DNA from: a virus
Strand: one strand, 5' to 3'
Virus record (IMG/VR): IMGVR_UViG_3300046820_001233
Location: 1 to 40,221 of that record
DNA length: 40,221 nucleotides
The notes beneath the pieces are model-generated. The model saw only the letters and a list, made by a program, of their open reading frames with translations. It was not told the origin of the DNA and made no database searches. Position 1 is the first letter of the stretch. Every line of letters starts with the position of its first letter. The translations under genes were made by a program, and so were the position numbers. This document shows positions 1 to 40,221 of the stretch, one piece after another.

Positions 1-31
1 CCCCTATGGTAGGGGGTAGGTATAGGGGGTA

Positions 32-98
32 ACGCCAAACAAAAAGTTTCCCTGACCATCAGGGTTCAGGTACGGGTTAGGTTATGTTGGCAAAAGAA
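32..98 (+). repeat. Left-edge cassette: inverted half-site, GC hairpin, TTGGCA box
   Basis: A CGCCAAAC half-site (32-39) is followed by a hairpin CCCTGA/TCAGGG near 49-63 and a TTGGCAAAAG box at 87-96. This is the right part of the cassette seen in later gaps. Bases 54-70 recur exactly at 1982-1998. Confidence 0.6.
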
Positions 99-109
99 TA
101 AAAAAAAGT

Positions 110-140
110 TTTGTTTATATGGAATATAGTATTATCTTTG
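110..140 (+). promoter_or_regulatory. Promoter for the gene at 172
   Basis: TTG -33 box at 111-113 and -7 box TATCTTTG at 133-140. ATAAA (98-102) and TTTAT (114-118) form inverted arms with an 11-nt spacer around the -33 box. Confidence 0.8.
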
Positions 141-171
141 TTCTATCATTAACCACTAAAAAAAATATAGT

Positions 172-714
172 ATGAACAAAGAGATTAAAAAAATCAGTAA
201 ACAAGAATTGATTAACATTCTTAACACTATTGAGAAACCAACATTCACACACATAGTTAGTGAAACTATTGTGAAGATGAACAAAGAGAAAACAAAAGAG
301 GGTAACAAAGAAACCAACCCTTACCACAACCAAGTTGTAAAATTAAGAAAAGGTCGTTTTCTTATCGGTTCGGACTACGAAAGTCGTGTAAACAATAACG
401 ACACCAAAGAGGGTGGAGAGGGTACTTTCAAAAGTCAAGAAAGTAAAGTCGGAGTTCACATTTCAAAGTGTGTATTGTGGAACGAAAGATTAGATAGATA
501 CTATCTTTCACACGAGAGATTTCCCGAAGTGAAACCAACATCGGAGTTTATCTTTGAGGGTAACACTATTGACAAAATGATTTTTGATAAGTGGATTGGA
601 GAAAGTAGTAACTACGAAAACCAACCACAAGAAAGAAAAGTGGAGTGGACAACCTTAACCATTGACAACATTAAGGAGATTTCGTTAAACGGAGAGAAGT
701 ACGAAATTGAATAG
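172..714 (+). CDS. Conserved phage-type hypothetical protein (180 aa)
   Basis: A soluble 180-residue protein with a charged N-terminus. A segment beginning NPYHNQV (residues 49-55) and continuing to IGSDYESRVNN (65-75) resembles a domain I remember from hypothetical proteins of phages; this is a memory-based match. No catalytic motif, signal peptide or membrane segment is visible. It has its own promoter 30 nt upstream and its own terminator downstream, so it is a single-gene transcription unit. The start was chosen because it follows the promoter at the usual distance in an A-rich leader. Function unknown. Confidence 0.8.
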   Translation: MNKEIKKISKQELINILNTIEKPTFTHIVSETIVKMNKEKTKEGNKETNPYHNQVVKLRKGRFLIGSDYESRVNNNDTKEGGEGTFKSQESKVGVHISKCVLWNERLDRYYLSHERFPEVKPTSEFIFEGNTIDKMIFDKWIGESSNYENQPQERKVEWTTLTIDNIKEISLNGEKYEIE

Positions 715-737
715 TAACCCCAAGTTAAAATAAAAAG

Positions 738-767
738 ATACCTACCTAACAAGTAGGTATTTTTTTT
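738..767 (+). terminator. Intrinsic terminator after the gene at 172
   Basis: Stem ATACCTAC (738-745) with GTAGGTAT (753-760), running directly into a T tract. Confidence 0.85.
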
Positions 768-1043
768 GTCTAAAAATTTGTTAGTTAAAATTTTTTTGTG
801 GACACCCGTGAAGGTTTGAAACTTGTTTGGCGGGATAGAAGAAAAAAAATTACAAAATAATTTGGGAGTTGGAATTTTTTTGGTTCACCGTCCCGGGATT
901 ATGTAAATTGTTTGGCGGGAGAAGTGTAGTGTTGTTATCTGTTGAACCACCGCCAACCAATTTTCCCACCATGCGCTGCGCTGAGGGTAACCAGCACCTT
1001 CTGCTACGTTGGCAACAAAGTCAGAAAAAAATATAAAAAAAAC
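768..1043. repeat. Long cassette gap with two GTTTGGCG half-sites
   Basis: No credible gene lies between 714 and 1114. GTTTGGCG occurs at 825-832 and 910-917, with an inverted CGCCAA at 951-956. A GC-rich stretch with CCATGCGCTG lies at about 968-977, and the TTGGCAACAAAG box is at 1009-1020. The doubled first half-site suggests a duplicated or decayed cassette. Confidence 0.65.
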
Positions 1044-1073
1044 TTGTTTATACTGAAACCTTTTGTATCTTCG
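1044..1073 (+). promoter_or_regulatory. Promoter for the gene at 1114
   Basis: TTG at 1044-1046 and a -7 box TATCTTCG at 1066-1073 (one mismatch). TATAA (1032-1036) and TTATA (1048-1052) form inverted arms 11 nt apart. Confidence 0.75.
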
Positions 1074-1113
1074 TATCGTTAAACAATTAAACAACTAATT
1101 AAAAAAGAACAAA

Positions 1114-1317
1114 ATGAAAAATCTATTTATCTATTTCAGTCTTTTAGGAATGACATTTTTCGGAATGTGGTCATCATTAACTTGGGATATTCCCGTAGAC
1201 AATCAAATGTTTATGTTTGTTTTGTCTTGTATGTGTTTGGGACTATTCTTTTTAGTTCTAATCGAGGACATCAGAAACTACTTTAAAAACAAGAAGTTGA
1301 AACCTCAAAAATTCTAA
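1114..1317 (+). CDS. Small two-pass membrane protein A (67 aa)
   Basis: Two hydrophobic segments (about residues 4-22 and 32-49) are separated by a short polar loop, with a basic C-terminal tail. It is a clear paralogue of the protein at 1676. Both begin MKNLxIY, share a D-x2-hydrophobic-FMF motif in the loop, and end the second helix with DIR and a tyrosine. An inner-membrane location is likely. It has its own promoter and terminator. Role unknown; phage membrane microproteins of this size often act on the host envelope, but nothing in the sequence proves that. Confidence 0.75.
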   Translation: MKNLFIYFSLLGMTFFGMWSSLTWDIPVDNQMFMFVLSCMCLGLFFLVLIEDIRNYFKNKKLKPQKF

Positions 1318-1337
1318 ACCTTGAAAAACAAAAAAGA

Positions 1338-1364
1338 AACCTCACAGAAATGTGGGGTTTTTTT
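1338..1364 (+). terminator. Intrinsic terminator after the gene at 1114
   Basis: Stem AACCTCACA/TGTGGGGTT with a GAAA loop and seven Ts. The post-terminator box TATGTTCTGAAGT follows. Confidence 0.85.
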
Positions 1365-1399
1365 ATGTTCTGAAGTTTTTAGAATACCACCCCGTGTGC

Positions 1400-1466
1400 A
1401 TCCAAAAAAAATTGTTTGGCGTGGATGGTATCTGTGTGTGGTTCCGCCAATCAAAAAGTTTCCCGT
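1400..1466. repeat. Paired half-sites GTTTGGCG / CGCCAA
   Basis: GTTTGGCG at 1414-1421 and inverted CGCCAA at 1445-1450. The first is also bracketed by ATCCA and TGGAT. The intervening segment resembles that at 1937-1960. Confidence 0.65.
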
Positions 1467-1521
1467 CGGGATGGTCGTGGTGATGGTTAAAATACATTAA
1501 CAAATAATTACCAAAACAAAT

Positions 1522-1552
1522 TTTGTATAATGGAAATACTATTATACTTTTA
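1522..1552 (+). promoter_or_regulatory. Promoter for 1572-1870
   Basis: TTTTGTATAAT -33 region from 1521 and a -7 box close to TACTTTTA at 1545-1552. No TTGGCAAC box lies upstream, unlike most neighbours. Confidence 0.6.
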
Positions 1553-1571
1553 CATTCTAAAATTTAAAGAC

Positions 1572-1673
1572 ATGAAAAAAACTAAATTTACAAAACAACA
1601 CTTCTACAATTTATTGGGTTTACTCTATGTATTGGGTTTAATATTCGTTTACTTTTACACATTAGATTTATAA
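1572..1673 (+). CDS. Single-pass membrane microprotein (33 aa)
   Basis: A 33-residue frame starts 20 nt after the -7 box and ends 2 nt before the next start. A basic N-terminus (MKKTKFTK) precedes one hydrophobic helix (about residues 11-30), giving an N-in membrane topology by the positive-inside rule. It would be co-transcribed with the two-pass protein at 1676 and may form a small envelope pair with it. The tight spacing and typical leader argue that it is real; its shortness keeps this uncertain. Confidence 0.55.
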   Translation: MKKTKFTKQHFYNLLGLLYVLGLIFVYFYTLDL

Positions 1674-1675
1674 AA

Positions 1676-1870
1676 ATGAAAAATTTACCTATCTATCTAA
1701 TCCTAATCGTTTCCATATTATTCTGTGTATATGGTTATTTTAATATGAACATAACAACAGACGAAAAAATCTTTATGTTCCTTTTTGGTAATATGTTTTT
1801 TAGTTTTTTAATTATGATGTTTGTCAATGATATTCGTCAATATAAAAAAGAAATAAAACCTCACTATTAA
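1676..1870 (+). CDS. Small two-pass membrane protein B (64 aa), paralogue of 1114
   Basis: Two hydrophobic segments (about residues 5-22 and 32-49) sit around a loop carrying FMF, as in the paralogue at 1114; the end reads DIRQY plus a lysine-rich tail. It is translated just after the 33-residue microprotein. The last codons and the stop lie inside the terminator hairpin, so the gene and its terminator form one compact unit. Function unknown. The two paralogues in adjacent cassettes suggest duplication of a whole gene-plus-promoter unit. Confidence 0.75.
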   Translation: MKNLPIYLILIVSILFCVYGYFNMNITTDEKIFMFLFGNMFFSFLIMMFVNDIRQYKKEIKPHY

Positions 1871-1884
1871 TGTGGGGTTTTTTT
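1857..1884 (+). terminator. Intrinsic terminator overlapping the end of the gene at 1676
   Basis: AACCTCAC (1857-1864) pairs with GTGGGGTT (1872-1879), followed by Ts. The stop codon is in the loop. Confidence 0.8.
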
Positions 1885-1929
1885 ATGTTCTGAAGTCACA
1901 GTGTGACGGACCGCATCTGTTTGAAAATT

Positions 1930-2025
1930 GTTTGGCATGGATTGGTTCTGTGTGTGGTTCCGCCAATCAAAATTTCCTGGAGACCATCAGGGTTCAGGAC
2001 GGGTTTTGTTATCTTGGCAAAATAA
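1930..2025. repeat. Paired half-sites plus TTGGCA box
   Basis: GTTTGGCA (1930-1937), inverted CGCCAATC (1961-1968), then the 17-bp repeat 1982-1998 shared with 54-70, and a TTGGCAAAAT box near 2014. Confidence 0.6.
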
Positions 2026-2038
2026 AATAAAAAAGTTC

Positions 2039-2068
2039 TTGTATAATTGTAAAAATGTTTTACCTTTG
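2039..2068 (+). promoter_or_regulatory. Promoter for the gene at 2097
   Basis: TTG at 2039-2041 followed by TATAATT, and -7 box TACCTTTG at 2061-2068. It belongs to the CTTGTATAAT variant, without strong inverted arms. Confidence 0.8.
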
Positions 2069-2096
2069 TAGAGTAAACCAATTAAATAAAAAAAGT

Positions 2097-2498
2097 ATGA
2101 ACAATTATCAAGACAATCAAGAAGTAATGACCTTTATTAAAGGTATGACACATTCAATCAGAGAAACTATTAGTGAAATAGTTGACCCCAACAAAATTCC
2201 TGACACCATTGTTTTCTTACTCAAAAAAGTTGAAGATGGTGAAGTTGTTTACGGAATGGGTGGTGGACAAATTCCCGAAGATAATTTCGGTAGGGAGTTA
2301 GCAAAAGGTATTATCCCAACAATCATTCAAAAACAAGGAAACGAAATCCTTTGTACTTGTGAATCAATTAAGGTAAATGGTGAAATGAAAATTAAATTCA
2401 TCAACCACATCACAAAAGATGAAACCTTTGAAATTGTTTCAATGGAAGAAAAACCAAACCAAGTGTCCGATTTGTTGACCAACCTTTGTATGAATTAG
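2097..2498 (+). CDS. Hypothetical protein (133 aa)
   Basis: A soluble acidic protein of 133 residues. I do not recognise the family. Visible features are an N-terminal amphipathic stretch, a glycine-rich GMGGG segment (about residues 55-59), and a cysteine pair CTC near residue 84. An in-frame ATG at 2055 falls inside the promoter, so I placed the start at 2097, 29 nt after the -7 box. It is a single-gene unit with its own promoter and terminator. Confidence 0.75.
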   Translation: MNNYQDNQEVMTFIKGMTHSIRETISEIVDPNKIPDTIVFLLKKVEDGEVVYGMGGGQIPEDNFGRELAKGIIPTIIQKQGNEILCTCESIKVNGEMKIKFINHITKDETFEIVSMEEKPNQVSDLLTNLCMN

Positions 2499-2523
2499 AA
2501 TTTTTTTTTCATTTTTTATTTTT

Positions 2524-2553
2524 AACCCTCATCAGAAATGGTGGGGGTTTTTT
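2524..2553 (+). terminator. Intrinsic terminator after the gene at 2097
   Basis: AACCCTCATC and GGTGGGGGTT arms around AGAAAT, then six Ts. Confidence 0.85.
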
Positions 2554-2577
2554 GTTTCAGAGGAGTTCCGTGGGTTC

Positions 2578-2670
2578 ACCATGCGCCGGTTTGTAAATTG
2601 TTTGGCGTGAGGTATTACATATGGGTAGTATCGTATTACATATGCCAACCAAGTTTTTACCATGCGCTGT
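2578..2670. repeat. Half-site cassette with a 12-bp direct repeat
   Basis: GTTTGGCG at 2600-2607 and inverted GCCAA at 2644-2648. GTATTACATATG occurs at 2612-2623 and 2633-2644. CCATGCGC flanks both sides (about 2579 and 2659). Confidence 0.6.
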
Positions 2671-2700
2671 CCCTTCAGAAAAAAAAAATAAAAAAAGTTC

Positions 2701-2730
2701 TTGTATAATTCTAAAATTGTTTTATCTTTG
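2701..2730 (+). promoter_or_regulatory. Promoter giving a near-leaderless transcript (gene 2735)
   Basis: TTG at 2701-2703 and TATCTTTG at 2723-2730. The ATG follows only 4 nt after the -7 box, so transcription probably starts at or next to the start codon. Confidence 0.75.
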
Positions 2731-2734
2731 TACT

Positions 2735-2815
2735 ATGAAAATATGTAAAGACATAGTCGTTTTCTTTTTAGTAATAGTATTAACCACATCTATTGTTTTA
2801 CTTTTAATCGTTTAA
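2735..2815 (+). CDS. Membrane microprotein (26 aa), probably leaderless
   Basis: MKICKDIVV is followed by a single hydrophobic helix of about 18 residues ending at the stop, so nearly the whole protein is membrane-embedded. The ATG is 4 nt past the -7 box, implying a leaderless or nearly leaderless mRNA. The next gene begins 3 nt after the stop, so this short frame may also act as a leader coupling translation of the downstream gene. It is too small for family assignment. Confidence 0.55.
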   Translation: MKICKDIVVFFLVIVLTTSIVLLLIV

Positions 2816-2818
2816 ATT

Positions 2819-3034
2819 ATGAAAGTAGTAAGTTCAAGAATTACCGACCAACCAAAAAGTTTCTTTGACCCGATGCCCCAAGTATTCGTTACAATGGAAA
2901 ATGGGGAAGAACAATTTCTTTTTGAGTATTATCCCGATGAAATCAGTTTCACACCCAATGAGTTTGTTGGACTGACCATTGATGAATGTAGACACCTAAA
3001 GTTCAAAAAAGACAAAAGGTATTTGACAAGTTAA
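2819..3034 (+). CDS. Hypothetical protein (71 aa)
   Basis: A soluble 71-residue protein starting MKVVSSRITDQPKSFFDPMP, with a predicted beta-rich core (VFVTMENGEEQFLFEYYPDE) and a C-terminal FVGLTIDECRHLKFKKD stretch. This looks like a complete small domain, but I do not know the family. It is the second gene of a two-gene unit behind the near-leaderless microprotein, and a strong terminator follows directly. Confidence 0.7.
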   Translation: MKVVSSRITDQPKSFFDPMPQVFVTMENGEEQFLFEYYPDEISFTPNEFVGLTIDECRHLKFKKDKRYLTS

Positions 3035-3039
3035 ATGAG

Positions 3040-3067
3040 AGAGTGGAGAAATCCACTCTTTTTTTTT
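3040..3067 (+). terminator. Intrinsic terminator after the gene at 2819
   Basis: AGAGTGGA (3040-3047), GAAA loop, TCCACTCT (3052-3059), long T tract. Confidence 0.9.
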
Positions 3068-3106
3068 GAAGAAGATGTGGTTCCTGCTGCGGGTATCCCA
3101 TAAATT

Positions 3107-3114
3107 GTTTGGCG
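3107..3114 (+). repeat. GTTTGGCG half-site
   Basis: A single half-site in the short gap before the promoter at 3143. No inverted partner or TTGGCAAC box is visible. Confidence 0.5.
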
Positions 3115-3142
3115 AGAAAGTTCAAAAAGAGTGTAAATAAAA

Positions 3143-3174
3143 TTTGGTATAATAATATAATCATCTTACTTTTG
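3143..3174 (+). promoter_or_regulatory. Promoter for the gene at 3200
   Basis: TTTGG at 3143-3147 and -7 TACTTTTG at 3167-3174. TTTGGTATAA variant without inverted arms. Confidence 0.75.
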
Positions 3175-3199
3175 TGTCTCATTAAAAAAATAAAATAAA

Positions 3200-3514
3200 A
3201 TGCAAAAAAATCAAACAAAAAACGTATCCTCTTTGTATGAAGACGATAGTTACTTAGATGTTTCAATGTCAATTCATGAAACAATCGGTGAAATTTTAAA
3301 TTCCGAACAAGTAAGAAAAGAAATTCTTGATAATTTAAGAAAAAAAGGATTAGATGTCATTTTACCAAGTTCTGATGTTGATTTTTCAGAATCATTTGGG
3401 GATGATATGTCTACAATCATTGACCGATATTTAGAATGTGGGGCAATTATTGATGGGGTAGAACAAAAACCATTAGATGAAGAAACCATAAAATCAATTA
3501 AAGAATTGATTTAA
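3200..3514 (+). CDS. Hypothetical acidic protein (104 aa)
   Basis: An acidic, mostly helical 104-residue protein. The N-terminal part is polar, and the middle has a regular heptad-like pattern (EILNSEQVRKEILDNLRKKG), suggesting helices. No motif recognised. It is a single-gene unit with promoter and terminator. A long frame on the opposite strand here is a shadow with no promoter. Confidence 0.75.
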   Translation: MQKNQTKNVSSLYEDDSYLDVSMSIHETIGEILNSEQVRKEILDNLRKKGLDVILPSSDVDFSESFGDDMSTIIDRYLECGAIIDGVEQKPLDEETIKSIKELI

Positions 3515-3520
3515 GAAAAT

Positions 3521-3549
3521 AACCCTCGATGAAAATCGGGGGTTTTTTA
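3521..3549 (+). terminator. Intrinsic terminator after the gene at 3200
   Basis: AACCCTCGAT, GAAA loop, ATCGGGGGTT, then Ts; the box TATGCTCTGAAGTT follows. Confidence 0.9.
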
Positions 3550-3700
3550 TGCTCTGAAGTTGCGCTGGGCCCATGCGCTGCTCTGTAAATTGTTTGGCGT
3601 GAATGTATAGTTTGGTTAAAACCAACCGAAGTCCGACAATCAAAAAGTTTTCAGGGCCCTGACTCAAGTTCCCTGAGTTGGTTAAGTTGGCAACAAAAAT
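3550..3700. repeat. Full cassette: GC hairpin, half-site, palindrome, TTGGCAAC
   Basis: CCATGCGCTG (3571-3580), GTTTGGCG (3592-3599), the palindrome CAGGGCCCTG near 3653, a CTCAAG/CCTGAG segment, and TTGGCAAC near 3687. Confidence 0.65.
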
Positions 3701-3720
3701 AAAAAAAAGTATAAAAAAAA

Positions 3721-3751
3721 TTTGGTTATACTGAAAATAGATGTATCTTTG
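3721..3751 (+). promoter_or_regulatory. Promoter for the gene at 3776
   Basis: TTTGG at 3721-3725 and TATCTTTG at 3744-3751. AGTATAA (3708-3714) and TTATACT (3726-3732) are perfect inverted arms, spacer 11 nt. Confidence 0.85.
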
Positions 3752-3775
3752 TTAAACAATTAAACCAATAAAGAA

Positions 3776-4144
3776 ATGAAAAAAGGAATTTTAATCGACG
3801 TTAAAAACAGAACAATTACAGAAGTCGAAGTAATTGAAAACTCACAAGGTAGTCAATTAGAAAGTATCTACAAACATTTGGGATGTTCAACATTCGAACT
3901 TTCAAACATTGATGAACAAAATGATGTTTATGTAGATGAAGAAGGTTTGTTGTTTATGGATGACAACACAATGTTCTTTCAAATGGACAACAAACAACCT
4001 TTAGCTGGTAACGGATTAATCATGGGTTACGATGATGAAACGGGAGAAAGTGTTGATACAACATTATCAGTTGAAGAAGTAACAAGTAGAGTGAAGTTCC
4101 ACACCGCATTTGAGGTGGCACTTAAATCTCGATTCAATATGTAA
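3776..4144 (+). CDS. DUF3846-like protein (122 aa)
   Basis: The layout matches what I know of DUF3846, a small family of unknown function common in phages and mobile elements. It has an N-terminal beta strand with RTITEVEV, a YKHLGCSTFEL motif (residues 32-42), an acidic VYVDEEGLLF stretch, then PLAGNGLIMGYDDETGE. Length and motif order are typical. It is likely cytosolic; no catalytic residues are evident. Single-gene unit. The family assignment is by motif memory and moderately secure. Confidence 0.8.
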   Translation: MKKGILIDVKNRTITEVEVIENSQGSQLESIYKHLGCSTFELSNIDEQNDVYVDEEGLLFMDDNTMFFQMDNKQPLAGNGLIMGYDDETGESVDTTLSVEEVTSRVKFHTAFEVALKSRFNM

Positions 4145-4170
4145 TTGGTTAGTGTGTTCATAATAGAGAA

Positions 4171-4201
4171 GTCCTCACCCGAAAAGGTGGGGATTTTTTT
4201 T
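4171..4201 (+). terminator. Intrinsic terminator after the gene at 3776
   Basis: TCCTCACC, GAAAA loop region, GGTGGGGA, eight Ts. Confidence 0.85.
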
Positions 4202-4202
4202 G

Positions 4203-4400
4203 CGAACAGACGAAATTTTTAGCCGACGGTGCAGCCCCATTCTACAATTAGTTTGGCCACTTTACAAATTAGTAGAGTTTTACTTTACATATTATTAGTG
4301 TTTTATTTTACATATTTTGAGGTATTACGGCCAAACAATAATCCACCTGTCACCGTCTGTCCCGTATCCACAAGTGTCATCTTGGCAACAAACATGGAAA
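4203..4400. repeat. Cassette with widely spaced GTTTGGCC / GGCCAAAC arms
   Basis: GTTTGGCC (4251-4258) and GGCCAAAC (4329-4336) are perfect 8-bp arms about 70 bp apart. The AT-rich interior carries repeated TTTTACATATT-like runs. TTGGCAAC is at 4382-4389. Both arms changed from GGCG/CGCC to GGCC/GGCC together, so they covary. Confidence 0.65.
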
Positions 4401-4404
4401 TATA

Positions 4405-4436
4405 TTTGGTAGAATGAAAATACTAGTATATCTTTG
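4405..4436 (+). promoter_or_regulatory. Promoter for the gene at 4460
   Basis: TTTGG at 4405-4409, spacer 19, TATCTTTG at 4429-4436. Confidence 0.8.
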
Positions 4437-4459
4437 TACTACATTAAAACGACAAGTAA

Positions 4460-5011
4460 ATGAAAACTTTAATTATTCACCCAAAAGACAAATCAACACA
4501 ATTTTTAGATATTGTGTATGAAACTATACCAAACAAAACAATTGTTACTGGTGGTATTACAAAGGACGAAGTCCGAAAACTAATCGAAGAACATGATAAA
4601 GTAATGATGTGTGGACATGGAGCACCACATGGTTTATTCTCTGTTGGACAATTCGATGGTTGTAAAGGAGGTTTTATCATTGACCAAAGTATGGTTGAGG
4701 TATTATCAAAAAAAGACAATTCAATTTTTATTTGGTGTAACGCCGATAGGTTCGTTGACTTTTATAAGTTGAAAGGTTTTTATTCGGGAATGTTCATTAG
4801 TGAAGTCGGAGAGGCTTACTATTGTGGTTTACCTGGTACAAAACAAGACGTGGTTGATGAAAGTAACTACGGATTTTGTGAATTACTTTCGGAATGTATT
4901 AACGAAACACATGAGGTTATGTATAATACAATTCGAGAAACTTACGGAAAGATAGCGGAAAACAACCCCGTTGCTTTATATAATCACAACCGATTGTACT
5001 TGTCGGTTTAA
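4460..5011 (+). CDS. Conserved hypothetical with His/Cys motifs reminiscent of clan CD peptidases (183 aa)
   Basis: A 183-residue cytosolic protein of a type I recall from Bacteroidota and phages without known function. It opens with an alternating strand/helix pattern (KTLIIHPKD). Then comes a hydrophobic strand ending in GHG (His53-Gly54) and, about 40 residues later, another strand ending in WCNAD (Cys93). A His-Gly after one strand and a Cys after the next is the layout of caspase/CHAT-type (clan CD) cysteine peptidases. That reading is inference only: pair spacing is plausible, but no substrate-pocket residues can be checked here. Single-gene unit. Confidence 0.75.
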   Translation: MKTLIIHPKDKSTQFLDIVYETIPNKTIVTGGITKDEVRKLIEEHDKVMMCGHGAPHGLFSVGQFDGCKGGFIIDQSMVEVLSKKDNSIFIWCNADRFVDFYKLKGFYSGMFISEVGEAYYCGLPGTKQDVVDESNYGFCELLSECINETHEVMYNTIRETYGKIAENNPVALYNHNRLYLSV

Positions 5012-5033
5012 TTGGTTAAAGGTTGTGGTTCAT

Positions 5034-5063
5034 AAAGGGTAGCAGAAATGTTACCCTTTTTTT
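5034..5063 (+). terminator. Intrinsic terminator after the gene at 4460
   Basis: AAAGGGTA (5034-5041) with TACCCTTT (5052-5059), then Ts and TATGCTCTGAAGTT. Confidence 0.85.
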
Positions 5064-5200
5064 ATGCTCTGAAGTTGCTGGGCCCATGCGCTGAAGTGTA
5101 AATTGTTTGGCGGAAACGACCACAGATATTCTTCGAGCCAAACTAAAATTTCGGCCGGTCTTCAGGGCCCCTGACTCAAGTGGTACGTTGGCAAAAGAAT
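5064..5200. repeat. Full cassette with paired half-sites
   Basis: CCATGCGCTG near 5084, GTTTGGCG (5105-5112), GCCAAAC (5137-5143), CAGGGCCCCTGACTCAAG (compare the 3653 region), and TTGGCAAAAG near 5188. Confidence 0.65.
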
Positions 5201-5221
5201 TAAAAAAAAGTATAAAAAAAA

Positions 5222-5252
5222 TTTGGTTATACTGAATAATGTTGTACCTTTG
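5222..5252 (+). promoter_or_regulatory. Promoter for the gene at 5280
   Basis: TTTGG at 5222-5226, TACCTTTG at 5245-5252; AGTATAA/TTATACT arms (5209-5215, 5227-5233), spacer 11. Confidence 0.85.
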
Positions 5253-5279
5253 TTATCTAATCAATTAAATAAAATTATT

Positions 5280-5909
5280 ATGACAAACAAAAAAAGAATA
5301 GGTAATTACCTTATCGAAGTTCACCAAGACGAAAGTCCTGAAAGTCCAAGAAGTTGGGACAATTTAGGTACAATGATTTGTTTTCACGGACGTTACAATT
5401 TAGGGGACAAACACGATTATCAAAGTGGTAATTATAGTGGTTGGGACGAACAAAGAAAAGATATTGAGAAAACAGAAAACACTTGTGTTATCTTACCTTT
5501 GTACCTTTACGACCATAGTGGAATTACAATTAGTACAAGTCCATTTGGTTGTAATTGGGATAGTGGTCAAGTTGGTTGGATTATTGTATCCAAAGAAAAT
5601 GTACGTAAAGAATTTGGTGTAAAAAGAATTACCAAAGAAATTATCGAAAAGGTAACGAACATTTTAGAAGGTGAAGTTAAAACTTACGACCAATATCTTA
5701 CGGGAGACGTTTACGGATACAAAGTATTCAAAGTAAGTGAGTGTAGTTTAGGACACGAACACAAAGAAGAAGTTGATAGTTGTTGGGGATTTTACGGAGA
5801 AGATGAATGTATGTGTGAAGGTGAAGGTATTGTGGGGTATTACATGAAGAAAGAAGTTGTAACTGATGAAGATTTTTCGGATATGTTACATAGTGTAGAT
5901 AAGAATTAG
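5280..5909 (+). CDS. Conserved phage/plasmid hypothetical protein (209 aa)
   Basis: It belongs to a family I recall in many phages and some conjugative elements. The N-terminal ESPRSWDNLGTMICFH motif (residues 19-34) is followed by YNLGDKHDY, LPLYLYDHSGITISTSPF and DSGQVGWI. A middle segment TYDQYLTGDVYGYKVF precedes a Cys/Gly-rich tail (CWGFYGEDECMCEGEG). The conserved Asp, His and Gly residues suggest a real enzymatic or binding site, but the family has no function I know of. An in-frame ATG inside the promoter was rejected as the start. Single-gene unit. Confidence 0.85.
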   Translation: MTNKKRIGNYLIEVHQDESPESPRSWDNLGTMICFHGRYNLGDKHDYQSGNYSGWDEQRKDIEKTENTCVILPLYLYDHSGITISTSPFGCNWDSGQVGWIIVSKENVRKEFGVKRITKEIIEKVTNILEGEVKTYDQYLTGDVYGYKVFKVSECSLGHEHKEEVDSCWGFYGEDECMCEGEGIVGYYMKKEVVTDEDFSDMLHSVDKN

Positions 5910-5930
5910 ATTGGTTGTTCATATAGAAAA

Positions 5931-5959
5931 GTCCTCGACGAAAGTTGGGGATTTTTTTT
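5931..5959 (+). terminator. Intrinsic terminator after the gene at 5280
   Basis: TCCTCGAC, GAAA, GTTGGGGA, eight Ts. Confidence 0.85.
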
Positions 5960-5960
5960 G

Positions 5961-6115
5961 CTCTGAAGTTGCCGGGTACCCCAGCAGCCCTGAAAATAGT
6001 TTGGCGGACCGAAACCCCTTGTAAATACTACATTGTCATACGCCAAACTAATTCTCGGATGGAAGGAGCCTGGGCGAACAGCGGCGTTAACCAGTTAAGT
6101 TGGCAACAAAGTCCA
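5961..6115. repeat. Full cassette with paired half-sites
   Basis: Box CTCTGAAGTT, palindrome GGGTACCC, GTTTGGCG (5999-6006), CGCCAAAC (6041-6048), then TTGGCAACAAAG near 6100. Confidence 0.7.
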
Positions 6116-6133
6116 AAAAAAGTATAAAAAAAA

Positions 6134-6164
6134 TTTGGTTATACTGAATAATGTCGTATCTTTG
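6134..6164 (+). promoter_or_regulatory. Promoter for 6189-6595
   Basis: TTTGG at 6134-6138, TATCTTTG at 6157-6164; AGTATAA at 6121-6127 and TTATACT at 6139-6145. Confidence 0.85.
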
Positions 6165-6188
6165 AATAAACCAATAAAACAAAACAAG

Positions 6189-6419
6189 ATGGCAACAACA
6201 AATTATTATTACGTTTCAAGTAAAGACAATTCGGTTAGAAACACAACCGAACCAACAAGAGAGTATTTTATCCCTAACGGAAAAAAGGTGGGTAAGGCAA
6301 AGTATATCATTGAGGTATTTGGATACAACCACCTTGAAACCGCAAAAAAGGTTAGAGATATGGTTGATAAATCCGAGATGTCGGACAATTTATTCACTAT
6401 TAGAGTAGAAACAAAATAA
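6189..6419 (+). CDS. Hypothetical protein (76 aa)
   Basis: A 76-residue soluble protein with a polar, tyrosine-rich N-terminus (NYYYVSS) and a compact alpha/beta C-terminal half (AKYIIEVFGYNHLETAKKVRDMVD). I do not recognise it. It is the first gene of a two-gene unit with the cysteine-rich microprotein at 6428. The start at 6189 fits the promoter; an upstream in-frame ATG lies within the -33 box. Confidence 0.7.
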   Translation: MATTNYYYVSSKDNSVRNTTEPTREYFIPNGKKVGKAKYIIEVFGYNHLETAKKVRDMVDKSEMSDNLFTIRVETK

Positions 6420-6427
6420 ATAAAACC

Positions 6428-6595
6428 ATGTGTGAATTTTCAAATAGTTGGGGTAAAGACCGAAAAGGTAATCAATACGATTGCGGTACTATGTTCAATT
6501 GTTGTGATTGTGGTGACACAGAGGATGGTTGTGGTTGTTCGTATTGTTTTAGTTGTAATGCTTGTGAGGAGTGTTTGGACGACGGAGATGACTAA
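6428..6595 (+). CDS. Cysteine-rich small protein (55 aa)
   Basis: A 55-residue frame 8 nt after the previous gene, with 12 cysteines in pairs such as CCDC, CGC, CFSC and CEEC, and an acidic end (DDGDD). The density and CxxC spacing suggest a metal-binding knuckle, probably zinc. Similar tiny Cys-rich proteins are common in phages as host-enzyme modulators, but no partner is indicated. No terminator separates it from the next promoter. Confidence 0.7.
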   Translation: MCEFSNSWGKDRKGNQYDCGTMFNCCDCGDTEDGCGCSYCFSCNACEECLDDGDD

Positions 6596-6607
6596 CAGTC
6601 GAATTTG

Positions 6608-6619
6608 ATTGGCAACAAA
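6608..6619 (+). repeat. TTGGCAACAAAG box
   Basis: The promoter-proximal box directly after a stop codon, without the upstream GTTTGGCG pair; a minimal cassette. Confidence 0.6.
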
Positions 6620-6631
6620 GTATAAAAAAAA

Positions 6632-6662
6632 TTTGGTTATACCTAAAATAGTATTATCTTTG
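6632..6662 (+). promoter_or_regulatory. Promoter for the gene at 6683
   Basis: TTTGG 6632-6636, TATCTTTG 6655-6662; GTATAA (6620-6625) and TTATAC (6637-6642), spacer 11. Confidence 0.85.
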
Positions 6663-6682
6663 TATTATAAATCAAAAACAAA

Positions 6683-7051
6683 ATGGACAACATCAAAGAA
6701 ACAATCAAAAAAACGATGATACCTAAAGGGTTCTTATCATCAAACGACCGACCAACACAAAAAGCAATTGAAATGTTTTTTGTTTACCTTTCTAACTTAC
6801 CTAAAGGTTGGGACACAAAAAAGATTAACCGAGAATCAGTTGAGGAAGTACGAAACTATTTCGGTGTTGATTATGGGTTCGAAGCAATGATTGCTTGGGG
6901 AATCACTATTGGGTGTGCTAAATCTAACACGTCAAAAGGTAGATACGAAGCAATGTCAGTAGCATTCACAATTGCACAAGGTATGATAGGTCAAGGTGTA
7001 GTTTTAACTACGAAGTCACTTTCACCATCACAGTACCTTCAGGTGGCGTAA
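6683..7051 (+). CDS. Hypothetical protein (122 aa)
   Basis: A soluble 122-residue protein, helical by pattern. An early segment (KAIEMFFVYLSNLPKGWDT) and a C-terminal glycine-rich helix (FTIAQGMIGQGV) stand out. No family recognised and no membrane or catalytic motif certain. It has its own promoter but no clear terminator hairpin, so read-through to 7145 is possible. Confidence 0.75.
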   Translation: MDNIKETIKKTMIPKGFLSSNDRPTQKAIEMFFVYLSNLPKGWDTKKINRESVEEVRNYFGVDYGFEAMIAWGITIGCAKSNTSKGRYEAMSVAFTIAQGMIGQGVVLTTKSLSPSQYLQVA

Positions 7052-7091
7052 TTTGATTGGCAACAAATTCAAAAAAAAATATAAGATTTAT

Positions 7092-7121
7092 TTGTTTATA
7101 CCAAAAAAAGACTTACCTTTG
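7092..7121 (+). promoter_or_regulatory. Promoter for the gene at 7145
   Basis: TTG 7092-7094, TACCTTTG 7114-7121; TATAA (7080-7084) and TTATA (7096-7100), spacer 11. TTGGCAACAAA lies at about 7058. Confidence 0.8.
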
Positions 7122-7144
7122 TTAAACAACTAAATTAAAAAGTA

Positions 7145-7369
7145 ATGAACGACTTAATCGGAAAAAGAATTAAATTAATCTCAATGGTAAACGACCCGAA
7201 CCCAATAGAGGGTGGGACATTGGGAACTATCTACCACATTGGTGGAGACGTTATCAACGTTAAATGGGATAACGGAAGAAACCTTGGTGTTGTAATCGGT
7301 GAAGACATTTACGAAATCATCGATGACTTACCAACAAGAGACTCACTAATCTTCTCGGGTAATATATAA
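7145..7369 (+). CDS. DUF4314-like small beta protein (74 aa)
   Basis: The order IGKRIKLI, NDPNPIEGGTLGTI, VKWDNGRNLGVV and GEDIYEII matches DUF4314, a short SH3-like beta-barrel family frequent in phages and plasmids. Length is normal. The family has no established biochemical role. It is a single gene with its own promoter; the nearest terminator is about 75 nt downstream. Confidence 0.85.
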   Translation: MNDLIGKRIKLISMVNDPNPIEGGTLGTIYHIGGDVINVKWDNGRNLGVVIGEDIYEIIDDLPTRDSLIFSGNI

Positions 7370-7631
7370 CCCAACAGAGGACAATGTGATAAAAGAACTT
7401 GATTTGTTTTGTTCATAAATTGAGTTTAATTGGTTAGTGTGGAACCCTCATCAGAAATGGTGGGGGTTTTTTCATGCTCGGAAGAGTTTTTTGGGACTCG
7501 ACGGTGCTGCTCCATCCAAGTTTTAGTTTGGCGTATGACACTATTCTGTTGTAGTACGCCAACCAATAATCATAATCCGACGACAGGTGAGATGGGTGGT
7601 AAAAAAAAAATAAAAAAAACTTTTAAATTTA
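7370..7631. repeat. Gap of about 317 bp: terminator plus cassette
   Basis: No gene is visible. After the terminator (7443-7472) come a GACGGTGCTGCTCC segment homologous to that near 4224, GTTTGGCGTA (7526-7535) and inverted TACGCCAA (7555-7562). These arms extend to 8 bp. Confidence 0.65.
7443..7472 (+). terminator. Intrinsic terminator
   Basis: AACCCTCATC/GGTGGGGGTT around AGAAAT, six Ts; nearly identical to the terminator at 2524. Confidence 0.85.
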
Positions 7632-7663
7632 TTTGGAATATAACAAAAACCGTTTTATCTTTG
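7632..7663 (+). promoter_or_regulatory. Promoter for the DUF932 gene
   Basis: TTTGG 7632-7636, spacer 19, TATCTTTG 7656-7663. Confidence 0.8.
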
Positions 7664-7686
7664 TGAAAGATTTAAATTTAATAAAC

Positions 7687-8535
7687 ATGGAAAATCGTAT
7701 CGACAACGTACTAAACCAAACAGGTTTAAACTGGACTGTAAGACAAGAGTCTCTTACTACCGAAAGTGGAATTATCATTCCAAAACAGAAAGCTATTGTT
7801 CGTGAAGACACTAACGAAGTGTTATCTATTCACGGCGAGGGTTACTATCCGTTTCAAAATCATCAGTTGATTGAAACATTGGATAGAGTGTCTCAACAAA
7901 TTGGGTTACCTATTCACAAGGGTGGTTCATTTGGTAATGGACAAAAAGTGTTTATTCAATTAAAGTCGAATGACTTGAAGTTGGGTAATGACCGTATCGA
8001 AGGATTTATCACAGGTATTAATTCCTTTGATGGTTCAACTAGTTTGGCGTTCGGACCTAGTAACGTAACAATTAGTTGTCAAAACACATTCTTTGCGGCG
8101 TTCCGTTCTATGGACACGAAAGTTCGTCATACGAAAAACATGGTTTTGAGAGTAGACGAAATCTGTCGTGGATTGGAAAGAGTAATCGAAGAAGAACAAG
8201 TGATGTTCCAAGACATTAAGAGAATGTCTGAAACTCGTTTGAACAAAAAACAAGAGGATTGGGTTACTCGTACATTGTTCAACATTATGAAAGATGTTGA
8301 CTTGAACAACGAAGAACAAGTGTCAACCGTTACTCGTAACAAACTCACTCGTTTCTATGTTGACCTTAACGGTGAATTGAGAGAAAAAGGAGACAATCTT
8401 TGGGGATTGTTTAGTGGTGTAACAAAATACACAACTCACTCAATGACCAAAGGAGATAACTCCGAAAACAAAATGTTCGGTACATACGGAAATCGTGAAA
8501 GAATGATTTTCCAAGAATTAGCCGAATTGGTTTAA
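7687..8535 (+). CDS. DUF932 phage/plasmid-like protein (282 aa)
   Basis: A typical DUF932 protein (the phage/plasmid-like family annotated as TIGR03299). It shows a GEGYYPFQNHQLIETLD motif (residues 57-73), a GGSFGNGQKVFIQ strand, FITGINSFDGSTSLAFGPSN, and the conserved ISCQNTFFAAFR. The C-terminal half is helical and charged. The family is widespread in phages and plasmids; its molecular role is not established, though links to DNA metabolism are often proposed. The length is near-complete for the family. It is the largest gene in the first 12 kb and is a single-gene unit. Confidence 0.9.
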   Translation: MENRIDNVLNQTGLNWTVRQESLTTESGIIIPKQKAIVREDTNEVLSIHGEGYYPFQNHQLIETLDRVSQQIGLPIHKGGSFGNGQKVFIQLKSNDLKLGNDRIEGFITGINSFDGSTSLAFGPSNVTISCQNTFFAAFRSMDTKVRHTKNMVLRVDEICRGLERVIEEEQVMFQDIKRMSETRLNKKQEDWVTRTLFNIMKDVDLNNEEQVSTVTRNKLTRFYVDLNGELREKGDNLWGLFSGVTKYTTHSMTKGDNSENKMFGTYGNRERMIFQELAELV

Positions 8536-8553
8536 TTGGTTGTAGTACAAAAA

Positions 8554-8580
8554 GACCTCACAGAAATGTGGGGTTTTTTT
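8554..8580 (+). terminator. Intrinsic terminator after DUF932
   Basis: ACCTCACA/TGTGGGGT arms, GAAA loop, seven Ts, then TATGCTCTGAAGTG. Confidence 0.85.
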
Positions 8581-8599
8581 ATGCTCTGAAGTGTTTGCT

Positions 8600-8636
8600 G
8601 GAGCTGCACAGTTACAGCTCCGATTATTGTTTGGCG
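8600..8636. repeat. GC hairpin plus GTTTGGCG half-site
   Basis: GGAGCTG (8600-8606) and CAGCTCC (8615-8621) form a clean hairpin immediately before GTTTGGCG (8629-8636). No inverted half-site or consensus promoter follows. Confidence 0.65.
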
Positions 8637-8656
8637 GTATTTATATATAAAAAACT

Positions 8657-9040
8657 ATGCCAGTAATCCAACCAGTAATTAGTGAAGCATTTTTAGATGA
8701 TGCGAATGTTAATAAATTACAAGAATATAGAACATACGATGTATTATCCAACGCATATATTGGGGATGGTACGACCATATGGTTCAGAGGTGATTTTTAT
8801 ACTTTATCAGGTGAAGATGGTTATTTATATACCAGAGTGGGATTTGCCATGGCAACCAATCCGTTTCTTTTTGACCCAATGAGTTTTATGACACCTCGAA
8901 TTGTAAACGGTCAATGGGAAGCTTCGTTTATGCAATTGAACAGAGGTAGACCAACAAGATATGGTGTAACTGGTATGAATTATTATGATACATATAACGA
9001 ACTCATATCTGCATATACCAATAATGTAGTGCCAGGCTAA
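8657..9040 (+). CDS. Hypothetical protein (127 aa) lacking a cassette promoter
   Basis: A soluble 127-residue protein rich in aromatic and small residues (YDVLSNAYIGDGTTIWFRGDFY, then TNPFLFDPMSFMTPRIV). The pattern is beta-rich, as in many virion or tail-associated proteins; that is a hint only. No -33/-7 pair lies upstream, only an AT-rich TATTTATATATAAA run, so it may belong to a different expression class. Its stop overlaps that of a minus-strand gene. Confidence 0.65.
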   Translation: MPVIQPVISEAFLDDANVNKLQEYRTYDVLSNAYIGDGTTIWFRGDFYTLSGEDGYLYTRVGFAMATNPFLFDPMSFMTPRIVNGQWEASFMQLNRGRPTRYGVTGMNYYDTYNELISAYTNNVVPG

Positions 9041-9168
9041 TTCCAATCTTCCCAGGTGTTAAACCTAGATTTCTCATCTTCTTTTATTTGTCTCTTCGAT
9101 TCGAAGTAAACCCAAACAATTAATAATACGAATTCAATTCCTAATGTAAGTAATATTCCTTTTATCAT
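9037..9168 (-). CDS. Single-pass membrane microprotein (43 aa), minus strand
   Basis: MIKGILLTLGIEFVLLIVWVY forms one membrane helix, followed by a charged tail ending TWEDWN. It is the only minus-strand gene I accept in the left half. Its stop overlaps the stop of the convergent gene at 8657 by 3 nt. The upstream region on its strand lacks a clear promoter. Plausible but unproven. Confidence 0.4.
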   Translation of the reverse strand: MIKGILLTLGIEFVLLIVWVYFESKRQIKEDEKSRFNTWEDWN

Positions 9169-9209
9169 AAGGATAAGTATTCGTCGACCCCGGTTAATCC
9201 AAAAAATAG

Positions 9210-9221
9210 GTTGGCAACAAA
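9210..9221 (+). repeat. TTGGCAACAAAA box
   Basis: Promoter-proximal box following AATCCAAAAAATAG; no upstream half-site pair. Confidence 0.5.
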
Positions 9222-9233
9222 AATATAAAAGTA

Positions 9234-9265
9234 TTTGGATTATATTCAGTAATAACATATCTTTG
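9234..9265 (+). promoter_or_regulatory. Promoter for the gene at 9289
   Basis: TTTGG 9234-9238, TATCTTTG 9258-9265. Arms AATATAA (9222-9228) and TTATATT (9240-9246) differ from the usual arms yet stay perfectly complementary. Confidence 0.85.
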
Positions 9266-9288
9266 TGTCTCACTAAATCAATAAAGAA

Positions 9289-9609
9289 ATGGAAAACTTC
9301 AATCAATTATGTATCTGGCCTGGTACAATCGTAGGAAATGAAAACGTTAAAGACTTTGAACAATGGATATCCGATGAGTTCGGAGTTCGTGTAAAGTATG
9401 GTGAAGAAGTTACAACATTACCAACACCCAATGAAGAAGGAACGGGTGGACGTAACGATGTATTCTTTTATGTACACGATGAGGACATTCAAAAATTCGC
9501 GGTACCTCGTTTAATGATAGGTATTCGTTGGTGGGAAGATGTATTAGGAAACGGAAACGGAGTACTTTACCCACAAGAGATTTTGGATAAGTACCCTAAA
9601 ACTTGGTAA
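9289..9609 (+). CDS. Conserved phage hypothetical protein (106 aa)
   Basis: Starts MENFNQLCIWPGTIVG and carries EFGVRVKYGEEVTTLPTP, then EGTGGRNDVFFYVHDEDIQK and a WWEDV motif. I recall this combination from small phage and mobile-element proteins of unknown function. The invariant-looking GGRNDVFF/VHDEDI block suggests a binding site. Soluble. Single-gene unit. Confidence 0.8.
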   Translation: MENFNQLCIWPGTIVGNENVKDFEQWISDEFGVRVKYGEEVTTLPTPNEEGTGGRNDVFFYVHDEDIQKFAVPRLMIGIRWWEDVLGNGNGVLYPQEILDKYPKTW

Positions 9610-9612
9610 GAT

Positions 9613-9641
9613 GAACCCTCACAGAAATGTGGGGGTTTTTT
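9613..9641 (+). terminator. Intrinsic terminator after the gene at 9289
   Basis: AACCCTCACA/TGTGGGGGTT, GAAA loop, Ts. Confidence 0.85.
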
Positions 9642-9678
9642 ATTTCCTGAAGTTCCTGAGTCACGGTTCAGGGAGAAA

Positions 9679-9695
9679 ATAGTTTGGCAACAAAG
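9679..9695 (+). repeat. Fused half-site/box TAGTTTGGCAACAAAG
   Basis: Here GTTTGGC and the promoter-proximal TTGGCAACAAAG are the same site, preceded by a CAGGGAGAAAA segment also seen before 10248. Confidence 0.6.
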
Positions 9696-9706
9696 TATAA
9701 AAAAGT

Positions 9707-9737
9707 TTTGTTTATACCGAATATTGTTTTACCTTTG
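9707..9737 (+). promoter_or_regulatory. Promoter for the gene at 9763
   Basis: TTG about 9708-9710, TACCTTTG 9730-9737; GTATAA (9695-9700) and TTATAC (9712-9717), spacer 11. Confidence 0.85.
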
Positions 9738-9762
9738 TTGAAACTAAATTAAATTACTTATT

Positions 9763-10170
9763 ATGTACAAGTCAGTTAAAGAGTATTATCAGTTCTTAAA
9801 TGAATTGAAAAAACAAAAAGAAGAGTTCCTTTTAAAAACAAAAGAAAGTGTTCTTCAACAAATGGATGTTTTTATGTCCGAACATGGTTGGACACGAAAG
9901 AATGGGGGTAAAGATAGAAAATTTACTCAAAAAGTATTCTACACCAAAAAGTTCAATGGTAAGGATATTGTAATTGAGTATCGTTGTAACTACCAAGATG
10001 ATTTAGGTAATGGTGGTTTACCCGAATTTTCACACGACAAGTCAATTCCCACTAGTATTGAAAAGTTACAAATGGGGTATTTTCATTGGAACGACCAAGA
10101 CACAAGTGGTTGGAGTTTAGATGTGGTAATGGAACGAATGGAAGTCTTTTATGACAAATACACGAAGTAA
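9763..10170 (+). CDS. Hypothetical protein (135 aa)
   Basis: A soluble 135-residue protein. The N-terminal 45 residues are lysine/glutamate-rich and likely helical or coiled coil. The remainder is mixed, with YRCNYQDDLGNGGLPEFS and a terminal helix. No motif recognised. Single-gene unit with promoter and terminator. Confidence 0.75.
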   Translation: MYKSVKEYYQFLNELKKQKEEFLLKTKESVLQQMDVFMSEHGWTRKNGGKDRKFTQKVFYTKKFNGKDIVIEYRCNYQDDLGNGGLPEFSHDKSIPTSIEKLQMGYFHWNDQDTSGWSLDVVMERMEVFYDKYTK

Positions 10171-10175
10171 ATTGA

Positions 10176-10206
10176 AACCCTCACCCGAAAAGGTGGGGGT
10201 TTTTTA
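10176..10206 (+). terminator. Intrinsic terminator after the gene at 9763
   Basis: ACCCTCACC/GGTGGGGGT arms, CGAAAA loop, Ts. Confidence 0.85.
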
Positions 10207-10247
10207 TTTACCACAGATGTTGGTGACCCTGGTTCAGGGAGAATTTA

Positions 10248-10255
10248 GTTTGGCG
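10248..10255 (+). repeat. GTTTGGCG half-site
   Basis: A single half-site in a TTTAGTTTGGCG context upstream of the promoter at 10283. Confidence 0.55.
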
Positions 10256-10282
10256 TTAAAGTTTAAAAAAAGTATAAAAAAA

Positions 10283-10314
10283 TTTGGATTATATGAAATA
10301 TAGTTTTATCTTTG
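10283..10314 (+). promoter_or_regulatory. Promoter for the gene at 10337
   Basis: TTTGG 10283-10287, TATCTTTG 10307-10314; GTATAA (10072+200 to 10277) and TTATAT (10289-10294), spacer 11, outer pair G-T. Confidence 0.8.
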
Positions 10315-10336
10315 TGGTTCACTAAATCAATTTGTA

Positions 10337-10546
10337 ATGACTAAAGAAAATGTTGTAGATTTAATCTACCAACACATCCAAAACGAAAATGAAATGGGGT
10401 TACCTCCACAAGAAAGTTGGGAAGGTATTTTTGAAGGTGAAGAATGGGTTGATGAATGTATTAAGAATGGATTTACCTTACACCAATTACAGAATGAATT
10501 GTTCGATGAGGCGATTCAAAAGTTTTGGGATAACGAAGAAGAATAA
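10337..10546 (+). CDS. Hypothetical acidic protein (69 aa)
   Basis: A very acidic 69-residue helical protein (EWVDECIKNGFTLHQLQNELFDEAIQKFWDNEEE). Small acidic phage proteins can mimic DNA or bind host enzymes, but nothing specific is visible. Single-gene unit. Confidence 0.7.
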   Translation: MTKENVVDLIYQHIQNENEMGLPPQESWEGIFEGEEWVDECIKNGFTLHQLQNELFDEAIQKFWDNEEE

Positions 10547-10549
10547 ATT

Positions 10550-10578
10550 AAGACCTCAACGTAAGTTGGGGTTTTTTT
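10550..10578 (+). terminator. Intrinsic terminator after the gene at 10337
   Basis: ACCTCAAC/GTTGGGGT with a short loop, seven Ts. Confidence 0.85.
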
Positions 10579-10619
10579 GTTTTTACTCAGAACCCGCGAC
10601 GGGAATTCCATCACGGAAA

Positions 10620-10635
10620 TTGTTTGGCAACAAAG
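10620..10635 (+). repeat. Fused half-site/box TTGTTTGGCAACAAAG
   Basis: Preceded by a CGCGACGGGAATTCC segment; no inverted partner. Confidence 0.55.
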
Positions 10636-10657
10636 TTTAAAAAAAATATAAAAAAAA

Positions 10658-10688
10658 TTTGGTTATACTGAAAATAGATGTATCTTTG
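10658..10688 (+). promoter_or_regulatory. Promoter for 10709-11441
   Basis: TTTGG 10658-10662, TATCTTTG 10681-10688; TATAA (10647-10651) and TTATA (10663-10667), spacer 11. Confidence 0.85.
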
Positions 10689-10708
10689 ATTTATAAAACA
10701 ATATAGAA

Positions 10709-10930
10709 ATGATAAAGTCAATTAACAAAAAATCGAAAAAAATAGAAATCGACTTGACCGGTCCAGAAGGTAACGCATTTGTCCTATTGGGATATGCGGA
10801 TAGATGGTCAAAACAACTTGGGTTAAATTCCAATGAAATTCAAAAAGAAATGATGAGTGGGGATTATGACAACTTGGTTGGCGTAATGGATAAACACTTC
10901 GGTTCATTTGTAACATTTTACACCAATTAA
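10709..10930 (+). CDS. Hypothetical protein (73 aa)
   Basis: A lysine-rich start (KSINKKSKKIEIDLTGPEGNAF) leads into an alpha-helical body. The DLTGPEGNAF segment (residues 15-24) resembles a motif I have seen in small phage hypotheticals (memory only). First gene of a three-gene unit (10709, 10942, 11154) behind one promoter. Confidence 0.7.
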   Translation: MIKSINKKSKKIEIDLTGPEGNAFVLLGYADRWSKQLGLNSNEIQKEMMSGDYDNLVGVMDKHFGSFVTFYTN

Positions 10931-10941
10931 AACAAATAGAT

Positions 10942-11148
10942 ATGTCAAAAAAACAAAAATTCGATGTAATTTCTCCCGATGGATTTTCAATCCATTTCTC
11001 TGACACCTACAAAACAAAAGAGGACGCAATCACCGCCTTTTGTGAATGGAAAAAGAGGTACGAAACACAAGGGTATTATAGTTCTTCAAAGTATGGAAGA
11101 ATTCCTTTGGATGAATTAGAAAACTATTGTCAAATCATTAAAATCTAA
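10942..11148 (+). CDS. Hypothetical protein (68 aa)
   Basis: A 68-residue protein with FDVISPDGFSIHFSDTYKTKEDAITAFCEWKKRYETQGYYSS. The DGF-x5-F then a KTKEDAxxAFxxWKKRY helix suggests a small alpha/beta domain of the type found in phage accessory genes. Second gene of the 10709 unit, 11 nt after it. Function unknown. Confidence 0.7.
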   Translation: MSKKQKFDVISPDGFSIHFSDTYKTKEDAITAFCEWKKRYETQGYYSSSKYGRIPLDELENYCQIIKI

Positions 11149-11153
11149 AACCA

Positions 11154-11441
11154 ATGACTACAACACAATTAATCAAAGGAATTCAGAAAGTATTAAAACG
11201 CCGTGGTAATTTGACCACGGCAGATATGGAGATGAATTGTTCTCCTATCTATACTTACACCAACAAAAACCATTTCAGTACGATTGAGAGGTTCAATATG
11301 GAAGAAGTGGAAGTTGTAACCTACATTCACGAAATGGAAGTTGATGTGTTTAGAGTGTCATACAAACATCTTGACTACGACCTACTATTTCAAATCCACA
11401 ACGAGTTGACGACCTTCGATACTCAGGTGGTGTCAATTTAG
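11154..11441 (+). CDS. Hypothetical protein (95 aa)
   Basis: A 95-residue soluble protein, third in the 10709 unit and only 5 nt after the previous stop. The N-terminal helix (TTTQLIKGIQKVLKRRGNL) precedes beta-rich sequence. No family recognised. Its end abuts the short TTGGCAAG box of the next promoter with no terminator. Confidence 0.7.
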   Translation: MTTTQLIKGIQKVLKRRGNLTTADMEMNCSPIYTYTNKNHFSTIERFNMEEVEVVTYIHEMEVDVFRVSYKHLDYDLLFQIHNELTTFDTQVVSI

Positions 11442-11457
11442 ATTGGCAAGAAAGTAT

Positions 11458-11487
11458 TTGTAAAAAAGAAAAAGTATTATATCTTTG
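11458..11487 (+). promoter_or_regulatory. Promoter for 11509-12206
   Basis: TTG 11458-11460, TATCTTTG 11480-11487; preceded by GATTGGCAAGAAAG (11441-11454), a one-base variant of the box. Confidence 0.75.
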
Positions 11488-11508
11488 TATTACTAAATTA
11501 AATTAATT

Positions 11509-11754
11509 ATGTCAACGACAAAACCTGAAATCTTAAAACATTGGACTGACGAAGCGAAGAAAGTCCTTCAAGGAAAAACAATTACCGAAGTTCGTTACCT
11601 TAACGATGAGGAAATGGAAATGATGGGTTGGTATAAACGACCTATTTGTTTCTTCTTAAACGATGGAACAAGTTGTATCTTATCAATGGATGATGAAGGT
11701 AACGATGGAGGTTCTTTATTCTATGGACAAGACAGAGTTCTCCCAACATTGTAA
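11509..11754 (+). CDS. Hypothetical protein (81 aa)
   Basis: An 81-residue soluble protein: an N-terminal helix, then TEVRYLNDEEMEMMGW and FFLNDGTSCILSMDDEGNDGGSLFY. The pattern of a strand, a polar turn and a DDEGNDGG loop recalls small beta domains of phage hypotheticals. First of a two-gene unit. Confidence 0.75.
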   Translation: MSTTKPEILKHWTDEAKKVLQGKTITEVRYLNDEEMEMMGWYKRPICFFLNDGTSCILSMDDEGNDGGSLFYGQDRVLPTL

Positions 11755-11774
11755 ACAAATTAAAAAAATAAATC

Positions 11775-12206
11775 ATGTCAAAAATTCAAAAAGAAGATGT
11801 AATAGGTGTTTCCCAACACTTGGGTATTTTACTAACCGAAGAACAAATCCAATGGGTATTGGATAACTACGATAGTCATGAACAACAAGACCCTAGTGGG
11901 AATTGGACTTTGATTGTTGAACAAATGTTGTATGACATTCCCGGTGAGAAATTTGATTTCTACGTTGACCAAAAGGTAACAACTTGGATGAGAACTCGTT
12001 TCTCTGTTGTATCACAAAACATAGAGGAGGCGAGACAATTATCAGTTAATGTTGTTAAAGAGGGTGGAACTTTGGATTTACCTTGGGATGAGGTTGATGA
12101 CACAAAAGAAATTATGTCGTTAGTCGATAACGGAGGTTTCTCAACAGAAGAAATCTTTGAACATGACGGAGTTGTCGTGTATCACAACGGAGACGATATT
12201 AATTGA
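11775..12206 (+). CDS. Conserved phage/plasmid hypothetical protein (143 aa)
   Basis: Residues 1-45 (EDVIGVSQHLGILLTEEQIQWVLDNY) followed by DPSGNWTLIVEQMLYD form a motif I recall from small proteins of phages and mobile elements. The rest is acidic. No enzyme signature. It is co-transcribed with 11509, 20 nt upstream. The terminator lies about 90 nt downstream. Confidence 0.75.
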   Translation: MSKIQKEDVIGVSQHLGILLTEEQIQWVLDNYDSHEQQDPSGNWTLIVEQMLYDIPGEKFDFYVDQKVTTWMRTRFSVVSQNIEEARQLSVNVVKEGGTLDLPWDEVDDTKEIMSLVDNGGFSTEEIFEHDGVVVYHNGDDIN

Positions 12207-12293
12207 AAATATACTTGACAAATTGAAAAGTATTTGATAAATTTTAAACATACAATTACAATTTCATAGTTTGTAGTTTGTGTTTGGTTCTTA

Positions 12294-12322
12294 AAAGGGG
12301 TAGTTTTCTATCCCTTTTTTTT
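12294..12322 (+). terminator. Intrinsic terminator after the 11509 unit
   Basis: AAAGGGGTAG with CTATCCCTTT, T tract, then TATGCTC. A palindrome-rich AT stretch lies between the stop and the hairpin. Confidence 0.8.
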
Positions 12323-12378
12323 ATGCTCAAAAACCTCCGAAACCCTTGATTTTACTACGCCTGGACGGGACTGGACGA

Positions 12379-12395
12379 TTTAGTTTGGCAACAAA
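12379..12395 (+). repeat. Fused half-site/box TTTAGTTTGGCAACAAAA
   Basis: Follows a GGACGGGACTGGACG direct-repeat segment; no inverted partner. Confidence 0.55.
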
Positions 12396-12418
12396 ATTTA
12401 AAAATATTCTTAAATAAA

Positions 12419-12450
12419 TTTGGATATTCTATATAATCGTTTTACTTTTG
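12419..12450 (+). promoter_or_regulatory. Promoter for the ParB-like gene
   Basis: TTTGG 12419-12423, spacer 19, TACTTTTG 12443-12450. Confidence 0.8.
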
Positions 12451-12488
12451 TATCTCATTTAAATTATTCACTAAAATCAAAAAAGAGT

Positions 12489-13247
12489 ATGAAAAATTTT
12501 TCAGTTCAACACACGACCAATCTTGGTCAATTCAAGTTCCACGATGTTAATCGTGATTTATCTAAAACGGCTTCAAAGACACGTATCAAACGTATCGCCG
12601 AGTCAATGATGCAAGACGGACTAATGAAAGTTCCAATCATCGTAACCTCAAAGTTTATTGTAGTTGACGGACAACATCGTTTGGAAGCTGCGAAAATCGC
12701 GGGTAAAGGTATTTGGTTCATCGTTGATACGTCAATCGTCAACACAAGTAAAGGTGTATTCGACGCCGCTCGTAAATTCAATTGTAATATGAAAGAGTGG
12801 AGTAAAGAGGACTACATTCACGGGTTTGTTAATCAAGGTAACAAATCTTACGAAATCTTGGACAAGTTCGGTAAGAAGTTTCCAATGTTCTCTTTGACTG
12901 AACGTATTATGATGTTGAGTGAGAAACCTGGTAACTACGTTGAGAAGAATGACTTTGCTTCGGGTAAGTTCGTTGTTCACAATCTTGACAGAGCAAACCA
13001 ATTAGCAGAAGGTTTCTTGAAACTTCGTCCGTATTTTGACGGATATAACAAATCAGTATTTGTTCGTACATTACTTTCCTTAATGGAAAAGAAACCCGAA
13101 TTTATTTTTGAGGAGTTCGTTCACAAAGTAAGTGTTCGTCCCGACTTGATTAAAGTTTGTGGTGATAAGAAATCGTGTGGTCTTATGGTTGAAGAAATCT
13201 ACAACTATAAACGACCAATCTCTAAAAAACTTAACCTACGTTTTTGA
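12489..13247 (+). CDS. ParB-like N-terminal domain protein (252 aa)
   Basis: Residues 14-70 fit a ParB/sulfiredoxin-type nuclease-NTPase domain: FKFHDVNRD, a helix ending AESMMQDGLMKVPIIV, and the signature VVDGQHRLEAAK (Asp60, His63, Arg64). The remaining 180 residues are helical and lack a recognisable ParB helix-turn-helix pair. It is therefore not a clear plasmid-partition protein and more likely one of the phage ParB-domain proteins linked to DNA metabolism or modification. The start at 12489 fits the promoter; the upstream in-frame ATG overlaps the -33 box. Single-gene unit. Confidence 0.85.
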   Translation: MKNFSVQHTTNLGQFKFHDVNRDLSKTASKTRIKRIAESMMQDGLMKVPIIVTSKFIVVDGQHRLEAAKIAGKGIWFIVDTSIVNTSKGVFDAARKFNCNMKEWSKEDYIHGFVNQGNKSYEILDKFGKKFPMFSLTERIMMLSEKPGNYVEKNDFASGKFVVHNLDRANQLAEGFLKLRPYFDGYNKSVFVRTLLSLMEKKPEFIFEEFVHKVSVRPDLIKVCGDKKSCGLMVEEIYNYKRPISKKLNLRF

Positions 13248-13271
13248 TTTAGTGAATATGGGTTAGTAATT

Positions 13272-13304
13272 AAGGGGTAGTTCTTCGGAACTCCCCTTTT
13301 TTTA
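13272..13304 (+). terminator. Intrinsic terminator after the ParB-like gene
   Basis: AAGGGG and AGTTC pair with GAACT and CCCCTT around a TTCG loop; T tract follows. Confidence 0.9.
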
Positions 13305-13353
13305 TGCTCTTTTTTTCTTGAGAACCTCGCCGGGGTCTGAGTATCCAAAATTA

Positions 13354-13361
13354 GTTTGGCG
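13354..13361 (+). repeat. GTTTGGCG half-site
   Basis: Context ATCCAAAATTAGTTTGGCG; CCAAA and TTTGG form a small local inverted repeat. Confidence 0.5.
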
Positions 13362-13444
13362 TAGATATTAACATTTAAATGTGGACAATCCAATAAAATA
13401 TACACTATTTTAATAGAATGTTTTTTTTAACCAAAAAAAGTTTA

Positions 13445-13452
13445 TATCTTTG
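13445..13452 (+). promoter_or_regulatory. Weak promoter for the gene at 13477
   Basis: -7 box TATCTTTG is clear. The -33 position is a T run without TTTGG, and no TTGGCAAC box is present, so this may be weak or activator-dependent. Confidence 0.5.
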
Positions 13453-13476
13453 TATAAATCAAATAATCTCAATACA

Positions 13477-13848
13477 ATGATTAAGAAACCTAAAAAGACC
13501 ACAATTAATTCTTTGAAGAAGTCTCTTCAAGAAATTAAAGAATGTCTGAATGAAAGTGTACCTAACCTTGATGGTAGAGATATGGTTGGTTTGAAGTTCT
13601 CTAGAGTTGGTACTCGTTATCAGATTGAAGACTCACCTATTCCACCTAATGATACTATTGGGTTACAGCTTGAACGTTCATTTAATGAATTTATGAAAAA
13701 GCTTAACGTTAATTATAGTGGTGTTAAGCTGGAAGGTTCAATGGTACTCACAACTAAAATTGATATGTTTATGGTTGGATATAACAACTATATTCGTAAA
13801 GGAAAAAAAATTACAAAATCGTCACACTCTATTGACGGAATGTTATAG
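13477..13848 (+). CDS. Hypothetical basic protein (123 aa)
   Basis: A lysine-rich N-terminus (IKKPKKTTINSLKKSLQEIKE) leads into an amphipathic helix. A beta-rich second half holds DMVGLKFSRVGTRYQI and GLQLERSFNEFMKKL. No family recognised. The start follows the -7 box by 25 nt. Single-gene unit. Confidence 0.7.
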   Translation: MIKKPKKTTINSLKKSLQEIKECLNESVPNLDGRDMVGLKFSRVGTRYQIEDSPIPPNDTIGLQLERSFNEFMKKLNVNYSGVKLEGSMVLTTKIDMFMVGYNNYIRKGKKITKSSHSIDGML

Positions 13849-13884
13849 TCTTTGTTCTAGTACGTTTAATTGGTTAACAAAAAA

Positions 13885-13914
13885 GTCCTCGGTGAAAGCT
13901 GGGGATTTTTTTTT
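13885..13914 (+). terminator. Intrinsic terminator after the gene at 13477
   Basis: AGTCCTCGGT/GCTGGGGATT arms with GAAA, long T tract, then TGTCTGAAG. Confidence 0.85.
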
Positions 13915-13952
13915 GTCTGAAGAATCCAGCCTGAGTCTCGGGTTTGGATTTT

Positions 13953-13968
13953 GTTTGGCGTGTGCCAA
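13953..13968. repeat. Tight inverted half-sites TTGGC-GTGT-GCCAA
   Basis: GTTTGGCG (13953-13960) and GCCAA (13964-13968) are separated by only 4 nt, the closest pairing in the window. Confidence 0.6.
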
Positions 13969-14033
13969 TCTAAATTCGTTCAGGGTCCTGGAATCGTCTT
14001 CAGGAAAAAAAATAAAAAATAATTTAAAAAAAA

Positions 14034-14065
14034 TTTGGTATAATGAAAATACTTTTATATCTTTG
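14034..14065 (+). promoter_or_regulatory. Promoter for the Gp88-like gene
   Basis: TTTGG 14034-14038, TATCTTTG 14058-14065; TTTGGTATAAT variant. Confidence 0.8.
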
Positions 14066-14089
14066 TTGGAAATATTAAACCGATAGTAC

Positions 14090-14854
14090 ATGAACTACAA
14101 GAACAAAACCCAAGCAAAAAGAGAAACGGGAATCAATTATTTAGGTTCCGTAAACCTCACAACTAAACACGCTAAGGCGTACAAGTATGATGAGTTAACC
14201 TATAGTCTATATCTTGCACCCGCAAAGATGAGTGGTTATGAGGTTTGTCCGATGAGAAACAAAGAGTGTACTGCACTTTGTTTGAATGAGTCGGGAATGA
14301 ATCGAATGAACATGAACGGTGATATGATTAACAATTCAAGAATCTTAAAAACTAAATTGTTTTTCGAAGACCGTGAATATTTTATGAGATGGATGGTGGA
14401 TGAAATCAACTCGGCAAAATTAAAAGCGGAGAAAATGGGTTACCGTTTTAGTATACGATTAAACAACACCTCAGACATTTCGCCTGAATCTTTTCATATG
14501 GATGTAAACGGAGTAAGAAAAAACATTTTACAATTGTATCCCGATGTTATGTTTTACGATTATACCAAAGTACCGAAAAGAAAAGAGTTGGTTTCAAAAT
14601 ACAAGAACTACGATTTAACCTTTTCTTTTAGTGGTGACAATTTCACTGAGTGTTTGGATATGTTGGATAACGGAGTAAGAGTTGCCGTTGTTTTCAAAAA
14701 CAAATTACCCGACACATTTTGGGGTAGAAAAGTAATCGATGGTGACCTTTACGATATGAGGTACAAAGATGATAAAGATGTTATAATTGGGTTGAAGTAC
14801 AAAATAACAAGAAAACGACCCGACAAAGAAAGTAGGTTTGTAGTTTCAATTTAA
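14090..14854 (+). CDS. Gp88-family phage protein (254 aa)
   Basis: It resembles the 'gene product 88' family of phage proteins. A lead segment LAPAKMSGYEVCPMRNKECTALCL brings together four cysteines (about residues 53-65), followed by NESGMN. Later come FFEDREYFMRWMVDEI and FSIRLNNTSDISPE. A DVMFYDYTKVPKR motif and a TFSFSGDN segment complete the pattern. The Cys cluster could bind metal. The family's role is unknown. Length is near typical. Single-gene unit. Confidence 0.85.
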   Translation: MNYKNKTQAKRETGINYLGSVNLTTKHAKAYKYDELTYSLYLAPAKMSGYEVCPMRNKECTALCLNESGMNRMNMNGDMINNSRILKTKLFFEDREYFMRWMVDEINSAKLKAEKMGYRFSIRLNNTSDISPESFHMDVNGVRKNILQLYPDVMFYDYTKVPKRKELVSKYKNYDLTFSFSGDNFTECLDMLDNGVRVAVVFKNKLPDTFWGRKVIDGDLYDMRYKDDKDVIIGLKYKITRKRPDKESRFVVSI

Positions 14855-14860
14855 ATAAAG

Positions 14861-14884
14861 ACCCCTCAAATGAGGGGTTTTTTA
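14861..14884 (+). terminator. Intrinsic terminator after the Gp88-like gene
   Basis: ACCCCTCA/TGAGGGGT perfect stem, then Ts. Confidence 0.9.
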
Positions 14885-15094
14885 TTGCTTGCTAGTTGCT
14901 AGCAGCTGTTTGCGCTGCTGTTGCTGCACAGGAGGGAATTTGTTTGGCGGAGACAAACTCAATAAAATCAAGGGTTTCCGAAACGCCAAACTAAATCACC
15001 TGGCAACCAGCACCAGGTTTGCTGGTAAAAACTGGCTGTTTGCTGGTGCGCAGCGCTGCACTGTAAAAATAGGTTGGCAACAAAGACAAAAAAA
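14885..15094. repeat. Gap of about 306 bp: GCTG-rich cassette
   Basis: No gene is credible here. A run of GCTAG/GCTGC words (14890-14930) precedes GTTTGGCG (14942-14949) and CGCCAAAC (14984-14991). A second hairpin follows (CCAGCA near 15007 with TGCTGG near 15019), then TTGGCAACAAAG (15074-15085). Confidence 0.65.
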
Positions 15095-15107
15095 AGTATA
15101 AAAAAAA

Positions 15108-15138
15108 TTTGGTTATACTGAAAATAGTAGTATCTTTG
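15108..15138 (+). promoter_or_regulatory. Promoter for the gene at 15161
   Basis: TTTGG 15108-15112, TATCTTTG 15131-15138; AGTATAA (15095-15101) and TTATACT (15113-15119). Confidence 0.85.
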
Positions 15139-15160
15139 TTTAAATTAAATAAATAAAAAA

Positions 15161-15751
15161 ATGGGACAGTACTTTAAACCAACAATTCTCGGTGATATAC
15201 CGACAGAAGGACAACATGAAACCGTTAAAGCATGGGTTTATTCTCATGACTATAACAACGGACTCAAACTGATGGAACATTCATATCTAAACAATGATTT
15301 CGTTCAGTCGTTTGAAAAACTTATCGCACGTGGTGGTGAGTTCTATAAATCTCGAGTAGTTTGGGCGGGTGATTACGCCGACAACGAACCTGATTTAAAA
15401 ATTATTTCGGAAGGTAAAGAATACGATGCAAATCTTTATTCTCTTTGTAACGATGAAAACAAACTCAATCCAAAAGTTACAAGTACTAAAGATTATCGTT
15501 TTATTGTGAACCACACCAAAAAACAATTTGTGGACAAATCGAAAGTTCCAAGTAATGACGGTTGGGAAATTCACCCTTTACCATTATTAACCTGTGAAGG
15601 TAACGGTCGAGGTGGTGGAGATTATCGAGGTGAAGAAGAAATTGTAGGAAGTTGGGCACGAGATGTTATCTCGGTAGAAAAAGAAAATCCAAATGTAACG
15701 AAAGGTACAATGCATTATACAGAGTTGGAATTCGATTTACAAGAAGATTAG
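15161..15751 (+). CDS. Conserved phage hypothetical protein (196 aa)
   Basis: MGQYFKPTILGD at the start, AWVYSHDYNNGLKLMEHSYL (residues 25-44), RVVWAGDYADNE, YRFIVNHTKKQFVDKSKVP and IHPLPLLTCEGNGRGGGDY form a combination I recall from phages and Bacteroidota accessory genes. The MGQYxKP start, aspartates and the GNGRGGGD loop look functional, but no activity is known to me. Soluble. Single-gene unit. Confidence 0.85.
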   Translation: MGQYFKPTILGDIPTEGQHETVKAWVYSHDYNNGLKLMEHSYLNNDFVQSFEKLIARGGEFYKSRVVWAGDYADNEPDLKIISEGKEYDANLYSLCNDENKLNPKVTSTKDYRFIVNHTKKQFVDKSKVPSNDGWEIHPLPLLTCEGNGRGGGDYRGEEEIVGSWARDVISVEKENPNVTKGTMHYTELEFDLQED

Positions 15752-15757
15752 TGAAGG

Positions 15758-15781
15758 TCCCCCGTAACAGGGGGATTTTTG
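15758..15781 (+). terminator. Intrinsic terminator after the gene at 15161
   Basis: TCCCCC/GGGGGA with GTAACA loop, five Ts that run straight into the next TTTGGCAAC box. Confidence 0.8.
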
Positions 15782-15794
15782 TTTGGCAACAAAG
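15780..15794 (+). repeat. Fused half-site/box TGTTTGGCAACAAAG
   Basis: It abuts the terminator T tract, making this the shortest complete cassette. Confidence 0.6.
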
Positions 15795-15816
15795 TTCAAA
15801 AAAAGTGAAACAAAAA

Positions 15817-15848
15817 TTTGGTATAAAAGTAAAAGTGTTATATCTTTG
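15817..15848 (+). promoter_or_regulatory. Promoter for 15869-16461
   Basis: TTTGG 15817-15821, spacer 19, TATCTTTG 15841-15848; no inverted arms. Confidence 0.8.
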
Positions 15849-15868
15849 TATTACTAAACAATTAAATC

Positions 15869-16078
15869 ATGGACAAATATCAATGTACTAAATGTGAGTG
15901 GGAAGGAATGGAGGATGAGTTAAAAGTTCAAATGAACCCTAACCCAGTTAACCCACGAGACAAACACCTATACGAAGAAAGTGGGTGTCCCGAATGTGGT
16001 TGTACCTTTTTGGTAAACCTAACGGAAGAAGATTATATTACTAATTGGGCTCGCACCGTAAATCCAAATGACCTATGA
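15869..16078 (+). CDS. Small zinc-ribbon protein (69 aa)
   Basis: YQCTKCEW near the start (Cys6, Cys9) and CPECGC later (Cys41, Cys44) give a two-knuckle zinc ribbon in a 69-residue protein with an acidic tail. Such ribbons mediate nucleic-acid or protein contacts. Its stop overlaps the next start by 4 nt (ATGA), so the pair is translationally coupled. Confidence 0.8.
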   Translation: MDKYQCTKCEWEGMEDELKVQMNPNPVNPRDKHLYEESGCPECGCTFLVNLTEEDYITNWARTVNPNDL

Positions 16079-16461
16079 GTAAAAGTATCAAAGTTCGTTT
16101 TAATCTCGGTAGAGGTAAAAACTATATGAAGTGGAAAGTTACTTATCCCGACAGAGTTGAGTACCATAACCCCAATGATGTTCAGTTGGTAATGACCGAT
16201 TGTGTTTTCAAAAACTACAAAGGAGTTGCCCAAAAGATTTTCAATGGTGGTGAGAAGGTGGTATGTGCGTGGGTACTATGTAAGGATATTGTAATACGTT
16301 CAACCGACTTCATTAAGGATGAGAGTAGGAGAGTTCGTTACAACCCAAGAGTTCAACCTAACTGGTTATTCGATGGACACATTATGGACAATGATGGTGT
16401 TCCACAAATACATACGATTGATTACGGGGTTTACATCTCGAAGGGAGATGGTGAACAGTGA
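16075..16461 (+). CDS. Conserved hypothetical protein (128 aa)
   Basis: VRFNLGRGKNYMKWKVTYPD (residues 7-26) and YHNPNDVQLVMTDC, then NGGEKVVCAWVLCKDI, form a pattern I recall from phage and plasmid hypotheticals. The glycine/lysine-rich GRGKNYMKW block may bind nucleic acid (inference). Coupled to the zinc-ribbon gene by ATGA. Confidence 0.75.
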   Translation: MSKSIKVRFNLGRGKNYMKWKVTYPDRVEYHNPNDVQLVMTDCVFKNYKGVAQKIFNGGEKVVCAWVLCKDIVIRSTDFIKDESRRVRYNPRVQPNWLFDGHIMDNDGVPQIHTIDYGVYISKGDGEQ

Positions 16462-16466
16462 AATTA

Positions 16467-16480
16467 GTCTGGCAACAAAG
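16467..16480 (+). repeat. Variant box GTCTGGCAACAAAG
   Basis: A T-to-C change in the box (TCTGGC for TTTGGC); no terminator or pair upstream. Confidence 0.5.
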
Positions 16481-16491
16481 TTGAAAATAAA

Positions 16492-16523
16492 TTTGGTATA
16501 AAAGAAAAAGTGTTATATCTTTG
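16492..16523 (+). promoter_or_regulatory. Promoter giving a near-leaderless transcript (gene 16528)
   Basis: TTTGG 16492-16496, TATCTTTG 16516-16523; ATG 4 nt later, in the same TTTGTAxTATG context as at 2727-2737. Confidence 0.75.
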
Positions 16524-16527
16524 TATT

Positions 16528-16839
16528 ATGAAAAAGACAAAAGAACTTTATAGAAGTAAACTACACAAGAGAGATAGTTCTCACGATGTGGTAATCATCC
16601 AAGACACCACGAGAGTGAATGGATGTAAATTAAAAATGACTTACGAAAGTTACAACGCAGTTGAACGATTTACAGGTGAACGACTTGTAGGTGGTAAATG
16701 GGAGTTTAACTTCTCGATGTCGGATTTGGGTGTTTCACCCGATAGGTCAATGTATGTGAGTAGTGAAGAAAAACGACTATCACGAGCAGAGGACTTAATG
16801 AAAAAAGGAATTGAATTTTTTAACATTTTAAATCAATAG
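16528..16839 (+). CDS. Hypothetical protein, probably leaderless (103 aa)
   Basis: A basic-leaning 103-residue protein with a KKTKELYRSKLHKRDSSHDV start, an ATTR/TYESYNAVERF middle and a C-terminal helix. No family recognised. The start codon is 4 nt past the -7 box, so transcription should start within a few bases of it. The next start is 4 nt after the stop, so the two form an operon. Confidence 0.7.
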   Translation: MKKTKELYRSKLHKRDSSHDVVIIQDTTRVNGCKLKMTYESYNAVERFTGERLVGGKWEFNFSMSDLGVSPDRSMYVSSEEKRLSRAEDLMKKGIEFFNILNQ

Positions 16840-16843
16840 TACA

Positions 16844-17389
16844 ATGGGATTAGATATGTATCTCTCAAAGAAAACATATGTGAAAAATTGGTCACATATG
16901 AAACCTGAAGACCAACACAAAATTGTTGTCAAAAAAGGTGGTAAGGTTTTAAAGGAAATCAACCCTGAAAGAATTTCCAACATCGAAGAAAGTGTCGGGT
17001 ATTGGCGTAAAGCCAACCACATCCATCAATGGTTCGTGGAGAATGTCCAAGATGGTGAGGACAATTGCCGACAATACTATGTAAGTAGGGAACAACTCCA
17101 AGAACTTGTGGATGTTTGTAAGAAGGTGAAAGAAAGTTTGGAAAATTCACCGAAGGAGAAAAAGATGTTGGAAGTTGGTTGGCAGAATGGTAAGAAGTTA
17201 ATGGAAGAAGTTGAACTTCCTTCGGATACTTCAGTGGCAGATGATTTATTACCAACCCAATCAGGTTTCTTTTTCGGTGGAACTGAATACGATGAATACT
17301 ACATTCAAGGTTTGGATGAAACCATCAAACAAATCGAACCTTTGTTAGAAGAAGAAAATGGAGATTACTACTACCAAGCTTCTTGGTAA
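16844..17389 (+). CDS. Conserved phage hypothetical protein (181 aa)
   Basis: MGLDMYLSKKTYVKNW at the N-terminus, GYWRKANHIHQWFVENVQDGEDNCRQYY (residues 48-75), and LPTQSGFFFGGTEYDEYY near the C-terminus. This set recurs in phage and bacterial accessory proteins from memory, with no assigned activity. The HxH (NHIHQW), Asp and Tyr residues could form an active site. Co-transcribed with 16528. No hairpin terminator follows, but the inverted repeat at 17403-17438 could partly serve. Confidence 0.85.
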   Translation: MGLDMYLSKKTYVKNWSHMKPEDQHKIVVKKGGKVLKEINPERISNIEESVGYWRKANHIHQWFVENVQDGEDNCRQYYVSREQLQELVDVCKKVKESLENSPKEKKMLEVGWQNGKKLMEEVELPSDTSVADDLLPTQSGFFFGGTEYDEYYIQGLDETIKQIEPLLEEENGDYYYQASW

Positions 17390-17402
17390 AAAATAAAAAA
17401 AT

Positions 17403-17438
17403 AACGGGGATATTATTTGGTAAAATGGTATCCCTGTT
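17403..17438. promoter_or_regulatory. Operator-like inverted repeat in a promoter
   Basis: AACGGGGATA (17403-17412) and TATCCCTGTT (17429-17438), 9 of 10 matches, enclose the -33 box; the right arm ends just before the -7 box. Confidence 0.6.
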
Positions 17439-17447
17439 ATATCTTTG
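17416..17447 (+). promoter_or_regulatory. Promoter for the operon from 17469
   Basis: TTTGG 17416-17420, spacer 19, TATCTTTG 17440-17447. No TTGGCAAC box. Confidence 0.8.
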
Positions 17448-17468
17448 TAAAACTAAAACATTAAAATC

Positions 17469-18092
17469 ATGCCAAACTGGTGTTCAAATACAATCACAAT
17501 CACGGGAACGAAAGAACAAATCGGTCTTTTGACTCGTATCCTCGAAGACGAACCGAAAACAAAATCTGGTGAGTGTATCGTTTTCCAATCCCTTATCGGT
17601 ATTCAACCTGATGTAAGTAAAGAAGATTACGATAATGGTGCGTGGTACAACGCAAACACTAATTACTTCGGAACTAAATGGGATGTGGATTATGATAGTT
17701 GTAATTTTGTTTTTGATGAGGAATGTATCACAATGAGTCCCGAAACGGCGTGGTCACCACCAATTAACTTTGGAGTCGTATTACACCAAATGTATGGTGT
17801 GAATGTGGAGTTATTCTACACAGAAAGTGGATGTGATTTTTGTGGTAAAACTATTATCAATGAGAATGGTGTGTTTGAGGATGACTATGGATACAACGAA
17901 GGGAACTACCATTTTGATAATGACTATTTTTGGGAGGGTATTATTGACTCTCAAATCGAGTACGGAATTGAAGAAGAAAAAGATGTGGATGGGTTCTTAA
18001 ATGATTTCCCTTACTTAACGACTGATGACAGAGAAGAACTTCGTAAATTATATTTGGAATCACTTAAAAAACAAACTGAAACAAATGAATAG
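17469..18092 (+). CDS. DUF1281/YubB-like ferredoxin-fold protein (207 aa)
   Basis: MPNWCSNTITITGTKEQI at the start, WYNANTNYFGTKWDVDYD (residues 59-76) and SPETAWSPPINFGVVL match DUF1281-type proteins (the plasmid YubB family). These adopt a ferredoxin-like fold and are common on plasmids and phages. The C-terminal third is very acidic and carries a CDFC pair. Function is unknown in the family. First gene of a run to about 19.05 kb. Confidence 0.85.
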   Translation: MPNWCSNTITITGTKEQIGLLTRILEDEPKTKSGECIVFQSLIGIQPDVSKEDYDNGAWYNANTNYFGTKWDVDYDSCNFVFDEECITMSPETAWSPPINFGVVLHQMYGVNVELFYTESGCDFCGKTIINENGVFEDDYGYNEGNYHFDNDYFWEGIIDSQIEYGIEEEKDVDGFLNDFPYLTTDDREELRKLYLESLKKQTETNE

Positions 18093-18093
18093 T

Positions 18094-18342
18094 ATGAAAG
18101 CACAATCAGTGTGTCACCCTGATAGAGAATTACCCTTTAACGAATGGGTAAAGGAACTAAATGTTTCTAAAACATATACGGAAGATAAAATTCTTAAAAT
18201 GGTTCTCGAGGATGAGAATCGTAGGATGGAATCTATGAAATATTTGGAGGAGAGAGAAAATCCTCAGGAGGTACAGCCGACACTCCGAATTAGGTTGGCA
18301 CAAGTCATTAAAAACTTTAAAGAGAAATATGGGACGAATTAA
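18094..18342 (+). CDS. Hypothetical helical protein (82 aa)
   Basis: A charged, mostly helical protein (ENRRMESMKYLEERENPQE). I place the start at 18094, 1 nt after the previous stop; an ATG at 18085 overlapping that stop (ATGA-like) is equally possible. It overlaps the next gene by 14 nt, supporting translational coupling. No family recognised. Confidence 0.65.
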   Translation: MKAQSVCHPDRELPFNEWVKELNVSKTYTEDKILKMVLEDENRRMESMKYLEERENPQEVQPTLRIRLAQVIKNFKEKYGTN

Positions 18343-18826
18343 TAAAACAATCGACGGTGTCTTTATCGACATCGTAGGTTCACCAACGGAAATCAGTACA
18401 TATGACCAATTCATTCAACATGGTAATGGATTGAAGTCATCAAAGGAACTCGATAGAGCAACTCACTTGTATACGGAGTCAATTGTGTCAATGAAGCAAT
18501 CTTTCGAAAGATTGGCATCACTCGAGGAGATAATCATGCAAATGAGAATCCGTGAGAACTTGGAGGATATCAAATTATGTTTGGTTCGTGAATACATTTA
18601 CGCAAGGGTCCCATTCTATAGAAAGGGTACCAAGTCAAAAGACATTCGTATCATCGTGGACAATTTGGAATTCCATCCCGAGGCAACGACGAACCTCGAC
18701 ATTTTGTTTGGCAACGAGGAGTTCATGGAGAAGGCCAAAAACAAACTAATCCAAGCAATTGATGTAGAGATTGCGGAGAATGTTAGAAGTTACAAATTAC
18801 AGTATTCACAATCTAAAAACAAATAG
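18329..18826 (+). CDS. Hypothetical protein (165 aa)
   Basis: A 165-residue soluble protein rich in helices: KELDRATHLYTESIVSMKQS, then LEEIIMQMRIRENLEDIKL. It ends AENVRSYKLQYSQSKNK. A REYIYARVPFYRKG stretch links the halves. I do not know the family. A GTTTGGCAAC sequence at 18707-18716 lies inside its coding region and is probably coincidental. Overlaps the preceding gene. Confidence 0.7.
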   Translation: MGRINKTIDGVFIDIVGSPTEISTYDQFIQHGNGLKSSKELDRATHLYTESIVSMKQSFERLASLEEIIMQMRIRENLEDIKLCLVREYIYARVPFYRKGTKSKDIRIIVDNLEFHPEATTNLDILFGNEEFMEKAKNKLIQAIDVEIAENVRSYKLQYSQSKNK

Positions 18827-18828
18827 TC

Positions 18829-19053
18829 ATGAAAAAAGAAACATTAATGAAAGTAGGGATTACATTATTAGGATGGGTAATCTTATTAACATTAACGGCA
18901 AACATTGCAAGAGCAATCAACCCGTCAACAAATCCGGAAGATATGTCGGCATTTGAGATAACCTCAATAATGGGAGTGGCATTATTTGGGTGGGTCCCAT
19001 TCTACTTCTACTTCAAGAAAAAGAAAACGGTGACTCCTGAGGAAACAATTTAG
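18829..19053 (+). CDS. Two-pass membrane protein (74 aa)
   Basis: Basic MKKETLMK start, helix one at about residues 9-29, a polar periplasmic loop (INPSTNPEDMS) and helix two near 45-62, then a KKKK tail. Both termini are cytosolic by the positive-inside rule. 2 nt after the previous gene. Function unknown. Confidence 0.7.
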   Translation: MKKETLMKVGITLLGWVILLTLTANIARAINPSTNPEDMSAFEITSIMGVALFGWVPFYFYFKKKKTVTPEETI

Positions 19054-19064
19054 TTTGGCAAACC
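19048..19064 (+). repeat. TTTAGTTTGGCAAAC at the end of the gene
   Basis: The half-site overlaps the stop codon of the 18829 gene in the 28-nt gap before 19082; no promoter follows. Confidence 0.5.
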
Positions 19065-19081
19065 TTTTAAATCAAACCGAC

Positions 19082-19375
19082 ATGAAAACAAACGATTCTA
19101 TTACAACGGAAGTAGGTTTAACAATCTACAAAGACGAAACGGGTTATTCCATTACAGGTTTCCCGAAGAAAGAAATCCTTAACCACGATTATGATTCGGC
19201 GTATGACTTCGAGGAGTGTGTAAGACGAAATGTAAAGTGTGGGGGTATCGAATTCGACAGTGAATTTTGTCAGTTTTGGGCATACGCAAAAACCAAAGCT
19301 CGTCTTATCAAGTTTGCGGACGACATCAAGAAACACTACGAGAAAGCAAAATCAATGAAGGAACAGATGTACTGA
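19082..19375 (+). CDS. Hypothetical protein (97 aa)
   Basis: A 97-residue soluble protein with TEVGLTIYKDETGYSITGFPKKEI, an acidic DSAYDFEECVRR region and a C-terminal helix. No family recognised. The ATG at 19082 was preferred over one at 19055 because the latter lies within the half-site and has no leader. It probably shares the upstream operon. Confidence 0.65.
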   Translation: MKTNDSITTEVGLTIYKDETGYSITGFPKKEILNHDYDSAYDFEECVRRNVKCGGIEFDSEFCQFWAYAKTKARLIKFADDIKKHYEKAKSMKEQMY

Positions 19376-19386
19376 TATTGATTGGC

Positions 19387-19427
19387 AACAAATACTAGAA
19401 TTAATTTGGAATATTCTAGTATTTGTT
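19387..19427. promoter_or_regulatory. Perfect 15-bp inverted repeat around the -33 box
   Basis: AACAAATACTAGAAT (19387-19401) and ATTCTAGTATTTGTT (19413-19427), 11-nt spacer holding TTTGG. It extends from inside the TTGGCAAC box to 2 nt before the -7 element. Confidence 0.8.
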
Positions 19428-19436
19428 TTACCTTTG
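19405..19436 (+). promoter_or_regulatory. Promoter for the operon from 19465
   Basis: TTTGG 19405-19409, spacer 19, TACCTTTG 19429-19436. Confidence 0.85.
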
Positions 19437-19464
19437 AAACAACAACCATTTAAATTAATAAACG

Positions 19465-20046
19465 ATGAACAAAATCAAATTAAACAAGGAGGTCGTGGTA
19501 TCCGACCCTTGTTACACCATCCCAACTTGGTGTCAGGCAATTTTAGGTAATGTATTACCCGGTAACTACGAGGTCCACTGTAAGAAAACGGACTTAGGAG
19601 ATTGGGGAGTTAGAAACTCGATGCTCCTTGTAGTACATGAGGAACACTGTGACGAACCATTAGAGTGGGACTCACATCCCGCAACTATTGGTGTGGACTC
19701 AGGACAGTGTGGAATCTTCTCAAGAGAATCTTACCGTAACGATAAACATCCAATTGAAAAAGGTCAGGCGGATTTCTCTTGTTCTCGAGGTAATGAAGGT
19801 GATGAGTTCTATGACAAGATGGCTCAACGAACTCTTGGTACAGAATCATTCGGAGTGTATGACGAGGGAACTGTATGTTCCTCAGGAGTCGGTGATGGTT
19901 CTTATATGTTGTTCACATCTCAGGATGAGTTCGGGAATGTAATCGCGTTGGCGGTGGACTTCTTAATTGATGGTGATGATGATGAGGAGGATGACACAAA
20001 TAACTTTATCGACTTTGATTTTTATTTAACTGAAATAAATTCGTAA
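19465..20046 (+). CDS. Conserved hypothetical protein with a DPCY motif (193 aa)
   Basis: The EVVVSDPCYTIPTWCQ start (residues 8-23), NYEVHCKKTDLGDWG, WDSHPATIGVDSGQCGIFS and FGVYDEGTVCSSGVGDGSY give an all-beta pattern. Phage and bacterial proteins of the DUF4241-like type carry similar DPCY and DSGxxG blocks; I make that link from memory and with moderate confidence. Cytosolic. A long acidic DDDEEDD run lies near the C-terminus. First gene of the 19405 operon. Confidence 0.8.
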   Translation: MNKIKLNKEVVVSDPCYTIPTWCQAILGNVLPGNYEVHCKKTDLGDWGVRNSMLLVVHEEHCDEPLEWDSHPATIGVDSGQCGIFSRESYRNDKHPIEKGQADFSCSRGNEGDEFYDKMAQRTLGTESFGVYDEGTVCSSGVGDGSYMLFTSQDEFGNVIALAVDFLIDGDDDEEDDTNNFIDFDFYLTEINS

Positions 20047-20055
20047 ACTTGTAAC

Positions 20056-20364
20056 ATGAAGAAAATAATTTTTGTTTTGACAATAGGACTAGCGGTTGGG
20101 TGTGGAATCACCCAACCAACAGCTCAAGCTAATGGTAAATCTCCGAATATTAAACACTCGGATATTTTAATAGCATCACCAGACACAAGTGTTGTTTGGA
20201 TTTTAAAAACTGAACACGGTAGATTGATTGCTAGTAAATGGTCCGACGGAACATACGGGACGAACACCACAGTGAATTTGGTTGGCCCCGAGGAATTCGA
20301 AGAGATTAGTAAAACTACGGTACCATGTACCTGTAACACCATGGCCAAAATTAAAAGAAACTAA
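20056..20364 (+). CDS. Putative lipoprotein (102 aa)
   Basis: MKKIIFVLTIGLAVGC is a lipoprotein signal peptide with the lipobox AVGC (Cys16). Ala/Gln-rich and then beta-rich sequence follows, with a CTCNT pair near the end. It would be anchored to the outer leaflet of the inner or to the outer membrane. In phages such lipoproteins can mediate superinfection exclusion, but nothing specific is seen here. It follows 19465 by 9 nt. Confidence 0.75.
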   Translation: MKKIIFVLTIGLAVGCGITQPTAQANGKSPNIKHSDILIASPDTSVVWILKTEHGRLIASKWSDGTYGTNTTVNLVGPEEFEEISKTTVPCTCNTMAKIKRN

Positions 20365-20379
20365 TTAAAACCATCTAAG

Positions 20380-20829
20380 ATGAAACCGACACAAGAACCT
20401 CTACACATACTTAAACCCTCTCAGTGGATTAACGTCGGATGGTACCTGTTACCATTTTGTTTGGCGTACTTTACAGGAAGTGTATACATAACATTAGCAT
20501 CAGTTGCCTGGTGTGTATACAAGTACTATGAAGTTGACTTCTGTAGATATTTTATCTACGAGGACCGAATGACGGAAAGAAAAGGAGTCTTCAATGTAAC
20601 AGAAGAGACTGTTAACTATTTCAGGATAAAATCCATCATGTTGGATGAACCGTTTATAATGAGACTCGTTGGATTATCGATTGTAAAGATTACCACTTCA
20701 GAACAATTTAAATTAAACTTTACGTTCCATGGTGTGGAGAATGGTGAGGGTATCCAAGCGTTCTTGCAAGATTGTGCAAGACATGAGAGACAAAAGATGG
20801 GAACACGTGAATTGGATTTATATAATTAA
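20380..20829 (+). CDS. bPH_2-like membrane protein (149 aa)
   Basis: Two hydrophobic helices (about residues 17-31 and 34-47) sit at the N-terminus. A YYEVDFCRYFIYEDRMTERKGVFNVTEETVNYFRIKSI region follows, typical of bacterial PH-like (bPH_2/YdbT) domains, and a GLSIVKITTS strand completes it. The family often anchors in the membrane and binds partners; function here is unknown. Third gene of the 19465 operon. Confidence 0.75.
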   Translation: MKPTQEPLHILKPSQWINVGWYLLPFCLAYFTGSVYITLASVAWCVYKYYEVDFCRYFIYEDRMTERKGVFNVTEETVNYFRIKSIMLDEPFIMRLVGLSIVKITTSEQFKLNFTFHGVENGEGIQAFLQDCARHERQKMGTRELDLYN

Positions 20830-20834
20830 GAATC

Positions 20835-21059
20835 ATGAGACTCAAGGATATACGAATGTTTTGTCGAGTGTGTAGTGTTGAGATACAATTGTCAGTATTT
20901 CAGAAGACAGGTTTGATGGGATTACATGACCAATATACACATGTACATGACATCTGTAACCTGTGTTATCAAAAGGAGAAAGATAAGAATCCTGACTCAG
21001 GGACCTCAGACTCCGGAATTAGTTTGGCGGAACCTGACGACGGGGGACCCAACAGGTGA
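20835..21059 (+). CDS. Small zinc-binding protein with a repeat-derived tail (74 aa)
   Basis: FCRVCSVEIQ (Cys9, Cys12) and CNLCYQ (Cys41, Cys44) form a two-knuckle zinc site. The last 20 residues (GTSDSGISLAEPDDGGPNR) are encoded by the GC-rich and GTTTGGCG repeat DNA at 20995-21059, so the tail seems to have been created by repeat insertion or read-through into it. The upstream part looks like a normal small phage zinc protein. Confidence 0.65.
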   Translation: MRLKDIRMFCRVCSVEIQLSVFQKTGLMGLHDQYTHVHDICNLCYQKEKDKNPDSGTSDSGISLAEPDDGGPNR

Positions 21060-21125
21060 CGATTTAGTTTGGCGGAGTTACCATCTCAGGATGGGCCCAC
21101 ACTGTCAATATAGTTTGGCAAACGT
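21001..21125. repeat. Promoterless cluster of three half-sites
   Basis: GTTTGGCG at 21022-21029 and 21067-21074, GTTTGGCA at 21113-21120, all on the same strand, 45-46 bp apart, with GC-rich spacers. Bases 21085-21106 recur at 21545-21566 with one mismatch. Confidence 0.7.
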
Positions 21126-21146
21126 TCATTGAAATATAATCACGGA

Positions 21147-21178
21147 TTTGGAATTGTGGTTTTTATTATGTATATTTC
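21147..21178 (+). promoter_or_regulatory. Promoter for the basic DNA-binding protein
   Basis: TTTGG 21147-21151, spacer 19, TATATTTC 21171-21178 (last base off consensus). Confidence 0.7.
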
Positions 21179-21211
21179 TATAACAATAATAAACTATTAA
21201 CGTTAAAAGAA

Positions 21212-21487
21212 ATGGCAACTAAAAAACCAGCAAAGAAACCGGCTACGAAGCCAGCAACTAAACCTGACCCAAAGAAAGCAACACCTAAGAAAGGTGGGAA
21301 GAAAGCTTTATTGGAAATGAGCACTTCGAAGAACAGTGTGTACGTACCAGTGTCACACCATATTTACTTCGACGGTTCATCTTACAGAGTTAGGGTTGCA
21401 ATCAAAGGAAGAACAATCTCTCAGAGTTTCTCTTCTAAGAAGAAGGCATTCGCACACCGTAAGGAATTGTTATCTATTCAAGGATAA
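21212..21487 (+). CDS. Histone-H1-like tail plus AP2/integrase-type DNA-binding domain (91 aa)
   Basis: Residues 2-30 are a KPAKKPATKPATKP repeat, like the tail of histone H1-type and other bacterial nucleoid proteins. Residues 43-91 (VYVPVSHHIYFDGSSYRVRV, then GRTISQSFSSKKKAFAHRKEL) match a three-stranded sheet plus helix. This is the AP2-like or integrase arm-type DNA-binding fold. It has its own promoter and a strong terminator, and clusters of GTTTGGCG sites flank it on both sides. It is a candidate for the protein that reads those sites (inference). Domain order and size are unusual for a recombinase, so a DNA-packing or regulatory role is more likely. Confidence 0.8.
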   Translation: MATKKPAKKPATKPATKPDPKKATPKKGGKKALLEMSTSKNSVYVPVSHHIYFDGSSYRVRVAIKGRTISQSFSSKKKAFAHRKELLSIQG

Positions 21488-21510
21488 TAGAACCCGAACC
21501 AAGAAACCAA

Positions 21511-21540
21511 ACCCGTGAAATTCCATCACGGGTTTTTTTG
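21511..21540 (+). terminator. Intrinsic terminator after the gene at 21212
   Basis: ACCCGTGA/TCACGGGT stem with AATTCCA loop, seven Ts. Confidence 0.9.
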
Positions 21541-21630
21541 TACCCTCAGGATGGGACCACACTGTCGATTTAGTTTGGCGTATGACACAACCTTCACAGG
21601 GGCCCTGAATCCAAATTTAGTTTGGCGTAT
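21541..21630. repeat. Second promoterless half-site cluster
   Basis: GTTTGGCGTATGAC at 21573-21586 and 21620-21633 (14-bp identical), 47 bp apart. The segment 21545-21566 copies 21085-21106. CCAAA-TTTAG-TTTGG sits at 21611-21625. Confidence 0.7.
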
Positions 21631-21666
21631 GACAACCAACCGATATTTATTACTAAAGATTATACA

Positions 21667-22440
21667 ATGATTAGACTTACGGAAATATTAGAGGGTGATG
21701 ATGTGAATAACTTTGATTCGGCAACATCAGAGATTCATAGTAAATTGCGTGGTTATAGTGACGGGACGTTTACAATATTTGATTTGGCAATCAGGGAACC
21801 TGTTAGAGGAACCATGGGAGATGTACCATTTATTTCAGAATGTATTATAGTGTTACATGTTTTCACCAACAGGATTTATCCTGAGATGATTCAGGACATA
21901 TATATTTTGGTTGGCGGATTGATTCAAGAGATGGGTTACGGAGACTACCCGTTTAAATTTAAAATAGATTACCTTCGTTACGATAACCATGGGTTAAACA
22001 TCCCGATGATTACGGACCTACCACATAACATAGTACAACATTTAAGATATGACGTTCCGACTCTTCAGACAATTAACATGGGTCAGTATCGACTTGTAAT
22101 ACCTTCGAATGTATTACCTAAGGTTTCGGAAGATATAGGTGAGTGGGTTAAAATTAAAAGAAAGAAGGGGACCGTATTGTATGACGCACTGAAGAAAGGA
22201 AAGGTGGGTGGAATTGAATATACTTTAAGGGACACCCCCGAAGATATTTTAATCTACGCTAACGGAAAAAATATTGACTCCCCGAAAGAATTAAATGTTT
22301 ATGTTCAGTCCGGTGTGGTGACCATAAATGGTAAAACTAGAGACGAGTCAGATGACCGTGATGAGTTCTACAGACAGAAAGAATTTATAATGACCTCCCT
22401 TAAAGAGAAGTTTAAAAAGTTAGGTCTTAACCTCATGTAG
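21667..22440 (+). CDS. Hypothetical protein (257 aa), last gene of the + strand block
   Basis: MIRLTEILEGDDVNNFDSAT begins a 257-residue soluble protein with alternating helices and strands; no catalytic motif is recognised. The ATG at 21667 was chosen because the earlier in-frame ATG (21622) is part of the repeated GTTTGGCGTATGAC word. The MIRLTEIL start resembles short amphipathic N-termini common among structural or packaged proteins of large phages, a weak hint. No consensus promoter lies between the half-site cluster and the start. Confidence 0.7.
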   Translation: MIRLTEILEGDDVNNFDSATSEIHSKLRGYSDGTFTIFDLAIREPVRGTMGDVPFISECIIVLHVFTNRIYPEMIQDIYILVGGLIQEMGYGDYPFKFKIDYLRYDNHGLNIPMITDLPHNIVQHLRYDVPTLQTINMGQYRLVIPSNVLPKVSEDIGEWVKIKRKKGTVLYDALKKGKVGGIEYTLRDTPEDILIYANGKNIDSPKELNVYVQSGVVTINGKTRDESDDRDEFYRQKEFIMTSLKEKFKKLGLNLM

Positions 22441-22463
22441 TACATATATGTATATATAAAATG

Positions 22464-22491
22464 AACCCCGATATAACAGTCGGGGTTTTTT
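22464..22491 (+). terminator. Terminator ending the + strand block
   Basis: AACCCCGA/TCGGGGTT, eight-nt loop, six Ts. Confidence 0.9.
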
Positions 22492-22740
22492 ATTGTGGTC
22501 TGTTTTCTGAAAAATATAAAAGTATAATCGTTATTTCGAACAAGGGACAATCCTACAGTTATACCCACTAATCTCCACTTTATCCCACTTTTATCGATTG
22601 TAATACGACCAGCCCAAATTCCGGTTATAAATCCATATATATCTGAGAGAAATTCGTTACGACAAAAAATGTCTGGATACAAGGGTTAAAAACAAGGTTT
22701 TTTTACCTCTTTTTAAAAACATTGCCGGAACTATGTACCC
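22492..22740. other. Convergent intergenic region
   Basis: About 340 bp lie between the converging gene blocks. It is AT-rich with no convincing gene, half-site or promoter. A frame on the minus strand crossing into the + gene has atypical composition and no leader, so I did not call it. Confidence 0.5.
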
Positions 22741-22760
22741 AAAACAACCCCCAAGGGGGT
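22741..22760 (-). terminator. Likely terminator of the minus-strand block
   Basis: On the minus strand ACCCCC and GGGGGT form a stem with a minimal loop, followed by TGTTTT; a weak T tract. Confidence 0.5.
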
Positions 22761-22779
22761 GATTGTATTACATACTAAA

Positions 22780-23151
22780 CTATATGTTTTCATGTATTAA
22801 ATCTCTAGCCAACCATGAATTAATATTTTTCATTATCATATTAATCAATCCATAGAATTTATTCTCTATGTTATTTTCTACCCCACCCAATTCCATTCGA
22901 ACATCCAAAGGACATTCATTTCTTACCCATACAATATCCTCCACTTCCTTTACATACCTACTATAAGGTGCACCATCTCTCATTACCATTCCATAGGTTT
23001 GTACATATAGTTCATCACGTGTATCCACCTTTACCCTTATTTCAAATATATGAGGGGAATGATATGGGTTTGTCAATCTTAATTCATAGTTGTCCTTATT
23101 TACAAATATAAAATCGGTTCCCCGTAATAGTTTAAAAGTTTTTAGACTCAT
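22780..23151 (-). CDS. FKLLRG-tagged paralogue 4 of 4 (123 aa)
   Basis: Starts MSLKTFKLLRG. The body shares the pattern YV-x-E-x2-D-x-V-x-VR-x2-CP with the paralogue at 23784, so the outer two of the four tandem genes are closest relatives. No enzyme motif. Overlaps the upstream gene by 4 nt (ATGA). Last gene of the minus block. Function unknown. Confidence 0.75.
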   Translation of the reverse strand: MSLKTFKLLRGTDFIFVNKDNYELRLTNPYHSPHIFEIRVKVDTRDELYVQTYGMVMRDGAPYSRYVKEVEDIVWVRNECPLDVRMELGGVENNIENKFYGLINMIMKNINSWLARDLIHENI

Positions 23152-23465
23152 ATGTTTTCTCTAAATTTATTTATACATAAATCGAGACATTCTAATACAG
23201 AATAACCATGTTCACCAATCATTATTTCACAAGTCGTAAGTAACCCCTCACCTAAAAATACATATAAATTAGTTTCCATATTTCTTTTAAATTGTAGGGT
23301 CGTTGTTCGTGGCATCAATATCCCATCATTCCATAATACCTCAATACTGGTATCTATACCTCCATTAACTTCATCATAGAATATGTAATTAATTTTAAAG
23401 TCACCTCGACCTATTGTTTTTCTTTCCGAATCGTTTCTTAATAGTTTAAAATTTGTTAGACTCAT
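23148..23465 (-). CDS. FKLLR-tagged paralogue 3 of 4 (105 aa)
   Basis: Starts MSLTNFKLLRND, then a beta-rich body (DFKINYIFYDEVNGGIDTSIEVLW) and a C-terminal helix. Similar in size and tag to its neighbours but diverged in the body. Overlaps the downstream gene by 4 nt, so translation is coupled. Function unknown. Confidence 0.75.
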   Translation of the reverse strand: MSLTNFKLLRNDSERKTIGRGDFKINYIFYDEVNGGIDTSIEVLWNDGILMPRTTTLQFKRNMETNLYVFLGEGLLTTCEIMIGEHGYSVLECLDLCINKFRENI

Positions 23466-23466
23466 A

Positions 23467-23787
23467 TTATGTTTTATCTATTATGGTTTTCATTATAAAG
23501 TTCAGGTAGTCCCTTACATTTTCTATTCCATAATCCCTTATGAAAATTCCAATATCACCGTACTCAACTAATATTTCCCGTACATGGTTTTCATCCTGTA
23601 TTCTATTTTCCACATCATAGTATATAGAGTGATTCATACCATACCGTTCTCCGTATATTCTAATGGATAGACTGACAAAGTATCTTTCTTGTCTTTCGTT
23701 TACCTGAATAATATTATATTCCATCCAACCTACATGATGGGTATATCTATATGGATAGTTTCCCCTTAGTAGTTTAAAGTTTGTCAT
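23467..23787 (-). CDS. FKLLRG-tagged paralogue 2 of 4 (106 aa)
   Basis: Starts MTNFKLLRGNYPYRY. The beta-rich body and C-terminal helix (ENVRDYLNFIMKTIIDKT) parallel paralogue 3. It overlaps the upstream gene by 4 nt. Function unknown; see the finding on the shared tag. Confidence 0.75.
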   Translation of the reverse strand: MTNFKLLRGNYPYRYTHHVGWMEYNIIQVNERQERYFVSLSIRIYGERYGMNHSIYYDVENRIQDENHVREILVEYGDIGIFIRDYGIENVRDYLNFIMKTIIDKT

Positions 23788-24149
23788 AATCCTCTAAACT
23801 TCTGTAACATCACTATCATTGCGTAGAACTGTACCTTAATTCTTAGTTTACTTCTTTCGTCTATATTATTCGGTATATATATGGGACATTGTTTTCTTAC
23901 CAATACCATATCCCCAATTTCCCTTACATAGTCTTGATATGTTATTCCGTTCTTTATTGTTAATCCATACGTATGTCTATATTGTTCTATTATAGATGGA
24001 TTATCTTCTGATGGTAGATGTGTTATTAATACTACTTCACATATATAGGTTGAATGAGTTGGGTTCTTTATTTCCAATATATAGTTTTTTCCCTGTATGG
24101 TTGTTACCAGGTTTCCTCTTAGTAGTTTGAATTCTTTTAGTTGGGACAT
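23784..24149 (-). CDS. FKLLRG-tagged paralogue 1 of 4 (121 aa)
   Basis: Starts MSQLKEFKLLRGN at an ATG; a TTG codon just upstream is also in frame. YVREIGDMVLVRKQCP in the middle matches YVKEVEDIVWVRNECP of the paralogue at 22780. It follows the glycosyltransferase gene by 13 nt and is therefore in the same operon. Function unknown. Confidence 0.75.
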   Translation of the reverse strand: MSQLKEFKLLRGNLVTTIQGKNYILEIKNPTHSTYICEVVLITHLPSEDNPSIIEQYRHTYGLTIKNGITYQDYVREIGDMVLVRKQCPIYIPNNIDERSKLRIKVQFYAMIVMLQKFRGL

Positions 24150-24162
24150 CAATTATACGTTT

Positions 24163-24882
24163 TTACCAGTAATTAATGTTTTTCTTAAAGTAATCTATGT
24201 TATCACGGTTTATGAAACTTCTTATTAATAGAGTGACCATGAACATATACCCCATTTTTTTAAACCTCCTATCATCCTGACCAATATAATGATTAGAGAT
24301 TTTAAATTTATCCGGGTGGAATTCTTTACTTAATAGATAATCCTCAGAATGTTCCACCTCCTCATTAAACATCCCATACATTATAAAGAGATTTGTTTTG
24401 GTCATGAAATATGTACCCACCGCGAATGGAGTGAATTTAGAGATTACCTTATTAACCACATTAAAGACATTAAACGCAATCCTTGTCCTTATATCTTTAC
24501 CATAGGATTTAACCTTGGATGTTAATAAATCCAAATCCTCGGTTTCCATCTCCATTAAGGTTTCATATATATGATTGGGATTGGATAGTTTAACATCACC
24601 ATCAAGGAACAGGATGTATTCGGTATTGGTTATCTTTGCACCATTATTCCTACCCCTACTTACATTACCACCATCAATTAGAATAATATTAATCTTATCC
24701 TTATGGTTTTCCTTATATTGGTTTACAATAGTTCTGGTATTATCGGTTGAATGATTATCAGATACAATTACCTTAGTCTTATTAATATGGTTTTGATTGA
24801 TAATATCATTGAGAACACCCGCGATGTAGTTTTCCTCGTTATATGTGGGAATTACTATGGTCAGTTTTTCATTTATGTTCAT
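24163..24882 (-). CDS. Family 2 glycosyltransferase (239 aa)
   Basis: A GT-A fold glycosyltransferase. LTIVIPTYNEENYI (residues 7-20) is the nucleotide-binding start, VSDNHSTDNT the second loop, and FLDGDV (Asp94, Asp96) the metal-binding DxD motif. No membrane helix is obvious except a hydrophobic C-terminal patch. GT2 enzymes move a sugar from an activated donor to glycan, lipid or teichoic-type acceptors. It overlaps the phosphoesterase gene by 14 nt, so the two are expressed together, pointing to envelope-lipid or LPS modification. Donor and acceptor cannot be told. Confidence 0.85.
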   Translation of the reverse strand: MNINEKLTIVIPTYNEENYIAGVLNDIINQNHINKTKVIVSDNHSTDNTRTIVNQYKENHKDKINIILIDGGNVSRGRNNGAKITNTEYILFLDGDVKLSNPNHIYETLMEMETEDLDLLTSKVKSYGKDIRTRIAFNVFNVVNKVISKFTPFAVGTYFMTKTNLFIMYGMFNEEVEHSEDYLLSKEFHPDKFKISNHYIGQDDRRFKKMGYMFMVTLLIRSFINRDNIDYFKKNINYW

Positions 24883-25558
24883 GCAATGTAAATTTGTTTT
24901 CGTTGTAAATTACATAGGTATTATTCTCAATCCAATCCCCGCAATTTATATATGTTATTCCATCCACATTCTTTATCACCGGGAAATGAATGTGACCACA
25001 TACAACATGTTTACAATTTCTCTTCTTCGACTGATAAATTAACTGGTCCTCAAATGAGGTAATGAATTTTATTGCACCCTTTACCTTATCCTTTAGATAT
25101 TTGGATAATGACCTCTTATGACCCAATCTCTTTAAAAACCGGTCAATAACAATTGCCATATCATATCCAACAGTACCGAGTACACCCAACCACTTTAGTT
25201 TAACAACACCGTCATATAAATCCCCGTGTGTTAAATAAATGTCCTTATAAACATACTCGTCATGGAACTCGATATTCCCAAATGAGATTTCACCATATTC
25301 CCTCAGGAACTCATCATGGTTTCCCGGCAAATAAATTACCTTTGTACCGTTCTTTGAATAAGATAATATCTTCCTAATTACATTGGTATTATCCTGTGGC
25401 CAAAAAATTCTTTTCTTTAATAACCAACCATCAATAATGTCACCAACCAAAAATAGATATTCCGGTTCGTATTTCTTTAATACCTCCAATAGTTTCTTAG
25501 GGTTACTACCTCTTGAACCCAAATGAACATCCGATATAAATAATGCTTCAATTTTCAT
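24869..25558 (-). CDS. LpxH-like calcineurin-type metallophosphoesterase (229 aa)
   Basis: All dinuclear-metal motifs are present in order: DVH (Asp10, His12), GDxxD (Asp40, Asp43), GNHDE (Asn80, His81), HGD (His111) and GHIH (His189, His191). The 229-residue length and the insertion rich in helices fit UDP-2,3-diacylglucosamine diphosphatase (LpxH) and relatives, which act at the membrane in lipid A synthesis. A related specificity is possible. It leads an operon with its own promoter, followed by the overlapping GT2 gene. A phage copy of this step suggests remodelling of host lipid A or a glycolipid (inference). Confidence 0.85.
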   Translation of the reverse strand: MKIEALFISDVHLGSRGSNPKKLLEVLKKYEPEYLFLVGDIIDGWLLKKRIFWPQDNTNVIRKILSYSKNGTKVIYLPGNHDEFLREYGEISFGNIEFHDEYVYKDIYLTHGDLYDGVVKLKWLGVLGTVGYDMAIVIDRFLKRLGHKRSLSKYLKDKVKGAIKFITSFEDQLIYQSKKRNCKHVVCGHIHFPVIKNVDGITYINCGDWIENNTYVIYNENKFTLHEHK

Positions 25559-25563
25559 CCTAT

Positions 25564-25593
25564 TAAAGATAATTAAAATATTTCAAAAAACAA
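25564..25593 (-). promoter_or_regulatory. Promoter for the LpxH-like/GT2/FKLLRG operon
   Basis: Minus strand: TTG at 25593-25591, spacer 19, TATCTTTA at 25571-25564. Confidence 0.65.
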
Positions 25594-25595
25594 AA

Positions 25596-25988
25596 TTAAT
25601 GGTGGTGCAATAATTCTTGATAAACCTTACCATTTAATATATCCTTATTTAGTGCTTTGTTCTCGGAATCACATATAATGAACCCCATTTCGGTTCTGAA
25701 TATTCTTATGTACTTTAAGTCCCAACCCTGGCGATAGGTTTCCAATGAGAAATATCTCCATTCACCCTCACCACCCGATTCTTCGTAGTATCTATCCAAT
25801 AGATTAGTTAGTTCATCCTTTGTTAAAAAGAAATGAGGATAGTTCTTTAATGTGGACATATCCGGGTGACCCTCATCATTCCAATTATATCCGGTATGAA
25901 AATCCCTTGTGTCTACATTAAATTTGTTGTTCTTCGGACATTCCCAATCAATATCTTTGTAGAATACCCATTCGTTTTGTGGTTCCAT
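25596..25988 (-). CDS. Hypothetical protein (130 aa)
   Basis: A soluble, aromatic-rich 130-residue protein (WVFYKDIDWECP, TGYNWNDEGHPD, YRQGWDLKYIRIF) with an EESGGEGEWR turn and a C-terminal HHH. No family recognised. It follows the ABC membrane gene by 6 nt with an AAAATAATATG start. The pattern of Trp/Tyr and Gly suggests a small beta domain. Confidence 0.7.
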   Translation of the reverse strand: MEPQNEWVFYKDIDWECPKNNKFNVDTRDFHTGYNWNDEGHPDMSTLKNYPHFFLTKDELTNLLDRYYEESGGEGEWRYFSLETYRQGWDLKYIRIFRTEMGFIICDSENKALNKDILNGKVYQELLHHH

Positions 25989-25994
25989 ATTATT

Positions 25995-26852
25995 TTAGTT
26001 AGTTTCCTCGTTATTAACAGGTGTTTTTAGTCTTCCAATAACATCTCCCATTCTAGTAAACATTTCCATACCCACAGGGATTGATAATAATGAACCTAAA
26101 AATTGATTTATATAAGAATACATCGCAATTGCTTCCCCTTGGGTTAACTTCACATTGTCATTGGTAAAGATAATCAACGCCAAAACCAAGAATATTGTCT
26201 TAACCGTATACAGTGTGGTCCAATTCTTCCCCTGAAGTGTAGATGCGGAAATCCAAATCCTCCTCCTCCTTTTGAAGAATGAATCAATTAGTCCCCTGTC
26301 GTTTGTATTCAACACATTCATCTTTTCTTCATGTTGGTTATGACTAACTCTGGTAGACTGAGCAATCTTACCATAGAACTTCCATACGATGAAAACAATA
26401 AACGGTACACATATCAATACAATAAAACCGGTAACCACATGGGACATGAATATAAAAAACAATGTACCAACGATGGTTAGAACCGACATTATATAATAAT
26501 GTATGTGGTGTTCCAAGAAATCTACAATGTTGTGGGCTAAATCCGTTCTACCCAATTTTGTGGACGCGTCCGAATCTTCCGAACTATCCAAATAATTAAA
26601 CACAATGTCATTATATATGGAGGTGTAAATTTTGGTATCGAATACCATTCGTTTGTAAACAAAGAAATTTGATAACAACTCAATGAACAAAAGAATCCCA
26701 ACCCATTCATATTCCCTTTTTAATAGACCGTCAATTGATTTACCCAAGACAAAGGGTTCAACCAAGAAAATGACCTGAGCAATAAAAATGTATAGGTAGA
26801 TTATTAAGAGTGGTTTCTTATAGTTTCCAATGATGTTGTATATATATTTCAT
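25995..26852 (-). CDS. Orphan ABC-exporter transmembrane domain (285 aa)
   Basis: Six hydrophobic segments (starting near residues 13, 48, 121, 143, 211 and 243) with the long intracellular loops of a type I ABC exporter membrane domain. It resembles the ABC_membrane_3 group of half-size proteins. No Walker A, LSGGQ or Walker B follows: the protein ends at PVNNEETN after the last helix, and no ATPase gene lies in the window. A helper NBD from the host, or an ATP-independent role, must be assumed. Coupled to the 27-residue protein upstream by TAATG. Confidence 0.8.
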   Translation of the reverse strand: MKYIYNIIGNYKKPLLIIYLYIFIAQVIFLVEPFVLGKSIDGLLKREYEWVGILLFIELLSNFFVYKRMVFDTKIYTSIYNDIVFNYLDSSEDSDASTKLGRTDLAHNIVDFLEHHIHYYIMSVLTIVGTLFFIFMSHVVTGFIVLICVPFIVFIVWKFYGKIAQSTRVSHNQHEEKMNVLNTNDRGLIDSFFKRRRRIWISASTLQGKNWTTLYTVKTIFLVLALIIFTNDNVKLTQGEAIAMYSYINQFLGSLLSIPVGMEMFTRMGDVIGRLKTPVNNEETN

Positions 26853-26935
26853 TATTTTAAATTAACTTGTAAAAACAATACGAAAAAAATTAAAAGTGTC
26901 ATTACAAACACAATCTCTCCTAAGATTCTCAACAT
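26852..26935 (-). CDS. Single-pass membrane microprotein (27 aa)
   Basis: MLRILGEIVFVMTLLIFFVLFL is one membrane helix; the frame ends in TAATG overlapping the ABC gene start by one base. Translational coupling suggests a partner of the ABC membrane domain. Very short, so uncertain. Confidence 0.5.
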   Translation of the reverse strand: MLRILGEIVFVMTLLIFFVLFLQVNLK

Positions 26936-26938
26936 ACC

Positions 26939-27307
26939 CTATTTTAAAATGATATGTGGTGCCAAATTTTTCAATTCCTCAACGTAGGCGTCCAATTTTT
27001 CCACCGTGTCGAAGTAAACGTCCTCATGTTTACCGTTGTTCAAATAGATTGAACAATGAGGTTTGTAATAACATACACCATCCTCAAAGAAAGTCTCTCT
27101 ATCACCGGTGTTATATTCCTCAACGGTTCCCCAATATTCACCCGCCCAATCATAGAACAATGCTTCAACTTTTTGATATATTGGGATTATCCAAAACTTA
27201 GTTCCGACTTTCTTTCTACCGGTACGAAATTCAAGACTAGAATAATATTTTGATTTCCTGTAAACTTTTACTTGGGAGATGTTATTGTTATAAATTATTG
27301 TTGACAT
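26939..27307 (-). CDS. Hypothetical protein (122 aa)
   Basis: Start MSTIIYNNN at 27307, preceded by AATTAATAATATG; an upstream in-frame ATG is less well placed. Beta-rich body with RTGRKKVGTKFWIIPIYQKV, EYWGTVEEYNTGDRETFF and CYYKPHCSIYL. No family recognised; soluble. Confidence 0.7.
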   Translation of the reverse strand: MSTIIYNNNISQVKVYRKSKYYSSLEFRTGRKKVGTKFWIIPIYQKVEALFYDWAGEYWGTVEEYNTGDRETFFEDGVCYYKPHCSIYLNNGKHEDVYFDTVEKLDAYVEELKNLAPHIILK

Positions 27308-27320
27308 ATTATTAATTTTT

Positions 27321-27398
27321 CTAGTGAAATAAAAAATACCCAACGGCAATACCCGCTAAGATGTGAAGAACTCTATCGTACAATTTTGTTTTATCCAT
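27321..27398 (-). CDS. Membrane microprotein (25 aa)
   Basis: MDKTKLYDRVLHILAGIAVGYFLFH: a short basic start, then one helix. It lies 13 nt before the next start and 10 nt after the previous stop. Small but in register with neighbours. Confidence 0.4.
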   Translation of the reverse strand: MDKTKLYDRVLHILAGIAVGYFLFH

Positions 27399-27408
27399 GA
27401 TTCTATTT

Positions 27409-27795
27409 TTAATTAGGATTATTATTCAGGGTTTCGTTTACCTCGTCCATATATTTTTTAACGGGAGAATTTTGTTTGAAGACTTCCCATTTAAGTGGGG
27501 TCACCAATTTATGTAACCTTAAAATGGTCAGTCTTGATGGTCTAACACCATTAAAAATCATAGAAGTACTGTATGGTTTTCCATAAGCATATGGGTAATT
27601 CGATATCCAAACACAATGTCCCCCAAATTCTACCGTGTGAATTACACCGTCAAGTGAACTCGGTCTACCAAGCACCGGTTCAAACTTATCCATTAATTGA
27701 TTTAATTGGTCATCCCATTCTTGGCTGAATGGTTCGTTCATCAACCAAAAATTTGGTCTGAATAAAAACTGTAGATTTTTAATGGTCTTTAACAT
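27409..27795 (-). CDS. Hypothetical protein (128 aa)
   Basis: MLKTIKNLQFLFRPNFWLMNE at the start, GGHCVWISNYPYAYG in the middle (about residues 61-75), then helices. The start after AAAAAGTAAAAAT was preferred over an upstream ATG within the previous gene. The HCVW and WISNYPYA segments look conserved but are not recognised. Confidence 0.7.
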   Translation of the reverse strand: MLKTIKNLQFLFRPNFWLMNEPFSQEWDDQLNQLMDKFEPVLGRPSSLDGVIHTVEFGGHCVWISNYPYAYGKPYSTSMIFNGVRPSRLTILRLHKLVTPLKWEVFKQNSPVKKYMDEVNETLNNNPN

Positions 27796-27799
27796 ATTT

Positions 27800-27967
27800 T
27801 TACTTTTTAATAATGTATCCGTATTGTGATAACACAACTATAATTCCAATGATTGACACAGCAATCAAAATGATTTTAAAGATTATATTAGGAAATCCTT
27901 TTTTACTCCAAATTATTCCGAGAAGAAAGAAGAGTACTGTTGCGATAATGTTGAATATTTCTTGCAT
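27800..27967 (-). CDS. Two-pass membrane protein (55 aa)
   Basis: Two hydrophobic helices (about residues 5-20 and 28-46) with SKKG between and a KK end. Tightly fitted between its neighbours (4 nt and 3 nt gaps). Function unknown. Confidence 0.6.
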   Translation of the reverse strand: MQEIFNIIATVLFFLLGIIWSKKGFPNIIFKIILIAVSIIGIIVVLSQYGYIIKK

Positions 27968-27970
27968 GTT

Positions 27971-28249
27971 TTATAAATTACTTAATGTATAAATTAATTG
28001 TGCAACTTCTTCCGGTGTTTGCCTTGGCATAATCTCGGTAGTTCCCTCAGGAAGTTCAATCCATTTACCTTCTTGATATACCATCCAATTGTCGTTCTTA
28101 CTGAACGCAGCAACTTCTGCGGTGGTTTTACCGGCATCTGAATATGTGTATTTACTAAACATAACACTGATTCTACAACCGTTTTTAAATTCCATTTGAA
28201 ATCCGTCATGAAAACGTTCTTCATCTGTTACCGTTCTAAATGCTGTCAT
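27971..28249 (-). CDS. Conserved small phage protein (92 aa)
   Basis: FQMEFKNGCRISVMFSKYTYSD, then AEVAAFSKNDNWMVY and a C-terminal TPEEVAQLIYTLS helix. T4-type and other phages often carry small proteins with this NG-x-SV strand, an AEVA strand and a C-terminal PEEVA helix (memory-based comparison). Cytosolic; function unknown. Confidence 0.75.
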   Translation of the reverse strand: MTAFRTVTDEERFHDGFQMEFKNGCRISVMFSKYTYSDAGKTTAEVAAFSKNDNWMVYQEGKWIELPEGTTEIMPRQTPEEVAQLIYTLSNL

Positions 28250-28255
28250 AAAATT

Positions 28256-28393
28256 TTATATAAAGGTTAATGATAAGCAGTAAATTTGAAGAATGATGTG
28301 TAATAGATTAATCCAAACAAATACACCCAAAAATATATTTACCTTGTCCTTAGTTCTGAAGAACATACATTGTTTAATGAATTCTTTTAACAT
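28256..28393 (-). CDS. Membrane microprotein (45 aa)
   Basis: MLKEFIKQCMFFRTKDKVN followed by one hydrophobic helix to the end. The arrangement (amphipathic start, C-terminal helix) resembles small tail-anchored proteins. It fits between neighbours with 4-6 nt gaps. Confidence 0.5.
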   Translation of the reverse strand: MLKEFIKQCMFFRTKDKVNIFLGVFVWINLLHIILQIYCLSLTFI

Positions 28394-28397
28394 AGCC

Positions 28398-28559
28398 TTA
28401 TTCCGTTTTTTTTTCTAAAACAACCGCAAACTTACCTTCATTTCGGTAAGATGCGGATGATGTAATATGTTGTGCCGTCACCGATACAATTCTCCAACCT
28501 TTATCCAACCAATCTTGAATCTCATACTGGTCATCGGTGATTATAAATTTCTGTTCCAT
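28398..28559 (-). CDS. Small DUF4177-like protein (53 aa)
   Basis: The segment QDWLDKGWRIVSVTAQ followed by a strand FAVVLEKK matches the short DUF4177-type alpha/beta unit (a helix, then GW-x2-VSV, then a final strand). Common in phages and bacteria; no function known. Leader AAATAAC before ATG. Confidence 0.6.
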   Translation of the reverse strand: MEQKFIITDDQYEIQDWLDKGWRIVSVTAQHITSSASYRNEGKFAVVLEKKTE

Positions 28560-28560
28560 G

Positions 28561-28827
28561 TTATTTTATTTTTTTTATCCAACCATCTTTTCCTGAAGGT
28601 TCGGGTGCTAATATTGCTACTGACGCCAATCCTTCGTCTTTGGTTTTTGTTAAGACCGCAACATAAGAATTACCTCTTTGGGTTGATAATAAATCTCTCA
28701 CCTCGTTTTCGGTGAATGATTTTTCAATTGATTTCTCCAATTCTGAAATGTATCTTAGTACACTTATTGGTGTGTGTAGATAATCTTCTTCACAATTGTT
28801 TTTCCAATATTTTAAATCCTTTACCAT
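28561..28827 (-). CDS. Hypothetical protein (88 aa)
   Basis: MVKDLKYWKNNCEEDYLHT start, helical middle (SELEKSIEKSFTENEVRDLL), and SYVAVLTKTKDEG strands. I chose the ATG at 28827, which has an A-rich leader; a frame extending upstream enters the previous gene. Not recognised. Confidence 0.65.
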   Translation of the reverse strand: MVKDLKYWKNNCEEDYLHTPISVLRYISELEKSIEKSFTENEVRDLLSTQRGNSYVAVLTKTKDEGLASVAILAPEPSGKDGWIKKIK

Positions 28828-28837
28828 AATTTTATTT

Positions 28838-29161
28838 TTAAACCAAACGTAAAATTCTAAACCAATTAAGTATTCTACTTTTTTCTCCATTACCATATCC
28901 CCATTTACCGGTAAACATAAATGCAAAAGGTAATCCGATAAACATTAATACAAAAAGTATCAACGCGAAAGGTAATGTAAATCTAACCCATCCTTTTACT
29001 TCTGTTTTTTCCTCAGTGTAAAAATCAATACCAAGTTCGACCCATCTATCACACATTTCTTCACTTGATACTTTATTTAATTCGGGGAACGTTTCTCTGA
29101 ACTTTGGGATATAGTTCATGTCATTGTGGGACCATACCCTTTTTAATTTTCTGTATACCAT
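28838..29161 (-). CDS. Membrane-anchored protein (107 aa)
   Basis: A soluble N-terminal half (about residues 1-60; WSHNDMNYIPKFRETFPELN) and two closely spaced helices (about 61-83) before a basic C-terminus. It probably presents a cytosolic domain at the inner membrane. Function unknown. AAAAATAATATG start context. Confidence 0.7.
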   Translation of the reverse strand: MVYRKLKRVWSHNDMNYIPKFRETFPELNKVSSEEMCDRWVELGIDFYTEEKTEVKGWVRFTLPFALILFVLMFIGLPFAFMFTGKWGYGNGEKSRILNWFRILRLV

Positions 29162-29162
29162 A

Positions 29163-29435
29163 TTATTTTTTTAAAACGAATTCAACACTCTCATCAAATG
29201 ATTTACTCAACCCTTCTTTCAACATTCTTAAATGTTCATCTTCACCTAACATCACTCTACTCTCAAAGAATGGATTAGACATAAGAACTTCAATGTTCAT
29301 GTTGTAAACGTTACCAAATGATGTTTGTTCGTTGTACTCGTCTTTGGTATTATACCACAACTCACGGTAGATTTCCATTCGTTGTGATTCTGTTTGGCTG
29401 TACCTTCTTAGAAGGAATAAGAATAGTCTTTTCAT
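29163..29435 (-). CDS. Hypothetical protein (90 aa)
   Basis: MKRLFLFLLRRYSQTESQRMEIY opens with a short hydrophobic, arginine-flanked stretch, then a soluble helical remainder (GEDEHLRMLKEGLSKSFDESVEFVLKK). It may be a peripheral membrane protein. It overlaps the upstream gene by 4 nt (ATGA). Confidence 0.65.
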   Translation of the reverse strand: MKRLFLFLLRRYSQTESQRMEIYRELWYNTKDEYNEQTSFGNVYNMNIEVLMSNPFFESRVMLGEDEHLRMLKEGLSKSFDESVEFVLKK

Positions 29436-29611
29436 GGTTTTATTTTTTTATTTGTTATGTTACGACTTACACCAATATAAATCATTGAATATGTAAATGA
29501 AATAAGTACTATTGACATAATTCCTAGAAAAACACAGCTGTTTGAAACCATTACTACACATAAAGATATAATGGCCACTAAGATTAGTGTTGTTATTAAA
29601 TGTGTTTTCAT
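29432..29611 (-). CDS. Two-pass membrane protein (59 aa)
   Basis: Two hydrophobic helices (about residues 4-23 and 27-46) with an SRN and KK end. Overlaps the next gene by ATGA, so it is coupled. Function unknown. Confidence 0.6.
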   Translation of the reverse strand: MKTHLITTLILVAIISLCVVMVSNSCVFLGIMSIVLISFTYSMIYIGVSRNITNKKIKP

Positions 29612-29612
29612 T

Positions 29613-30074
29613 TTATCTTGATTTATAAAGTACGGTTAATTTTTCTCTACAATCACCATGACCTGGTAATCCTCTATATTCTTTGGACATGTAATTGGTA
29701 TACTTCTCATCCATCTCACAGATGTAAGCCAATTTACCATTGTAGTAGATACAAGCGAAACCGTACCAACCATTCTCAATGATAACGGTATATGATGATG
29801 TCATCGCTGAACCACCGATACCTTGCCAACCACCTGAAGTGTTTCCCCATGTTTGTTTAATCATGTGGAAATTAATCTCACTCCAATACTTGTATTCTTC
29901 TTGAGTCATCCAAGTTGATTCATCTCTTTTGACAACCTTCTCATTCCAAAACTTAACCAATGGTTCTCTATCATCACCACTAGTTAGTTGGGTAAATGTG
30001 TTCGCTAAGTATTGGTACTCGGAAATACTTCTCATCAAATCCGACATGTCGGATAATTCTACTTTTAACATCAT
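29613..30074 (-). CDS. Hypothetical protein (153 aa)
   Basis: A soluble 153-residue protein: a helical start (SDMSDLMRSISEYQYLANTF), then TWGNTSGGWQGIGGSAMTSS (about residues 85-104), VIIENGWYGFACIYYNGKLA strands, and a helical end. The W-x-G-I-GG and YGFACIYY stretches look like a conserved small enzyme-like or binding domain, but I cannot name it. Confidence 0.7.
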   Translation of the reverse strand: MMLKVELSDMSDLMRSISEYQYLANTFTQLTSGDDREPLVKFWNEKVVKRDESTWMTQEEYKYWSEINFHMIKQTWGNTSGGWQGIGGSAMTSSYTVIIENGWYGFACIYYNGKLAYICEMDEKYTNYMSKEYRGLPGHGDCREKLTVLYKSR

Positions 30075-30083
30075 ATCTAATTG

Positions 30084-30374
30084 TTATTCGTGTGACATTG
30101 TGATTGTGTGGATAGGTACATTGGTTAAGGACTCTAATAACAATTCCGCATTGTCAATTAAGAATCCACTGATGTTCTTTCCCTCATATTGTTTCTCAAT
30201 AAATTCACGATAAGTGATAGGGAAATTGATTTCAAACCCTAACGACATCGCAATGGATTGAATTCTACTTGCTTCATGTTGGTTATGACAAACTATGTAG
30301 TCACCACTTTTTGATGCTCTTTTAATTAGTTGGTAGGTTTTACCCATACCTCTTGGGGTAATAATTTTTTCCAT
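30084..30374 (-). CDS. Small P-loop-like protein (96 aa)
   Basis: ITPRGMGKTYQLIKR near the start fits a Walker A loop, and SGFLIDNAELLLESL (about residues 69-83) resembles a Walker B strand with Asp. At 96 residues it is far shorter than full P-loop ATPases and lacks sensor motifs. It may be a minimal or accessory nucleotide-binding protein. Its ATG follows the HD gene's stop by only one base (TAATATG). Confidence 0.65.
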   Translation of the reverse strand: MEKIITPRGMGKTYQLIKRASKSGDYIVCHNQHEASRIQSIAMSLGFEINFPITYREFIEKQYEGKNISGFLIDNAELLLESLTNVPIHTITMSHE

Positions 30375-30375
30375 A

Positions 30376-30960
30376 TTATTCTTCGATGAATAGGTTGTTT
30401 AAATATTTGTACATTGGATAATACTCATGCCCTGGATAATCAACAATTTCTCCACGAAGACCCAATGCTTTGGTGAACTCAAGATTTTCTTTTTTATACA
30501 TTTCATACATACGACTACCTGTCATCTTTGAATATTGTACATTGGCAATTCGGTCACATAGTTTAACAAAGACAGCACCGGGTGTATTTCTAATACCCTC
30601 ATAGTATTTGTCATTGGCACGTTCCTTACGGTTCTTACCTTTTTCGTTGGTTACCGCATAAACAATGTCCGCAACTTCCTGACCTAAATGGTCTTTCACA
30701 TCATTATATGAAACACGACAGTCCTCAATCAAATCATGACCCCAACAAGATAACATACACGCATGACGTAAAGAAACCTGAGTAACCGGATTAACAATTT
30801 GGTCACCAGTATAATATTCCACACCACTCTCAAGTAAGTGAGCATATTTTTGACCAACATGATGAACCATTCTTAAATGAAATTCATAAGGAAGATACGT
30901 ATCGTACATATGATTTGTCTCATTATGTTTCTCGATACACCAATTTGATTTACTATTCAT
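30376..30960 (-). CDS. MESH1/SpoT-like HD hydrolase (194 aa)
   Basis: An HD-superfamily phosphohydrolase of the small alarmone hydrolase type. His34/His66 region, WGHDLIEDC (His75-Asp76, Glu79-Asp80), VTNEKGKNR and KLCDRIANV (Asp136-Arg137) follow the SpoT/MESH1 order, and no synthetase domain is attached. Such enzymes remove pyrophosphate from (p)ppGpp or act on related nucleotides with Mn2+. In a phage this could keep host growth and transcription going by degrading the stringent alarmone (inference). It is the first gene after its own promoter. Confidence 0.8.
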   Translation of the reverse strand: MNSKSNWCIEKHNETNHMYDTYLPYEFHLRMVHHVGQKYAHLLESGVEYYTGDQIVNPVTQVSLRHACMLSCWGHDLIEDCRVSYNDVKDHLGQEVADIVYAVTNEKGKNRKERANDKYYEGIRNTPGAVFVKLCDRIANVQYSKMTGSRMYEMYKKENLEFTKALGLRGEIVDYPGHEYYPMYKYLNNLFIEE

Positions 30961-30975
30961 ATCCTATCTTTTAAA

Positions 30976-31007
30976 CAAAGATAAGAATATAATTAGAATA
31001 TTCCAAA
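30976..31007 (-). promoter_or_regulatory. Promoter for the HD hydrolase operon
   Basis: Minus strand: TTTGG at 31007-31003, spacer 19, TATCTTTG at 30983-30976. A GAATATTC palindrome follows the -33 box. Confidence 0.85.
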
Positions 31008-31023
31008 TTTTATTGGGGAAATT

Positions 31024-31188
31024 TTAATTAAATTTACCTAACGATTCGTTTATACGACTAAGACGTTCATTCATCTTAATAAGACTTTCGTTATATCTTT
31101 CCATGGTTTTACATAAAAGTTCCATAGAAATTTGTAGATTAACTAATGGGTCGGTGTAACCATTTAATAATTTAAATTCATTTACCAT
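31024..31188 (-). CDS. FKLLNG-tagged coiled-coil protein (54 aa)
   Basis: MVNEFKLLNG (start 31188) is followed by heptad-patterned helix (LQISMELLCKTMERYNESLI, then KMNERLSRINESLGKFN). The start resembles the FKLLRG tag of the 22.8-24.1 kb cluster. It overlaps the RmlC-like gene by 11 nt. A start two codons earlier (MQM) is possible. Function unknown; a coiled-coil oligomer is likely. Confidence 0.6.
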   Translation of the reverse strand: MVNEFKLLNGYTDPLVNLQISMELLCKTMERYNESLIKMNERLSRINESLGKFN

Positions 31189-31639
31189 TTGCATCTTTTT
31201 CAGATAAGACAACTTCATTTATTCCCGCATAACTTGAAACCACGTGAAATACTTCTTCATTTTTCCACCAAAGTATTGAGTGTTCACTTTCAGGATTATA
31301 TTCTCCTTTCGACATATAAACAACAATGGTATTTGGTACTAACGTTAAAAAACCGTGAGCCTTATTATTCGGTACAAACACGGCAGAATTTTCGTCCATA
31401 ATTAGATATTCCGTTTCACCTGTTTCCAAGTCAACCATGAAATCGATTATCTTCCCTTTAATAACTTTAACGTACTTTGTTTGATATGGATTTGTTTGAT
31501 AGTGGAGTCCCCTAAATGTATATTCCATATCATTAACCGATATAGAACATTGGTCCCATTCCATCCCTAAGACATTGGTTGGGATTGGTGTATATGAACC
31601 TCTATTATCTCTAAATGTTTTATGTTCAATCTTTTCCAT
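31178..31639 (-). CDS. RmlC-like cupin, dTDP-sugar epimerase family (153 aa)
   Basis: FRGLHYQ (Arg43, His46), VKVIKGKIIDFMVDL, PNNKAHGF (His95), and YNPESEH (Tyr114) follow the order of dTDP-4-dehydrorhamnose 3,5-epimerase. At 153 residues it is shorter than the usual 180 or so. The WxND-type aspartate of the family reads as KNEE here (around residue 127), so catalysis may differ or be lost. If active it would change sugar stereochemistry for glycan building; no other rhamnose gene is in the window. Confidence 0.75.
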   Translation of the reverse strand: MEKIEHKTFRDNRGSYTPIPTNVLGMEWDQCSISVNDMEYTFRGLHYQTNPYQTKYVKVIKGKIIDFMVDLETGETEYLIMDENSAVFVPNNKAHGFLTLVPNTIVVYMSKGEYNPESEHSILWWKNEEVFHVVSSYAGINEVVLSEKDANGK

Positions 31640-31670
31640 AATAAATTAAATATAAAATAAAACAATGAAT

Positions 31671-32036
31671 TTAGAAATGGTAATTATAGATTTTACATTC
31701 GGGATTTAAATTGGTAAAATCAGGAAAGGTTACATCACCAATTTGATTATCATCAATGTGAGATATATGTAGTTCGCTGAAATGTGGTGCGTATTTTTCG
31801 TAGGTCTTCTTACCACCGATACACCAATCAGGGTGCAAGTTAAAACTATCCCTTTCATCCAACATTACCGTTCTATTTGGTAATGGTGGTAGTTCAGAAT
31901 TAGTATTGTACCCAACAAGTAAAACTTGTTCAAGAGTAAGTTCTTTAAAGTGTTGCAAGTCTTTCTTATTTCTCCAAAGTAAAGTGTTACCTTTACCGAT
32001 AAATCCAAGATTATTGACCGCTATTATTGCTTTCAT
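31671..32036 (-). CDS. Short dihydrofolate-reductase-like protein (121 aa)
   Basis: MKAIIAVNNLGFIGKGNTLLW (start; Asp26 fits the family's catalytic acid), LVGYNTN, PPLPNR and WCIGGKKTYEKY, then SHIDDNQIGDVTFPDF match DHFR. Typical DHFRs are about 160 residues, so this is a compact version. It would regenerate tetrahydrofolate from dihydrofolate with NADPH, supporting thymidylate synthesis. Phages often carry DHFR with thymidylate synthase, but no such partner is visible here. Confidence 0.8.
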   Translation of the reverse strand: MKAIIAVNNLGFIGKGNTLLWRNKKDLQHFKELTLEQVLLVGYNTNSELPPLPNRTVMLDERDSFNLHPDWCIGGKKTYEKYAPHFSELHISHIDDNQIGDVTFPDFTNLNPECKIYNYHF

Positions 32037-32151
32037 CTTCTTCTTTTAATAGTTCTTTGGACACCCATTCTTCGTCATTTTTAAATTCTTTCCAAGTATC
32101 AAAGTCCTTTAGTTTTTCAAAAAGTGATATTAATTTGTCAATCATTTCCAT
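32011..32151 (-). CDS. Small acidic protein (46 aa)
   Basis: MEMIDKLISLFEKLKDFDTW, then NDEEWVSKELLKEEDESNN: amphipathic helix and an acidic end. It starts 1 nt after the nitrilase stop and overlaps the DHFR-like gene by 26 nt. Function unknown; the tight packing supports it. Confidence 0.55.
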   Translation of the reverse strand: MEMIDKLISLFEKLKDFDTWKEFKNDEEWVSKELLKEEDESNNSGQ

Positions 32152-32152
32152 G

Positions 32153-32914
32153 TTACAATAATTTAAAGTTGTCAGCGTCTTTTAAAAATGGATACTGACT
32201 TCTATAACTATCTAAGTTTTCTTTATCTATTGAACAGGTATTGGTCCAATGAGTTTCAGATAACTTCATTAAAACAATCCCTGACGGGTTAATCACCATT
32301 GAGCGTCCATTATATCTCAATCCGTTCCCATCTTCCCCAATTCTGTTTACCCCAATAACATAAGATTGATTTTCTATCGCCCTTGCTTGTAATAGATTAA
32401 CCCACGTTTCACTTCTAACTGATGGCCAGTTTGCAACATAAAGTAAGATATCATAATCACCGGTATTTCTTGAGAACACAGGGAATCTTAAATCATAACA
32501 AATTTGTGGACAGATTCTAAATCCTTTGTACTCGATTATGATTCTTTCTGTACCCGGTGTGTAGTTTACATCTTCACCAGCATAAGAAAAAAGATGTTTC
32601 TTATCGTAGTGTTTAATTGTCCCATCAGGTTCTACCCAAATGAATCTGTTATAGTACTTACCATCTTCTTCAATGATAATGGAACCACAGATTGCGGCGT
32701 TTGATTTAATCGACATAAGTGACATCCACGCAACAGTTTCCCCATCCATAGTTTCGGATAGGTTTTGTGGTTTCATGGTGAAACCTGTAGTAAACATTTC
32801 GGGTAAAATAATGAGGTCAGTGTTAACTAGTTCCTCAATTTGAAAGTGAAGGTTATTTCGGTTATATATTTTGTTTTCCCACTCAAGGTCTGTTTGAAGT
32901 AATGTGACGTTCAT
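32153..32914 (-). CDS. Nitrilase-superfamily omega-amidase-like hydrolase (253 aa)
   Basis: Catalytic triad in place: Glu39 (LPEMF), Lys106 (YDKKHLF) and Cys139 (ICYDLRFP). FTTGF and NWPSVRSE blocks match the omega-amidase (YafV/Nit2) branch, which hydrolyses alpha-keto-glutaramate and -succinamate. Start at 32914 chosen by the MNVTLLQTD family start. The last residues are NFKLL, the same word as the FKLLR tag. A phage nitrilase might salvage amides or metabolise glutamine; role inferred only. Confidence 0.85.
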   Translation of the reverse strand: MNVTLLQTDLEWENKIYNRNNLHFQIEELVNTDLIILPEMFTTGFTMKPQNLSETMDGETVAWMSLMSIKSNAAICGSIIIEEDGKYYNRFIWVEPDGTIKHYDKKHLFSYAGEDVNYTPGTERIIIEYKGFRICPQICYDLRFPVFSRNTGDYDILLYVANWPSVRSETWVNLLQARAIENQSYVIGVNRIGEDGNGLRYNGRSMVINPSGIVLMKLSETHWTNTCSIDKENLDSYRSQYPFLKDADNFKLL

Positions 32915-32926
32915 GTATAAAATATA

Positions 32927-32934
32927 CAAAATTA
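32927..32934 (-). promoter_or_regulatory. Possible weak promoter for the nitrilase gene
   Basis: -7-like TAATTTTG (minus) 12 nt upstream of the ATG; no good -33 match at the right distance. Confidence 0.3.
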
Positions 32935-32939
32935 TCTCA

Positions 32940-33134
32940 TCATTTCAAAACTTCAGAATAAAATAATTTTCTACCTTCACAAATTTGTTTGTCGTTGGTA
33001 TCCCAAATGTTCTTATTAACCATGTGACAATTGTGGGATTTGTCCATTTTTTTTGAGAAGTTAATGATTGTGTCGTTATGTTTATTACGAACAATCCATG
33101 GACATTCTTTACATGGTTTTTTATTTTTCACCAA
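32940..33134 (-). CDS. DUF6283-like Cys/His protein (64 aa)
   Basis: PCKECPW near the start, SHNCHM in the middle and ICEGRK near the end give the Cys/His order of small phage DUF6283-type proteins, probably zinc-binding. There is no ATG: the start is GTG (33131) or TTG (33134), uncommon among its neighbours. Function unknown. Confidence 0.7.
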   Translation of the reverse strand: MVKNKKPCKECPWIVRNKHNDTIINFSKKMDKSHNCHMVNKNIWDTNDKQICEGRKLFYSEVLK

Positions 33135-33144
33135 TTAATTTAAT

Positions 33145-33258
33145 TTATTTTGTGAAAATTTTTACAATTATTACAATTAAATTACCGACAATTACAAATA
33201 AACCGAATGTTACTGCAAATCCGTATAGTAAATCGCTTAAAAAATTATTATTTCTCAT
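33145..33258 (-). CDS. Membrane microprotein (37 aa)
   Basis: MRNNNFLSDLLYGFAVTFGL plus a hydrophobic helix to IIVKIFTK. It sits between the tRNA-like gene and the 32940 gene with an AATAATATG context. One membrane pass. Confidence 0.5.
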   Translation of the reverse strand: MRNNNFLSDLLYGFAVTFGLFVIVGNLIVIIVKIFTK

Positions 33259-33272
33259 ATTATTCTGATTTG

Positions 33273-33398
33273 TAGTCAGGACAGGAATCGAACCTGTAAT
33301 TAATCTGTTTCGTTAGTGCGTTTGCAGAATAACTATTCTAATTAATCCCCACCTTTCGGCTGTTATCTGGGTAACGTCTACCATTCCGCCACCTGACC
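33273..33398 (-). tRNA. Atypical tRNA-like gene, anticodon unassigned
   Basis: Minus strand. A 7-bp acceptor (GGTCAGG/CCTGACT, first pair G-U), a GCGGAATGGTAGACG D-arm as in Leu-type tRNAs, and a T-arm ACAGG-TTCGATT-CCTGT are all clean. The middle is about 40 nt longer than in class II tRNAs, and no anticodon loop can be set with confidence. CCA is not encoded. It follows directly after the structured RNA's terminator. It may be a tRNA with an insertion, a decayed tRNA or a tRNA-like element. Confidence 0.65.
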
Positions 33399-33400
33399 AT

Positions 33401-33447
33401 AAAAAAAGGTTCTGAATCATCCCTGTACCAACCCAGGAGAACCTTTT
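33401..33447 (-). terminator. Terminator of the structured RNA
   Basis: Minus strand AAAAGGTTCT and AGAACCTTTT form a long stem with inner CCTG/CAGG, followed by seven Ts. Confidence 0.8.
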
Positions 33448-34009
33448 AGTTTTATATAGTATTTGGTATCGTATATATCCCACACCGTTATAACTAAGAT
33501 TCGTTAGTCCGTAGTAACCATCCCCGGTGGGTTTCTACTTTCACACTCCGTCCAAACTTACTTACCTAATCAAGTGTGTCATAGGTGTTTCAGAATGGCG
33601 TTCAGTGCTATCCTCAGAACATCTTCACCCTACCCCCAAAGTTACGTGGTGAGTCTCACTCGGAAGAAGAGTGTGTATCGTAAGATTGTTCAGTATTCTT
33701 ACGACTTGTGGATTACAACACGACTAATTAAAGCCCCTTACCCCCTCAATCCATAATGGGGAACTCTATTTTTAAGATTCCAACATACCTGACGGAACTT
33801 CCCCTGCGTCAGTGAATCTCGCTTATTGGAGATTATATGAATTTCACTCTTTGTGTATCCTCCCCCATAGCCTTGAAGACTTCAAGTCAGGTTCACACAC
33901 CATAACGGACGAGTACCTCCGTTAATCGTGGGGTCTAAAAGTGGAGTGTGACGTATGCTCGTCCTATAGTCGTTTCCGTCCGCGGACTCACGGTTCTCTC
34001 CACTAATCT
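33401..34009 (-). ncRNA. Large structured non-coding RNA candidate (about 610 nt)
   Basis: Minus strand. No long reading frame; local inverted repeats include CTTGAAG/CTTCAAG, CTGACG/CGTCAG, CGTAAGA/TCTTACG and AACGGA/TCCGTT. The base composition is richer in G and C than its neighbours. A promoter at 34014-34045 and a hairpin plus T tract at 33401-33447 bound it. Size, position beside a tRNA and location in a phage recall GOLLD or ROOL giant RNAs, which cannot be confirmed without covariance models. GAGAACC near the 5' end can pair with GGTTCTC at 33436-33442. Confidence 0.7.
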
Positions 34010-34013
34010 TTTA

Positions 34014-34045
34014 CAAGTATAAGGAATAATTTTGAATATTCCAAA
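34014..34045 (-). promoter_or_regulatory. Promoter for the structured RNA
   Basis: Minus strand: TTTGG at 34045-34041, GAATATTC after it, spacer 19, TATACTTG at 34021-34014 (one mismatch to TAnnTTTG). Confidence 0.75.
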
Positions 34046-34052
34046 TCTTTTT

Positions 34053-34238
34053 TTAAAATAGTTTTAAGTTTGTGTCGTTAACCTTTGTATAAAGTTTCAT
34101 GACCTTGGTGATAGTAGACTTTGAACAGTGAACTGATTTTGAAATAGAATCATAACTCCTTCCTCGTCTAACCAAATTAATGATTTCAACTGAACGAGGT
34201 TTCTCTAAAAATGTCTCAATTGTTTCTTTTTTTCTCAT
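34053..34238 (-). CDS. Small helix-turn-helix protein (61 aa)
   Basis: RRGRSYDSISKSVHCSKSTI forms a helix-turn-helix of the resolvase/transposase type (about residues 24-43), in a 61-residue protein with basic ends. It could be a DNA-binding regulator. It lies directly upstream of the RNA promoter on the same strand, so it might control that unit (inference). Confidence 0.7.
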   Translation of the reverse strand: MRKKETIETFLEKPRSVEIINLVRRGRSYDSISKSVHCSKSTITKVMKLYTKVNDTNLKLF

Positions 34239-34245
34239 GATTTAA

Positions 34246-34539
34246 TTATTTACGTAATCTTCTTGTTGGTATAAGGTGGTCATCATAATATCTATGATGT
34301 CTTATATCGATTTTTCTTGGGTATAACTTTTTAAAAATTTCCTGCCTCTCAAGTAATGTTAAATTTTCGGTACAATCCTCACCAAACATAATAAACAATT
34401 CATCATCGGTGATTAATTCGTGTGCGAACTTTTCAACACTGGTTATCTTCTTGTCTCGAAAATATTCCCGGTCAATTCCTAAGTTCTCATACCAATTAAG
34501 ATACTCCTTGTATGCTATTTTTATTTGTTTAGTTATCAT
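34246..34539 (-). CDS. Hypothetical protein (97 aa)
   Basis: A basic, helical 97-residue protein (AYKEYLNWYENLGIDREYFR, LLERQEIFKKLYPRKIDIRHHRYYDDH). No family recognised. It overlaps the upstream gene by 11 nt. Confidence 0.65.
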   Translation of the reverse strand: MITKQIKIAYKEYLNWYENLGIDREYFRDKKITSVEKFAHELITDDELFIMFGEDCTENLTLLERQEIFKKLYPRKIDIRHHRYYDDHLIPTRRLRK

Positions 34540-34981
34540 CGTTTCTTAAAAATTTGAAGTCACTCATTAAACCATATATTTTAATATGTCCACCTATATT
34601 TTTTAGGTAGTTTTCAGTCTCGTCATCATTACTCTTAGTTCTAAAAGTAACTGTGGGTATTCCACCCTCACCAACTGTCGATAAGGTTGCAATCACAGGG
34701 CTATTTAAAACTTCTCTATTTTCAACCGTAATTAAATCAAAAGGTGCACTATCTTGGACATCTAATCTAACATTTTGATACCTTTCTAAGAAATTATTTG
34801 GTGTTGGGGAATCGACAAATAGTTTCATAAATGTTTTAGGATTTATTATGATGGTATCAAAAGGACTACGAAGTGAACTCTTATGTACTTGAGACATCAA
34901 CCGAATTAAAATACTTATTAATCCTCTAACATCTTGTTCAGATGTTCCGTAGTGCCAAGTATATTGATGATTATAGAACAT
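34529..34981 (-). CDS. Hypothetical protein with an FKFLRN end (150 aa)
   Basis: A soluble 150-residue protein, helical at first (VRGLISILIRLMSQVHKSS), then beta-rich with VGEGGIPTVTFRTKS. The C-terminal MSDFKFLRNDDN echoes the FKLLR tag of other proteins. It overlaps the next gene by 11 nt. Function unknown. Confidence 0.7.
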   Translation of the reverse strand: MFYNHQYTWHYGTSEQDVRGLISILIRLMSQVHKSSLRSPFDTIIINPKTFMKLFVDSPTPNNFLERYQNVRLDVQDSAPFDLITVENREVLNSPVIATLSTVGEGGIPTVTFRTKSNDDETENYLKNIGGHIKIYGLMSDFKFLRNDDN

Positions 34982-34991
34982 TCGTAAAAAA

Positions 34992-35135
34992 TTAAGATAT
35001 CTCTTTTAACTTTTGATTATTGTCTCTAATGATTTTATTAATCTCTTTAGCTGTTAATCCATTCTTCCAATTCTTTGAAGATGGTAATGGAAAAATTAAA
35101 CTGAACTTAATGTTTGATATTTTATTTGATTTCAT
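34992..35135 (-). CDS. Small basic protein (47 aa)
   Basis: MKSNKISNIKFSLIFPLPSS, then KNWKNGLTAKEINKIIRDNN: a lysine-rich start and a C-terminal helix. The start at 35135 was chosen because the longer frame overlaps the upstream gene's coding sequence. Function unknown. Confidence 0.55.
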   Translation of the reverse strand: MKSNKISNIKFSLIFPLPSSKNWKNGLTAKEINKIIRDNNQKLKEIS

Positions 35136-35142
35136 TTTAAAT

Positions 35143-36027
35143 TTATATATTAGAATTACCACCAAAATGTCCACCCATACCCAATTTATGCATGATGGAT
35201 AAAACATTATTAACATCAAATATTTCCATCCTATTTGAATCCCCCGATAGTGGTTCGTAATTATTTTCTGAAATAGCGTCCCAATATTCTTTAAGTTCAA
35301 ATTCTTTATAGTCTTTCCATGTACTAAGAGGTTCTTGTGAACGTGGTTTTATGTTGTGAATTTCTTTGTACTCGTTCATGTCAACAATTGAATCTCTCTC
35401 CCTTATCTCGTCAGTAATGATTGCCAATAAACTACTTGGTATTGGTATCATGAAAGGATTTATTGGTTCGTCATTTGCTTGCCAACCTTCAATTAATATC
35501 CCATGGTCTTTACTTGAAATTGCCCATTTCTTATCATTCTTTTTATTAATGATATAAATGATTTTGTAATCAGGGATGTATTGTGTCCAATACTTTTCTT
35601 GGGTTACACACCATTTGGTATTAGCACCATACATTTTTGCCGCTTCATAACTTAATGGAATTAAAATCATCCAATCGTCATCATTGTAAATTTTCTTAAC
35701 CTGTTTCTCAAGTTCTTTCAATCGAACCAACTCATCAGCATCACGAACTTCATCCGCAATTTGTTTGAAGCTGGAATACATTCCAATATCATTATTTTTG
35801 ATTCGGTTCGCTTTTAAGTGTTCCTCAAACTTATGTAAGTTATTGAGGTTATCTCTTTGAAATAGATGACGAAGAACATCTCCATCCGTGGCAAAATTCG
35901 ACTTAAACATCTTGATTATAAACGGTAAGTACTTGTATGTTGTACTAGGGTCGGCCTTAGCCAACAAATCAATCAGATTGATGTTTAAATCCTTGTGTTG
36001 TTCTTTAAGTTTGTCTAATCTTGACAT
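35143..36027 (-). CDS. Conserved phage hypothetical protein (294 aa)
   Basis: A two-part protein. The N-terminal half is helical; the C-terminal half has SYEAAKMYGANTKWCVTQEKYWTQY (about residues 126-150), then IIYIINKKNDKKWAISS. The GAGTKWC-type block followed by a YIINKK strand recurs in cyanophage and T4-type virus proteins (from memory) without known function. Length is typical of such proteins. The glycine-rich C-terminus (GMGGHFGGNSNI) is unusual. Confidence 0.8.
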   Translation of the reverse strand: MSRLDKLKEQHKDLNINLIDLLAKADPSTTYKYLPFIIKMFKSNFATDGDVLRHLFQRDNLNNLHKFEEHLKANRIKNNDIGMYSSFKQIADEVRDADELVRLKELEKQVKKIYNDDDWMILIPLSYEAAKMYGANTKWCVTQEKYWTQYIPDYKIIYIINKKNDKKWAISSKDHGILIEGWQANDEPINPFMIPIPSSLLAIITDEIRERDSIVDMNEYKEIHNIKPRSQEPLSTWKDYKEFELKEYWDAISENNYEPLSGDSNRMEIFDVNNVLSIMHKLGMGGHFGGNSNI

Positions 36028-36031
36028 GAGA

Positions 36032-36331
36032 TTATCTTTTCTGTAAAATTCTTTTTGTCATTTCATCTCTAACACCATAGTTTTCGTTATCAAACTCATG
36101 TTGTTTAATATACTCACCATTCCGACTTTTAAATCTACAGTAAATCTCATTGGATTCCAAAAAGAAAAAGTTCTCTTCCAAATATGAAATCAATTTTTGT
36201 CGGTCGTATGTTGGACAAGGCGGATTGATAATTACATATAACATTCTGTCTGCGAATGAACAATTAACTCTTCCGTTTCCGTAAAAGTCATCAATGTGTT
36301 GCATCACCTGTAAATTTGTTTGGATTTGCAT
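36032..36331 (-). CDS. Hypothetical protein (99 aa)
   Basis: IDDFYGNGRVNCSFADRMLYVIINPPCPTYDRQKL, then a SYLEENFFFLESNEIYCRFK strand/helix. The balance of strands and helices suggests a small alpha/beta domain. No family recognised. AATAATATATG start context. Confidence 0.7.
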   Translation of the reverse strand: MQIQTNLQVMQHIDDFYGNGRVNCSFADRMLYVIINPPCPTYDRQKLISYLEENFFFLESNEIYCRFKSRNGEYIKQHEFDNENYGVRDEMTKRILQKR

Positions 36332-36337
36332 ATATTA

Positions 36338-36583
36338 TTAGTTTTGTTTAGTGTCTTCTTCGTCTCGACTCTCCAACTCTTTCTTCGCAATATATCTGTG
36401 TAAAATAATGATACTAATTAATAAAAAAATAAATGGTATTAATGGAATCTTTGATAGGATAAGTAAAACAATACTAACCCCATAAAGAAAATTATTCCAT
36501 CTTCTATTAACAAATGATATGAAGATGTATAATGCCCATATGACCATTAAAATAGTGTCAATCGCTATAATTAGTGTACTCAT
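36338..36583 (-). CDS. Three-segment membrane protein (81 aa)
   Basis: Three hydrophobic segments (about residues 3-25, 33-47 and 50-65) and a charged C-terminus (KKELESRDEEDTKQN). An inner-membrane location. Its start overlaps the previous stop (TAATG), so the genes are coupled. Confidence 0.65.
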   Translation of the reverse strand: MSTLIIAIDTILMVIWALYIFISFVNRRWNNFLYGVSIVLLILSKIPLIPFIFLLISIIILHRYIAKKELESRDEEDTKQN

Positions 36584-36939
36584 TATTGTAATTTCAATTT
36601 TTCCCTTTCAGTTAGTTTACGGATTTTGCATGTTGCATATAATTTATCTAAAGTGTCTGCGGATTTATACCAATAAGGAACCATACCAACACCGTCAACT
36701 CGATACTTAAACAACCATCCATTGATGAATTTGGTTTTTGTTATGTAGGGTAATATTCCAATGTCAATAATATCTCCATTAGAGAATTCATTGAATTCAA
36801 CTCCTCTTTGTCTTTCCTTTTGAATTGCCTCCAAAAGGAACTTATCGGTAACTACACCTTCAGTATAATATGAAACTATATTACCAACTGACAGTATGAA
36901 TAACAACCATATCGTTGCGATAACCCAAACTCCTCTCAT
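36583..36939 (-). CDS. Membrane-anchored protein (118 aa)
   Basis: An N-terminal hydrophobic segment (about residues 5-20, WVIATIWLLFILSVGNIVSY) acts as an uncleaved anchor or signal. A soluble domain with GDIIDIGILPYITKTKFINGW follows. Probably periplasmic. Function unknown. Confidence 0.65.
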   Translation of the reverse strand: MRGVWVIATIWLLFILSVGNIVSYYTEGVVTDKFLLEAIQKERQRGVEFNEFSNGDIIDIGILPYITKTKFINGWLFKYRVDGVGMVPYWYKSADTLDKLYATCKIRKLTEREKLKLQ

Positions 36940-36940
36940 C

Positions 36941-37159
36941 TTATTTATTTATTAGTTCAATAACCATTTTAAAAATTTGGTAAATTAAAAAAAGAATAAT
37001 TCCAAATATAGAAGATGACATTATCCCTGTATACCATACATTGAATGACTCGTCATTATCTTTTATTTTAAACACACTGTTAATTATTTTGCCTACCACA
37101 AACGGTAACCCAACCATAAAAAATAGTATATAAACAAAATCAAGTATTTTCAATTCCAT
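36941..37159 (-). CDS. Two-pass membrane protein (72 aa)
   Basis: Helices at about residues 8-26 and 47-66 flank a polar loop (KIKDNDESFNVWYTG). It lies 1 nt from the previous gene. Function unknown. Confidence 0.65.
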   Translation of the reverse strand: MELKILDFVYILFFMVGLPFVVGKIINSVFKIKDNDESFNVWYTGIMSSSIFGIILFLIYQIFKMVIELINK

Positions 37160-37163
37160 GATG

Positions 37164-37346
37164 TTATTTTTTTTCGTTTGTATCTTTTTTATTTTTTATT
37201 TCAGAAAAAACCTCAAATGAAATTACTGACCTTTCCACCCTTGGGTATTTATTCATTTTTTCGGCAACTTTTTCTCTCCACTCTTCAAAAAATCCTTCAT
37301 TATATGCTTTCCATCCATAATATTCATGGAGTTCTTCATTTGTCAT
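37164..37346 (-). CDS. Hypothetical protein (60 aa)
   Basis: Soluble, charged 60-residue protein (NEELHEYYGWKAYNEGFFEEWREKVAEKMNKY). It overlaps the upstream gene by 4 nt. No motif. Confidence 0.6.
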   Translation of the reverse strand: MTNEELHEYYGWKAYNEGFFEEWREKVAEKMNKYPRVERSVISFEVFSEIKNKKDTNEKK

Positions 37347-37750
37347 TTCACATACTTATATTTCGTTTTCATTATGGTGTGTAACTTTCTTAACTCCTCA
37401 TGATGTGGTCCACCAGCCGACATTCCCCTCAATACTTGAAAGTCTTTAGTAAATAGCGTATCCAATGTTTCTCTATCTTCAGCGTTTTCTATCTCCTCTT
37501 CCAATATATGTGCGTGTTCCCAAAATTTTTCACTCTGTCTAATTAAGTATTGAAACAAAGTCAAAATAAGACTAAAAACAATACCAAGAAACGCTGAAGA
37601 GTTAATTAAAAGTTTAATTGATGTTGAATTGGTTTGAGTTAACGATACCCACCAAAGTAACATGAATATAATAACAAAAAAGAAAAATCCAATAGCAATA
37701 AACAACTGCCATAATTTTGCTTCAGAAAAAAATAATTTTATTGTCTTCAT
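37343..37750 (-). CDS. Two-pass membrane protein with a helical tail (135 aa)
   Basis: Two N-terminal helices (about residues 15-36 and 47-64) are followed by an acidic helical cytosolic tail (EHAHILEEEIENAEDRETLDTL) and a histidine-rich GGPHHEELRKLH. Start at 37750 is 1 nt past the previous stop. Function unknown. Confidence 0.7.
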   Translation of the reverse strand: MKTIKLFFSEAKLWQLFIAIGFFFFVIIFMLLWWVSLTQTNSTSIKLLINSSAFLGIVFSLILTLFQYLIRQSEKFWEHAHILEEEIENAEDRETLDTLFTKDFQVLRGMSAGGPHHEELRKLHTIMKTKYKYVK

Positions 37751-37751
37751 C

Positions 37752-38456
37752 TTATAAAGTTTTTGTTTCAATCGTATGGATTTTTTCCATTATATTGCTG
37801 TCAGTTAATCCCATTGTTAAAATAAAAACCTCAGAATCCGGAATACCAAAAAACCCTCTATAGGACTTGGTATCCTGATAAACATTCAATTCCTTTACAT
37901 CAACCAATGAAAGACTATCAATTAAATCTCTCATCTTACTAAGTGAATAAATGGTATTATTGATTTTGATACATTCATCGATTGGGAATCTGTATGAACC
38001 ATCTTCTTCTTTACCACACTTTACTTCTCCTTCACCGTCACATTCTGAACAATCATTTTCATGACCACAACAATCACATTCAACAGTTCCATGTCCGTCA
38101 CACTCAGAACAGGTTTTATATTTGTCCTTATATTCTGGTAACAAAGCAATACCGTTTAGTATCTCTTCAATATCACTTAACATGATTTTACCAATAGGTT
38201 TTTCTTCACCCAAATAACATTTTTCAAAGTCAGATACGACCGCTTCCGCATTAGCACCTTCACCATTTACATACTGAAATACACCCTCCTTGTTTTTATA
38301 CTCAGGAGATTTAAACCATAATAAACGGTATGAATCTGTGGACGCAACCCATCCACTTTCATAGTAAATTGGTTTCTCAATATTCGGTCTATTCCATACG
38401 TCTTCATAAATAAAAGATTGGATTAGTTTTTCAAAATTTGGGTGGTTGTTTACCAT
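37752..38456 (-). CDS. Protein with a DnaJ-like zinc-finger domain (234 aa)
   Basis: Residues 116-147 carry CSECDGHGTVECDCCGHE, then NDCSECDGEGEVKC: CxxCxGxG pairs as in the cysteine-rich domain of DnaJ, with no J domain. The flanking parts are acidic and contain a YESGWVASTDSYRLLWF strand-rich section of the type seen in clamp-like folds, a weak hint. It should bind two zinc ions and unfolded or partner proteins. Own promoter. Confidence 0.75.
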   Translation of the reverse strand: MVNNHPNFEKLIQSFIYEDVWNRPNIEKPIYYESGWVASTDSYRLLWFKSPEYKNKEGVFQYVNGEGANAEAVVSDFEKCYLGEEKPIGKIMLSDIEEILNGIALLPEYKDKYKTCSECDGHGTVECDCCGHENDCSECDGEGEVKCGKEEDGSYRFPIDECIKINNTIYSLSKMRDLIDSLSLVDVKELNVYQDTKSYRGFFGIPDSEVFILTMGLTDSNIMEKIHTIETKTL

Positions 38457-38468
38457 TATATTAATTGT

Positions 38469-38627
38469 TTATTTTTCAAATGTAAAAGTATTTTCGGGAT
38501 ATTCCAAAATATTTTTTAGAAATATTTTTTCATAATATTCACACCACAACATTTCTTCTTGTTCTGGTGTGAAATTATTTTCTTGTGTTGCAGGGACAAT
38601 GTCCTGCGTGTGTGATTCCTGACCCAT
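38469..38627 (-). CDS. Overlapping hypothetical protein (52 aa)
   Basis: A 52-residue frame (MGQESHTQDIVPATQENNFT, then PEQEEMLWCEYYEKIFLKNI) that begins inside the lipoprotein gene in another frame, overlapping it by 53 nt, and ends within the 38477-38508 promoter. The composition is protein-like but evidence is limited. Confidence 0.4.
   Translation of the reverse strand: MGQESHTQDIVPATQENNFTPEQEEMLWCEYYEKIFLKNILEYPENTFTFEK
38477..38508 (-). promoter_or_regulatory. Promoter for the zinc-finger gene
   Basis: Minus strand: TTTGG at 38508-38504, spacer 19, TACATTTG at 38484-38477. Confidence 0.75.
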
Positions 38628-38805
38628 GTGACCTCTCGACAATTAAATAAACGTGACCTTTATGTTCCCATTCAGATACATAATAACTATAATCATTAGT
38701 TTTAACCGTCATGGGTATGTGACTTTTTCCATCGTATACCGGTTTTGTATTTTTGTTCTGACAACCAATAAACAAAAGTGTGATGATAAATAAAAACTTA
38801 TTCAT
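38575..38805 (-). CDS. Putative lipoprotein (76 aa)
   Basis: MNKFLFIITLLFIGC is a lipoprotein signal peptide with the lipobox FIGC; the mature part has a strand-rich YSYYVSEWEHKGHVYLIVERS body and an HCPC pair. The ATG at 38805 was chosen over an upstream one for the signal peptide. It overlaps the 38798 gene by 8 nt. Periplasmic or outer-membrane anchored. Confidence 0.75.
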   Translation of the reverse strand: MNKFLFIITLLFIGCQNKNTKPVYDGKSHIPMTVKTNDYSYYVSEWEHKGHVYLIVERSHGSGITHAGHCPCNTRK

Positions 38806-39691
38806 TAATGTTATCAGTCGGTACTTCAATGGTCATAGGTTCAACCGTCTCAATTACGATATCATGACCACTGCGTTCTCTGTATATTTTTGTTAACACA
38901 TACAATGGTTCATTGTTATCTCCACTATGAGAATATTTGGTGTATGGATTTTCACTACCATCGTTATAAAGGTTCTTCCAAATTACCGCATCACCTTTAA
39001 TTGGTTTGATTTCTTTTTCAATACTTTTGAAATTAACATACCCACCTTCAGTTAAATTATTTAAGAATAACTTTACAGACCAAACTCTTTGTCCCTTATC
39101 ATCTAATTCAGATTGGATTGATTTATCATTCTTCATGAAAAAATCATATTTTTCTTTATGTTCAAATTTGGGTACAAATTTTTCAATATAAAGATTATCA
39201 CCAAGTGAATAGTCCATACCAACAAGTCGATTAATTTTTGAATCAACATCACTGTAGAATTGGCTACCGGGTTTCAAAGAAAGTTTAAGTTCTCTTTGAA
39301 GTTCTTTTGATTTGTCTGTTAATGGTTTTAACTTCTTGAAGTGGGTGTCGGCAATTTTAACTAACTCGTCACATTGTTCGTGTGTTAAAATATCGGGCAC
39401 ATTATACATCTCAACAAAATTACTTTCCATACGGTATACGTTTCCATTATCTGAAAGTGATTTATTGAACGGGTATAATTCAACTTCATAAGGAACATTT
39501 AATGATTCTTGAGAATATTGTCTTTGCCATATCAATGTATTGGCAGGTTCAATTTCCAATTCATTTTTGACCAAGTTATAGTCAAATCCATTATTTAAAA
39601 GGATATTGAACAAAGATTCTTTGTCAAATCCATTTACAACATTGCTCCAAATCCAAAGCTTCCATTCAGGTGTGAAATTTTTAATTGTCAT
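38798..39691 (-). CDS. Prolyl-4-hydroxylase-like 2OG-oxygenase family protein (297 aa)
   Basis: Residues 95-275 follow the P4H layout: ILTHEQCDELVKIA helix, SVKLFLNNLTEGGYVNFKS core, IKGDAVIWKN, then KYSHSGDN (His255) and LTKIY (Lys268 for 2OG). The expected HxD iron ligand reads KYD (Lys181, Asp183), with His178 nearby, so iron binding may be altered or the alignment shifted. The N-terminal 50 residues form a small helical domain. Phage P4H-like proteins are known, usually without a known substrate. Confidence 0.75.
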   Translation of the reverse strand: MTIKNFTPEWKLWIWSNVVNGFDKESLFNILLNNGFDYNLVKNELEIEPANTLIWQRQYSQESLNVPYEVELYPFNKSLSDNGNVYRMESNFVEMYNVPDILTHEQCDELVKIADTHFKKLKPLTDKSKELQRELKLSLKPGSQFYSDVDSKINRLVGMDYSLGDNLYIEKFVPKFEHKEKYDFFMKNDKSIQSELDDKGQRVWSVKLFLNNLTEGGYVNFKSIEKEIKPIKGDAVIWKNLYNDGSENPYTKYSHSGDNNEPLYVLTKIYRERSGHDIVIETVEPMTIEVPTDNINE

Positions 39692-39965
39692 ATTCTGTTT
39701 TTGTTTTTATTTTTTTTATTACTTTTTTTATTACTTCAATTGTATCCCCAACATTGTATTTCCGATAACTACGAATCCCAACTGTTTCACCAACTAAACG
39801 GACTTTCCAATATGGTGTAGTCTGCAATGTGTTATCCGAACCAATAGGGTGATATTCTACTGAATCAACAATTTTTAATTCATGAGTTTCTATTACCTGT
39901 AAGTTATCGTTGTTACATGAAAAAAGAACAACGGATGTCATTAATATAACAAAAATTTTTTTCAT
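39681..39965 (-). CDS. Putative lipoprotein (94 aa)
   Basis: MKKIFVILMTSVVLFSC carries a lipobox (LFSC, Cys17), followed by a beta-rich soluble domain (YWKVRLVGETVGIRSYRKYN) and a lysine-rich end. It overlaps the P4H-like gene by 11 nt. Envelope location likely; role unknown. Confidence 0.75.
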   Translation of the reverse strand: MKKIFVILMTSVVLFSCNNDNLQVIETHELKIVDSVEYHPIGSDNTLQTTPYWKVRLVGETVGIRSYRKYNVGDTIEVIKKVIKKIKTKTEYDN

Positions 39966-39976
39966 AATCAAATATT

Positions 39977-40221
39977 TTAATTGTCAAACCAAAAAATTAC
40001 ACGAAATTTTTCTTCATACTCTTTATTACGTTTGTTGTTACGAGTAATAATAAATTCATTATCAAATCTTTCTTTGATACCTACCAAAAAATAATCTAAA
40101 GTTTCTCGATGTTTAGGTTTTTTTTGATAGAAATCCAATAACTCATCTAATGTAAAATACGTTGGTGTATGAGCGTCCCGTCCCCAAAGTTCGTATTCTT
40201 TACGAGTCTCATTTGAGATGT
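39977..40221 (-). CDS. Partial hypothetical protein, runs off the window
   Basis: The C-terminal 81 residues are visible: KEYELWGRDAHTPTYFTLDE, then a charged helical stretch and a KFRVIFWFDN end. The start lies beyond the right edge. No family recognised. Confidence 0.7.
   Translation of the reverse strand, partial: ISNETRKEYELWGRDAHTPTYFTLDELLDFYQKKPKHRETLDYFLVGIKERFDNEFIITRNNKRNKEYEEKFRVIFWFDN

Follow-up and report, generated by a model that had tools for sequence, protein, structure and literature searches.

The window, the whole stretch of DNA analysed here, is a complete IMG/VR record of 40,221 bp that is AT-rich and carries numerous small phage genes. The following features of its minus strand concern the present analysis:

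34014 to 34045, minus strand: promoter, consisting of TTTGG (from 34045), a spacer and TATACTTG (34021-34014), of the phage's own recurrent type and kept in the relative G001
33402 to 34008, minus strand: entire gene of a probable structured non-coding RNA of about 600 nt, 5' end approximate, supported by homologs on 68 other viral contigs and by covariation
33401 to 33446, minus strand: terminator-like 3' hairpin with T-run, supported by compensatory changes across homologs
33273 to 33398, minus strand: tRNA-like element matching the Rfam tRNA model at 34.6 bits, 3 nt after the T-run
32153 to 32929, minus strand: carbon-nitrogen hydrolase gene
31178 to 31639, minus strand: sugar epimerase-like gene
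30376 to 30960, minus strand: HD-type hydrolase gene
24163 to 24882, minus strand: glycosyltransferase gene

The last four are genes of host-metabolism type that lie near the RNA. The promoter motif (TTTG, about 19-21 nt, TAnnTTTG) is repeated before many genes of the window record, a second copy at 30966-31014 being found by BLAST alone. It is a motif that we take to be similar to the known Bacteroidetes promoter, and the host of the window phage is therefore probably a Bacteroidetes bacterium. Promoters of this style across the record could help to predict transcription units as well as the host.

The initial annotation had described a non-coding stretch of about 600 bp, dense in hairpins, lying between its own promoter and terminator and directly followed by a tRNA-like gene on the same strand. 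This description is confirmed, with one correction. The promoter is of the type found before many genes of the record, and the terminator is a hairpin (33446-33405) followed by the T-run, whose pairing is taken as real because compensatory changes maintain it across homologs. The non-coding stretch runs on the minus strand from about 34008 to 33402, and the profile match to it spans 34017-33401. No sense ORF of 30 or more codons occurs in 16 of the 49 near-complete homologs, the longest ORFs reach 71 aa, and a coding gene was rejected in the absence of any reading frame common to the family. Hairpin density, by contrast, failed as a distinguishing mark: the folding energy of the minus strand is -167.3 kcal/mol, and its shuffles reach -165.0 (z = -0.33). 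Minimum free energy, not being significant for this strand, was dropped as evidence of structure; the plus strand deviates more from its own shuffles (z = -3.25). The structure is established by comparison across homologs and not by folding energy. Within the helices tested, G.U cells outnumber A.C cells by 194 to 39, which makes it likely that the minus strand is the RNA. The tRNA-like element at 33398-33273 is recognized by the Rfam model, whereas a canonical cloverleaf with a 7-nt anticodon loop is not found: ARAGORN does not accept it as a tRNA, and its predicted fold has an intact acceptor and T arm with no normal anticodon arm.

Homologs were sought with DNA patterns, BLAST and a nucleotide profile, and were found on 68 other IMG/VR contigs of up to 304 kb, at E values of 1e-18 or better and with identity down to about 60%; this count includes G001, and L073 and L100 are counted as one contig. 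Seven further homologs came from a search with a 17-nt pattern drawn from conserved sequence, and three more patterns together with the profile brought the total to 68 contigs; five pattern matches (L022 and L029-L032) were dismissed as chance. The relative G001 (IMGVR 3300020172_002301) was reached via the neighbouring carbon-nitrogen hydrolase gene. It has the promoter, RNA and tRNA in the order of the window, and its RNA is 88% identical, with a stretch of more than 100 nt unchanged; when both are folded to a consensus, two-sided changes preserve eleven pairs and none is broken. The length of the RNA across the family is about 410-620 nt. In BLAST searches, neither the window RNA nor three homologs matched any phage record, and one homolog compared with plasmid records had no match either. 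A scan of genome contigs with one pattern gave two chance matches in unrelated DNA, and, the pattern having been taken from the optional 5' domain, this result does not speak to absence from prophages.

Four domains, separated in part by variable segments, were aligned blind with MAFFT, and helices were then read from those alignments. On the window they lie as follows:

33938 to 34008, minus strand: 5' domain, closed by stem P1 (AGUGGAG/CUCCACU) and containing a further stem, GUCC/GGAC, and a GAAA tetraloop; an optional module
33852 to 33936, minus strand: 5' core domain, GACCCCAC ... UAUGGGGGAGG.UACAC, supported by covariation
33766 to 33851, minus strand: insert between the 5' core and the middle domain, varying from very short to about 95 nt
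33612 to 33775, minus strand: middle domain of five helices with the near-invariant loops UUAUGG, UUAA.U, GUAACU and CUGAGG, supported by covariation
33551 to 33596, minus strand: hypervariable linker that follows CACTGAACGC and ranges among homologs from 0 to about 50 nt
33398 to 33546, minus strand: 3' domain, comprising a long stem around the invariant GGAUGGUUACUA, an inner hairpin, the 3' hairpin and a pseudoknot, supported by covariation and a covariance model
33463 to 33468, minus strand: UACCAA, the upstream strand of the pseudoknot, pairing with the 3' hairpin loop UUGGUA (33431-33426); five of the six pairs covary

Compensatory changes were found at 49 of the 88 pairs tested over the four domains, the pseudoknot included. 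In the P1 domain, whose motif occurs in 16 loci including the window and is missing from many other homologs, two-sided changes occur at 6 of 13 pairs and 98.8% of cells are paired; the 5' core has them at 7 of 17 pairs. The middle domain has 12 of 26, with 96.3% of cells paired and a covariation of 0.269, compared with 0.158 in shuffles. The strongest figures come from the 3' domain (41 sequences), in which two-sided changes occur at 24 of 32 pairs, 88.9% of cells are paired and the unpaired stretches, GGAUGGUUACUA among them, hardly vary. Its long stem occurs as CCACCG/CGGUG, CUUCGG/CCGAAG, CCCCGA/UCGGGG and CUACCU/AGGUAG, and the upstream strand of its pseudoknot lies about 35 nt from the 3' hairpin loop. 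Covariation in this domain is 0.568, compared with 0.223 in shuffles (0/500) and at most 0.135 with the partner strand slid; the shuffle controls ignore phylogeny, and the choice of helices is partly offset by the slid-partner controls and by matches to held-out sequences. Because the helices had been picked from their own alignments, a covariance model of the 3' domain, R1, was built and applied to loci outside it: six held-out homologs score 86-133 bits, the next best match 14 bits and the window 144.5 bits. The family thus has two variable inserts, the one between the 5' core and the middle domain and the one following CACUGAACGC, which measures 0 to about 50 nt.

The carriers are tRNA-rich phages with promoters of Bacteroidetes-like appearance. 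Of 40 loci that have 1 kb of flank on either side, 23 had a same-strand ARAGORN tRNA within 300 nt, often at 1-5 nt, and every nearest tRNA listed is on the strand of the RNA. What adjoins the RNA varies by contig, with Ser, Ile, Asp, Phe, Thr, Pro, Met and Glu tRNAs or ORFs all represented. The window and several other loci have a promoter immediately upstream of the RNA; elsewhere the RNA is set between two tRNAs, beginning a few nucleotides after the first and stopping 2-5 nt short of the second, and in one subgroup it begins 13-14 nt past the stop codon of a small ORF. Copies of this ORF, which encodes a small protein, are present at L078:9381-9743 and L033:5823-6188 and in L058, L054 and L072, the L078 copy being without a PHROG match. 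In G002 (60900-61176; L010, L014, L018), three tandem promoter-like copies about 90-140 nt apart lie beside tRNA genes, which suggests a row of short transcripts.

The tRNA-like element downstream of the RNA is 36 nt longer in the window than in the relative. Such elements are also found just downstream of the RNA in L025, L028, L023, L047, L056 and L063. They retain the acceptor (GGUCAGG or AGUCAGG...) and the T arm, differ widely in their middles and have no normal anticodon arm; they may be decoys, signals for processing or tRNAs that carry inserts.

The initial annotation had left open whether the RNA was GOLLD, ROOL or a new class, and had proposed a scan with the Rfam models for GOLLD, ROOL, OLE and HEARO, followed by a covariation analysis. 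With the scan run, none of the four matches the RNA; with covariation strong in all four domains, the new-class branch of the proposal is the one supported. Rfam 15 finds only the tRNA and chance-level matches (E above 1) in the window stretch, and in ten homolog loci no family overlaps the RNA at E up to 5. With E values of up to 10 allowed, the OLE and HEARO models still leave the window without a match. The families of a 2017 survey of 224 candidate RNAs, which reportedly introduced ROOL, were covered through Rfam, and searches of part of the open-access literature gave no earlier description of the RNA. Freshwater-1 RNA (RF02979) gives a near-threshold match at L043:996-1056 (61.9 bits against a cut-off of 72), within a tRNA array that also contains the new RNA. 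A relative of the window phage (155 kb contig) carries a GOLLD RNA at L004:390-1314, scored at 270 bits; upstream of it lie a tRNA-Met and other tRNA-like stretches.

RF02032 models the conserved 3' region of GOLLD. One could ask whether the RNA is a GOLLD, or the 5' region of one, so divergent that the Rfam model overlooks it. The niche, phages and adjoining tRNAs, is identical, the carbon-nitrogen hydrolase gene next to the window RNA has a counterpart about 5 kb from the GOLLD of a relative of the window phage, and the GOLLD 5' region is poorly conserved (PMC12286853). This reading is nevertheless largely refuted, and its residual probability is very slight. GOLLD and the new RNA are found together as separate genes in 28 of 50 RNA-carrying records, a lower bound since most contigs are fragments; in every such case they are on the same strand, 3.3-28 kb apart and never overlapping. 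GOLLDs score 270-340 bits with the model, those of the 28 records 300-340 bits, and the new RNA has no match to it, while the profile of the RNA misses the GOLLD region of the relative and R1 finds nothing significant there. A very divergent ROOL is likewise improbable. The size agrees (the ROOL model has 574 positions), as does the tRNA neighbourhood, and the two variable inserts resemble the disordered linker of ROOL (PMC12286853); yet the model is silent on the window record (E up to 10) and on all 50 RNA-carrying records (E up to 1), scores 130 bits on the known ROOL of pMP118 as a positive control, and R1 does not match that ROOL. That both models miss the RNA while their controls succeed supports a new class. 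By computation it is shown to be a separate, covarying RNA on the same strand as the neighbouring tRNAs, is neither GOLLD nor ROOL by covariance models, and often occurs beside GOLLD. The window feature is very probably the gene of a large structured non-coding RNA whose family is not represented in Rfam 15.

Two further readings concern what such an RNA does. It could be an element in cis that does not act in trans, serving tRNA or small-protein transcripts as a processing spacer or a 3'-UTR, and its distance of a mere 1-5 nt from tRNAs in many loci would suit this, as would the subgroup in which a small ORF stops just before it. Against such a role, the RNA stays constant while the neighbouring tRNAs and ORFs differ between contigs, four covarying domains and long invariant loops go far beyond the needs of a spacer, and the window and some homologs supply a promoter of its own; a cis element is given a low, though not negligible, probability. 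It is unlikely that the RNA is a ribozyme or mobile intron-like element inserted among tRNA genes. The family is large, ornate and pseudoknotted, occupies several positions in tRNA arrays and has very highly conserved unpaired stretches, but models of group I, group II, HEARO and other ribozymes are all without a match, no long internal ORF for an endonuclease or reverse transcriptase is present, and the RNA is located outside genes, with a promoter and terminator in the window.

From the place, size class and style that the RNA shares with GOLLD and ROOL, a stable structural RNA, produced together with the phage tRNAs and acting in trans, is inferred; its identity as a new family taken together with such a role, cage formation set aside, is considered likely. 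The RNA would be transcribed during infection, in the window between a promoter and a terminator that belong to it. At other loci it would be included in a tRNA transcript and probably be freed by the tRNA-processing enzymes RNase P and RNase Z. The folded RNA might then act in trans in the takeover of translation by the phage, through tRNA supply or ribosomes; that it acts in trans and in connection with phage tRNAs or translation has about an even chance of being correct. The variable inserts would be tolerated linkers. GOLLD is a 14-mer RNA nanocage. Together with ROOL it belongs to the phage-encoded RNA nanocages found near tRNAs (PMC12286853). By analogy, the new RNA may also self-assemble into a homo-oligomer or cage, a suggestion that is rather doubtful at this point, and the same tentative standing attaches to a third independent self-assembling giant RNA family in phage tRNA arrays, with two assemblies in one phage. 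A second self-assembling RNA beside GOLLD, if true, would point to a shared function, either in supplying tRNAs or in controlling ribosomes.

Few known natural assemblies made of RNA alone are as large as GOLLD and ROOL, and the present RNA would add a third giant family in the phage tRNA neighbourhood. The presence of an unrelated third RNA in GOLLD phages makes the question of why giant RNAs reside in phage tRNA regions a comparative and testable one, open to analysis by co-occurrence, swapping and double knockouts. A widespread family of large RNAs has been missing from Rfam, and with an alignment and covariance model ready it offers a new target for structural biology.

With its complex covarying structure, its pseudoknot and its lack of a shared coding frame, the RNA resembles large ornate phage RNAs in general. 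Among known systems, OLE and HEARO are also large structured RNAs, of bacteria; the partners of OLE are cellular membrane proteins and that of HEARO is an endonuclease ORF, neither of which is seen at this locus. The lncRNAs of Staphylococcus phage K are abundant and lie beside tRNA genes (PMC9241854), the comparison with them consisting of the negative blastn of the phage collection. ROOL (RF03087) is an ornate RNA of about 500-660 nt with pseudoknots and a poorly conserved linker, found in phages and prophages near tRNA islands (PMC12286853); the new RNA shares a size near 580 nt and the phage tRNA neighbourhood, without a match to RF03087. GOLLD (RF02032) differs in being a separate gene, in exceeding 800 nt for many members as against about 410-620 nt, and in its other conserved sequences and helices, but it is like the new RNA a giant ornate phage RNA near same-strand tRNAs, often in the very same phages.
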